41,551 nucleotides of DNA from Saprospiraceae bacterium (GTDB lineage: Bacteria; Bacteroidota; Bacteroidia; Chitinophagales; Saprospiraceae). The stretch covers positions 1 to 41,551 of the forward strand of contig JAJTEZ010000020.1 in NCBI GenBank assembly GCA_021298335.1. The letters run 5' to 3'. The position numbers were made by a program, and so were the translations under genes. This document shows, piece after piece, positions 1 through 41,551 of this stretch. Under the pieces are notes generated by a model. It was not told where the DNA came from, did not search any database, and saw nothing but the letters and a program-made list of their open reading frames with translations. The stretch's first letter is position 1. Each line of letters starts with the position of its first letter.

Positions 1-83
1 CTTTTTCAGTGGATCAATTCAGGAAAGGAACATCATCTTTAGCCAACAGTTAAAACTACCCGCAAAGAAATCAAAATAAATTT

Positions 84-1070
84 TTATTTTCGAATGTACA
101 TCACTTCCTTTACAGCCCGGATCACTTTGGCGGGAGTCGGTAAATACTCATCCAGAAATGTTGGCGCATACGGCAAGGAGGTATCTGCTGCATTAACTCT
201 AACAACTGGTGAATCCAGGTAATCAAAGGCATATTTTTGAATCTCATAGGCAATCTCCGCAGACACACCTGCAAATGGCCAAGATTCATCTACTACAACC
301 AGTCTGTTTGTCTTCTTGACAGACTGTACAATAGTATGGTGATCCAAAGGACGGATAGTACGCAGATCAATCACCTCAGCAGAAATCCCTTCTTTCTCCA
401 ACTCAGCTGCTGCATCTTTCGCGACCTCCATCATTTTATTGAAAGATACTATAGTCACATCAGTTCCTTCTCTTCTGACAGCCGCCTTCCCAATAGGCAC
501 GAGGTATTCCCCTTCAGGAACTTCCCCTTTTAAACCATACATGATCTCCGATTCCATCATGCAGACTGGATCGTTGTCCCGAATAGCAGATTTTAGCAGG
601 CCTTTAGCATCTGCAGGATCAATACAGGAAATCACTTTTACTCCCGGAATATTTGCCATCCAGCTTTCGAAGGTCTGCGAATGCTGTTGAGCGAGTTGAC
701 CTGCAGATCCGGATGGACCCCGGAATACGATAGGACACATAAACTGCCCGCCGGACTGGGAAAGGGTTTTAGTCGCGTTATTAACGATCTGGTCAAAGGC
801 GAGTACGGCAAAATTCCATGTCATAAACTCCACAATCGGACGTAAACCATTCATGGCTGCACCAACTCCGATTCCTGCAAATCCAAGTTCAGCGATCGGT
901 GTATCAATCACTCTTCTAGGACCAAATTCTTCCAGCATACCTTTGCTGACCTTATACGCGCCATTATATTCTGCGACTTCTTCGCCCATGAGAAAGACAC
1001 TCTCATCACGTCTCATTTCTTCTGACATCGCCTCTCCCAAGGCATCCCTTAATGTGATAATCCTAGACAT
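84..1070 (-). CDS. pdhB: pyruvate dehydrogenase E1 component, beta subunit
   Basis: This is the beta subunit of the thiamine-diphosphate E1 of the pyruvate dehydrogenase complex, which decarboxylates pyruvate and passes the acetyl group to the lipoyl E2 in the cytosol. The protein has 328 residues, the normal size. It starts with the transketolase pyrimidine-binding domain (MGEEVAEYNGAYKVSKGM, the IDTPIAELGFAGIGVGAA block, then FRGPSG and AQQHSQ) and ends with the transketolase C-terminal domain (VIDLRTIRPLD, VDESWPFAGV). No alpha subunit or E2 gene lies next to it in this window. A TACCTTTG element 25 bases upstream of the ATG suggests its own promoter. A branched-chain or acetoin dehydrogenase beta subunit is the main alternative, but the sequence reads as the usual Bacteroidota PdhB. 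Confidence 0.93.
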   Translation of the reverse strand: MSRIITLRDALGEAMSEEMRRDESVFLMGEEVAEYNGAYKVSKGMLEEFGPRRVIDTPIAELGFAGIGVGAAMNGLRPIVEFMTWNFAVLAFDQIVNNATKTLSQSGGQFMCPIVFRGPSGSAGQLAQQHSQTFESWMANIPGVKVISCIDPADAKGLLKSAIRDNDPVCMMESEIMYGLKGEVPEGEYLVPIGKAAVRREGTDVTIVSFNKMMEVAKDAAAELEKEGISAEVIDLRTIRPLDHHTIVQSVKKTNRLVVVDESWPFAGVSAEIAYEIQKYAFDYLDSPVVRVNAADTSLPYAPTFLDEYLPTPAKVIRAVKEVMYIRK

Positions 1071-1095
1071 TTTTGCTGATTTTTAAAAGACGCCA

Positions 1096-1103
1096 CAAAG
1101 GTA
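1096..1103 (-). promoter_or_regulatory. putative Bacteroidota -7 element for pdhB
   Basis: Reads TACCTTTG on the minus strand and matches the Bacteroidota -7 consensus TAnnTTTG. It lies 25 bases before the pdhB start codon. The -33 region is only T-rich. The assignment rests on motif and position only. Confidence 0.5.
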
Positions 1104-1233
1104 ATGAAATTATTGCCAAAATGAAAAACCCTATCTATGTGTTTACATAAGGACACTTAAACCAGTCCAAACAGGAGGGAAATCACCAAAATGAAAATAT
1201 TGCAAGAAATGTAAACGAACTTTAGAGACCTAC

Positions 1234-2277
1234 CTACTCTTTTTCCGGCGCCTGATTTGCAGGGTCGTTGTCTGGCAAGGTGTATGACTCCTGTTTTTTA
1301 CCAAAAACTGAAAAGTGAGCATACCGTTTGGGATTCAGTCGCAGATCCTGCAAAAGCAGATTCAGGTTTTTTGTCGTAGATTCAAGATTTTCATACAATT
1401 TCCTGTCATTGACCAATTTGGCGACCGTTCCATCCCCTTTCTGCACTTTTTGCAAAAGCGCAGTTAATTCTTCCATGGTTGCACTGGCGGATACGAGAGT
1501 AGCTGATAACTGGTCAAGAGATGTATTCGTTTTGGAGATCGTATTTCCAAGGTTGGCGGATGCCAGATCTCCCGATATTTTATCCATATTGGCAAGCATG
1601 CCCTCAATTTTCTTGTTGCTTTGCGCCAACGACTGTGAAACGACTGCCAGGCCTGCAAATGTTTTGTTGAGATTTTTTTCAGATCCCTCCAGTAAACGGG
1701 TGGTTGAAGCAGTTAGCGAAGCAAGATTCTGTGTGGTAAGCTCCAGATTCCGGATAATCTCATTCATAGCACCCTCTTCTCCTTCTTTTCCAAGATTTCG
1801 GATTACTTCACGCACTGACTCCGATAATTTTGCTGAGTAGCCCGAGAGATCTTCTGTTCCTATCATCGAACCGATGAGTCCGATAGACTGTCCTTTCAGC
1901 TGGTCGCCATCGACTGCACAATCATTGCCGGAACACTCTTTATTAAACTCTATAAAAATGCCTTTTCCCGCAACAAATCCCAAACTTTTTAAATTAGCTA
2001 CAGCAGCTTTGGGAATTTTATACTCGCTGTCAATCAGATAGAAAACATCCATTTTCTTCACGTCACTGGGGTTAAGCTTGATCTTCGTGACTGTGCCTAT
2101 TTTGTATCCATTCACCAAGACAGGGGATGACACGTTCAAATCCGTAACATCTTCATATGTTGAATAGAGTTCGTTGGAGGTTGAAAGCAGGTTTCTGCCT
2201 TTCAGAAAAGTGTAACCCCAAATCATTGTGACCATAACCACAAAAGTGAGGACACCTATTTTTATTTCTCTTGACAT
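1234..2277 (-). CDS. MlaD/MCE family protein
   Basis: This is an MCE-domain protein of the MlaD type, the periplasmic lipid-binding part of a phospholipid transport system between inner and outer membrane. Residues 1-25 form a single N-terminal membrane anchor (GVLTFVVMVTMIWGYTFL). Residues about 37-115 are the MCE domain (VLVNGYKIGTVTKI, then LGFVAGKGIFIEF). Residues about 140-315 are a long helical region rich in Leu, Ser and Asn, as in other MCE proteins, where such helices form needle- or tube-like extensions. The tail is polar. No MlaE permease or MlaF ATPase gene is in the window. The gene lies 48 bases downstream of the amidase gene on the same strand, so the two are probably co-transcribed; this amidase-MCE pairing is common in Bacteroidota. 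Confidence 0.88.
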   Translation of the reverse strand: MSREIKIGVLTFVVMVTMIWGYTFLKGRNLLSTSNELYSTYEDVTDLNVSSPVLVNGYKIGTVTKIKLNPSDVKKMDVFYLIDSEYKIPKAAVANLKSLGFVAGKGIFIEFNKECSGNDCAVDGDQLKGQSIGLIGSMIGTEDLSGYSAKLSESVREVIRNLGKEGEEGAMNEIIRNLELTTQNLASLTASTTRLLEGSEKNLNKTFAGLAVVSQSLAQSNKKIEGMLANMDKISGDLASANLGNTISKTNTSLDQLSATLVSASATMEELTALLQKVQKGDGTVAKLVNDRKLYENLESTTKNLNLLLQDLRLNPKRYAHFSVFGKKQESYTLPDNDPANQAPEKE

Positions 2278-2325
2278 AAAAAAATCACTTACAAAGTAAA
2301 CGGCACCAATTGCAAAATTGTTGCA

Positions 2326-3636
2326 TTAATTTGAAGCCACATCAGCTACAACAATAAATGCCCCTATGTAGCCAAGATTTTTCAATTTTTCTCTTGCAAT
2401 TTCTGCCGAACTGCGGGTAATATAGTCACCTACCAGATATTTTGTTACATCGCCCTGCTTTTTCGTCGACAGTGTTCCGATTTCCCTCAAAGCCTCCGTA
2501 TTCATTTCAGCATTTTCCTGCTTTATGGCAGCAATCTGCACCTTAAAAACTGGGCCATTTGCCTCTGGAATCTGTGGCGATATTGCCTCGTCTGATAACT
2601 GTGCTGAATCAGAATTACCTTTCGCGTCTACAGGTTTTGAAGATTCGGACTGTGATTTATTTTCATTAACCTTTGGAACAGTCTGAAGTGTCTTTGGACT
2701 TGCATTGACAGCAATATCCGCGGGTACTGTCTCCAAAAGCGACTGCTTGTAAAATTGGCCAAAAGCATTTACCAAAGAAGTCGTGACAGCTTGTTGGCCC
2801 TCTTCTGAAATCAGGAAGTATTCTTCCACTTCATTGCTAAGAAATCCTGCCTCCACCAGAACTGCCGGCATGGAGGCCCTGCGCAATACCGCAAAACCTG
2901 CTTGCTTAACGCCCCGGCTTTTGCTAAGATTCAGACCAGAAAACTGATTTTCAATACTGGCTGCCAAAGAAATGCTTTTGTCAAGATAGTTATTTTGATA
3001 CATGGAAAACATGATGTGTCCCTCAGGCGAATTTGGGTCATACCCTTCGTAATTCTGCTCGTAGTTTTGTTCGAGCAAGATGGAAGCATTTTCCCGTTTT
3101 GCAACTTCCAGGTTGTCTTCAGCCCGATGAAGTCCCATGACAAATGTTTCGGTACCCCTTGTTTTTGCATTTTCAATAAAATTGCAATGAATGGAAATGA
3201 AGACATCTGCGTTTTGTTCATTTGCGTATTGAATTCTGCGAAATAATGGGATAAACACATCCGTATTTCTGGTGAGTAATACCTCTACTTCGGGATAGGA
3301 TTTTTGCATCAGATCGGCCATGCGCAAAGCCAACTGCAGGGTAACATCCTTTTCCTGGGAATTTTTTCCGACGGCGCCACTATCCTTTCCTCCGTGTCCG
3401 GCATCTATGACTACTTTCACAGGCTTCTTGCGAGGTTTGCCTCCACGGTAAACATCAAGGTTTGAAAAATCTTCACCGGTGTTTTCTATATCGACAACAC
3501 ATGAAGTTATTGTTTGCATTTTAAAAGGCAAAGGCTCTGAGGCATGGAGGGTAGACGCTAAATAATAGGTAATCCCCGTTATTATCAGCAGAATCCGTAA
3601 GAATGTAGCATGCTTTTGAATAAAATCTGAGACCAT
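2326..3636 (-). CDS. N-acetylmuramoyl-L-alanine amidase with C-terminal SPOR-like domain
   Basis: This is a zinc-dependent amidase (Amidase_3 family) that cuts the bond between muramic acid and the peptide stem, used in cell separation and wall turnover. An N-terminal hydrophobic segment (FLRILLIITGITYYLAS) is a signal or anchor. The catalytic domain spans about residues 70-290 and shows the zinc-site motifs DAGHGGKDSG, ISIHCN and VEAGFLSN. A Ser/Pro/Asn-rich linker follows. Residues about 363-430 (FKVQIAA to GAFIVVAD) resemble a SPOR peptidoglycan-binding repeat. The reading frame is open to 3666, but I chose the ATG at 3636 because a TATATTTG promoter element covers 3664-3671, so a start at 3666 would lie inside the promoter, and because 3636 puts the signal sequence at the N-terminus. 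Confidence 0.9.
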   Translation of the reverse strand: MVSDFIQKHATFLRILLIITGITYYLASTLHASEPLPFKMQTITSCVVDIENTGEDFSNLDVYRGGKPRKKPVKVVIDAGHGGKDSGAVGKNSQEKDVTLQLALRMADLMQKSYPEVEVLLTRNTDVFIPLFRRIQYANEQNADVFISIHCNFIENAKTRGTETFVMGLHRAEDNLEVAKRENASILLEQNYEQNYEGYDPNSPEGHIMFSMYQNNYLDKSISLAASIENQFSGLNLSKSRGVKQAGFAVLRRASMPAVLVEAGFLSNEVEEYFLISEEGQQAVTTSLVNAFGQFYKQSLLETVPADIAVNASPKTLQTVPKVNENKSQSESSKPVDAKGNSDSAQLSDEAISPQIPEANGPVFKVQIAAIKQENAEMNTEALREIGTLSTKKQGDVTKYLVGDYITRSSAEIAREKLKNLGYIGAFIVVADVASN

Positions 3637-3663
3637 TGGCGTAATTTTGAGGGTTAAACACCA

Positions 3664-3671
3664 CAAATATA
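3664..3671 (-). promoter_or_regulatory. putative -7 element for the amidase-MCE operon
   Basis: TATATTTG on the minus strand matches TAnnTTTG, 27 bases before the ATG at 3636. A TTG lies at 3696-3698, 24 bases further upstream, which is slightly long for a -33 element. The site sits in the narrow divergent region shared with the LptD-like gene. Confidence 0.5.
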
Positions 3672-3703
3672 ATGATTATTTATAATATATAGTTACAATT
3701 AAC

Positions 3704-6481
3704 TTGAAAATAAAGTTTTACATAGTATATTTTTTTTTAATACATAATTCAGGATTTCTTTTTTCGCAAAAAAATCCGATGATTATATTTTCTGGAGGTC
3801 CATCAAAAGATAGTCTGAACGTCAATATAACGAAGGATTCATCCGTGATCGTGTTGAAGGACACAATCAGTTCAGAAGCTGGGGATACCCTGAAAACAAG
3901 AGGCAAGAAATATATCCTCTCCAAAGATGCCATTGAAGAGGAGGTGCAATACGAAGCCAAAGACTCTTCAGTAGTTGATATTGAGGGCGAGCAAATCCAG
4001 CTATTTAATGGGGCGGCGATCAAGTATGAGAAAATGCAGGTCTCTGCCAATTATATGGTCATTCGGTTTGACCAATCATTAGTCGAGGGTTATTACAAGA
4101 AAGACTCCCTTGTATTGGAAAAGGAAATTTGTCAGTTCACGGATGGTGAAAATAATGTGACCTACAAGGAATTGAAGTTTAATTTCAAATCAAAGAAAGG
4201 ACTATTGCAGCAGTCAGTCACTCAGCAGGGAGAATTCAATTTGAATGGCGCCGTAACAAAATATATAGGTGGAAGCACAGATTCTACTGGTTTGAAACTC
4301 GAGGATGTGATTTATGAGAAAAATGCAATCATCTCTCCGTGCAACCACAATCCACCGCATTTTGGTGTCAGGGCAGGCAGATTTAAATTTATCCCCAACA
4401 AAGTAGCAGTATTGAGTCTCGCTCAGGTGGAAATTGCCAGGGTCCCTACCCCATTGATATTACCATTTGGGTTCTTTCCGCTCATTAAAGGAAAGTCGTC
4501 AGGTTTGATTTTCCCGTCCAGTTATGAATACAACGAACAGCTGGGGCTGGGTTTCCGCGAGGTGGGCTATTATTACCCAATCAATGATTATGTAGATATG
4601 CGTATCACTGGCGACATCTATACACGGGGGTCGCACGGCATCCGCGTCAATACGAGTTACCGAAAAAGGTATGGCTACTCTGGGAGTGTTCTTCTCGGCT
4701 ACAGCAATAATTTTCTGGACAATGAACAGGATGGAGGCAAATTGTCACAAAAATCCTTTGTCATCAGCGTCAGACACTCACAGGACAGCCGGGCACACCC
4801 GTTCCGGAATCTGGGTGGTTCAATCAACATTCAGACCAACAGATATGACCAACGGGTCTACGAAAATCCGCAGGCAGCGCTGACGAGCCAGTACTCGTCA
4901 AATTTTACATTCTCGCATGACATGCCGGGCACACCTTTTCGATTTGCTGCGGAATTCCGGCACAGCCAGAATACGCAGACCAGGGTCATGGATATCACAC
5001 TTCCCAACATGACACTGCGCATGAACACCATTTTTCCGTTCCGAAAAAGAAACAGCACCAAAGAACGGTGGACAGATCAGATCGCGCTGTCTTATAGTTC
5101 TGAGTTCAGAAACTTTGTTAAAACTACGGATACTACGCTTTTTACAACGCAAACACTGCGAGATATGCAGACCGGACTGCAGCACAGAGCAAATCTGAGT
5201 ACAAATTTTCGAATGCTAAAATATTTCAATGTCTCCCCTTCCATTGCATACGACGAAACGTGGCTGACAAAAAAATATACCCTGACATTTCAACCGGACA
5301 GTGTAAATCTTGACCCTGCCACTGGTGACACCCTCAATTTTAAGGCACCTGTATCTTCATTTGAAAATGAATTCAATGCTTTCCGCAACCTTACTGCATC
5401 AGTTTCCATGAATACACAGATTTTTGGAACAAAAAAATGGAGTGGTGGCTTTTTGCGGGGGGTGAGGCACGTAGTCAAACCGACCCTCAGTTTGTATTAT
5501 AAACCGGAGAATAAGGAGCGTTACGAAGAAGTGGTCAATACAGATACCCGTCAGGCCTTCAACCAGCCACGCACCTACAGTATTTTTACCAATGGCCCGT
5601 TTGGGTCGTTGGCTGGAAGTGAAGAGCAGTTGGGCGTGGCTTATGGGATTACCAATGTGTTTGAAGCAAAATACTGGTCGAAAAAAGATTCCATGGAGAA
5701 AGTGGTGCGTCTTTTTGACAACATCAGCGTGAATGGGACATACAATGGAGTGGCGGACTCATTAAAGTGGAGCCCCTTAAGTATCAATGGAAATACCACT
5801 GTGTTAAAAGGTTTGACGAACTTTAATTTCAGAGCTGTTTTCAGTCCATACGTTTACGATCTGAAAAACAGAATTACACGGGAGTCAGTGTGGAGTCGAA
5901 AACAAAGGCCTTTAGAATTCAGAAATTTTTCAGGCCAGTTTTCTACCGGGATTACATTTGGCAGAATCCGAGAAATGATTCTGGGAAAAAAGGAAGAATC
6001 GCAAAGTCCGGAGAGCGCCATAAAAAACCAACCTCAAAATCCTTCTTCCAGGGCACAGCAGCAAGGAATACCGGACGAAGCTGCAAACAGTCGAGGGAAG
6101 GCACTGCAGGACATTTCCTTAGCTCAATGGTTTGAAAACTTCAACATTTCACACGCCTTGAATTTTGAATTAAGGAAGGATCTGGGTAGAGATACTTTTT
6201 TTATCAGCAGCCATTCGATCAATATTTCCGGCAGCATTCCTTTGACAAAAAACTGGACAGTAAACGTTGGGAATATCGCCTATGACTTAAAAAATCAATC
6301 ATTTGTATATCCTTATTTCAGCTTTGCCAGGGACTTACATTGCTGGCAAATGAATTTTACCTGGGCACCAGCCAATGGCGTTTATTCCTTTTATATCGGG
6401 GTAAAGTCGAGTGCAATGAGCTTCCTGAAATACGACTACGGGCAGAGAAATGCGAATACATTGTTTTCAGGAAGGAGGTGA
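3704..6481 (+). CDS. putative LPS-assembly protein LptD (OstA-like)
   Basis: This is a 925-residue outer-membrane protein of the LptD type, which inserts lipopolysaccharide into the outer leaflet. Residues 1-22 are a signal peptide ending at FLFSQ. The region of about residues 55-210 is OstA/LptA-like (VQYEAKDSSVVDIEGEQIQL and VSANYMVIRFDQ). The block at about 215-275 (ISPCNHNPPHFGVRAGRFKF, then FGFFPLIKGKSSGLIFPS) is the typical LptD motif before the barrel. The rest is a long beta barrel with alternating aromatic and polar strands and ends in an unstructured basic tail. A Gln/Ser-rich loop is at about residues 765-805. The start is a TTG; it gives a clean signal peptide and no in-frame ATG precedes it. 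The gene is divergent from the amidase-MCE operon, so three envelope-assembly genes are grouped here. Confidence 0.85.
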   Translation: MKIKFYIVYFFLIHNSGFLFSQKNPMIIFSGGPSKDSLNVNITKDSSVIVLKDTISSEAGDTLKTRGKKYILSKDAIEEEVQYEAKDSSVVDIEGEQIQLFNGAAIKYEKMQVSANYMVIRFDQSLVEGYYKKDSLVLEKEICQFTDGENNVTYKELKFNFKSKKGLLQQSVTQQGEFNLNGAVTKYIGGSTDSTGLKLEDVIYEKNAIISPCNHNPPHFGVRAGRFKFIPNKVAVLSLAQVEIARVPTPLILPFGFFPLIKGKSSGLIFPSSYEYNEQLGLGFREVGYYYPINDYVDMRITGDIYTRGSHGIRVNTSYRKRYGYSGSVLLGYSNNFLDNEQDGGKLSQKSFVISVRHSQDSRAHPFRNLGGSINIQTNRYDQRVYENPQAALTSQYSSNFTFSHDMPGTPFRFAAEFRHSQNTQTRVMDITLPNMTLRMNTIFPFRKRNSTKERWTDQIALSYSSEFRNFVKTTDTTLFTTQTLRDMQTGLQHRANLSTNFRMLKYFNVSPSIAYDETWLTKKYTLTFQPDSVNLDPATGDTLNFKAPVSSFENEFNAFRNLTASVSMNTQIFGTKKWSGGFLRGVRHVVKPTLSLYYKPENKERYEEVVNTDTRQAFNQPRTYSIFTNGPFGSLAGSEEQLGVAYGITNVFEAKYWSKKDSMEKVVRLFDNISVNGTYNGVADSLKWSPLSINGNTTVLKGLTNFNFRAVFSPYVYDLKNRITRESVWSRKQRPLEFRNFSGQFSTGITFGRIREMILGKKEESQSPESAIKNQPQNPSSRAQQQGIPDEAANSRGKALQDISLAQWFENFNISHALNFELRKDLGRDTFFISSHSINISGSIPLTKNWTVNVGNIAYDLKNQSFVYPYFSFARDLHCWQMNFTWAPANGVYSFYIGVKSSAMSFLKYDYGQRNANTLFSGRR

Positions 6482-6497
6482 GAGAGGAGTGTGGGAG

Positions 6498-6534
6498 AGA
6501 GATATGACATATCTATAAGATATGTCATATCTCT
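6498..6534. repeat. perfect 17-bp inverted repeat between convergent genes
   Basis: Arms at 6498-6514 and 6518-6534 are perfectly complementary around a 3-base loop. Each arm is itself nearly palindromic (GATATGACATATC and GATATGTCATATC). The repeat lies 16 bases after the LptD stop and before the end of the convergent DUF1501 gene, where a bidirectional terminator would be expected. There is no clear U-run on either side, so an operator or a simple hairpin remains possible. Confidence 0.7.
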
Positions 6535-6611
6535 TGTAGTTAGAAAAAAGCACTATTTCCATCAATTTGTCAAGACCTCCAGCCACTTTTTTTCTTAAAA
6601 AAATCGCAACA

Positions 6612-8165
6612 CTACCCTATCTTAATACACTTTAGAGTCTTAACAGAATTTCCGGCTGTGAGTCTCAAAAAATATGATCCAGCAGGATAATCATGTAATG
6701 AAACAGAAATTTTGTGGGTTCCTAATTCCCATTGTGATGCTGACAGAGTCTTAAGTAAACTCCCCAGAGCGTCCATCAGGTCAATGCGCAAATAGCCGCC
6801 TCTATGTTCAAAGGACAAAAGGGTTTCTCCCTGACACGGATTGGGTGCTAAAGTTGCACTTATTTCGTGGACTATATTGTCAGTACTGCTTGGGGACGCA
6901 CAATCCCTGACAAATGGTATTTTCTGAAAGTCCTGAAACAAGGAAGTGCGCACGTCCTCATCCTTTGCTCCCAGCCAGTCTATCAGCAAAGATGCATACA
7001 CAGATCTGAAATCATACTGCATCGGCACACCCTCCTGTGGAGCAATTTCCCTGGATATGTCCGGGTTGTCTCCAAATATCCCTTTATGGACACAATGTCC
7101 GAAGACAAAAAGAGGCGCTGCTGTGCCGTGGTCCGTGCCGTAGCTGTTATTGGCTTTAATCTGTCTTCCAAATTCAGAGAAGGTCATCCCGACTACCCGA
7201 TCCTGAATTCCCAACTGGGCACAATCGTCTGTAAATGCGGTAACTGCATCTGAAATTGTTTGTAGCAATGTGGCGTGTGCGCCATTCTCCGGTTCTCCAA
7301 TTAATACCTGATTTGCATGCGTATCAAAACCACCCAGATTGACCACATAAATCTTCGTTTTCAATCCCCCTGAAATAAGCTGTGCAACAACCTTTAATTG
7401 GTCTGCCAAACGGTTATTGGCTGGATAGATTGCCTGATTATTTCCCTTATCAAAGGAGGAGAGCACCTTGCTTGCATAGGCATTGGATTGCTGAATCGTG
7501 GTTTTTATAAAAGCCAGCTCCTGGGAGTAGCAACTGCTATCAGGCGGTGCTGCCACCGTTTCTTCCACAAGTCTGACAGAAGACTCTCCTGTCAGAGAAA
7601 AACTGTAATTTGCTAACGAGCCCTGACATGTTTCAGATACAAGATTTCCCAAGGTTATAGCAAAAGGATCGGGATAATCCGCATTGGGATATGCCTCCGG
7701 AAACCCCGGAAACTGTGTATCAAAATACCTGCCCATCCAGCCAGTGGAAATATATTCATCGGCTGCTGAAGCAGATGTCCAGATATCTGTCGACCGGAAA
7801 TGAGAACGATTCTGGTTGGGATAGCCTACAGATTGTACAACTGCCAGCTTTTCTTCCGCAAACAAACGTTGCAAACCTGTCATCGACGGGTGCAATCCGG
7901 TTTTTTCATTGAGACGCAAGACCTTATTTTCAGGGATTACCAGCGTAGGCCTCGCTGCATTCAATCCACTGTACTGATCGAGCGGGATGACCATATTCAA
8001 ACCATCATTTCCCCCATTAAGTTGGATCAATACCAAGACACGATCATTGTCGCTACCCATGATGCCAAAGAGTGAGGAGCGGGACATCGCTGAAATTTCC
8101 AGACCACCAAGCAATATGGGCAGGGAAACGAGCGAACCAGTCTGTATAAATTGTCTTCTCTTCAT
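6612..8165 (-). CDS. DUF1501 domain protein with T9SS sorting domain
   Basis: This is a secreted protein of the DUF1501 family, which belongs to the alkaline-phosphatase/sulfatase fold superfamily; its reaction is not established. The N-terminus has a Tat-like signal (KRRQFIQTG followed by a hydrophobic stretch). The DUF1501 core covers about residues 40-430, with LIQLNGGNDGLNMVIP, VVNLGGFDTHANQ, GMTFSEFGRQIKAN and GTDHGTAAPLFVFG as hallmark segments. Residues about 435-517 form a T9SS type A sorting domain (LAPNPCQGETLLSF, DALGSLLKTL, YPAGSYFLRL), so the protein is probably exported through the outer membrane. It follows the DUF1800 gene by 31 bases on the same strand; these two families are regularly paired. 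The protein seems complete. Confidence 0.9.
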   Translation of the reverse strand: MKRRQFIQTGSLVSLPILLGGLEISAMSRSSLFGIMGSDNDRVLVLIQLNGGNDGLNMVIPLDQYSGLNAARPTLVIPENKVLRLNEKTGLHPSMTGLQRLFAEEKLAVVQSVGYPNQNRSHFRSTDIWTSASAADEYISTGWMGRYFDTQFPGFPEAYPNADYPDPFAITLGNLVSETCQGSLANYSFSLTGESSVRLVEETVAAPPDSSCYSQELAFIKTTIQQSNAYASKVLSSFDKGNNQAIYPANNRLADQLKVVAQLISGGLKTKIYVVNLGGFDTHANQVLIGEPENGAHATLLQTISDAVTAFTDDCAQLGIQDRVVGMTFSEFGRQIKANNSYGTDHGTAAPLFVFGHCVHKGIFGDNPDISREIAPQEGVPMQYDFRSVYASLLIDWLGAKDEDVRTSLFQDFQKIPFVRDCASPSSTDNIVHEISATLAPNPCQGETLLSFEHRGGYLRIDLMDALGSLLKTLSASQWELGTHKISVSLHDYPAGSYFLRLTAGNSVKTLKCIKIG

Positions 8166-8196
8166 TTTAAATCTTTATATTCTCTTTGTAATCAAA

Positions 8197-9756
8197 TCAA
8201 CTTAAATGATATTCGGGCATACGCATCATATAGACAAGTAGCGCTCTCAGTCTGTTGGTAACCAATGTTCTTGCCTGTTCATTCTGCGGATTTGTTTTAA
8301 AGTTGTTATAAGCGGTAGTCCAACCGTTTGTTGTGGTTGTACCCTCCAGAAATTGACGGAGAATGGTCATCTGGTTGGGCGCTGGAGGGTTACAAAAGAT
8401 TAGAAGCGCAAACTCCTGGATCACGGCATCCGCCTTGTCCGCATTAGGGATTCCAGCTAACAGATTGATTTGATTGAGGGCCAGCCTTGAAGTACCAAAG
8501 CTGAATCCTGCAGAAGCAAGAATATCTGTGTATGTTTTTCTGGCGGGAAGTGACGTTGAATTGAGCCAAAGCCGGTAATAAGAAGGCTCCTGGTAAAAGG
8601 GTTGCCACCCGGCTACAGAAGGAGCCTGATACATACCCATTTGCATGCTGAACGACGTCTGGTAGAGCGCCCCAAAAACTCTGTATTGCGTAGCTGCATC
8701 TGTGGGATATTCCACCTGGAACTGGTTGAGTGGGTTTAAAAGGAAATCAATCGGGTTTTTTACCATCCCTCCGATGATGCATTCTTCATAAAAATGTTCA
8801 CTCGAAAGCAATACCTTCAGAGCTGGGGCCACTTCGTAGTTTGAATTGCGAAAAATTACTGCCAATGGCTGAATTACATCTTTCTCAGTTGCCTCATCAA
8901 TGGTAAAATGAACAAACCACCTGTAGAATTTCCTGGCCATAAACAAGGCCACATCATCCTTTTGAAAAAGAATATCCACTACGTTTTTATATTCCTCCGG
9001 GCCTGTATTAGGTATCGTAATATTGCCAAACCTATGGGAGAGTTGCTTGGTACCGGTATCGTGCCGAGCCACTAAATACTGGGATCGTATAGGTAAGTTT
9101 GCCCGCACGTCGACCCAACCCGTTAATGCGCGGGCTATTTCTTGTACGTCCTTTTCTGTGTATGTTGTATAATCCCCCGGACCAGCAAAATCGCCTTTTC
9201 CCAGAGTAAACAATTCCATCAGTTCACGTGCGTAATTTTCGTTGGGTGCCTGTTTTGTGTTTTCCCGACCATTCAAATAATTGAGCATTGCCGGGTCTAT
9301 GGTTACCTCTTTTGTCAGCTGTTTAAAATTACCCGTGGCAAAACTCCTCAACAATGCAATGTTTTTGTATGTAAATCTCGGGTCATTAATATCTGCCGTC
9401 ACAAAATGATTGTGCCAGAACATCGTCAATTTCTCCCGAATATTTGGGCCTCCCTTCAGCATCAATTCAAATGACCAGCCACGCAGGGAAGCCGTCCTGT
9501 AATTATTCACATTAGCTGTGGCCCCCTTGTCTACCCAGGTTTCTCCGATGGGCACATCAGGGTCATCAGCATAGTTGATATTCACAGGGGGAGGGGGCGG
9601 TCCAATTGGCTGAAACAACTTTTCGATGCACTCATCCACCGACATCTGACCAAACTGCCTGATGGTTTGAAGGTTGACTCCATAGGTGGTGCGTCGCAAC
9701 AAATGTGCCGCCAGACGGGCATTCCAGATACCTTTAAATTTTTCTAAAGACCCCAT
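8197..9756 (-). CDS. DUF1800 domain protein
   Basis: This is a 519-residue DUF1800 family member of unknown biochemical role. The family hallmarks are visible: AAHLLRRTTYG near the N-terminus, KLTMFWHNHFVT at about residue 107, NYARELMELFTLGKGDF at about 180, ARALTGWVD, and FLLNPLNQFQVEY further on. There is no clear signal peptide and no sorting domain, unlike its partner DUF1501 gene, which lies 31 bases downstream and is surely co-transcribed. The pair probably acts together outside the cytoplasm, but that is inference from co-occurrence. A longer N-terminus is not available in this frame; the ATG at 9756 is the natural start. Confidence 0.88.
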   Translation of the reverse strand: MGSLEKFKGIWNARLAAHLLRRTTYGVNLQTIRQFGQMSVDECIEKLFQPIGPPPPPVNINYADDPDVPIGETWVDKGATANVNNYRTASLRGWSFELMLKGGPNIREKLTMFWHNHFVTADINDPRFTYKNIALLRSFATGNFKQLTKEVTIDPAMLNYLNGRENTKQAPNENYARELMELFTLGKGDFAGPGDYTTYTEKDVQEIARALTGWVDVRANLPIRSQYLVARHDTGTKQLSHRFGNITIPNTGPEEYKNVVDILFQKDDVALFMARKFYRWFVHFTIDEATEKDVIQPLAVIFRNSNYEVAPALKVLLSSEHFYEECIIGGMVKNPIDFLLNPLNQFQVEYPTDAATQYRVFGALYQTSFSMQMGMYQAPSVAGWQPFYQEPSYYRLWLNSTSLPARKTYTDILASAGFSFGTSRLALNQINLLAGIPNADKADAVIQEFALLIFCNPPAPNQMTILRQFLEGTTTTNGWTTAYNNFKTNPQNEQARTLVTNRLRALLVYMMRMPEYHLS

Positions 9757-9879
9757 AAAGCTATCATTTATGACAGGTGAACTTTTTGATAATGAAAATC
9801 AATGGTTTTGAGACAACCAAATTTCAATGATAAGACAATTCCTCAATGAATGTACTCATATTTCCACCATTCTTTTCTT

Positions 9880-10968
9880 TTATTCCAACAATTTTTTCAA
9901 AATTTCCTTCGCTGCTTGTCCATTTCCATACAACGGAACATCCATCACCGGCCGGAATTCCCGGAATTTATGATAAGCGTTCAGAATCGCTTCACTGGAG
10001 GCACCAACTAATGAATTATAGCCTCCGTCTACTAACTCAATCCATTCTGTCTGGTCCCGAAGAGTGAGGCAATATTTTCCAAAAAAATAAGCCTCTTTCT
10101 GTAAGCCCCCACTGTCAGTAAGCACCATCGAACAATGACTCAACAATGACACCATATCAACATAACCTATCGGATCAATGACTTTTACCTGTAAATTCAG
10201 TCCGTTTTGTTCAAGAATTTTTAATGTTCTGGGGTGTATCGGCAATACTACTACCTGGTCTTTCTGAATTTCATTCAACGCGTCTACCAAGGCCGCAAGT
10301 CTGTGTGGGTTATCTGTGTTTTCCTGGCGGTGGATTGTGGCGAGCACAAAAGATTCCCCTTCCAGATTCAGCCTGGAGACAATCTGGCTTTGAGTAGCCG
10401 CCTTCTCTTTATAATACAAGGCAACATCGTACATGATATCTCCGGATAAGCAGATTTCTGTCGGAAACTGGGTAAATCCCTCTTTCTTTAAATTCTCCAC
10501 CGCAGTTTGTGTTGGACAAAACAAGAGATCCGAAATCCTATCCGTCAGTATGCGGTTAATTTCCTCCGGCATATGAAGATCAAATGACCGCAGTCCTGCT
10601 TCAACATGAGCAACACGAATGTGCATTTTTTTTGCGGCCAGCGCACCGGCAAGGGTGGAGTTTGTATCGCCATATACCAGTGTGACATCAGGCTTTTCCT
10701 TTTGCAAGACTGCCTCAATCCCTTCCAGCATACGTCCAGTCATTGCACCGTGTCCCAGTGAATGAATATTCAGATTATAGGTAGGAGCAGGTATGCCAAG
10801 TTCTTCAAAAAACACATCACTCATGTTGGCATCAAAATGCTGGCCTGTGTGCACGATCACTTCCTGTATTCCTGAGTGCTCTGATACTGCCCTGCTGAAT
10901 GCAGATGCCTTTACAAACTGAGGACGCGCCCCTATGACGGTTAATATCTTCATTGGTTCATTTTTCAT
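9880..10968 (-). CDS. wecB: UDP-N-acetylglucosamine 2-epimerase (non-hydrolysing)
   Basis: This enzyme interconverts UDP-GlcNAc and UDP-ManNAc in the cytosol and supplies ManNAc-type sugars for surface polysaccharide. All expected blocks are present over the full length: GARPQFVKAS, HTGQHFD, VYGDTNSTLAG, HVEAGLRSFD, MPEEINR, IHRQENTDN, DSGGLQKEAYFFGK and LRDQTEW. The annotated start has an alternative ATG five codons in (MKILTVIGARPQ), which is the more usual N-terminus and may be the true start. It is the last gene of a minus-strand group with a GT4 glycosyltransferase and a YfhO membrane protein, consistent with cell-surface glycan synthesis. Confidence 0.92.
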   Translation of the reverse strand: MKNEPMKILTVIGARPQFVKASAFSRAVSEHSGIQEVIVHTGQHFDANMSDVFFEELGIPAPTYNLNIHSLGHGAMTGRMLEGIEAVLQKEKPDVTLVYGDTNSTLAGALAAKKMHIRVAHVEAGLRSFDLHMPEEINRILTDRISDLLFCPTQTAVENLKKEGFTQFPTEICLSGDIMYDVALYYKEKAATQSQIVSRLNLEGESFVLATIHRQENTDNPHRLAALVDALNEIQKDQVVVLPIHPRTLKILEQNGLNLQVKVIDPIGYVDMVSLLSHCSMVLTDSGGLQKEAYFFGKYCLTLRDQTEWIELVDGGYNSLVGASSEAILNAYHKFREFRPVMDVPLYGNGQAAKEILKKLLE

Positions 10969-11019
10969 TTATCAATTGCCGCAGCTGGCACTCTCTCTTT
11001 TTCAAAAGTGAAGTGAGCC

Positions 11020-12342
11020 CTATCTACCAATCCCATTCTTAGATATATCGCACAACTCGTCCAGCAAGGCAGCTAACTTTTCCGTCAAATTTCGCCTGGA
11101 AAAACCGGTTATTTGCCCTGTGGTCGATTCAAATTTCTTCTCTTGAAATTTACCAAACTGATGAATAAGATATTGTTTTACGCCGTCAGTATCTTCATAA
11201 TCAAACAAATGCCCTGATCCTGCCTGACGAAGAATAGAGGCCGCATCTCCCTTTGTGGGCCCTATGCAAAGAACTGGACGACCGGAAGCAAGATACTCAA
11301 AAATTTTACCTGTCAGGATGGATGCGTTGTTCGATGTTCGGTTTATCACAAGCAGTAATATCCAGGAGGAATTTTGAAATTTAATTGCCTCTTTATGCGT
11401 AACATATCCTGTAAATTCAACCAAATTTTCCAAGCCATATTTCAGAATATTCTCTTTAATAACAAATTCAGGCTTTCCTACAAGTCTGATTTTTAACGTT
11501 TGAATCAAAGGGTGATCGATCGTTTTCAGTTCGGATACTGCTTTCCAGATTGCGTCCGGATTTCGGGCTGCATTCATGGTGCCGATGTAGGTCAGCGTAA
11601 AGGCCTCATCAGGCTGAACCAGGCCCTCAGGTCTGTCACTTTCATCAAAGCCATTTGTAATGACAATCGTGCGATTTTGGGTAATTGACTTGAGATCATC
11701 AGCCATCGTCTGCCCAACTGTCACAATGGCGCTGCATTCATCGAGGACAGATTTTTCCATTGATTCATGGCGCTTCCTCGCTATGGGAGTAAGATTCAGA
11801 TCGTCAAAATAATCAATCTGTGTCCAGGGATCCCTATAGTCTACCAACCATGGAATCTTATGTTTTGCATGGAGTTTTTGTGCAATGAGATGACATGAAT
11901 GAGGTGGCCCTGTACTGATTATAGCATCTACTGGAGATTTTTGAATATACTTCAATAGGTATTGAACGGATGGTCGTACCCACAGAAACCTGGCATCGGG
12001 AATGAAAAAATTACCTCTGATCCACACCGCAATTTTGTCTTTCCAACCTAGTTTTTTCCCCTGAGACAAAAAATTGGCATCCATGGCACCTTTGCGCGGT
12101 TTACCGAGGAACCATTGGTATAGCGTATATGGTTCTAAGATAGGTAGCCTGATGATTTCAAGTCCACTCGGGACCTCTTGTTCCATGGAGGGGTCAGTGA
12201 TGGGGTAATCTCCATCTTTTACTGTATAAATTATTGGTTCCCAGCCAAAAGAGCGAAGATAGGCAGCAAACTTCACCCAGCGCTGCACTCCTCCTCCTCC
12301 CGCGGGTGGCCAATAATAGGTTATGATTAAGACCCGCTTCAT
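11020..12342 (-). CDS. glycosyltransferase family 4 protein
   Basis: This is a GT-B fold, retaining glycosyltransferase of 440 residues. The N-terminal acceptor half starts with RVLIITYYWPPAGGGGVQRW, whose glycine-rich loop is typical of GT4 enzymes that act on glycan or lipid-linked acceptors. The middle contains DYRDPWTQ and a charged linker. The C-terminal nucleotide-sugar half has TLTYIGTMNAARNPD and TGKIFEYLASGRPVLCIGP, which carries the donor-binding glutamate. Donor and acceptor cannot be read from the sequence. The gene starts 9 bases after the YfhO stop codon and ends 51 bases before wecB, so the three are probably one operon. Confidence 0.88.
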   Translation of the reverse strand: MKRVLIITYYWPPAGGGGVQRWVKFAAYLRSFGWEPIIYTVKDGDYPITDPSMEQEVPSGLEIIRLPILEPYTLYQWFLGKPRKGAMDANFLSQGKKLGWKDKIAVWIRGNFFIPDARFLWVRPSVQYLLKYIQKSPVDAIISTGPPHSCHLIAQKLHAKHKIPWLVDYRDPWTQIDYFDDLNLTPIARKRHESMEKSVLDECSAIVTVGQTMADDLKSITQNRTIVITNGFDESDRPEGLVQPDEAFTLTYIGTMNAARNPDAIWKAVSELKTIDHPLIQTLKIRLVGKPEFVIKENILKYGLENLVEFTGYVTHKEAIKFQNSSWILLLVINRTSNNASILTGKIFEYLASGRPVLCIGPTKGDAASILRQAGSGHLFDYEDTDGVKQYLIHQFGKFQEKKFESTTGQITGFSRRNLTEKLAALLDELCDISKNGIGR

Positions 12343-12351
12343 CGCAGGGAT

Positions 12352-14781
12352 TTATGCATTTGACTCGTTAGGTCTGACACTCATGGTTTTGAATCCGGCC
12401 AGCAATAATAAACCAAGCAGAGATACCGAGCAAATCAAGCTGACTTTCTCACCTGTGTAATAAGCGTCTGGCTTAAATTCAAAAGTAACCTGGTGCTTTC
12501 CTGATGGCAGGCGCATACCACGCAAAAGATAATTTACGCGGATATGTTCCACTGGTTTTCCATCAAGATATGCCTGCCAGCCCTTGCCCGGCCCATAATA
12601 AATTTCTGAAAATATGGCGAATTGCTCACCCTGTGTTTCGTATTGATAATCCAATTTGTTTGGAGTATATGAAGTGAGGGAAATTGTCCCATTTTTTGAA
12701 GGATTCATTCCTTTTACATATTCGGAAAACTCCTTGTGAATGATCACATTTCCTGCAGCATCAAGGCCCGTCAGGGAATCAATTTCTGCGTTGGCATCAG
12801 GCACCATTTTGATTTGATTAACAAACCAGGCGTTGCCCAAAGCAGCTGGATTTCTTTGTACGGTGGGTGTACCATCCTGCCCTGGCAAAATGAAATATTT
12901 CGTATTGAGCATATTGAATACTGCCATGTTGTTGTTGGCGATGTGTCTGTCAACAATGTCCTGATAACGCTGCAGTTTGGCTGGATGGTAGCCACCAATG
13001 GTCTTATGGTAGTAGGAGGTCGATGCTGAATTAAATGTATTGATCGTCATATCAAACACTCTGAAATCAGGATCTTTGTCTTCCAGAATCTGCTGATCGA
13101 CAGGACGTGGCGTAAACTCATTCTTATAGGCAGTCTTTGTTACGAAATCCCGCTTATCGAGATACCCTTTGCCAATCTGCACCAGATCAAAGAGGCCCAG
13201 AACTGATACCGAGGCAATAAGTACAGATGAAGATACTGACTTTTTTAAATACAAATACAGCGCCAGAGCACTCAATGAGACCAGCATGAGCGAACGAAAT
13301 GCTGAAGAAGATAACATGTCAGCTCGTTGCTCTTTCATGACACCTGCAAACTGTTCCAACTGCGCATCGGCCGCACCTGTAAAATCAGTCCACATCCCGC
13401 CTGTCAGCCAGGCCATCAACGCGAGACCACCGAGGATACCGGTGGTGTAGTACAGAGGTTTTAAAAAGGTCTCCCGATTCGAGGAGCGGACTACCTCAGA
13501 CAAAGCGAGGATTCCCAGCAGGGGAATGAAAATTGCCGTTATACTCAGAATGGAACTCGGGGCTCGGAACTTATTCATCATCGGAAAATAATCAAACAAT
13601 AAGCTGTTCAACACAGAGAAGTGCTTGCCCATTGACATGAGCACCGTCAATACGACTGAGGCAAGCATCCACCACTTTAAGGTGCCCCGTACTACGAAGA
13701 GTCCAAACACAAACAAAAACAATGCGACAGCACCAAAATATGCAGGACCGCTGGTGAATGGCAGTGACCCAAAATATGTGGGAAGCTGAATGGACTGGTT
13801 CTGACCAATCGCCTTAACGACTGGATCTTTGGGCCCAAGCCACTCCTGTGATCCCCCCCCTACTGCTTTGGGAATAAATGTTGCCAACACATCCCCTGTG
13901 CCATTGCTCCACTGCATAGCATAATCCCATTGCAATCCACCACTGCTTTTCTGCCCGGAATCTGCGGCGTCTGCCCTTCCGGTCGTATCTGATACGGGAG
14001 CATTTAACACTTGCCCTCCTCGCATTGTGTCTTTGGTATATTCATAGGTTGTCCATAATTTTGCTGCGGAAGCTCCTAGAGCAAGAATTGCCATCAATAC
14101 CAGAATACCCGTCGCTTTTGCAAATGCCGGCAACTTTTGATTGCGGATTGCATCAGCAAACTGCATCACATAGAGAAGTCCAAGGCAAATACCCAGATAA
14201 TAAGTCATTTGAGGGTGATTGGCTCCCACGTTGATGCCAAAGGCAATGCCGAAAACGGCCGCACCAATCAAATATTTTTCTTTGAACACCAAAAGCACAC
14301 CGGCAATAACGGGAGCACTGGTCATAATCGCCATTAATTTGGAATTGTGCCCCGCCTCAAATAATGTGAAATTATTTGTGGTAAATCCAAACAAAAATGC
14401 CCCGAGCAAGCTCATCCAGGGACTTGTCCCCAACAGAAGCAGCAGTACATAAAACCCAAGCATGCCCGCGATAAAATACCCTGCCGGTCTCTCAAAAAAA
14501 AGTGTTAGCGCCCTCTCAGCATACTGCAACATGTTGTTTTTATTGCGCAATGAAATCTGATACGTGGGCATTCCCCCAAACATGGAGTTTGTCCAGAGAG
14601 CTTCTTCACCGGTTTTCGCGCGGTAATCCACAGCTTCTTTCGACATTCCTACATGCTGAATGATATCGCCTTGTTTGATTACTTTTCCTTCAAATTGAGG
14701 AAAAAAGTAAAACACATTGACGATGACGATCAAAATGACTGGAAGAAGGTACTGCAACAGGTGGCTTTGGCTGGTTTTCAT
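12352..14781 (-). CDS. YfhO family membrane protein
   Basis: This is an 809-residue polytopic membrane protein of the YfhO family, proposed in Gram-positive bacteria to glycosylate lipoteichoic acid and otherwise a GT-C-like family of unclear donor specificity. The first transmembrane helix is LLPVILIVIVNVFYFFP. It is followed by an extracytoplasmic loop (QGDIIQHVGMSKEAVDYRAK, then FGGMPTYQIS), about ten more hydrophobic segments up to about residue 545, a soluble domain (residues about 560-770, with ILEDKDPDFRVFDM, GYHPAKLQRYQDIVD and GPGKGWQAYLDGKPVEHIRV) and a last membrane helix near the C-terminus. It leads the operon with GT4 and wecB, which suggests a role in surface glycan modification. 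Confidence 0.88.
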   Translation of the reverse strand: MKTSQSHLLQYLLPVILIVIVNVFYFFPQFEGKVIKQGDIIQHVGMSKEAVDYRAKTGEEALWTNSMFGGMPTYQISLRNKNNMLQYAERALTLFFERPAGYFIAGMLGFYVLLLLLGTSPWMSLLGAFLFGFTTNNFTLFEAGHNSKLMAIMTSAPVIAGVLLVFKEKYLIGAAVFGIAFGINVGANHPQMTYYLGICLGLLYVMQFADAIRNQKLPAFAKATGILVLMAILALGASAAKLWTTYEYTKDTMRGGQVLNAPVSDTTGRADAADSGQKSSGGLQWDYAMQWSNGTGDVLATFIPKAVGGGSQEWLGPKDPVVKAIGQNQSIQLPTYFGSLPFTSGPAYFGAVALFLFVFGLFVVRGTLKWWMLASVVLTVLMSMGKHFSVLNSLLFDYFPMMNKFRAPSSILSITAIFIPLLGILALSEVVRSSNRETFLKPLYYTTGILGGLALMAWLTGGMWTDFTGAADAQLEQFAGVMKEQRADMLSSSAFRSLMLVSLSALALYLYLKKSVSSSVLIASVSVLGLFDLVQIGKGYLDKRDFVTKTAYKNEFTPRPVDQQILEDKDPDFRVFDMTINTFNSASTSYYHKTIGGYHPAKLQRYQDIVDRHIANNNMAVFNMLNTKYFILPGQDGTPTVQRNPAALGNAWFVNQIKMVPDANAEIDSLTGLDAAGNVIIHKEFSEYVKGMNPSKNGTISLTSYTPNKLDYQYETQGEQFAIFSEIYYGPGKGWQAYLDGKPVEHIRVNYLLRGMRLPSGKHQVTFEFKPDAYYTGEKVSLICSVSLLGLLLLAGFKTMSVRPNESNA

Positions 14782-14866
14782 GCAAAAACGATTTTATAAT
14801 TGAGTCAAATTGAGGGTAATATTACGATTTTTTCTGATTTCATCTTCAGAATTCGGACGAGTGTTG

Positions 14867-15562
14867 TTACAAATTCAACAATTTGTCCACCAGAGAAGGC
14901 AGCATTTCACCCGCTTTGCCTTCCAGGATTTCGAGAGCCGGCCGCAGACTCAATTCCCATGAAATGTGTGGCTTGGGATCTACATAATAAATCTGACTTT
15001 GCTTTGGAGCAAAGTGAATCAGTCCTGCAGCAGGATATACCTGCATTGAAGTACCAATGATAAGAAAAATATCCCCCTGCTGGCACATTCTGCGCGCTGC
15101 ATCATAATTGGGAACATCTTCACCAAACCAGACTATATGCGGGCGAAGCTGAAAACCTTCCCTGCATTGATCGCCGGTATTCAGGTCTTCATGCCATTCC
15201 AGTACGGTTTTAGGATTGCCTGTGCTTCTTACTTTTGTTAACTCGCCGTGCAAATGAAGAATGTTGGAAGATCCGGCTCTCTCATGCAGATTATCTACAT
15301 TCTGTGTGATGATCTGAACGTCGTATGCAACCTCCAGCCTGTGCAGTGCCAGGTGTCCCGCATTGGGTTGTACCACTTTTAACTGTCTTCGTCTTTGGTT
15401 GTAAAAATCGAGAACAAGGGAAGGATTATTTCTCCAACCATCTGGAGAGGCCACCTCGTGTACATCATGACCTTCCCACAGGCCGTCAGCGTCGCGAAAA
15501 GTACTGATGCCACTTTCCTGCGACATTCCTGCCCCTGTGAGAACGATAATTTTCTTTCGCAT
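14867..15562 (-). CDS. cobB: NAD-dependent protein deacylase, sirtuin (class III type)
   Basis: This is a Sir2-family enzyme that removes acyl groups from lysines using NAD+. It has 231 residues and is complete: GAGMSQESGISTFR (NAD pocket), TQNVDNLHERAG, and the catalytic His in LHLHGEL. Tyr54 and Arg57 in FYNQRRR form the Y-x-x-R pair that in SIRT5 and E. coli CobB lets the enzyme accept succinyl and malonyl lysines, so desuccinylase activity is likely. The zinc cysteine pairs are mostly missing (one Cys remains in DQCREG), as is common in relatives of this type. It starts 6 bases after the end of the NAD(P)HX-repair gene, so two NAD-related genes are coupled. Confidence 0.92.
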   Translation of the reverse strand: MRKKIIVLTGAGMSQESGISTFRDADGLWEGHDVHEVASPDGWRNNPSLVLDFYNQRRRQLKVVQPNAGHLALHRLEVAYDVQIITQNVDNLHERAGSSNILHLHGELTKVRSTGNPKTVLEWHEDLNTGDQCREGFQLRPHIVWFGEDVPNYDAARRMCQQGDIFLIIGTSMQVYPAAGLIHFAPKQSQIYYVDPKPHISWELSLRPALEILEGKAGEMLPSLVDKLLNL

Positions 15563-15568
15563 CTTTAT

Positions 15569-17110
15569 CTATTTATGGGTGAATGTGTTTCGCATCTTTC
15601 GAAAAGCGGGACCCAAAAAACGGATGATATCGGAGGCTATCAGGCTTTCTTCGGATTGTTCTATGCAGGCCAGATCTCCTGCAAGACCATGCAGATATAC
15701 TCCCAGCACTGCTGCCTGCCAGGACGGATATCCTTGTGCAAGCAGTGAGACCAGAATACCGGTCAATACATCGCCCGCACCCGCAGTGGCCATTCCAGGA
15801 TTACCAGAGGGATTAATCCAGAGTGATCCGTCGGGACAGGCGATCTGTGTAAATCTTCCTTTCAAAACAATTACGACCTGAAGTTCCCTGGCTTTGCGAA
15901 GAAGCACATCCCTGGCATGAAGGCTATCTTCCATCGTTCCAAATAACCTTCTAAACTCACCTGGATGCGGTGTTAAAATGGAGTGTGGGGGAATTTTATG
16001 CAATAACTCATGATTACCCGCAATGATATTCAGGGCATCAGCATCGAGGACCAGACTACCAGGATTTGCTCTGAACAAAGCAAATAGACGGGAAATAGTC
16101 TTTTATTCTGTACCGAGACCAGGACCACATGCCCACGCTTTCCGTACCATTGTAAATGCGCTAGAAGAATCAGTGGAAGCTTTTTGCATGAGCTCTTTTT
16201 CCAGATGCTCCTGAGGAAGGCACATCACTTCTGGAATTGAACCATAAACTACATGCATACTTTCGGAAGGCACAACCGCTGTCACCCAGCCACAGCCACT
16301 GCGTATTGCAGCATGAGAGGCCAGCAAGGCAGCTCCAATTTTTCTATTTCCGCCAGCAAAAATCAAAGCATGACCAAAAGTCCCCTTGTGGGCGAAGGCC
16401 GGTCGCAAACGCAGCCAGGGAGCGCATTCACTCAGCCCGCTCAGAAAAATCTGGCTGGATACATTCCGAAAATACATCTCATGAAGTCCGATATCCCCAA
16501 CTACCCACTGGCGACAATATTGCACATGCTCAGGGAGGAAAAAAGAAAGTTTCGGTATCTGAAACGTATAGATGACATCCGCCTTGACTGCAATACCCTG
16601 TAAAATAGAATCAGCCGGTAAGCCGGAAGGTAAATCCACTGAAATCATCTTTTGAAACCCCGTATCGTTGATGGCCTTTACCAGTTTTGCGGAAATGCCT
16701 TCCAGTGGCCGCTTGACGCCTGTACCTAGCAAAGCATCAATACAGACAGCTTGCGGATTGAAAACAGGAATTTCGCCATGTAAAAAATGTACCTGGACAC
16801 CATCCACTGCCAACAACCTGGAAAGGTTTACATCAAAATCAGGACTATCAGTTGCTGATATCCGCAAAATCTGCACACTGACTTCTGCTCCCAATAGTTG
16901 CAGATGCCGCGCAATCACTAGACCATCACCGCCATTATTTCCGTTTCCACAAACAACAGTCACCTTCATTCCGCAGGAAAACTCCTGTGTGACAAACCAG
17001 TCCAGAAAAGCCCCAGCTGCCCGTTCCATCAAGTCAAGAGATGTGACAGGTTCATTTTGAATTGTAAAATTGTCCCATTCCCGGATTTGTGTTGCAGTGA
17101 GAAGTTGCAT
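15569..17110 (-). pseudogene. nnr: bifunctional NAD(P)HX epimerase/dehydratase, interrupted by an in-frame TAA
   Basis: Nnr repairs damaged hydrated NAD(P)H: the N-terminal epimerase half (residues about 1-215; GNGNNGGDGLVIARHL, DALLGTGVKRPLEGI, SVDLPSGLPAD) interconverts the epimers, and the C-terminal ADP-dependent dehydratase (from about 235; KGTFGHALIFAGG, GPGLGTE, LDADALN, LTPHPGEF, NPGMATAGAGDVLTGI) restores the dinucleotide. The frame is open from 17110 to a TAA at 16103-16105, directly after GPGLGTE, and then continues in the same frame (KTISRLFALFRANPG) to 15569. The residues on both sides align with the family without a gap, so a single base change to TAA is enough to explain the break. 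The epimerase half could still be made. A TTG at 16078 could restart the second part, but it would lack the first half of the dehydratase fold. Total length is about 513 codons, normal for Nnr. Confidence 0.88.
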
Positions 17111-17137
17111 ACTAGTTTTTACTTTTCAAAGGCCATA

Positions 17138-17569
17138 TTATTCGTCTTCCTCCCATCCATCCTCATCATCGAGATACACCACTTTAAATTCGTCGATTTC
17201 TCTTCGTTCTTTTTTTGTGGGTCTGCCATCGCCCCTATCCCGAAATTCCGGCGATGCCTTTCCCGTAAACCAGTCTTTGTATTTTGTGAGTTCTTCCGAA
17301 GGAGTTAAATCTTCTATACAGGTTGAGGCAAGACTCGCAGACACCCTTTTTTCAATCAATCTGATTACCCGAAATGTCAGGTTGAAACCATTTTTTTTCA
17401 CCTCCACAACCTGTCCTTCACTAACCATTGAAGAGGCTTTGGCGGTCTGCGATGCAAGCTTTACTTTTCCCGATTTACAAGCGTCTGTGGCCATGGATCT
17501 GGATTTAAACACGCGCACGCTCCAGAGCCATTTGTCCAGACGAACTTTATTTACTTCCCTCAGCAGCAT
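17138..17569 (-). CDS. S4-domain RNA-binding protein, Hsp15-like
   Basis: This is a small S4-domain protein of 143 residues. Residues about 9-70 form the S4 RNA-binding fold (VRLDKWLWSVRVFKSRSMAT, then GKVKLA and EGQVVEVKKNGF). The rest is the charged C-terminal extension typical of Hsp15/YrfH homologues (KYKDWFTGKA, GRPTKKERREIDEF) and ends in an acidic tail. E. coli Hsp15 binds stalled 50S subunits that carry nascent chains; the role here is inferred from that. The ATG overlaps the last codons of the degraded PPK2 frame, so the two were translationally coupled, and nnr follows 27 bases downstream. Confidence 0.88.
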   Translation of the reverse strand: MLLREVNKVRLDKWLWSVRVFKSRSMATDACKSGKVKLASQTAKASSMVSEGQVVEVKKNGFNLTFRVIRLIEKRVSASLASTCIEDLTPSEELTKYKDWFTGKASPEFRDRGDGRPTKKERREIDEFKVVYLDDEDGWEEDE

Positions 17570-18278
17570 CGGTTAAAACTGGTAATTTCGGATTGATCTT
17601 TTTTAATGCATTGTAAACTGCTTCAGCGACTACAAAATTTCGGTAAAACTTTTTATCTGAAGGCACAATGAGCCAGGGTACTTCGCTTTCATTGATGGCA
17701 AATTCATAACATTTCATATACGAGTCTGCTGCATTGTGTTTCCAGTTTTTTGAAGATTAATCGATTCGTTCCTGGAGTTTTTCCTGCTGACGTTCACGGG
17801 AGATGTGCATATAACATTTTAAAATCACCGTGTCATTGTCTTCGATTAAAAGTTTTTCAAAGGCATTGATGGCCTCCATCCTTGATTTTACTCTTTTTTC
17901 TGAAATCCATTTGTGGACGCGCTGAATCAAAATATCTTCATAATGAGAACGGTTAAAAACCATCATATTGCCCTTTGCAGGGGCATTTTGGTGTATTCGC
18001 CAGAGAAAATCGTGTTGAAATTCTTCTTCAGTAGGCTTTTTAAAGGCCTTGACGTCGATGCCTGATGGATTACAATTTGCAAATACAGTTTTTACAGTCC
18101 CATCCTTTCCACTGGCATCCATGCCCTGCAAGACCACAAGTATAGATTTTTTCCCTTCTGCATAGAGTTTATGCTGAAGGTCTCCGATTTTTTTAACGAG
18201 GGACTGAGTTTTCAATTCTATGGCAGCCTTGTCAATATCGGAGGGAGGGGTTGTAGAAATTTTGGAAAGCTTAATCAT
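17547..18278 (-). pseudogene. polyphosphate kinase 2 family protein, broken by TAA and an internal deletion
   Basis: PPK2 enzymes transfer phosphate between polyphosphate and nucleotides. The first 173 codons carry the Walker A (QGMDASGKDGT), the KKPTEEEFQHDFLWR lid region and FNRSHYEDIL. A TAA at 17757-17759 follows QERID, but the same frame continues with SSKNWKHNAAD, SYMKCYEFAINE and WLIVPSDKKFYRNFVVAEA up to a stop at 17547, which is a full PPK2 C-terminus. Family members have about 8-10 more residues (a W-K-x-R-E-x-W-like stretch) between WKHN-x-x-D and YMKCYEF, so a short in-frame piece also appears to be missing. Two independent lesions argue for a real pseudogene or a poorly assembled stretch. 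The truncated protein lacks the C-terminal part of the kinase fold. The frame overlaps the S4 gene by 23 bases. Confidence 0.82.
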
Positions 18279-18424
18279 GGGTTAAAAAATTTGGTTATTG
18301 ACAATGAGTAAACTAATTCAATTGTTTATTTTTGATATTTAACCTATCCAGGCACCTGACTATCAGGTCTGTTAGAATCTCCAAGGAGGGTTGATGCTTG
18401 TGGTTTTTGTGACATTTCTCATAC

Positions 18425-19345
18425 TCATTTCATTTTAGATCGCTTCACAAGGTATGCCTGAAGTACAGGAACAAAGCCCTGTCGGATATCAGCTTCCACA
18501 AAATCAATTTTATATTGCAAACATTTCATTCGTAAGGATTCAGTATATTCATGTACCTTACTGACATATAAATCCCGAACCTGGTTGTGCTGCAGCTTCA
18601 CCTCTTCCCCGGACTCGAGATCAACAAATAAATAGGGTCTATTGTCATACTCAAAATCAAGTTCGTGCTGTTTGTCGGTCACGTGAAACAACACCACTTC
18701 ATGGCGAGCATACTTCAGGTGTTGCAGCGCGGCAAACAAATCCTCTTCGCGACCCTCATCTTCAAACATATCGCTAAAAATCACGACGAGAGATCTTCTG
18801 TGGATGCTATCTGCCAGCTGATGCAATGACTGTGCTGTTGAAGTGGTTTTTTGTGTTGTTTTATCTTGTATCAGCTGATCGAGGTAGGTAAGCAGCAGCC
18901 GGTAATGGGAAGTATTGGAGCGGCATTTTGTATGAATCCTTACCTCATTGTCAAACAGGCTTAAGCCAAAGGCATCCCGCTGTTTACGGAGCAAGTTCAT
19001 GAGGCAAGCCGCTGCCAGTGCCGAAAACTGCAGCTTATTCAATGGTTGTGACTCGGCAGTTTCGGGAAAATACATTGAAGAAGATGTATCGATGATGATC
19101 TGACATCTTAGGTTTGTCTCCTCTTCAAACTTCTTAGTAAACATTTTATCTGACCGGGCGTATACTTTCCAGTCGATGTCTTTAGTTGACTCCCCGGGAT
19201 TGTATAATCTGTGCTCGGCAAATTCAACTGAAAAGCCATGGAAAGGACTTTTGTGAAGCCCGATGATAAATCCTTCCACCACCTGTTTTGCAAGAAGCTC
19301 AATGTTCTCTAACTGACGAACGTCAAACTGATCAAAAAAGCTCAT
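18425..19345 (-). CDS. DUF58 domain protein (VWA-like)
   Basis: This is a DUF58 family protein, usually the partner of MoxR-type AAA+ ATPases and BatA/BatB proteins in Bacteroidota. The conserved DUF58 signature is present at about residues 45-75 (YNPGESTKDIDWKVYARSD, then FTKKFEEE) and is followed by a VWA-like fold with a MIDAS start (IIDTSSSM) and VVIFSDMFED. No MoxR gene is in this window. The frame is open up to 19363, but the -7 promoter element at 19361-19368 and the good ATG at 19345 (MSFFDQF) favour the shorter start. A terminator hairpin separates it from trxA upstream. Confidence 0.9.
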   Translation of the reverse strand: MSFFDQFDVRQLENIELLAKQVVEGFIIGLHKSPFHGFSVEFAEHRLYNPGESTKDIDWKVYARSDKMFTKKFEEETNLRCQIIIDTSSSMYFPETAESQPLNKLQFSALAAACLMNLLRKQRDAFGLSLFDNEVRIHTKCRSNTSHYRLLLTYLDQLIQDKTTQKTTSTAQSLHQLADSIHRRSLVVIFSDMFEDEGREEDLFAALQHLKYARHEVVLFHVTDKQHELDFEYDNRPYLFVDLESGEEVKLQHNQVRDLYVSKVHEYTESLRMKCLQYKIDFVEADIRQGFVPVLQAYLVKRSKMK

Positions 19346-19360
19346 AATCACGTATTGAAA

Positions 19361-19368
19361 CAAATATA
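19361..19368 (-). promoter_or_regulatory. putative -7 element for the DUF58 gene
   Basis: TATATTTG on the minus strand, 15 bases before the ATG at 19345. It lies just downstream of the trxA terminator hairpin, which fits a new transcription unit. The -33 region has no clear TTG. Confidence 0.45.
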
Positions 19369-19372
19369 AATA

Positions 19373-19407
19373 AAAACTCCTGAATAATGTGTTTACTCAG
19401 GAGTTTT
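19373..19407 (-). terminator. trxA rho-independent terminator
   Basis: Inverted repeat with 11-bp arms (19397-19407 and 19373-19383, AAAACTCCTGA type) and a 13-base loop, followed on the minus strand by TTTTTATTT. It starts 24 bases after the trxA stop codon, in the right orientation for trxA. Confidence 0.8.
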
Positions 19408-19431
19408 CAAAGATTCAAAAATCAGGATAGT

Positions 19432-19746
19432 CTAAAGATAACCGGCAATTTTTGACTCCAGATTTGCCTTAGTGGTTACGCCCACTTGTTTATCAACAAC
19501 TTCGCCATCCTTAATGATCAAAATTGTGGGTATGCTTCTGATACCGTATTTCATTGAAATTTCCGGATTTTCATCAACGTTTACCTTGCCAATCACGGCC
19601 TTGCCCTCGTATTGAGTTGAAAGTTCATCAATGATAGGACCAATCAGTCGGCAAGGGCCGCACCATTCTGCCCAAAAATCAACGACAGAAACGCCACCAG
19701 ATAAGGCTGTTTCCTGAAAGTTGCTGTCTGTAAATTGAAAAGCCAT
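19432..19746 (-). CDS. trxA: thioredoxin
   Basis: This is a 104-residue cytosolic thioredoxin, the electron carrier for ribonucleotide reductase, peroxiredoxins and methionine sulfoxide reductases. The redox motif WCGPC is at residues 28-32 within VVDFWAEWCGPCR, and the cis-proline loop is at RSIPTIL. Length and sequence are those of classical bacterial Trx. It has its own terminator downstream. The ZIP transporter pseudogene lies upstream on the same strand, 92 bases away, and is probably unrelated in function. Confidence 0.96.
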   Translation of the reverse strand: MAFQFTDSNFQETALSGGVSVVDFWAEWCGPCRLIGPIIDELSTQYEGKAVIGKVNVDENPEISMKYGIRSIPTILIIKDGEVVDKQVGVTTKANLESKIAGYL

Positions 19747-19838
19747 AATGTTTTATGATTATCTATTACGAAAAATATTCGCTGCTTAAACAACAGGAAG
19801 TCACCAAAAGTTCTTTAAAAAAAAATCTTTTGAAAAGT

Positions 19839-20611
19839 TTAACCAAGAGCGACATCCAGCGACATCATCACTATAAATCCACCAATAAATCCAAGTGTGG
19901 AAACATCGGTGTGCCTGTCGAGCTGGGTTTCCGGAATCACTTCTTCAACCACCACAAAAATCATTGCACCGGCCGCAAATGCCCAGCCACAGGTTCTACC
20001 AATGCGGATGACTGCCCATATAAAAAACTTTTCCATCTAGACATACCCATTCGCCTGAGCGGCATAGAAACTGCAATTCCTTCGGGAAAATTCTGTATAC
20101 CAATGCCAATTGCCAGTATTGCAGCAGCTGAAACAGATGCCTCAGGAATACCAGCGGCTACCCCTCCAAAAAGAACCCCTACTGCAAGTCCTTCGGGAAT
20201 ATTGTGCAAGGTAATTGCCAAAACCAACAATGTTGTTCTTTGCCAGGGAGATTTTCTACCTTCCGTCTCTTGAAAATTAATATGTAAATGTGGCAATACT
20301 TTGTCGAGAGCAAATAAAAATAAAGCCCCTGCCAAAAATCCGATAGCAGCCGGAATCACTTTTATAAATCCCTCTCCCTCTGACATGGCTATCGCCGGGG
20401 AAAGAAGGCTCCAGAAACTTGCCGCTACCATGACGCCACCGGTAAACCCGAGCATGCCATCCAACACACTTCGGCGCATTGTCTGAAAAAAAAACACTGT
20501 CGCTGCACCCAAAGCAGTCATCGCCCACGTAAATGTAGTTGCAATCAGTGCCGCCCAAATCGGGTTGATGGACTCCATCCAGGCGATAAAGGCAGAATAC
20601 ATTGAAGTCAT
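19839..20611 (-). pseudogene. ZIP family metal transporter, frameshifted by an internal deletion
   Basis: This is a ZIP (ZupT-like) divalent-metal permease that would import zinc or other metals into the cytosol. The 20611 frame encodes several membrane helices and the metal-site motifs LHNIPEGLAVG and IQNFPEGIAVS, then reads to SALVEPVAG and runs off frame to a stop near 19961. The end of the protein (AFAAGAMIFVVVEEVIPE, TLGFIGGFIVMMSLDVALG) continues in another frame to 19839. In intact relatives about 17-20 residues of a membrane helix separate VEPVAG from AFAAGAM, and they are absent here. A deletion of roughly 50-60 bases that is not a multiple of three, at about 19985-20000, explains both the shift and the gap. 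The protein made would lack the last helices. Confidence 0.85.
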
Positions 20612-20765
20612 AGGTTGAAAGTATCCATGTTACTTAATAAATGCGAAAAAACAGAATTTGTTGAATAAATGACGAAATTCACGAGTCAATCTTTCCCTCT
20701 TGGCATATGGGAAAACCGGATTCACCTAAAATCTGTATTTTTAAGCAAAATTTGACAACAAATTT

Positions 20766-22043
20766 ATGCAAGCACCTCTGGCTGAGCGAATGAGACCCAA
20801 GACACTGGCTGCGTTTACCGGACAAGAACATCTTGTGGGAGAAGGTGCCGTTTTGCACAAGATGATTGAAGGTGGACATCTCACCTCTCTCATTTTATGG
20901 GGTCCTCCCGGCGTTGGAAAAACGACGCTGGCTTCAGTCATAGCAAACTCATTGAAAAGGCCGTTTCACGCTCTTTCAGCCATTCAAAGTGGTGTGAAGG
21001 ATGTTCGGGAAACCATTGAACTGGCAAAATCACAACGATTCTTTTCTCAGCCAGGTCCTATTTTGTTTATTGATGAAATACACCGTTTCAGCAAATCACA
21101 ACAGGATTCACTGCTTCATGCTGTAGAAAAAGGAATTGTGACATTGATCGGCGCTACAACAGAAAATCCGTCTTTTGAAGTCAATTCGGCGTTACTCTCC
21201 AGGTGTCAGGTCTTCGTGCTTCAGGCATTAACAAAAGAACACCTGACTACTATGATCAACAGGGCTATATCAGAAGATGAATACCTCAGGCAAAAAAACA
21301 TCAGCATTGAATCCTACAAAGCTCTGATTGCTTTTTCGGGAGGAGATGGGCGTAAATTATACAATGGTCTCGAACTTGTTGTCAGCCAGGCAGGCGAAAG
21401 CGACTCTATAAAGATTACAGATGAACTCGTCAATCAAGCCATACACCTGCACACTTCGCTGTATGATAAGGATGGTGAACAACATTACGACCTGGTGTCA
21501 GCTTTCATCAAGTCTATGCGGGCCTCCGACCCCAATGCAGCTGTGTATTACCTTGCCCGCATGATTGCTGGAGGCGAGGATCCTCTGTTTATTTGTCGCC
21601 GAATGGTTATTCTCGCATCAGAAGATATCGGGCTGGCAAATCCAAATGCACTCTTGATGTCAACCAGTTGCTTTCAGGCAGTACATCAAACCGGCATGCC
21701 AGAAGGCCGCATCATCATGTCACAGACAGCTGTCTACCTGGCTTGTTCTCCAAAAAGTAACTCCACCTATAAAGCCATCAATCAGGCGCTGGAACTTGTG
21801 CGTGAAACAGGTCCCCTTCCTATCCCCTTGCATTTAAGAAATGCTCCAACAAAATTAATGCAGGAACTGGGTTATGGCACAGGCTACCGTTATGCGCATG
21901 ATTTTACTCAGGGAATTTCAGAAATGGAATGCATGCCCGAAGAACTGGCAGGGACGATCCTTTATACGCCAGGTGATAACGCCCAGGAACAGCGGCACAG
22001 AGAAATACTCCGGCAAGCGTGGAAGGAGAAGTATGGCTATTAA
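20766..22043 (+). CDS. rarA: replication-associated recombination protein RarA (MgsA), AAA+ ATPase
   Basis: RarA is a clamp-loader-like AAA+ ATPase that acts at stalled replication forks. The 425 residues contain the AAA+ core (Walker A GPPGVGKTT, Walker B LFIDEIHRF, sensor 1 GATTENPSF, arginine-finger region ALLSRCQVF) and the C-terminal tetramerisation and MgsA domains (SAFIKSMRASDPNAAVYYLA, ASEDIGLANPNAL). It is complete. The start MQAPLAERMRPKTL is the usual N-terminus. Its promoter is not clear: TATTTTTA lies 27 bases upstream and misses the last G of the -7 consensus. The gene converges on the giant T9SS gene across a shared terminator. Confidence 0.95.
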   Translation: MQAPLAERMRPKTLAAFTGQEHLVGEGAVLHKMIEGGHLTSLILWGPPGVGKTTLASVIANSLKRPFHALSAIQSGVKDVRETIELAKSQRFFSQPGPILFIDEIHRFSKSQQDSLLHAVEKGIVTLIGATTENPSFEVNSALLSRCQVFVLQALTKEHLTTMINRAISEDEYLRQKNISIESYKALIAFSGGDGRKLYNGLELVVSQAGESDSIKITDELVNQAIHLHTSLYDKDGEQHYDLVSAFIKSMRASDPNAAVYYLARMIAGGEDPLFICRRMVILASEDIGLANPNALLMSTSCFQAVHQTGMPEGRIIMSQTAVYLACSPKSNSTYKAINQALELVRETGPLPIPLHLRNAPTKLMQELGYGTGYRYAHDFTQGISEMECMPEELAGTILYTPGDNAQEQRHREILRQAWKEKYGY

Positions 22044-22066
22044 AGCAAAATAAACAATAGTAAAAA

Positions 22067-22105
22067 AAAAGCGCCTGATTCTACATTTAAGAACCAGGCG
22101 CTTTT
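22067..22105. terminator. bidirectional terminator between rarA and the T9SS gene
   Basis: Arms AAAAGCGCCTG (22067-22077) and CAGGCGCTTTT (22095-22105) pair perfectly around the loop region, with an A-run on the left and T-rich sequence on the right. This gives U-tails in both directions for the two convergent genes. Confidence 0.85.
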
Positions 22106-22122
22106 AATTTATATAACTGTTT

Positions 22123-22719
22123 TTACTCCACGATAATCATCTTCTTCGTTGCAGTGAAGTCACCACTTTCCAGAGTATAGTACAATACTCCTGTAGCTCC
22201 CAGCTGCTCTCTGGTGAAGATTTCGCTATTCATGCCTTTTGATGCATCTACAACACGCACTGCTACTATTTTTCCTGTAACATCAAATACGCTGAGTGTT
22301 GCTTTAGCTGCTGTTGGCATTGCAAAGCTGATCGTAGTCTGACCTCTGAATGGGTTTGGTTCGTTCTGGTACAGTTCTACTGATGCCACAGGCGCAGTTC
22401 TGAACTCCAGTGAAACGCCACCTACTTCAAGGCTTGCATTGTAAGACTCTGCCTTTGTGACTGATGAATTGATCGCAATCATTTCACTCAACAGCATGCT
22501 CTTCTCTGCTTTCAACGTCATCGTGTACAGAACTTCCTCGTTCTTCACACTCACAGCTTCTACTCCACTGTAACTCATGGTAATCACTCCTGCAGATGGC
22601 TGACCTACATTTGATGCCTTCACATCCAATGCAACTCCGTTTGCATCCACAAAGCTCGCTCCATTCAACGTCATTCCTTTGCCTGATTGACAACCCTTGT
22701 CTCTGGTGAGAATCTCCAC
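22123..22719 (-). CDS. C-terminal fragment of the giant T9SS protein (sorting domain)
   Basis: This frame carries the end of the large protein at 22671-27701 and probably has no start of its own. It begins with the remainder of a cohesin-like beta domain (GASFVDANGVALDVKAS, then YSGVEAVSVKNEEVLYTMTL) and ends with a complete T9SS type A sorting domain over the last 85 residues (ELYQNEPNPFRGQTTISFAM, VFDVTGKIVA, GVLYYTLESG, TKKMIIVE). The sorting domain would take the protein through the T9SS to the surface, so the upstream frameshift separates the protein from its export signal. The terminator at 22067-22105 follows it. Confidence 0.8.
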   Translation of the reverse strand: MEILTRDKGCQSGKGMTLNGASFVDANGVALDVKASNVGQPSAGVITMSYSGVEAVSVKNEEVLYTMTLKAEKSMLLSEMIAINSSVTKAESYNASLEVGGVSLEFRTAPVASVELYQNEPNPFRGQTTISFAMPTAAKATLSVFDVTGKIVAVRVVDASKGMNSEIFTREQLGATGVLYYTLESGDFTATKKMIIVE

Positions 22720-25700
22720 GCATCAATCGTATTGTTGATTCCCAGAATCAGTCTTCTCAACTCAACAAGGTCAGATGCGGTTACGTTACCATCCTTGTTT
22801 GCATCTGCTGCCATCAACTTATACTGGTCGTTCATTGGTGTCAGGCCCAGTATGTGGCGCTGAATCAATACAAGGTCAAGTGTGCTTACTCCGTTTCCGG
22901 CATTGTCCGCCTTGTTTGGCTTCACGTTATAGTTCAGGTCTCCAATCACATTGGCTACATACTGGCCATTTGCTCCAGTTGTCGCACCCGCTGTGACATT
23001 CACGTTTTCTACCATTGTAATGTTGATATCCACATTCTTCACAGCCTGGTTTACAGGTGTGGTCACTGCTCCCGCGATTCTTGCTCCTGGTGCATTGTTG
23101 TCGATAATCTTCAGTGCTACCGTACAGAAGTCCACATTGAACTGCTCATCCCATACCATCACATCTACATTGAAATCTCCGGCAGCTGTGAATACCTTGC
23201 CTGCTGATCTCGCAGATGGTAACCACTTGTATGCCTTACCGCTGTTGTATTCCGCAGCTGTCGCATTTTGACCTGCTCCCTTGAAGAAGTGCTCTTCATT
23301 CAAGCGTGTCAGCACAGGGTGGGTTGCATTTGTTCCATCACGGAATGTAAAGTACAACTTAGACTGTGGTGTACAATTGTCAAACGCTCCTCTGTCGAAG
23401 TCTTTTGCCCACAATTCAACCATCTTCGGATTGCCAGCCATCAATGCTGTACTCAAGCTTACACAGTATGGCGTAGGAGCTTTCTTGTCTACTACCATCA
23501 ATGTGCTTGAACAGTTGTCGATGTTGCCACATCCGTCAGTCACTTTCCACTCAACCTTGTGGTTGATGTTTTCTGCATCCAAAATGAATGCCGGCAATGA
23601 TACTGATCCGCCTGAGGCCTTCGATGGTGCGACATATGTTGCGAATACTACATCTGCCAACACGATGCCCTGGTGCTGTGCCTGCAGCGCAACCCAGTTA
23701 GGGTTCAACTGACCTGCCACAAACTTGTCCTGACGTGCCCAGATACCATTCCATGCCTTATTTACAAAGCTTGATGCTACTCGGTCTACTGTTCCGTTTG
23801 CCCACAGGTCTACAAATCCCTGCCACTTCACCCAGCTTTCGTCTGCACATACAAGTGCATCTGTCGCTGAAGCCGTCAACACAACGCTGCCTTCACAACC
23901 TCCATTCGGATTGTTTGCATTTGGATTCGCTGCTACCATCAGGTCTGTACATGTCAATACCGGCGCAACATCATCTTTGTACGTATAGTAGTATATGATT
24001 GGCTGTCCGTTGATTGTAGTGATCTCCTGACCAGTACACCAGTTGATGTACTTGTATGTCACTCTCCACTTCTTACACGCTCCATCTTCAAACAGGAATG
24101 TGTCGATTGTGATGTTTTCACCTACAATATCACACTGTCCGTAATCAGTGATCGGACGCTTAATCGTGGCATTTGCTGTATTTCTCACATCTTCGAGAGA
24201 CAGACTGCATGAAGGCCACTCCGATACTCCTCCTCTCTGTGGGAAGTTTACTGTGAATGCCTTGCCAACTCCGCTTACTTCGATCTCCTGAGCACATGTC
24301 ACTGTGGTAGATCCTTTGACTGCTGTAAACGTTCTCCTGATCTTTCCTGTCTTACATACAGGGTTGCTGCCGCCCAACCATACGTCTGTGTATGTCACAT
24401 TCAAGCCTGCACACAGGTCGAATGCGCTCGCTGTTCCGGTCATGCTCATATCTACGTCGTTCACGTTTGTCTGCTTGCCATCCAGGCTCAGGTTCAACAC
24501 CATGTCACATGTTACTGTCGCATTTGGTGGACAAACGATTACTGGTGGAATCTTATTCTCTACACGGATTGTTGCCCAGGTAGTGTTGTAATTATCGCGT
24601 ACTCCATTGATGATCAGGTTGTCACCATATACACCGTTGCGGTTTCCGTCGTCAAATACGCGGATTTCCACATCGTGTAAGCCGAATTCTGCACCTGCAG
24701 GAATATCTTCGCAGCAGAACTGCACAAACTCACCTCCATCTGTATCGTTTCTGTCATCACCAGGGTTGTGGAACCATGTCTGGCCAGGTACTTCAGATGT
24801 CACGCCATTGTTGTCGTTGAACGTGCTGTTGTTGTTGTGTGTTCCGTTTGCGCCTACGTTTCCGCATGCTCCTCCGGATGCTCTTCTGATTTCTACTTTT
24901 ACATCTGAGCAGTGGTCATACGAACCATTGTCTACCTGCCAGCCATATAACTTGGCAGTTCCGTCTGCTCCGGTGCCTGATCCCGTCAAGCTCAGTACGA
25001 TGTTTTGCTTTGCAACTGCTACCGGCGCTGATGCGTCGATCACTGTCACATTCGCTACTTTTGATGAGAAGTTACCGCAGCAATCTTCTGCAAAGTATGT
25101 GAAGGCGTACTTACCTACTCCCATATTGCCCGCTGCATATGATGGTGCTGAGCCAAACAGGCTTACTCCTGCAGCAGCTTCCACTCTCCACTTAATCTGA
25201 TTTGTCAACGCGCAGTTGTCATTCAGATTCGTCGGTGCTGCAACCTGCCATGAAGCCACGCATCCCCATGGGTCTACGCTGATGGTCACATCTGCTACAT
25301 CAAATGTTGGCGCCTTCTCATCCACTGCCTTGATGGTCTGTACATATGTGCTGGTCGCACCTGTACACCAGTCGAGCAATGTCCATGTGCGAAGTACCTT
25401 CATGTTGCCTCCGCAGCCAAGTCCGCACGCATTGATGTTGATATCTGTGTATGTAGAGTAGATATTGCAAACGCTCACATCCACTTTCTGTGGGTGTGCG
25501 TTTCCGTCAAATCCAATCTGACTGTATGTGTAGTATCCGTTTGGATATCCTTCATGCAACTCAACTACAGCAGGTGTAGCTGTCCAGTCATCTGCATAGA
25601 TACCAGTATTGGCAGCAGAAGCTGATCCTGTGCGGCTATCCACGTCTGTCTGACCTGCGATATCTTCTGGTGCAGTGTTTGAACCGCAAGTCAACTGAAC

Positions 25701-27701
25701 TTCTCTTGTCGGTACTGTCAAGTCAGAAATGTTCAACTGGTTGAATGTAAATGTCTGTGAGCAGTATGAAGTGTTTCCTGCTGCATCTACAAATGTCCAG
25801 TCACGAACAAGCTTGGAAGATCCACAGTTGTTCTGAACGATTTTATCTTCAAAGCTTCTTGATACTGCACCACATGCATCAGTAACTGCTGGTGGAGTAG
25901 TCAACTTAGACTTGTGGTTACCTGGTATGTTATACAGAATACCTACAGTTTCTCTCTTTACAACCTCAAGATCATAGCACTTGAACTGGCAAGCAAGAGC
26001 ATCAGCAGGGTTTCGAACGATTTGTGCCTGACCAGCTCCTGTAATTTTGATATCATAATTACCAGTAGCCGCATTCTGACCAAATGTTGTCATTACATAA
26101 GTATACTTCACACCTGCAGTCAATGTTGTTGTAATCAATGGATCCAATCCACCTGCAGTGTCATCATTCGCAGCAATGAAGTTAGTACAAGGACTTAGAG
26201 GATTGAAAGGAGCGGTATAAATGATACCGTAAGTATCTCCTGCAGAACCACTAGCATTAAATGTGTAAGAACCAGTTGCTGAAACCTGGAAGGTAATCGC
26301 ATCATAGTAATATGTTCCTGTACCAGCTGCGCAGGCAGTAAAGCCATTTGGTCTGGTAAATCTGCTGTCTGTAGCAGCAATTGAACCACAGAAAGAAACA
26401 ACAGGAATAATCACTGCCTTATCTTCACATGAACAAGCAGCTACAGGAGCTACTTTATCTTCTACTGTGAAAGTTCCCCAGCAAGAGTTGCCATCGAAAC
26501 CTACAACTTCATAAGTATGTGTACCTAATGGAAGATTCAGTGCCACACCCTGTGGTACATTATTTATTGCATTAGCCTGGCTGTTGAAAGGCCAGATATT
26601 GATTTTATAATTTTTGTAACATCCGTAAAGTCCGCCTTCAAGGAACATATCTGCATCCAATGTCACCTGACATTTGGCATCAGCAGTAATATTCACGTGA
26701 TCATTGCAGGTCAGTGACTTTACAGGATTGGGGAAGGCCTGCACTGTCAAGGTCATTTCGCACTTGTCAGCAACTGCACCCTGGCCATTTCTTAATTCAA
26801 ACTTCAAAGTGTATGTGCCAGGTCCTACAGCGGTACCAGCAGCTGGACCTGCAGTCTGTACAATCGCACAGTCGCCATTCTCTGTAACATAGTTTGGCAC
26901 TAGGAAATCACAAGCTCCCGGAGGCAATGTAACTGTCTGGTTTCCTGCACAGAAAATCTGATTGCAAGCACCACCACCTGGAGGGGGAGCTACAGTACCA
27001 CATGCGCACTTGATGTTTGCCAAAGATGGGTCAACAAAACCAATAGGTGCATCACAACCAACAGCAGAAAAGCTGAACGCAGCCGTACACTGAGATACAG
27101 AGGCGTTGTTTGCAAATACAACCTCGAAAAATCCAGGTTTGATTGTCACAGCAAAAGGCTGCGTAACGGACGAGCCCACATCACCAATAAAGTTAACTGA
27201 CTGTGCAGCAGGGTTATACGGAGTTGGATTTGCTCCGTCAGCCGACTGATACACCGCAGCATGTGCATTTGTACCACATGGCGTGGCACCGGTGTTTGGA
27301 TCAAAGTTTACTGTCAAACAAATTGGTGTAGTACCACAATTCACAAACTGAACTGTAGTGTAACCATAATTGGTGGCAGCATTAAAAATTCCCGGATAAG
27401 TTTTCTGAGGACAAGCCGCAGCTACACCATCACGGAAAATACGACCCTGCTGGATGCCTGCGCGCATGGGCGAGCCTGGAGCCGGATCTACAACTCCGAC
27501 GCGAACGCTGACAGGAGCTGAAAGATTACTACAGTTTGCAACGTTATACGCAGCTGTAGCAGGTGCTGTGTTACCGTACAGAGCAGGCTGATCCTTTGCA
27601 TCCGGCATATCGGACACAGAGTAAATACCAGTCTGCGCTGTCGCAAGCTGAACCGAAGCCAGCAAGACCAGCAACATCGTAAGAAATGGAAATTTCTTCA
27701 T
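22671..27701 (-). CDS. giant secreted protein with dockerin-type repeats, frameshifted before its T9SS domain
   Basis: This is a 1676-residue secreted protein, rich in cysteine, aspartate and asparagine. Residues 1-22 are a signal peptide (LTMLLVLLASVQLATAQ). The middle consists of many beta-sandwich modules of HYR and Ig-like type, recognisable by repeated V-x-D-x-x-A-P motifs (VEDKVAPVA, AVDEKAPTF, VVDKKAPTPYC). About residues 435-560 look like a pre-peptidase C-terminal type module (YYYDAITFQVSATGSYTFNA). Residues about 1615-1665 form two dockerin-type calcium loops (AGNGVSTLDLVLIQRHILG, AADANKDGNVTASDLVELRR). After AWRF the frame runs into a TGA at 22671, while the rest continues in the 22123-22719 frame. 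Such proteins in Saprospirales are thought to be adhesins or surface-layer-like; the ligand is unknown. A strong promoter lies 73 bases upstream. Confidence 0.85.
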   Translation of the reverse strand: MKKFPFLTMLLVLLASVQLATAQTGIYSVSDMPDAKDQPALYGNTAPATAAYNVANCSNLSAPVSVRVGVVDPAPGSPMRAGIQQGRIFRDGVAAACPQKTYPGIFNAATNYGYTTVQFVNCGTTPICLTVNFDPNTGATPCGTNAHAAVYQSADGANPTPYNPAAQSVNFIGDVGSSVTQPFAVTIKPGFFEVVFANNASVSQCTAAFSFSAVGCDAPIGFVDPSLANIKCACGTVAPPPGGGACNQIFCAGNQTVTLPPGACDFLVPNYVTENGDCAIVQTAGPAAGTAVGPGTYTLKFELRNGQGAVADKCEMTLTVQAFPNPVKSLTCNDHVNITADAKCQVTLDADMFLEGGLYGCYKNYKINIWPFNSQANAINNVPQGVALNLPLGTHTYEVVGFDGNSCWGTFTVEDKVAPVAACSCEDKAVIIPVVSFCGSIAATDSRFTRPNGFTACAAGTGTYYYDAITFQVSATGSYTFNASGSAGDTYGIIYTAPFNPLSPCTNFIAANDDTAGGLDPLITTTLTAGVKYTYVMTTFGQNAATGNYDIKITGAGQAQIVRNPADALACQFKCYDLEVVKRETVGILYNIPGNHKSKLTTPPAVTDACGAVSRSFEDKIVQNNCGSSKLVRDWTFVDAAGNTSYCSQTFTFNQLNISDLTVPTREVQLTCGSNTAPEDIAGQTDVDSRTGSASAANTGIYADDWTATPAVVELHEGYPNGYYTYSQIGFDGNAHPQKVDVSVCNIYSTYTDININACGLGCGGNMKVLRTWTLLDWCTGATSTYVQTIKAVDEKAPTFDVADVTISVDPWGCVASWQVAAPTNLNDNCALTNQIKWRVEAAAGVSLFGSAPSYAAGNMGVGKYAFTYFAEDCCGNFSSKVANVTVIDASAPVAVAKQNIVLSLTGSGTGADGTAKLYGWQVDNGSYDHCSDVKVEIRRASGGACGNVGANGTHNNNSTFNDNNGVTSEVPGQTWFHNPGDDRNDTDGGEFVQFCCEDIPAGAEFGLHDVEIRVFDDGNRNGVYGDNLIINGVRDNYNTTWATIRVENKIPPVIVCPPNATVTCDMVLNLSLDGKQTNVNDVDMSMTGTASAFDLCAGLNVTYTDVWLGGSNPVCKTGKIRRTFTAVKGSTTVTCAQEIEVSGVGKAFTVNFPQRGGVSEWPSCSLSLEDVRNTANATIKRPITDYGQCDIVGENITIDTFLFEDGACKKWRVTYKYINWCTGQEITTINGQPIIYYYTYKDDVAPVLTCTDLMVAANPNANNPNGGCEGSVVLTASATDALVCADESWVKWQGFVDLWANGTVDRVASSFVNKAWNGIWARQDKFVAGQLNPNWVALQAQHQGIVLADVVFATYVAPSKASGGSVSLPAFILDAENINHKVEWKVTDGCGNIDNCSSTLMVVDKKAPTPYCVSLSTALMAGNPKMVELWAKDFDRGAFDNCTPQSKLYFTFRDGTNATHPVLTRLNEEHFFKGAGQNATAAEYNSGKAYKWLPSARSAGKVFTAAGDFNVDVMVWDEQFNVDFCTVALKIIDNNAPGARIAGAVTTPVNQAVKNVDINITMVENVNVTAGATTGANGQYVANVIGDLNYNVKPNKADNAGNGVSTLDLVLIQRHILGLTPMNDQYKLMAADANKDGNVTASDLVELRRLILGINNTIDAWRFSPETRVVNQAKE

Positions 27702-27774
27702 GAGATTGGTTTTAATTGAGTAAATTGAGTTAATAAAATGAGTTCTTCATAGACACACTTCTGCCTACGTACTG

Positions 27775-27805
27775 CAAAGGTAAAAATCTTGTTTCTTTCA
27801 TCAAA
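27775..27805 (-). promoter_or_regulatory. Bacteroidota promoter of the giant T9SS gene
   Basis: On the minus strand, TTTG at 27802-27805 is followed after 19 bases by TACCTTTG at 27775-27782, which matches both the -33 and the -7 consensus with ideal spacing. It implies a 5' leader of about 65-70 bases before the ATG at 27701. Confidence 0.75.
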
Positions 27806-28299
27806 GAAATTATGCAAAAAAATATATAATTTATTTTTCACTATACTAAAATGCGAAAATCAGGCCAATAGATATGCGAAAATTCATAATTTGAATAAAT
27901 CCTCCTATAATTTTCCTAGTTCTGAGATACCCGAAAATGAACGCATCTTTACAGAACAACGTCGTCCTCGTCTTACTCAAAAACATAATTCTTCTTCTAA
28001 CTGTCTTCTTGCTTTTCAGAGTAATGTCGGTCTATCCGCTTATTGCAGGCATGTAAAATGGTAAAAGAAACCGAGCTAATTATTTTCCACAATCATTCCA
28101 TAGAGCATTTATATCCACATATTTACAAAGTGAAGAACTTCATAATACATATGAAATGCGCATGAGGCGGCCACACAAACCAATATGATTATTTCTCATA
28201 AGCATTCCATATGGCATTGATAACCAGTTACTCAGTGAGTGACAAACTAAAATAAACATATGAAACGTGAAAGCTACTTTGATTATGCGCTAGTAAATG
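27806..28299. other. gene-free AT-rich stretch
   Basis: This is the only long stretch without a gene (with the promoter region, 598 bases between 27702 and 28299). The ORF at 27789-28064 on the plus strand has no recognisable features and begins inside the promoter. The stretch holds an imperfect direct repeat of 16 bases, CATTCCATAGAGCATT at 28094-28109 and CATTCCATATGGCATT at 28203-28218 (14 of 16 identical), and a small palindrome ACTCAGTGAGT at 28230-28240. I recognise no RNA gene. Confidence 0.6.
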
Positions 28300-28908
28300 T
28301 TACAAAATAGACTTCAATTCAGGAAGAGTACTCTCAGCACCTACAAAACGAATCGCGTCCATTCCGGTCGCGCGCGATGCTTCCACATTGTGTGGATTAT
28401 CATCAATAAATAATGCCTCTTCGGGCTTTAATTGAAATTTAGTGTATAAAAGCTCAAAAATGCGGTGATCCGGTTTTTTCATTTTTTCTTCGCCAGAAAC
28501 AAGAATTTGCTCAAAATAACCGAGAAAGGGGTAAAGCTCCCGCGCAACAGGGAATGCTTCTGCCGACCAGTTTGTTAAAGCAAGAAGACGGTACTGGCCT
28601 TCTTGATGTAATTTTTGGAGAAACTCAACCGTGGGTTCTATCGGGCCTCCCAGCATCTCCTTCCATCTCCTGTAATACTGCTGAATCTCATACCTGTACT
28701 GAGGAAACTGGGAAATAAGCAATTCAGTCGCATCTGCAAACGATCTTCCTGCATCCTGCTGTTCATTCCAGTCGGTGGTACAAACGTTTTTCAGAAAATG
28801 CCTGACAGAATCCTCTGTTTTAAATATTGTTCGGTACACATAGGCAGGGTTCCAGTCAATTAACACTCCCCCGAGGTCAAAAACTAGGGTTGTATACTGT
28901 TTCTTCAT
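28300..28908 (-). CDS. HAD family hydrolase (YihX-like phosphatase)
   Basis: This is a 202-residue haloacid dehalogenase-fold phosphatase. All four motifs are visible: VFDLGGVLIDW (catalytic Asp), LLALTNWS, the lysine of MKKPDHRIFELL, and LFIDDNPHNVEAS (metal-binding aspartates). Between motif I and II lies a helical cap (about residues 16-100). The closest well-known relative is E. coli YihX, a glucose-1-phosphate phosphatase; the true substrate is not readable. The gene begins 8 bases after the stop codon of the DUF1080 gene and probably shares its promoter. Confidence 0.9.
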   Translation of the reverse strand: MKKQYTTLVFDLGGVLIDWNPAYVYRTIFKTEDSVRHFLKNVCTTDWNEQQDAGRSFADATELLISQFPQYRYEIQQYYRRWKEMLGGPIEPTVEFLQKLHQEGQYRLLALTNWSAEAFPVARELYPFLGYFEQILVSGEEKMKKPDHRIFELLYTKFQLKPEEALFIDDNPHNVEASRATGMDAIRFVGAESTLPELKSIL

Positions 28909-28916
28909 AAAGATGA

Positions 28917-29669
28917 TTATAACCTGCGAACCCAGATGTTTCTGTAACTCACCAGGTCTCCATGATCCTGTAAAATAATTGGTCCCCCTCCGTGCACGGG
29001 GTTTTTCGGCAAACCGATGTACTCAGTCGTTCCAAATATTTCTGCATTGTTTTGAATGACAATGCCATTATGAATCACGGTAATTTTTGCGGATGACTGC
29101 TTTTTCCCTTCCGCATCAAACAGTGGCGCTTTATATATTATATCATATACATTCCATTCTCCTGCCGGAGCACAGGCGTTGGCCAGCGGAGCATGCTGTT
29201 TATACACCGACCCCGCCTGACCATTATAATACGTTTCATTATTGTTACAGTCTAGTACCTGGACCTCATAACGGGATTGCAGGAAAATGCCGCTATTGCC
29301 TCTGCCCTGCCCTTCTCCTTTAATGACAGACGGACTTTTCCATTCCACATGTAGATGACAATCTTCAAATGAAGCCTTGCTGATTACCTCTCCGCTACCT
29401 GGCTTCACTGTCATCACACCCTTCTCGATAGTCCAGTCGGCAGGACTTCCGTCTTTTTTCTGCCACTGCATGACTCCTTCGCCCAACAGAATCACTGCAT
29501 CTGTGGGAGTGGGCATCGTATGTCGAGCAGATTCTATTTTTCGAGGCGGAAAAGACCAGTCTTCCGTAGCCTTGGGATCAGTAATGACTTCTGCCTGGGC
29601 ATGTATTGTGGAAAATTGTACACAGAAAATAAAACATCCCCAAAGTAAAACACGGTCGAGCTGGTTCAT
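28917..29669 (-). CDS. DUF1080 (3-keto-disaccharide hydrolase domain) exported protein
   Basis: This is an exported protein of about 250 residues with a DUF1080 domain, a concanavalin-like beta-jellyroll. Some members hydrolyse 3-keto-glycosides. Residues 1-25 are a signal peptide (RVLLWGCFIFCVQFSTIHAQ). The domain shows WQKKDGSPADWTIEKGVMTV, CHLHVEWKSP, GNSGIFLQSRYEVQVLD and the C-terminal PIILQDHGDLVSYRNIWVR. I chose the ATG at 29669 because the longer frame to 29696 would start inside the -7 promoter element at 29694-29701. The HAD gene follows immediately. The protein appears intact, and a substrate is not deducible. Confidence 0.9.
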   Translation of the reverse strand: MNQLDRVLLWGCFIFCVQFSTIHAQAEVITDPKATEDWSFPPRKIESARHTMPTPTDAVILLGEGVMQWQKKDGSPADWTIEKGVMTVKPGSGEVISKASFEDCHLHVEWKSPSVIKGEGQGRGNSGIFLQSRYEVQVLDCNNNETYYNGQAGSVYKQHAPLANACAPAGEWNVYDIIYKAPLFDAEGKKQSSAKITVIHNGIVIQNNAEIFGTTEYIGLPKNPVHGGGPIILQDHGDLVSYRNIWVRRL

Positions 29670-29693
29670 AATTTTACGATTTAAACATCCCGA

Positions 29694-29701
29694 CAAAGAT
29701 A
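29694..29701 (-). promoter_or_regulatory. putative -7 element for the DUF1080-HAD operon
   Basis: TATCTTTG on the minus strand, 24 bases before the ATG at 29669. No good -33 TTG is seen at the expected distance. It faces the lipoprotein promoter about 50-90 bases away on the other strand. Confidence 0.5.
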
Positions 29702-29751
29702 ATCACAGAAATCCTGACTTTGATAAGAGAGAATAAATTTCTTTCTCCTTC

Positions 29752-29782
29752 TTGATGTAAAGGAAACAAAAACCTACTTTTG
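29752..29782 (+). promoter_or_regulatory. Bacteroidota promoter of the lipoprotein gene
   Basis: TTG at 29752-29754, a spacer of 20 bases, then TACTTTTG at 29775-29782. Both elements and the spacing fit the Bacteroidota consensus. It ends 17 bases before the ATG at 29800 and so rules out the GTG at 29782 as start. Confidence 0.7.
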
Positions 29783-29799
29783 TGCCTAAATTCATTCAA

Positions 29800-30312
29800 A
29801 TGAAGAGATTTTTCAAACCCACAATGATGTTCATTTTTTTTGTAATGGTCTCTTGTAAAAACCAGGGAACTCAGTCGAATGAACCTGAAAAGAACGGTCA
29901 GGACACGCTGATATCTGAAAACCAGACTCCAAGCCAGGCTACGTCTGCGAATGTCAAGGACTTGACGGCATTTGTCGGAAAAATCCCGCAGGAAGCTGGC
30001 CTCTTTGAAAAATACCTCTTACCACAAAGGATGCAGGCACTTCTGGGCGTGGAATACCCTGATTTTGAAAAGGACCGAGAAGAAGAAGGCTCACTGCAAA
30101 AAGATGGTGAACTAATATACTTTACTGTATGCCGAAAAGGTGCTTGTGCAGAAAACACGTATCTGATCATCGTTGACCTGCTGAATAACCAGATCAATGT
30201 CATGAATTTTAAAGGAAGAATTGTTCGGACCTACGAGGAAGGAGGCGTTATCATAGGCCTGACTGACAAGCTTGCAAACGAGGTACAGCGTCTGAGAAGC
30301 AAACAGGGATAA
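29800..30312 (+). CDS. uncharacterised lipoprotein with an Ivy-like C-x4-C segment
   Basis: I do not recognise a named family with certainty. The product has 170 residues. Residues 1-19 are a lipoprotein signal (MKRFFKPTMMFIFFVMVSC) with the lipid-carrying cysteine at position 19, followed by a polar Asn/Gln/Thr-rich linker to about residue 45. The remaining domain contains MQALLGVEYPDFEKD, then YFTVCRKGACAENTYLIIVD and a mixed beta-rich end. The CRKGAC loop followed by a beta strand resembles the C-K-P-H-D-C loop of Ivy-type lysozyme inhibitors; this is only a similarity in pattern. The start is fixed by the promoter at 29752-29782. No co-directional gene is close upstream. Confidence 0.75.
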   Translation: MKRFFKPTMMFIFFVMVSCKNQGTQSNEPEKNGQDTLISENQTPSQATSANVKDLTAFVGKIPQEAGLFEKYLLPQRMQALLGVEYPDFEKDREEEGSLQKDGELIYFTVCRKGACAENTYLIIVDLLNNQINVMNFKGRIVRTYEEGGVIIGLTDKLANEVQRLRSKQG

Positions 30313-30372
30313 AATGCGCATATAGTTTTCTTTGCTCATTGTTCCATTCTCCCACACCATAAAAAATATCCA

Positions 30373-31248
30373 TTGAAAAAAGTATTAATCACAGGGGCTG
30401 CAGGTTTCATCGGCTCCCACTTGTGTGACAGATTTATCCGGGAAGGCTACCATGTGATCGGAATGGACAATTTAATCACAGGCAATCTGAAAAACATTGA
30501 GCATCTGTTCCCCCTGGAACATTTTGAATATTATCATCACGATGTTTCTAAATTTGTGCATATTCCTGGCAATCTGGACTATATTTTACATTTTGCGTCG
30601 CCCGCAAGTCCGATTGATTATTTAAAAATGCCTATTCAGACTCTCAAAGTCGGCTCATTAGGGACACACAATCTATTGGGTCTGGCCAAATCCAAAAATG
30701 CGAGGATCCTGATCGCCTCTACTTCTGAAGTGTATGGCGACCCACTGGTGCACCCACAAACAGAAGAATACTGGGGAATGGCTTACCACACATACCACGG
30801 CCTGGAAACCCGAATTGTCCGCATTTTCAACACCTATGGACCCAGAATGCGCATGGAAGACGGCCGCGTACTGCCCGCTTTTTTTACACAGGCCATTCGC
30901 GGAGAAGGTCTGACAGTGTTTGGTGATGGTTCTCAAACCAGGTCCTTTTGCTATGTGGATGACCTGGTTGAAGGGATTTATCGCCTACTTCTCAGCGATT
31001 ACCCTTACCCCGTGAATCTGGGCAATCCATCAGAAATCACGATTTTAGAATTTGCTCAGGAAATCCTTCGACTGGTGGGTAATTCAAAAGCCTTTATTGA
31101 TTATCGCCCTTTGCCCGTAGATGACCCAAAACAACGAAAACCAGATATTTCAAAAGCACAATCGCTCCTGCAATGGGAGCCTGGTGTCAACAGAAGTGAA
31201 GGTCTGGAAAAGACCTACGCCTATTTTGCTTCTATCGTTGACAAATAG
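30373..31248 (+). pseudogene. UDP-glucuronate decarboxylase-like SDR lacking its active-site segment
   Basis: This is an extended short-chain dehydrogenase that, when intact, converts UDP-glucuronate to UDP-xylose. It shows the NAD site [64 protein letters not shown] and [14 protein letters not shown]. After EEYWG it jumps directly to MAYHTYHGL. In the family about 22 residues lie between these, including the catalytic Y-x-x-x-K (Y-D-E-A-K). The frame is kept, so 291 residues result instead of about 313. Without tyrosine and lysine the protein should be inactive; I therefore list it as a pseudogene although it is open. It starts with TTG at 30373; no in-frame ATG lies nearby. Confidence 0.82.
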
Positions 31249-31391
31249 TAAGCAGACACATTTAAAAGTGCTGTTTATTAATAAAATGTAAATAAAAGGT
31301 TATTTTATCGTGAAATTGCTTGAATTATAGGATATTTGCACCTGGTATTTTATTAAATAACCGGTTTAATTCAGTGAAATTGTTAAAATCT

Positions 31392-32609
31392 ATGTCTCCA
31401 TTAAAGCAAAAAATGGAAGGGTATAATTTGCCGCAGCAAATCATGCAGTTGGGATTGTATCCATTCTTCCGTACAATTGAGTCTGAGCAGGATACCGTGG
31501 TAAAAATCGACGGTCGGGATGTGCTGATGTTTGGCTCGAATAGTTATCTTGGACTGACTAACCATCCTAAATTGAAGGAAGCATCCATCAAGGCGATTGA
31601 GAAATATGGGTCAGGATGTGCAGGCTCTCGTTTTTTGAATGGCACACTTGACATCCACCTGGAACTGGAAGAAAAGCTAGCAAGATATGTAGGAAAAGAA
31701 GGCGCATTGGTCTTTAGTACCGGATATCAGGTAAACCTCGGCGTTATCTCATCCATTCCTGGAAGGCATGATTACCTGATCCTGGATGACCTGGATCACG
31801 CCTGTATCATCGATGGAGCCAGGCTTTCATTTGCCAAGGTGATGAAATATAGCCACAATGACATGGACTCGCTTGAAAAAGCACTAAGTCGTTGTGAATC
31901 TGACAAAATCAAGCTAATTGCCATCGATGGTGTATTTAGCATGGAGGGGGACATCGCCAACTTGCCTGAAATTGTCCAGCTGGCTGAAAAGTACAATGCC
32001 TCCATTATGGTTGACGACGCTCATGGACTTGGTGTATTAGGCACAAATGGCGCGGGTACTGCAGACCATTTCGGATTGACAGACAAGGTAGACCTGATCA
32101 TGGGTACATTCAGTAAATCACTGGCAAGCATAGGCGGCTTTATAGCCGCAGATAAAACCACCATCAACTTTTTAAAACACAATGCGCGTTCATTGATTTT
32201 TAGTGCCAGTATCGCGCCGGCAAACGCGGCAAGTGTGATTGCAGCAGTTGATTTGATTCAAGAGGAGCCTGAACGTATACAACGTCTGTGGGACAATACA
32301 GAATATGCCCGAAAAAAGTTAAAAGAAGCAGGATTTGATACGGGGCATTCGGTGACTCCCATTATCCCCCTTTTAATCAGAGATGATTATAAGACGTTTC
32401 AACTCACAAAAATTGCCCTAGATCGGGGGGTATTTGTAAACCCTGTTGTTTCTCCGGCAGTGCCCAGTACTTCATCTCTCATCAGATATTCTCTGATGGC
32501 CACACATACCAGAGAGCAAATTGACCATTCAGTAGACGTCCTAAAGTCAATTTCAGAAGAAATTGGTGTCTTTGACAACAAAGAACACAGGGTCTTTTAC
32601 CAACCCTAA
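31392..32609 (+). CDS. spt: serine palmitoyltransferase
   Basis: This is a PLP-dependent alpha-oxoamine synthase that condenses serine with an acyl-CoA or acyl-ACP to 3-ketosphinganine, the first step of sphingolipid synthesis. The order of motifs is that of bacterial Spt: FGSNSYLGL, GSGCAGSRFLNGT, DDLDHACIIDGAR, IDGVFSMEGD, DDAHGLGVLG, the PLP lysine in GTFSKSLASIGG, and NPVVSPAVPST near the end. It differs from the related glycine C-acetyltransferase (Kbl) and BioF in these blocks. I chose the ATG at 31392 (MSPLKQKM); the frame extends upstream to a TTG at 31320 without conservation. It is followed by genes for the next three steps of ceramide synthesis and phosphorylation, which supports the assignment. 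Confidence 0.9.
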   Translation: MSPLKQKMEGYNLPQQIMQLGLYPFFRTIESEQDTVVKIDGRDVLMFGSNSYLGLTNHPKLKEASIKAIEKYGSGCAGSRFLNGTLDIHLELEEKLARYVGKEGALVFSTGYQVNLGVISSIPGRHDYLILDDLDHACIIDGARLSFAKVMKYSHNDMDSLEKALSRCESDKIKLIAIDGVFSMEGDIANLPEIVQLAEKYNASIMVDDAHGLGVLGTNGAGTADHFGLTDKVDLIMGTFSKSLASIGGFIAADKTTINFLKHNARSLIFSASIAPANAASVIAAVDLIQEEPERIQRLWDNTEYARKKLKEAGFDTGHSVTPIIPLLIRDDYKTFQLTKIALDRGVFVNPVVSPAVPSTSSLIRYSLMATHTREQIDHSVDVLKSISEEIGVFDNKEHRVFYQP

Positions 32610-32620
32610 GAAACTCTGCT

Positions 32621-32628
32621 TATCTTTG
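32621..32628 (+). promoter_or_regulatory. putative -7 element in front of the ceramide operon
   Basis: TATCTTTG at 32621-32628, with a T-rich TTTT at 32595-32598 some 22 bases upstream. It lies between spt and the GNAT gene, 41 bases before the ATG at 32670, so the downstream operon may be transcribed separately from spt. Confidence 0.5.
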
Positions 32629-32669
32629 TTGAGTACTGAATTATCAAAGATCAACAAAACCTAATATAC

Positions 32670-33794
32670 ATGGGCATCCAGATTCGGGAGGTACAATTCT
32701 CTCAAGGCATTAGTGAATTTATTAATTTCCCTCACGACTTGTATCAGGATGACCCCTTTTATGTGCCCGAGATCTATATTGGCCAAAAGGACATGATGAA
32801 TCCCGAAAAATATCCATTCCACCTGTATGGCAATGCAAAATATTACCTTGCAAGCCGGGATGGTAAGACAGTAGGCAGGATCGCAGCCATTTCCAATCCC
32901 AATTACAACGAACACCACAACTGTAAAGTTGGCTTTTTTGGTTTTATGGATTTTATTGAGGATCAAGAAGTTGTACATGAATTACTGGAACAAGCAAAGG
33001 CGTTCGCCCGTGAGAACGGAAATGAATTCCTGATGGGGCCTACAAATTTCACGACAAATGAAACCGCTGGTACACTCGTGGAAGGCTTTGAGGAATCGCC
33101 TAAGCTAATGATGACCTACAACAAACCTTATTACGGGAGAATGCTGGAAGCAGAGGGTCTGAATAAGGAGATGGATTTATACGCGTATATGATTTACACC
33201 AAAAACGCTTCAGAAAAATCTCTCCGTCTTGCTGAAGCCGTAGAATCCCGACTGGCATCAAGAGGCATTACTATCCGCAGCATCAAACTGAAGGATATGG
33301 ATGAAGAAGCCAGGAAAATCCAAAAGATTTATAACCAGGCCTGGCAAAAAAACTGGGGATTTGTTCCGTTTACAGATGCGGAATTTGAGTACCTGAAAAA
33401 CGACCTAAAAATGCTGGTTGACCCAGCTTTCACCTATATCGCTGAGAAAGATGGGGAAGCGATTGGCTTTGGCATTACCCTGCCCAACATCAACGAAATT
33501 TTGATTAAAAACAAACGAGGGAGATTATTTCCCTTTGGTATATTCCGACTACTTTTGGGCAAAAAGTCCTGCAAAACAGTTCGGGTACTGGCGTTGGGAG
33601 TATTGGAAGAATACAGGAAAGCAGGTATAGAAGCTATATTCTTTGCACGCAATATCCGAGAGTCAAAAAAGAGAAACCTGTTAGGTGGCGAAGCATCGTG
33701 GATTCTTGAAAGTAACAGCGCCATGAGGGCGGCAGCAGAGCGTCTCAATGGCGAGAAATACAAAACCTACAGATTATATAAAATGTCTTTATGA
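32670..33794 (+). CDS. GNAT-fold acyltransferase, candidate bacterial ceramide synthase
   Basis: This is a 374-residue protein that belongs to a large GNAT-like family widespread in Bacteroidota. The N-terminal half (residues about 1-180) has FFGFMDFIED, FLMGPTNFTTNETAGTLVEG and MMTYNKPYY. The C-terminal half carries a GNAT core with AYMIYTK, FGITLPNIN and the CoA-loop LALGVLEEYRKAGIEAIFF. In Caulobacter the ceramide synthase bCerS is a GNAT-annotated protein of similar size encoded near spt; this gene directly follows spt and precedes a CerR-like SDR, so N-acylation of a sphingoid base is the best guess. Function by context, not by proven homology. Its stop overlaps the start of the next gene (ATGA). 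Confidence 0.8.
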   Translation: MGIQIREVQFSQGISEFINFPHDLYQDDPFYVPEIYIGQKDMMNPEKYPFHLYGNAKYYLASRDGKTVGRIAAISNPNYNEHHNCKVGFFGFMDFIEDQEVVHELLEQAKAFARENGNEFLMGPTNFTTNETAGTLVEGFEESPKLMMTYNKPYYGRMLEAEGLNKEMDLYAYMIYTKNASEKSLRLAEAVESRLASRGITIRSIKLKDMDEEARKIQKIYNQAWQKNWGFVPFTDAEFEYLKNDLKMLVDPAFTYIAEKDGEAIGFGITLPNINEILIKNKRGRLFPFGIFRLLLGKKSCKTVRVLALGVLEEYRKAGIEAIFFARNIRESKKRNLLGGEASWILESNSAMRAAAERLNGEKYKTYRLYKMSL

Positions 33795-34792
33795 ATTCAA
33801 CAGGAAGGGAAACCATTCTGATTACAGGAGCCAATGGATTCATCGGGGGATTTTTAGTGGATGAAGCGTTGAAAAGAGGTTTCAGGGTGGTTTGTACTCT
33901 CCGGTCCTCCAGCCAGTCATCAGAACTGGAATCCCGAAATGTTACTCTGATCAGGACCGACTACTCACAACCGCAACAACTTGCAGACATTTTCATCACT
34001 GAAAAAGTAAAATATGTCATCCACAATGCAGGACTGACCAAGGCATCGTCACTGGCACAATATAACGAAGCGAATGTTACTTTGGTGCAGCATTTGATTG
34101 AAGGATGCCGTCTGGCAGGCTTACCCTTGCAGTCATTTGTCCAAATCAGCAGCCTCGCAGCTTACGGACCGGCTGATTTTCAGCATTCGGGGATTGTAAA
34201 GGAACAAAGCCCACCCCACCCTGTTACGGCGTATGGCAAAAGTAAGCTGGCAGGAGAGCAATGGTTACGTCAGCAGTCAGATATTCCGTGGATCATTCTC
34301 CGCCCCACCATTGTGTACGGACCCGGCGAAAAGGACCTGTATACAGTCTTCCGCATGATCAAAAACCACCTGGATGTGAGACCTGGCCTGGTGCCTCCAA
34401 AACTCACCTTCATCTATGTAAAAGACCTGGCAAGGTGTGTCCTTGATGCAATGAGCCACGGACGCCGGCACTCAGGGTACTTTGTGACTGATGGCAATGT
34501 TTACCACGGCGATGCATTGAATGGGTTTATCAAAGAAAACCTGAATACCTGGGCCATTTCATTCCGAATTCCGGTTATGTTGATTTCTGCCCTCGCAGGA
34601 ATTTCTGAATGGTGGGCGCAAAAAAAGGGAACTTACCCTGCCTTAAACCGCGACAAAGTCAATGAAATTAAAGCAAAAAGCTGGGTATGCGTCATAGCTC
34701 CCCTTCACGAACTTGGATTTAAGTCGGAATATAATCTGTCAAAAGGCATCCGTGAAACGATTCAATGGTATAAAGCGAACAAATGGCTTTAA
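33791..34792 (+). CDS. extended SDR, candidate ceramide reductase (CerR-like)
   Basis: This is an extended short-chain dehydrogenase/reductase of 333 residues. It has the NAD(P) loop ITGANGFIGGFLVDEAL, the SSLAAYGPA block and an intact catalytic YGKSK. It reads like the sterol/dihydroflavonol-type epimerase group. In the Caulobacter ceramide pathway CerR is such an SDR and reduces the 3-keto group after acylation; position directly behind the acyltransferase and in front of a lipid kinase supports that role here. The start codon overlaps the previous stop by 4 bases. The last 10 bases overlap the next gene, so the genes are translationally coupled. Other substrates of SDRs cannot be excluded. 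Confidence 0.82.
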   Translation: MNSTGRETILITGANGFIGGFLVDEALKRGFRVVCTLRSSSQSSELESRNVTLIRTDYSQPQQLADIFITEKVKYVIHNAGLTKASSLAQYNEANVTLVQHLIEGCRLAGLPLQSFVQISSLAAYGPADFQHSGIVKEQSPPHPVTAYGKSKLAGEQWLRQQSDIPWIILRPTIVYGPGEKDLYTVFRMIKNHLDVRPGLVPPKLTFIYVKDLARCVLDAMSHGRRHSGYFVTDGNVYHGDALNGFIKENLNTWAISFRIPVMLISALAGISEWWAQKKGTYPALNRDKVNEIKAKSWVCVIAPLHELGFKSEYNLSKGIRETIQWYKANKWL

Positions 34793-35754
34793 TGAATGAT
34801 GCTGCTGTGACTCCGGAAAAGGAGGAGGAAGTAAAAAAACATCTGGTTTTTGTGGCAAATCCGTTTTCGGGTACCCGAAAAAAAAATAATTTGAGTGAAG
34901 TCATTGAAAAATTTCTGGACCACACTATCTATACATACGAGGTGAAATTTACTCAGGCTCCAGGCCATGCGACACTTCTTGCATCTGAGGCTGCTAATCA
35001 TGCAGCGTTTGCAGTCATAGCGGTTGGGGGCGATGGCACTATCAATGAGGTGGCAGGTGGCCTGCTTGGTACTGAGACAGCGCTGGGGCTCCTGCCCTAT
35101 GGTTCAGGAAACGGTTTTGCGTATCACCTGGGAATCCGAAGAAGCATTCAGAAGGCTTTTGAAGTCATAAACCGAGGCCACAGCCAATGGATTGATACGG
35201 CAACGGCAAATGGAAAGCTTTTCTTGAACGTTGCAGGACTTGGACTGGATGCAACCGTAGCTTATAAAACAAAATTTAAATCACGAAGAGGATTTCTCCC
35301 CTATTTTCTCCAAACCATTAGAGAAAGTATTGGCTTCAAATATATGGATTTGAGGATTGAATGCCCTCAGGGCTTCACCCAAGGAACCACCAGTGAAACA
35401 TCGGATGTTCAATGCAAAAATTGGCATGGAAGCTATGCCATGGCAGTAATTGCAAATGGATCAGTGTATGGATATGGCTTCTATATTGCCCCGGCAGCGA
35501 AACTCAGTGACGGCTTGTTTGATGTACTTCTGGTAAAGAAAGTACCTGTATTTCGTTATGTTTTGCTGGCTACCCGAATGCTGAACCGATCATTTCATCA
35601 AAGTCCAATCGTTGAATATTTCCGTACGCCGGAAATTCGAATAGAAATCGTTCATCCAGAATACGCACATTTGGATGGTGAGGGATATCCCGCAGAATCA
35701 TCCACCGATTACAAAATCAGCAAAGCATCAATGCGAATTTTATCTTATGGCTAG
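34783..35754 (+). CDS. YegS/DAG-kinase family lipid kinase, candidate ceramide kinase
   Basis: This is a diacylglycerol-kinase-catalytic domain protein of 323 residues in the YegS/BmrU class. The nucleotide site GGDGTINEVAGGL and the GSGNGFAYHLGI loop are intact, and the C-terminal beta-sandwich domain ends with HLDGEGYPAE, which holds the usual acidic residue. The family phosphorylates lipids such as diacylglycerol, sphingoid bases or ceramide. Coming fourth after Spt, GNAT and SDR, ceramide or sphingoid-base phosphorylation is the natural guess. The ATG at 34783 overlaps the SDR; an in-frame ATG at 34792 forms a TAATG junction and is an equally good start. Confidence 0.87.
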   Translation: MALMNDAAVTPEKEEEVKKHLVFVANPFSGTRKKNNLSEVIEKFLDHTIYTYEVKFTQAPGHATLLASEAANHAAFAVIAVGGDGTINEVAGGLLGTETALGLLPYGSGNGFAYHLGIRRSIQKAFEVINRGHSQWIDTATANGKLFLNVAGLGLDATVAYKTKFKSRRGFLPYFLQTIRESIGFKYMDLRIECPQGFTQGTTSETSDVQCKNWHGSYAMAVIANGSVYGYGFYIAPAAKLSDGLFDVLLVKKVPVFRYVLLATRMLNRSFHQSPIVEYFRTPEIRIEIVHPEYAHLDGEGYPAESSTDYKISKASMRILSYG

Positions 35755-36631
35755 TTATTTCATACTCATTACCTGTATTTTGCTGAATGCACTGATAGGT
35801 GTAGTATTCAAACTGTTTACCAAATATAAAATTGACCCGCTTCCGGCAATTACAATCAACTATTTTGTGTGCTTTGGAACGGCAGCCGTGGTCATGGGTA
35901 AAAATCCGATACCGGCGGGGCTAATGCAAACAACCTGGTTACCCTATGCAATCCTGATGGGATTGCTGTTTATTCTGATTTTTAATCTGGTAGCCTTGAC
36001 TGTACATCATTTTGGAGTGGTTATAGGTACTATTTTCCAAAAAATGTCACTGGTAGCCCCTACGTTGCTAGGGATAGTATTTTTCGGTGAGTCTTCTGGA
36101 TGGCTGAAATGGGCCGGCATTGCCCTGGCCATCCTTGCCATCACATTACTGAGTCTGCAGAAGAAGGCAGGCGCTGAGCAACAATCCACTAAATCTGGCT
36201 TGGTCTGGCTTTTCCCATTACTAACCTTTGCCGGTTCCTGCCTGATAGATTCCGGCTTATTTTTGATTGAACATTACAAACTGGCATCCAGTTCTGACGC
36301 TTCTTTTATTGCCACGCTTTTTCTCACTGCGGGTTTTACCGGTATGCTTGTGCAGGCGTTTCGCCCTGCTAAACTTGCCAGCTTAGTACATAAAAAAAAT
36401 GTGATCGCTGGTGTTGCATTAGGTATTCCAAACTTTTTTTCCATCCACCTGATTCTTGTGGCGTTGCACCACGGATGGGAAGGATCTCAATTGTTTCCCA
36501 TCAACAATACCGGGGTATTACTTGCTTCCGTAGCTATTGGAACACTGGTGTTTCATGAAAAGCTGCACTGGTTAAAAATCGCAGGTATCGGTGTGGCTAT
36601 CCTCTCGATATTATTGATCGCATATTCCTGA
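35747..36631 (+). CDS. EamA (DMT superfamily) transporter
   Basis: This is a polytopic inner-membrane protein of 294 residues with about ten transmembrane helices in two EamA repeats (helices from FILITCILLNALIGVVF; second repeat from LVWLFPLLTFAGSCLIDS). DMT transporters export or import small metabolites; the substrate is not readable. The ATG at 35747 overlaps the stop of the kinase gene by 8 bases, so it is coupled to the ceramide-type genes. YigZ follows after 5 bases. The frame is open to 35675 inside the kinase gene but those codons have no function. Confidence 0.88.
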   Translation: MASYFILITCILLNALIGVVFKLFTKYKIDPLPAITINYFVCFGTAAVVMGKNPIPAGLMQTTWLPYAILMGLLFILIFNLVALTVHHFGVVIGTIFQKMSLVAPTLLGIVFFGESSGWLKWAGIALAILAITLLSLQKKAGAEQQSTKSGLVWLFPLLTFAGSCLIDSGLFLIEHYKLASSSDASFIATLFLTAGFTGMLVQAFRPAKLASLVHKKNVIAGVALGIPNFFSIHLILVALHHGWEGSQLFPINNTGVLLASVAIGTLVFHEKLHWLKIAGIGVAILSILLIAYS

Positions 36632-36636
36632 CTTTC

Positions 36637-37293
36637 ATGTCGGCTACCTTTCAAACGATAGCAGGGCAGACAGTCTGTGAATTGAAAGAAAAAGGTTCAA
36701 GATTTTTTGGCATAGCTGTTCCATTTTCCCATGAAAAGGAGTTGTCAGAAATACTAACTGTTCTCAAAGACACCTATCCTAAAGCCAGCCACTATTGTTT
36801 TGCATATAGAATTGGAGTGGATGGGACTAAATTTCGGGTGAATGACGACGGGGAGCCTTCTGGTTCTGCAGGCAGGCCTATTTTAGGAGCCATCGACAGC
36901 GCAGGGCTGACAAACGTTCTGGTGGTGATTGTGCGATATTTCGGAGGTACAAAACTAGGAATTCCAGGCCTGATCCAGGCGTATAAGGAAACGGGGCGTT
37001 TGGTACTTACTCAGGCAGAAAAAGTCACTAAGGAATTTAAAATTGGGCTATCCATGCGGTTTAGCTACCAGAGAATGGGAGAAATCATGGGAGTATTGAA
37101 GGAACTTCATATTGAAATTCAGCGCAAAGATTTCAACAGCGATTGCCACGTTGTCTGTAGCTTACCATTGAAACAACATACAGAGCTCGTAACAAGTATC
37201 AAAGCAGCCATTCTCGGATGGACAGCTGACAGGGTGAATGAGTCTACTGAGGTGGCCGACTGCTCTTTTGAACTACTCGATATCAGCTTTTAA
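36637..37293 (+). CDS. YigZ/IMPACT family protein
   Basis: This is a 218-residue member of the UPF0029/IMPACT family. The N-terminal domain has the family signature FRVNDDGEPSGSAGRPIL and VIVRYFGGTKLGIPGL at about residues 65-115. A C-terminal ferredoxin-like domain (DUF1949) follows. The eukaryotic IMPACT protein regulates the GCN2 kinase; the bacterial function is unclear, and some resemblance to elongation-factor domains suggests a translation role. It ends the operon. Its end faces the end of the OmpH-like gene with only 9 bases between and no hairpin. Confidence 0.9.
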   Translation: MSATFQTIAGQTVCELKEKGSRFFGIAVPFSHEKELSEILTVLKDTYPKASHYCFAYRIGVDGTKFRVNDDGEPSGSAGRPILGAIDSAGLTNVLVVIVRYFGGTKLGIPGLIQAYKETGRLVLTQAEKVTKEFKIGLSMRFSYQRMGEIMGVLKELHIEIQRKDFNSDCHVVCSLPLKQHTELVTSIKAAILGWTADRVNESTEVADCSFELLDISF

Positions 37294-37302
37294 TTTATAA
37301 AT

Positions 37303-37917
37303 TTACTTTTTGCCAGCAGCGTACTCTTCATTCAACGTCTGGATGGTTTCCACTGTGATATCCAGGGCTGAATTTCCATACATGACGCTCCCTCCGGCAC
37401 CTTTCATCAAGACCATGTCATATTGTTTCTCCTTTGCAATTTTTGCAAGGTACTCGTCAATTTTCTTCTGAATATCCTTTTGGGTCTCCTGAAGTTTTTT
37501 ATCGAGATCCATAGCAGCATTATCGCGCTGTTTCATAAGAGATTCTTCTTCCCGAGCCAGATTTTGCTGCTGTTGGCCATACTTCTCTTCCATCTTGCGC
37601 AATTCCACCGGAGCTATCTTATCGGCATTTTGCTGGATTTGAGCTAAATCCTGCTGAAATTTACCCACACGCCGCTGGAAAGCTTCAATTTTTCCTGCAA
37701 GAGCTTGTTCGGCGGTCTTTGACTGCCCTTCCAGTTCTGCTTTCCGTTCCTTGTAGAGATCGTATTTACTGATGAGCGTGTCAATATCAATGTACACGAC
37801 TTTCAGAGATGAAGAAGATGCGGCACCGGTATTGGCAGGTGCTCCAGCTTGTTTGCATGCTGTGAAAGCGACAAGTAAAAAGAATCCAGGAAGAACGTTT
37901 TTGAAGAATTGTGACAT
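37303..37917 (-). CDS. OmpH/Skp-like periplasmic chaperone, lipoprotein form
   Basis: This is a 204-residue OmpH/Skp family protein that would hold unfolded outer-membrane proteins in the periplasm. Residues 1-21 look like a lipoprotein signal ending at LVAFTAC. After a Gly/Ala/Ser linker the core begins with VVYIDIDTLISKY, a long charged coiled coil of about residues 55-165 (Glu/Lys/Gln-rich), and ends with KEKQYDMVLMKG and NSALDITVETIQTLNEEY. The pattern is the usual Bacteroidota Skp. It is monocistronic, with the promoter at 37938-37970. Confidence 0.87.
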   Translation of the reverse strand: MSQFFKNVLPGFFLLVAFTACKQAGAPANTGAASSSSLKVVYIDIDTLISKYDLYKERKAELEGQSKTAEQALAGKIEAFQRRVGKFQQDLAQIQQNADKIAPVELRKMEEKYGQQQQNLAREEESLMKQRDNAAMDLDKKLQETQKDIQKKIDEYLAKIAKEKQYDMVLMKGAGGSVMYGNSALDITVETIQTLNEEYAAGKK

Positions 37918-37937
37918 AAGAATTTAACTTTATTCAG

Positions 37938-37970
37938 CAAATGTAACAAAAATTATAAAAGGAACTTCAA
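37938..37970 (-). promoter_or_regulatory. promoter of the OmpH-like gene
   Basis: TTG at 37968-37970, 22 bases spacing, then TACATTTG at 37938-37945 on the minus strand, 20 bases before the ATG at 37917. Good match to the -7 consensus, spacing slightly long. Confidence 0.6.
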
Positions 37971-38005
37971 CTGTGAGATAAATGTGTTAACGGAAAAGAT
38001 GGAAC

Positions 38006-40841
38006 TTAATCCAGTAAATCATCAAGTTCGTCATCAGATAGTGAAGAGAGTTCCTCCACCTCGATCAAATCATCCGAAAGCTGGGACTTCCTCTGCTGCA
38101 GGGAAAGGATTTTTTCTTCAATGGTGCCCGCAGAAATAAAACGCAAAACAAAAACGTTTCTGCTTTGTCCTATCCTGTGTGCCCGGGCGATAGCCTGCTT
38201 TTCAGCAAAAGGATTCCACCAGGGATCCAAAATCAATACGTAATCAGCTGCTGTGAGATTCAAGCCTGTTCCGCCCGCTTTGACTGACAGTAAAAATACA
38301 CTCACCTGATCTTCTTCCTGAAAGCGCTTGACCGACAGATCTCTTTCAGCAGGAGACATGGCACCGGTGAGCATGACGTAACTGATGCCCGTAGAGTCCA
38401 TCCATTCAGCATACAAATTCAAATGGGCAACAAACGAAGAAAACACCAGCACCTTATGATCTGCCCGCGTGATGGAAAGGATGGTCTCCTTTACCTCTTC
38501 AAATTTTCCTGAATCACCCGCGTATTCCCCTTCACAAAGTACGGGGTGATTGGCAATCTGCCGTAGTCGCATGAGCGCCGACAGCACATGAAATCGATAT
38601 TGTCCGGATTGTTTGTTGATTCCCAAAAGGTGATTTCTTGCCGCAGATTTTTCTGTCTGAAAAATACGGGCCTGTTCCTCCGACATTTCCACATAGCGTA
38701 CTTCTTCCGTCAAATGCCTCCTCGTCTTTTTCTTTCTCAATAGGCAGTTGAAAATTCCGACGAAAGAAATCATAGGGTCCCAGAATCGAGGGGTTGATAA
38801 ACTCCATTTGGGCCCATAGGTCGGCCAGTGAGTTTTCAATCGGCGTACCGCTAAGCGAAATCTTATGGGCTGACTGAATTTGTAGCAATTTCTGAAAAGA
38901 CTGTGAGTTTTTGTTACGAATGGCCTGACTTTCATCCAGAATGAGGTAGGTAAATACCAGTTTTGACAACATCTGAATATCTGCCATGGCAGTCTGATAC
39001 GTAGTCAAAACAATGTCATATGCCGGTATCGAGGAAGCTACTTTTTTCCGGTCAGTCCCCCTGTACACCAGGACCTGGAGAGAAGGAGCATATTTTCGAC
39101 ATTCGTTTCGCCAGTTGGTCACTAAAGACGCAGGAACCACAACCAGTGCAGCCAGAGCTGTACGGCCTGTCTGTATGACTTCGCCAAATAAGTCCAGTTG
39201 TACACCCGCTTTTGGAAGAGTAGTAGAAGTCTGCAACTGATTTTTTGTATCTAAAAGCACCGCGATGGTTTGCAGGGTCTTACCCAGTCCCATATCATCA
39301 GCAAGGCACGCTCCAAGACCCTGCGTTCTGTGCGTGCGAAGCCACTTCACACCCTCCTCCTGATAAGGACGAAGTATTGCCTTCAACAGTGACAACTCCA
39401 AAGGTTGATCATTCTCAGAATGTGAACTCTCGCCCGCATCCCAGGTAAAACCCTGGCTTTCCAGTAGCGGAAAATGTAGCTTTGAAATCCGCCAGGTATC
39501 GCTACTTTGCACAGCAAAAGACAGTACGGGCTCATAAATGGCAAAATATTCTTCAGGAATGATCACCCATTTGCCATCTTCTACCGGGAAAAACGGATTG
39601 CGGTTACGGATATAAGGCAAAATCTGGACTAGTGGAAACGTCAAATCTCCAATTTCAACCAGTCCCTGTAAATCAAACCAGTCGCCATCAAAGGTGATAT
39701 CTGGCCGTATGGTCAACGATTCCGGAATAATCTCCCTGCCATCAATATCAGGAAACTGTAATGTAAAGTGATTTCGGAGGTCCCTGGCACGTCGGCTTGC
39801 CCATTCCAGTGTCGAATAGACCGTCTCACCATAACAATACCTGCCATGACCATCCGATTCCGAATCCAGTTGCTGAAGAATTTCTGCATATCGTTCTTCT
39901 TCCTCTGCATTGCGGCAAAATTCATGAATCTGAATTTCTCCACCTTCATTGAAATAAATCCTGTTTTTTCTACTTGATTTTTCTGAAGAGGCAAATGTTG
40001 CTCCTCCGTAGTGAAACATGATTTCAGCCAGATAGCGATTTTTGAAAAAGTCGAAGAAAAAGGAAAGCACAACACGCTGTAGACTGCTGTAAGATTGAAT
40101 CTGAAATCCTTCTGCCTCAATCTGTGCTTTTCCCATCACTTCTTTGATAAAACCGGAAAAATAGTCTTTGGAAATCCTGTCAGGAATGAAGATAGATTTC
40201 TTTGTTAAGAATGGTTTTATTTTGGCTGAATTGAGACCTTCCACTGAAAAAACATGATTGTCTAAGAGTATCACAGATGGCTGGTCTGCGAGGATCAACA
40301 CCCGATGTGCTGAAGGACTAATTTTCTCATCCTGCGCAAGTAAATGCAGCGAGTATTGAATACCAGTTTGTGATTTTACAAATTGAAGGTGAGGTATCAA
40401 TTCGTCCTGCCCAAAATATAATGCAACATCACAAGCCTTGATTTGCCGTTTCAAATTGAGGCAAATAGTAACTTCATGCTTCTTACAAATTTGTAAAAAA
40501 CGTGTCATACGCCTGTCAATTACCGCCTGGATTGTTTTTGAAATTCGGGTATCTCCAAAGAGAGAAGTAAGCGTCTCCTTTTTCTTTTTATTCCGATTCA
40601 GGGACTCTTCGATTGCAGCAGGTTGTAATTCTTCGCAAAACTGGAGCAACTGCGCATGAATTTCAATTTGAAAATCAGGAATATACGTTGACAATGTATC
40701 AAGCCTGGCAGACGCTTGAATGTATGCAGGCCTTTCCTGTGCATCCAGGTTGACCAGGAACGCTGTAGGGTATATGAAGGGGACTCCCTCCTGAGAACAA
40801 AGAGAATAGACAATTTTGTAGGCAGCCGGATGCTCGCTCAT
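38006..40841 (-). pseudogene. SNF2-family DEAD/DEAH-like helicase, frameshifted by an internal deletion
   Basis: This is a Swi2/Snf2-type ATPase that would act on DNA or nucleoprotein. The 40841 frame holds an N-terminal region of about 480 residues without clear domain, then the first RecA-like half: LRPYQEEGVKWL, Walker A ADDMGLGKT at about residue 515, LILDESQAIRN at about 635, and SGTPIENSLADLWAQMEF. It goes off frame after KEKDEEA at about 38720. The second half continues in another frame to 38006: LTEEVRYVEMSEEQ, LMRLRQIANHPVLC, VLVFSSFVAHLN, LSVKAGGTGLNLT and RAHRIGQSR. In relatives about 26 residues stand between DEEA and LTEE, including the conserved P-F-I-L-R-R-T-K block; they are absent. 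So a deletion of roughly 75-80 bases, not a multiple of three, has disabled the gene. Confidence 0.88.
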
Positions 40842-40871
40842 GGACTGATTCTGTCACTTGTAAAAAAACGG

Positions 40872-40879
40872 CAAAAATA
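40872..40879 (-). promoter_or_regulatory. putative -7 element for the SNF2 gene
   Basis: TATTTTTG on the minus strand, 30 bases before the ATG at 40841. A TTTG at 40894-40897 is nearer than the usual -33 distance, so the upstream part is unclear. Confidence 0.4.
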
Positions 40880-41010
40880 GAAATTCTGAACTTCAAAAAA
40901 AGGAAATTCAAAATCAGATTCCAATTTTCAGCATCATCTATAACCAAAGAAATGATCGCTAAAAACAAGAAGTCAATAACATTTTTAAAAAAAATCTGTA
41001 GGAAAAGGTT

Positions 41011-41018
41011 TAATTTTG
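41011..41018 (+). promoter_or_regulatory. putative -7 element for the threonine dehydrogenase gene
   Basis: TAATTTTG, 23 bases before the ATG at 41042. The -33 region is only T-rich (around 40982-40987). Confidence 0.45.
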
Positions 41019-41041
41019 ACCCAAGACCCAAACCAAAACAG

Positions 41042-41551
41042 ATGAGCCACCAAATGATCCTGATTACCGGAGCGAATGGGCAGATTGGCCGGGTCCTTGC
41101 GGAAAGTTTACGCAAGGAATATGGTGCCCAACATGTGTTATGTACAGATATTACACCATCTCAAAAACAACATGAGAGCTCTGGTGAGATAGCAGATGAT
41201 GGCCCTTTTGAAATTCTTAATGTGCAGGACTCAGACAAACTGAATGAACTGCTAAGCCGGTACAAAGTGACACAGATTTATCACTTGGCAGCGATACTTT
41301 CTGCGAGCGGGGAAGCAGATCCCATGCGCACCTGGAATATAAATTTCAACAGCTTTATCAGTTTGCTGGAAGCTGCTCGAAAACACAGCATTGAGAAGAT
41401 TTTTTTTCCGAGCACCATTGCTGTATTTGGGGGCACAACACCTCGGATTCAAACTCCCCAGGCGAGTCCTCTCTTACCTGAGACCGTCTACGGCATCAGC
41501 AAGGCCACAGGAGAGATGTGGTGTCATTATTACCATAAAAGGTATGGCCTC
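41042..41551 (+). CDS. L-threonine 3-dehydrogenase, SDR type, cut by the window end
   Basis: The first 170 codons of an NAD-dependent SDR of the UDP-galactose-epimerase-like threonine dehydrogenase group, which oxidises threonine to 2-amino-3-ketobutyrate. The NAD loop ITGANGQIGRVLAESL is at residues 8-23. The diagnostic segment FPSTIAVFGGTTPRIQTP at about 125-142 and the catalytic YGISKATGE, then MWCHYYHKRYGL, identify the group. The frame is open at the window end. The enzyme's usual partner, glycine C-acetyltransferase, is not in the window: the related spt gene at 31392 has different motifs. Confidence 0.88.
   Translation, partial: MSHQMILITGANGQIGRVLAESLRKEYGAQHVLCTDITPSQKQHESSGEIADDGPFEILNVQDSDKLNELLSRYKVTQIYHLAAILSASGEADPMRTWNINFNSFISLLEAARKHSIEKIFFPSTIAVFGGTTPRIQTPQASPLLPETVYGISKATGEMWCHYYHKRYGL

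Follow-up and report, generated by a model that had tools for sequence, protein, structure and literature searches.

The window, a 41,551-nucleotide stretch of a contig from an uncultured Saprospiraceae bacterium, contains a run of four genes on the forward strand. The first is spt (31392..32609), encoding a 405-residue serine palmitoyltransferase, Spt. It is followed by genes encoding a tandem GNAT protein of 374 residues (candidate bCerS, 32670..33794), an extended SDR of 333 residues (candidate CerR, 33791..34792) and a YegS/DgkB-type lipid kinase of 323 residues (34783..35754). The proteins carry, in order, the Pfam domains Aminotran_1_2, Acetyltransf_1, Epimerase, and DAGK_cat with YegS_C. 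The spt start used here is the ATG at 31392; the listed frame begins earlier, at a TTG at 31320. The GNAT and SDR genes overlap by 4 bases and the SDR and kinase genes by 10, and the open reading frame list bears out these positions, the common strand and both overlaps as the first-pass annotation gave them. If the kinase instead began at the ATG at 34792, the second overlap would shrink to just 1 base. Two further forward-strand genes lie 3' of the kinase: an EamA-type transporter (EamA in Pfam; 35747..36631, although its start may be 35675) and a YigZ-like gene (UPF0029 in Pfam; 36637..37293). The same two genes follow the kinase in four of the five fetched genus mates. The operon may thus extend past the kinase, with the transporter as a possible further member; the function of the YigZ-like protein is probably unrelated.

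Spt scores 684.5 bits against the NCBIfam family NF047600 (SerpalmtaseCFB, the Bacteroidetes type), which has a cut-off of 640. This assignment as a serine palmitoyltransferase is well supported by the family cut-off, and serine is its predicted substrate. According to PMC9304779, the sulfonolipid pathway of Bacteroidetes is thought to be similar to sphingolipid synthesis, and a first enzyme using cysteate would make this a locus for the sulfonolipid capnine; this reading was rejected as very improbable on the NF047600 score and on the PDB comparisons, in which the best matches are serine palmitoyltransferase (8guh/3a2b, E 4e-159) and the cysteate-C-fatty acyltransferase structure 28eh matches at E 1e-76. 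Close Spt homologues (E <= 1e-150) occur in 9 of 247 genomes of the phylum, a cut-off that leaves out more distant Spt proteins such as those of loci L042-L049, at 44-48%. At E <= 1e-125, 325 of 396 genomes of the order lack a close Spt, and the trait is therefore patchy.

By Pfam domain alone, the next two proteins would be a generic acetyltransferase and a generic epimerase, as the first-pass annotation anticipated, and NCBIfam assigns no family to the GNAT protein. A PDB sequence search with the latter was uninformative, its top match being an unrelated protein at E 0.12. Its AlphaFold2 model (pLDDT 93.2, pTM 0.90) has a tandem-GNAT fold that aligns with the tandem GNAT 7q3a over 303 residues (Z 25.8, rmsd 3.2), and N-myristoyltransferases, which are long-chain N-acyltransferases, are among the structural matches at a Z of about 16. 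The sequence is 34.7% identical to E. coli YghO over 377 columns, the full length of the protein (E 2e-72). The YghO record compared is from strain PN43; in PMC9386255, it is yghO of E. coli BL21(DE3) that is listed as the counterpart of the Caulobacter acyltransferase CC_1154, and E. coli B is credited there with an spt cluster of its own. The proven proteins of Caulobacter were compared through relatives only. Other full-length relatives are encoded in Spt-containing clusters in Sphingomonas, Roseomonas, Klebsiella, Rubrobacter and Streptomyces. Members of this family (E <= 1e-20) are present in 237 of the 247 phylum genomes, far more than have a close Spt, so that the GNAT alone shows nothing. 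Homology, GNAT fold, position in the tree and linkage to spt together make this protein a candidate bCerS, with N-acylation as its predicted activity.

The SDR has the GxxGxxG motif (GANGFIG at residue 13) and the YxxxK motif (YGKSK at residue 148) and shares 27.5% identity over 302 columns with the SDR from the E. coli sphingolipid cluster (E 6e-26). For the other SDR of the window, the match is E 2e-4 over 26 residues. The protein clusters with SDRs linked to spt and also with two from Bacteroidales. It is thus a candidate ceramide reductase, CerR, of the extended-SDR type; the Caulobacter CerR is described as periplasmic in PMC11087976. In the searches made, neither the GNAT protein nor the SDR falls into a family with another proven function.

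Gene order was surveyed in 58 loci chosen by Spt similarity alone, 36 from the family to which the window belongs and 22 from elsewhere, with an SDR counted if within 3.5 kb on the same strand. A GNAT of this family lies within 1 kb after spt in 53 of the 58, and spt, GNAT and SDR share one order and strand in 51. The conservation suggested by the first-pass annotation is thus found among relatives. When loci were instead selected by the GNAT protein, the same order appears in 57 of the 77 usable loci among the best 80 of 587 relatives. It is found in Sphingobacterium, Pedobacter, Dyadobacter and Mucilaginibacter, and in annotated Rubrobacter and Streptomyces records from the Actinomycetota. 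There are exceptions among the five genus mates: spt stands alone at the site in one (L080), and a second (L079) lacks the GNAT gene there. In genome G608, the GNAT gene is missing beside spt. The Pfam domains are only generic and family GNATs are also encoded away from spt (in Ensifer, Vescimonas, Bacteroides finegoldii and loci L045 and L046), but the order kept in 51 of 58 loci and again in two actinomycetotal records makes it hardly credible that an unrelated acetyltransferase and a sugar epimerase adjoin spt by chance, and the idea was rejected on this synteny.

Ceramide is familiar chiefly as a lipid of animals and fungi. The window probably carries an operon for its backbone, a reading with good support, and the genes are presumably co-transcribed. 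Spt would condense serine with an acyl thioester to give 3-ketosphinganine, the tandem-GNAT protein would add the second acyl chain, and the SDR would reduce the 3-keto group to yield dihydroceramide. The kinase could then phosphorylate either a sphingolipid (ceramide or a sphingoid base) or the diacylglycerol (DAG) freed when phosphoinositol is transferred from phosphatidylinositol (PI) to dihydroceramide. Whether acylation comes before or after reduction is disputed in the literature. The gene arrangement, which the first-pass annotation called biochemical order, does match the steps of the pathway if acylation comes first, but how genes are arranged says nothing about the sequence of the reactions.

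The kinase itself scores 145.9 bits against the lipid kinase family TIGR00147 (cut-off 118.65) and, with its DAGK_cat and YegS_C domains, belongs to the YegS/BmrU/DgkB group. Motifs GGDGT, GSGN and DGE are present at residues 82, 107 and 298. DgkB is the nearest relative in the PDB, and the nearest solved relatives are diacylglycerol kinases. The proxy for Caulobacter CpgB was a Roseomonas kinase whose likeness to CpgB is one of gene order alone. BLAST gave no significant match to it in either direction (E 0.74 and 1.3), and by this comparison orthology to CpgB is unsupported. In the kinase tree, from which the L220 match was excluded for its short frame, the protein forms a clade with six sister-genus kinases encoded downstream of spt (support 100/98). 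Of the 36 loci of the family, 11 have the kinase downstream of spt; in all 22 loci outside it, none is present in the stretch read after spt. This is a genuine DgkB/YegS-type kinase gene, and its product probably serves the same lipid system as spt, GNAT and SDR.

The context of these kinases includes genes for inositol lipids. In the same genome as the window, on a different contig (C71), genes encoding an AUR1-like PAP2 protein, MIPS, PgpA, GtrA and a short PIPS occur in a row (7540-11645 of stretch L165), the gene kinds found in the B. thetaiotaomicron cluster BT_1522-BT_1526 (PMC9246714). The PIPS frame is 153 aa, compared with 233-234 aa in L166, L168 and L090. In six sister-genus loci (L085, L088, L090, L091, L094 and L095), a single run joins spt, GNAT and SDR to such genes, and the kinase orthologue follows in the order spt-GNAT-SDR-MIPS-(PgpA)-GtrA-kinase. 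Phosphoinositol-dihydroceramide is a likely end product and, given the inositol-lipid genes on the other contig, at least as likely a one as ceramide phosphate. Because the sister-genus orthologues follow a run with inositol-lipid genes, DAG recycling by the kinase is as likely as ceramide phosphorylation.

It may be that the kinase acts on ceramide or a sphingoid base to make ceramide-1-phosphate, as a second bacterial kind of DgkB/YegS rather than CpgB descent; this is a serious possibility, if somewhat short of an even one. Its gene overlaps that of the SDR by 10 bases, and in this genus it sits with the genes for ceramide, away from the inositol cluster (L165, L166, L167 and L168). Two genus mates, G385 and G566, keep it beside spt, GNAT and SDR (L082 and L081) and have no MIPS match; an AUR1-like PAP2_3 protein comparable to that of the inositol cluster is absent from G385, and G566 has one 59-position match at 1e-6. 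CpgB is also reported in PMC10331486 to phosphorylate both ceramide and DAG in vitro. Against this stand the lack of significant similarity to the Roseomonas kinase, the diacylglycerol kinases as nearest solved relatives, the absence of a kinase from the stretch read in all 22 non-family loci, and the neighboring genes (EamA and UPF0029 by Pfam), a plain reading of which recognized no further ceramide-phosphate head-group gene.

Alternatively, and with much the same somewhat-less-than-even probability, the enzyme is a DAG kinase. An AUR1-like enzyme would transfer phosphoinositol from PI to dihydroceramide, and the DAG would be recycled to phosphatidic acid. PMC9246714 names BT_1522 as the enzyme of B. 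thetaiotaomicron that makes PI-dihydroceramide, a reaction that would free DAG. The six sister-genus runs and the proximity to DgkB agree with this role, as does the finding that no other PF00781 protein turned up in the genome, which is 84% complete. However, where loci of other families have inositol genes near spt, the part read contains no kinase (0 of 22 non-family loci), and the kinase persists beside the ceramide genes in the two genus mates that lack MIPS and a comparable AUR1-like gene. Some other role, on neither a sphingolipid nor DAG, is unlikely.

For these reasons the proposal of four steps leading to ceramide phosphate is supported for Spt, GNAT and SDR, through family cut-off, homologues and gene order, but is less clear for the kinase as a ceramide kinase, which is of DgkB/YegS type and has no significant similarity to the CpgB-like protein of Roseomonas. 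Calling the locus complete for ceramide phosphate overclaims, as sister-genus orthologues of this kinase belong to a run that would set DAG free at its AUR1-like step. Somewhat more tentatively, a Saprospiraceae-like clade might have recruited a DgkB/YegS-type kinase, not near CpgB in descent, as an independent ceramide or sphingoid-base kinase, kept after the inositol genes moved or were lost. As the members of a single clade occur both with and without inositol genes, the kinase offers a clean test.

Comparison with known systems shows a mixture of features. As in Caulobacter crescentus (spt, CC_1162; acyltransferase, CC_1154; epimerase-type protein, CC_1164; ceramide kinase CpgB, CC_1160), Spt, a GNAT-type acyltransferase and an SDR share a region with a DAGK-type kinase, and the GNAT and SDR are about 35% and 27% identical to the E. 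coli proteins in matching places, whose genes PMC9386255 lists with those of Caulobacter. Unlike in Caulobacter, the genes in the window form a tight run in one order, and no ACP or acyl-ACP synthetase gene lies beside spt; the kinase also has no significant similarity to its counterpart in the Roseomonas cluster of Caulobacter type. The spt gene of B. thetaiotaomicron (BT_0870) is apart from the inositol cluster. Ceramide and inositol sets are likewise apart in the genus of the window, but here the kinase is on the ceramide side. In the sister genera, inositol genes of the B. thetaiotaomicron type instead surround spt, GNAT and SDR. Porphyromonas gingivalis PG1348 (PMC9045371) is a dihydrosphingosine kinase, similar by description only, as a lipid kinase of the Bacteroidota acting on a sphingoid base.

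The genes spt, bCerS and CerR of sphingolipid-producing Bacteroidota are said, in the ISME J paper PMC11334938 citing earlier work, not to be encoded close together. In contrast, the Bacteroidota loci here, nearly all outside the Bacteroidales, mostly form a tight cluster in one order. The joined loci would constitute a one-locus route to phosphoinositol-dihydroceramide; no published account of such an operon was found, which is weak evidence of absence since subscription journals were thinly covered. The clustering provides strong bCerS and CerR candidates in genera that can be cultured, Sphingobacterium, Pedobacter and Dyadobacter among them. Sphingobacterium alimentarium (L176) and Pedobacter jeongneungensis (L229), both Sphingobacteriaceae, have the same three genes in the same order and on the same strand as the window, but no kinase in the stretches read, that of S. 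alimentarium ending 2.4 kb after the GNAT gene. In P. jeongneungensis, inositol genes follow the SDR.

The four genes of the operon lie on the forward strand in the order spt (31392-32609), GNAT (32670-33794), SDR (33791-34792) and kinase (34783-35754), with overlaps of 4 bases between GNAT and SDR and 10 bases between SDR and kinase, and these gene coordinates bear out the overlapping run described in the first-pass annotation. Spt matches Aminotran_1_2 (Pfam) and the NCBIfam model SerpalmtaseCFB (684.5 bits, cut-off 640); in the PDB it matches 8guh/3a2b at E 4e-159 and the cysteate-C-fatty acyltransferase 28eh at E 1e-76. The GNAT carries Acetyltransf_1 and the SDR carries Epimerase (both Pfam); an NCBIfam search of the GNAT assigned no family. 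The kinase matches DAGK_cat/YegS_C (Pfam) and TIGR00147 (NCBIfam; 145.9 bits, cut-off 118.65). The genome, 84% complete in 218 contigs, has a single PF00781 protein and, at E <= 0.001, one match each for the Spt and GNAT queries. A sugar-nucleotide-type SDR (30373-31248, forward strand) lies just upstream of spt; its 78-80% relatives in two loci of the window's genus (L078 and L082; L numbers denote fetched loci) are on the opposite strand, so it is probably outside the operon.

An Spt close to the window's (E <= 1e-125) is encoded by 71 of the order's 396 genomes and by 39 of the 395 in the class, and the trait is thus patchy. Where it occurs, the gene order is mostly kept. Among 58 Spt-selected loci read for 3 kb or more beyond spt (drawn from 56 order and 4 class loci, L078-L137), 53 have a GNAT of this family starting no more than 1 kb past the spt stop, and in 51 an SDR of this family follows as well on the same strand, within 3.5 kb. 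Two of the 51 (L131, L133) have a weak SDR match (24-27%), and the SDR does not adjoin the GNAT in a few loci, such as L096, L126, L128 and L129. The seven exceptions are L079, L080, L097, L117, L119, L127 and L132; two are from the window's genus, one with spt, SDR and kinase and no GNAT (L079, genome G608) and one with spt alone at the operon's place (L080, genome G474). A scan with a GNAT alignment, of which the best 80 of 587 relatives were kept and the 77 with enough flank counted, finds spt ahead of the GNAT and in the same orientation in 64 of the 77 and the full order in 57, a set biased because the alignment was built from GNATs of spt clusters.

Named records with the clustered trio include Sphingobacterium, Pedobacter, Mucilaginibacter, Dyadobacter, Runella, Chitinophagaceae and Saprospiraceae. 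Outside Bacteroidota, Rubrobacter and Streptomyces have the same order, as does Nonomuraea on weaker matches, its Spt being split in two; in Sphingomonas, Roseomonas, Klebsiella and E. coli the genes for Spt, ACP and GNAT are less tightly clustered. PMC11334938 describes spt, bCerS (bacterial ceramide synthase) and CerR (ceramide reductase) genes as often clustered and states, after earlier work, that sphingolipid-producing Bacteroidota do not encode the three near one another. In the Bacteroidota loci analyzed here, nearly all from outside Bacteroidales, the trio is mostly clustered. Relatives of a DUF5686 protein, a DUF4833 protein and a fatty acid hydroxylase of L092 recur in sphingolipid loci (L087, L089, L092, L109, L110 and others), and ceramide may be a substrate of the hydroxylase.

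Over its full length the GNAT, the candidate bCerS, shares 34.7% of its residues with E. coli YghO, 35.4% with its Roseomonas counterpart and 33.9% with that of Sphingomonas. Its nearest named relative among the best 80 of 587 (62%, L171) belongs to an uncultured Saprospiraceae bacterium, which makes the Saprospirales placement in the first-pass annotation plausible as far as one protein can show. Both yghO (ECD_02850) and CC_1154 are reported among the genes needed for dihydroceramide synthesis (PMC9386255). By locus numbering CC_1154 would be bCerS (CCNA_01212), since two papers give the Caulobacter ceramide kinase CpgB as CC_1160 and as CCNA_01218. An AlphaFold2 model from 30 sequences (pLDDT 93.2) has its best structural matches among tandem GNATs (7q3a, Z 25.8, rmsd 3.2, 303 aligned), and N-myristoyltransferases match at Z about 16; this modelled likeness by itself would not indicate function. 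Two distant kinds of GNAT, about 30% identical, fill the slot between spt and SDR in Bacteroidota. In a tree of 39, the second kind, found after spt in eight loci (L098, L101, L103, L106, L115, L121, L124, L136), forms a 100/100 branch with GNATs of Bacteroides finegoldii, Prevotella and Vescimonas, with the window's kind outside. The Bacteroides CerS, BF9343_4218 (PMC10865984), may be of this second kind. The GNAT family is far more widespread than Spt: it is matched at E <= 1e-20 in 237 of 247 genomes of the phylum, whereas Spt is matched at E <= 1e-150 in 9 and absent at that threshold from 238. No spt was seen in the stretch read around the GNATs of L045, L046, B. finegoldii, Ensifer and Vescimonas.

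The SDR, the candidate CerR, is 28-50% identical to spt-linked SDRs of Bacteroidota and 27.5% to that of the E. coli cluster (E 6e-26), and SDRs of Parabacteroides and B. finegoldii fall inside its branch (97/97). In B. thetaiotaomicron a different enzyme, BT_0972, reduces 3-ketosphinganine (PMC9278070), so the order of reactions may vary among species; Caulobacter CerR is reported to be periplasmic (PMC11087976).

In six loci of sister genera (L085, L088, L090, L091, L094, L095) the spt-GNAT-SDR run continues with MIPS, PgpA, GtrA and kinase. PgpA was not detected in L091, and in L094 it was a query from L084 that matched the gene at the GtrA place. Five of the six also have an upstream PIPS gene, a DUF4833 gene and an AUR1-like PAP2 gene; the L091 stretch begins just before spt. 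The inositol genes, named by Pfam on L090 and L092 proteins and by BLAST elsewhere, are of the same kinds as BT_1522-BT_1526, the phosphoinositol-dihydroceramide genes of B. thetaiotaomicron, where the GtrA-type BT_1524 is described as without effect (PMC9246714). MIPS occurs in 21 of the 58 Spt-selected stretches, together with AUR1-like and PIPS genes in 17; all three accompany the trio in 24 of 77 named loci (best 80 of 587), and in that sample inositol genes adjoin spt in many Pedobacter, Mucilaginibacter and Chitinophagaceae loci. None of the papers listed by a literature search describes such a joined locus. Homologues of the inositol cluster are given as absent or highly infrequent in Sphingobacterium in PMC9246714; eight Sphingobacterium loci here end 2.4-3.0 kb past the GNAT, too short to test this. 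No MIPS is seen in the 18 kb of L032, the locus with an Spt nearly matching the solved 8guh/3a2b enzyme (E 3e-222).

In the window's genome the inositol genes lie on another contig (C71, seen as L165), beside rpsB/tsf genes, with a PIPS-like frame (11187-11645 of L165, reverse strand) of 153 residues versus 233-234 in relatives. The cluster is also present in genus mate G578 (L166), and in G608 its parts are spread over two contigs (L167, L168). MIPS has no match in genus mates G385, G566 and G474; PAP2_3 has none in G385 and short matches near 1e-6 in G566 and G474. In the Spt tree the genus falls inside a group of 21 (92/86, not starred) that includes the joined loci with a kinase, a placement suggesting that the genus lost the inositol part of the operon and kept the kinase. 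This is likely at most, as the branching within the group is open.

Within the window's family, and with the window left out, 11 of 36 loci have the kinase in the stretch after spt (in L096 it is 9.7 kb away), and none of the stretches of 22 loci outside the family has it; among named GNAT-selected loci (best 80 of 587) it occurs in one of 77, L220, 10.8 kb from the GNAT. In a tree of 31 kinases, that of the window groups with those of four genus mates and of six sister-genus loci (100/98) and is separate from 19 further Bacteroidota kinases. BLAST against the kinase of a Caulobacter-like Roseomonas cluster, counted CpgB-like by gene order rather than sequence (PMC11324152), gave nothing significant (E 0.74).

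From families and synteny, Spt, GNAT and SDR would together make dihydroceramide, to which an AUR1-like enzyme encoded elsewhere in the genome would transfer phosphoinositol from PI, freeing DAG; the kinase could act on this DAG, on ceramide or on a sphingoid base. Its place in the sister genera favors DAG as a possible substrate. It could equally be that a sphingolipid, ceramide or sphingoid base, is phosphorylated, as the first-pass annotation proposed: G385 and G566, in which neither MIPS nor a comparable AUR1-like gene was found, retain spt-GNAT-SDR-kinase, with the kinase still beside the ceramide genes. CpgB phosphorylates ceramide and DAG alike in vitro (PMC10331486), so sequence alone does not decide between these substrates.

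Directly 3' of the kinase is an EamA-type transporter gene (35747-36631, forward strand), kept in four of five fetched genus mates; a role as flippase for a lipid or precursor would be a guess. Further along, an SNF2-type helicase on the reverse strand (38006-40841) is split into an SNF2 part (38532-40841) and a helicase C part (38006-38935) in overlapping frames, because of either a misassembly or a disruption of the gene.
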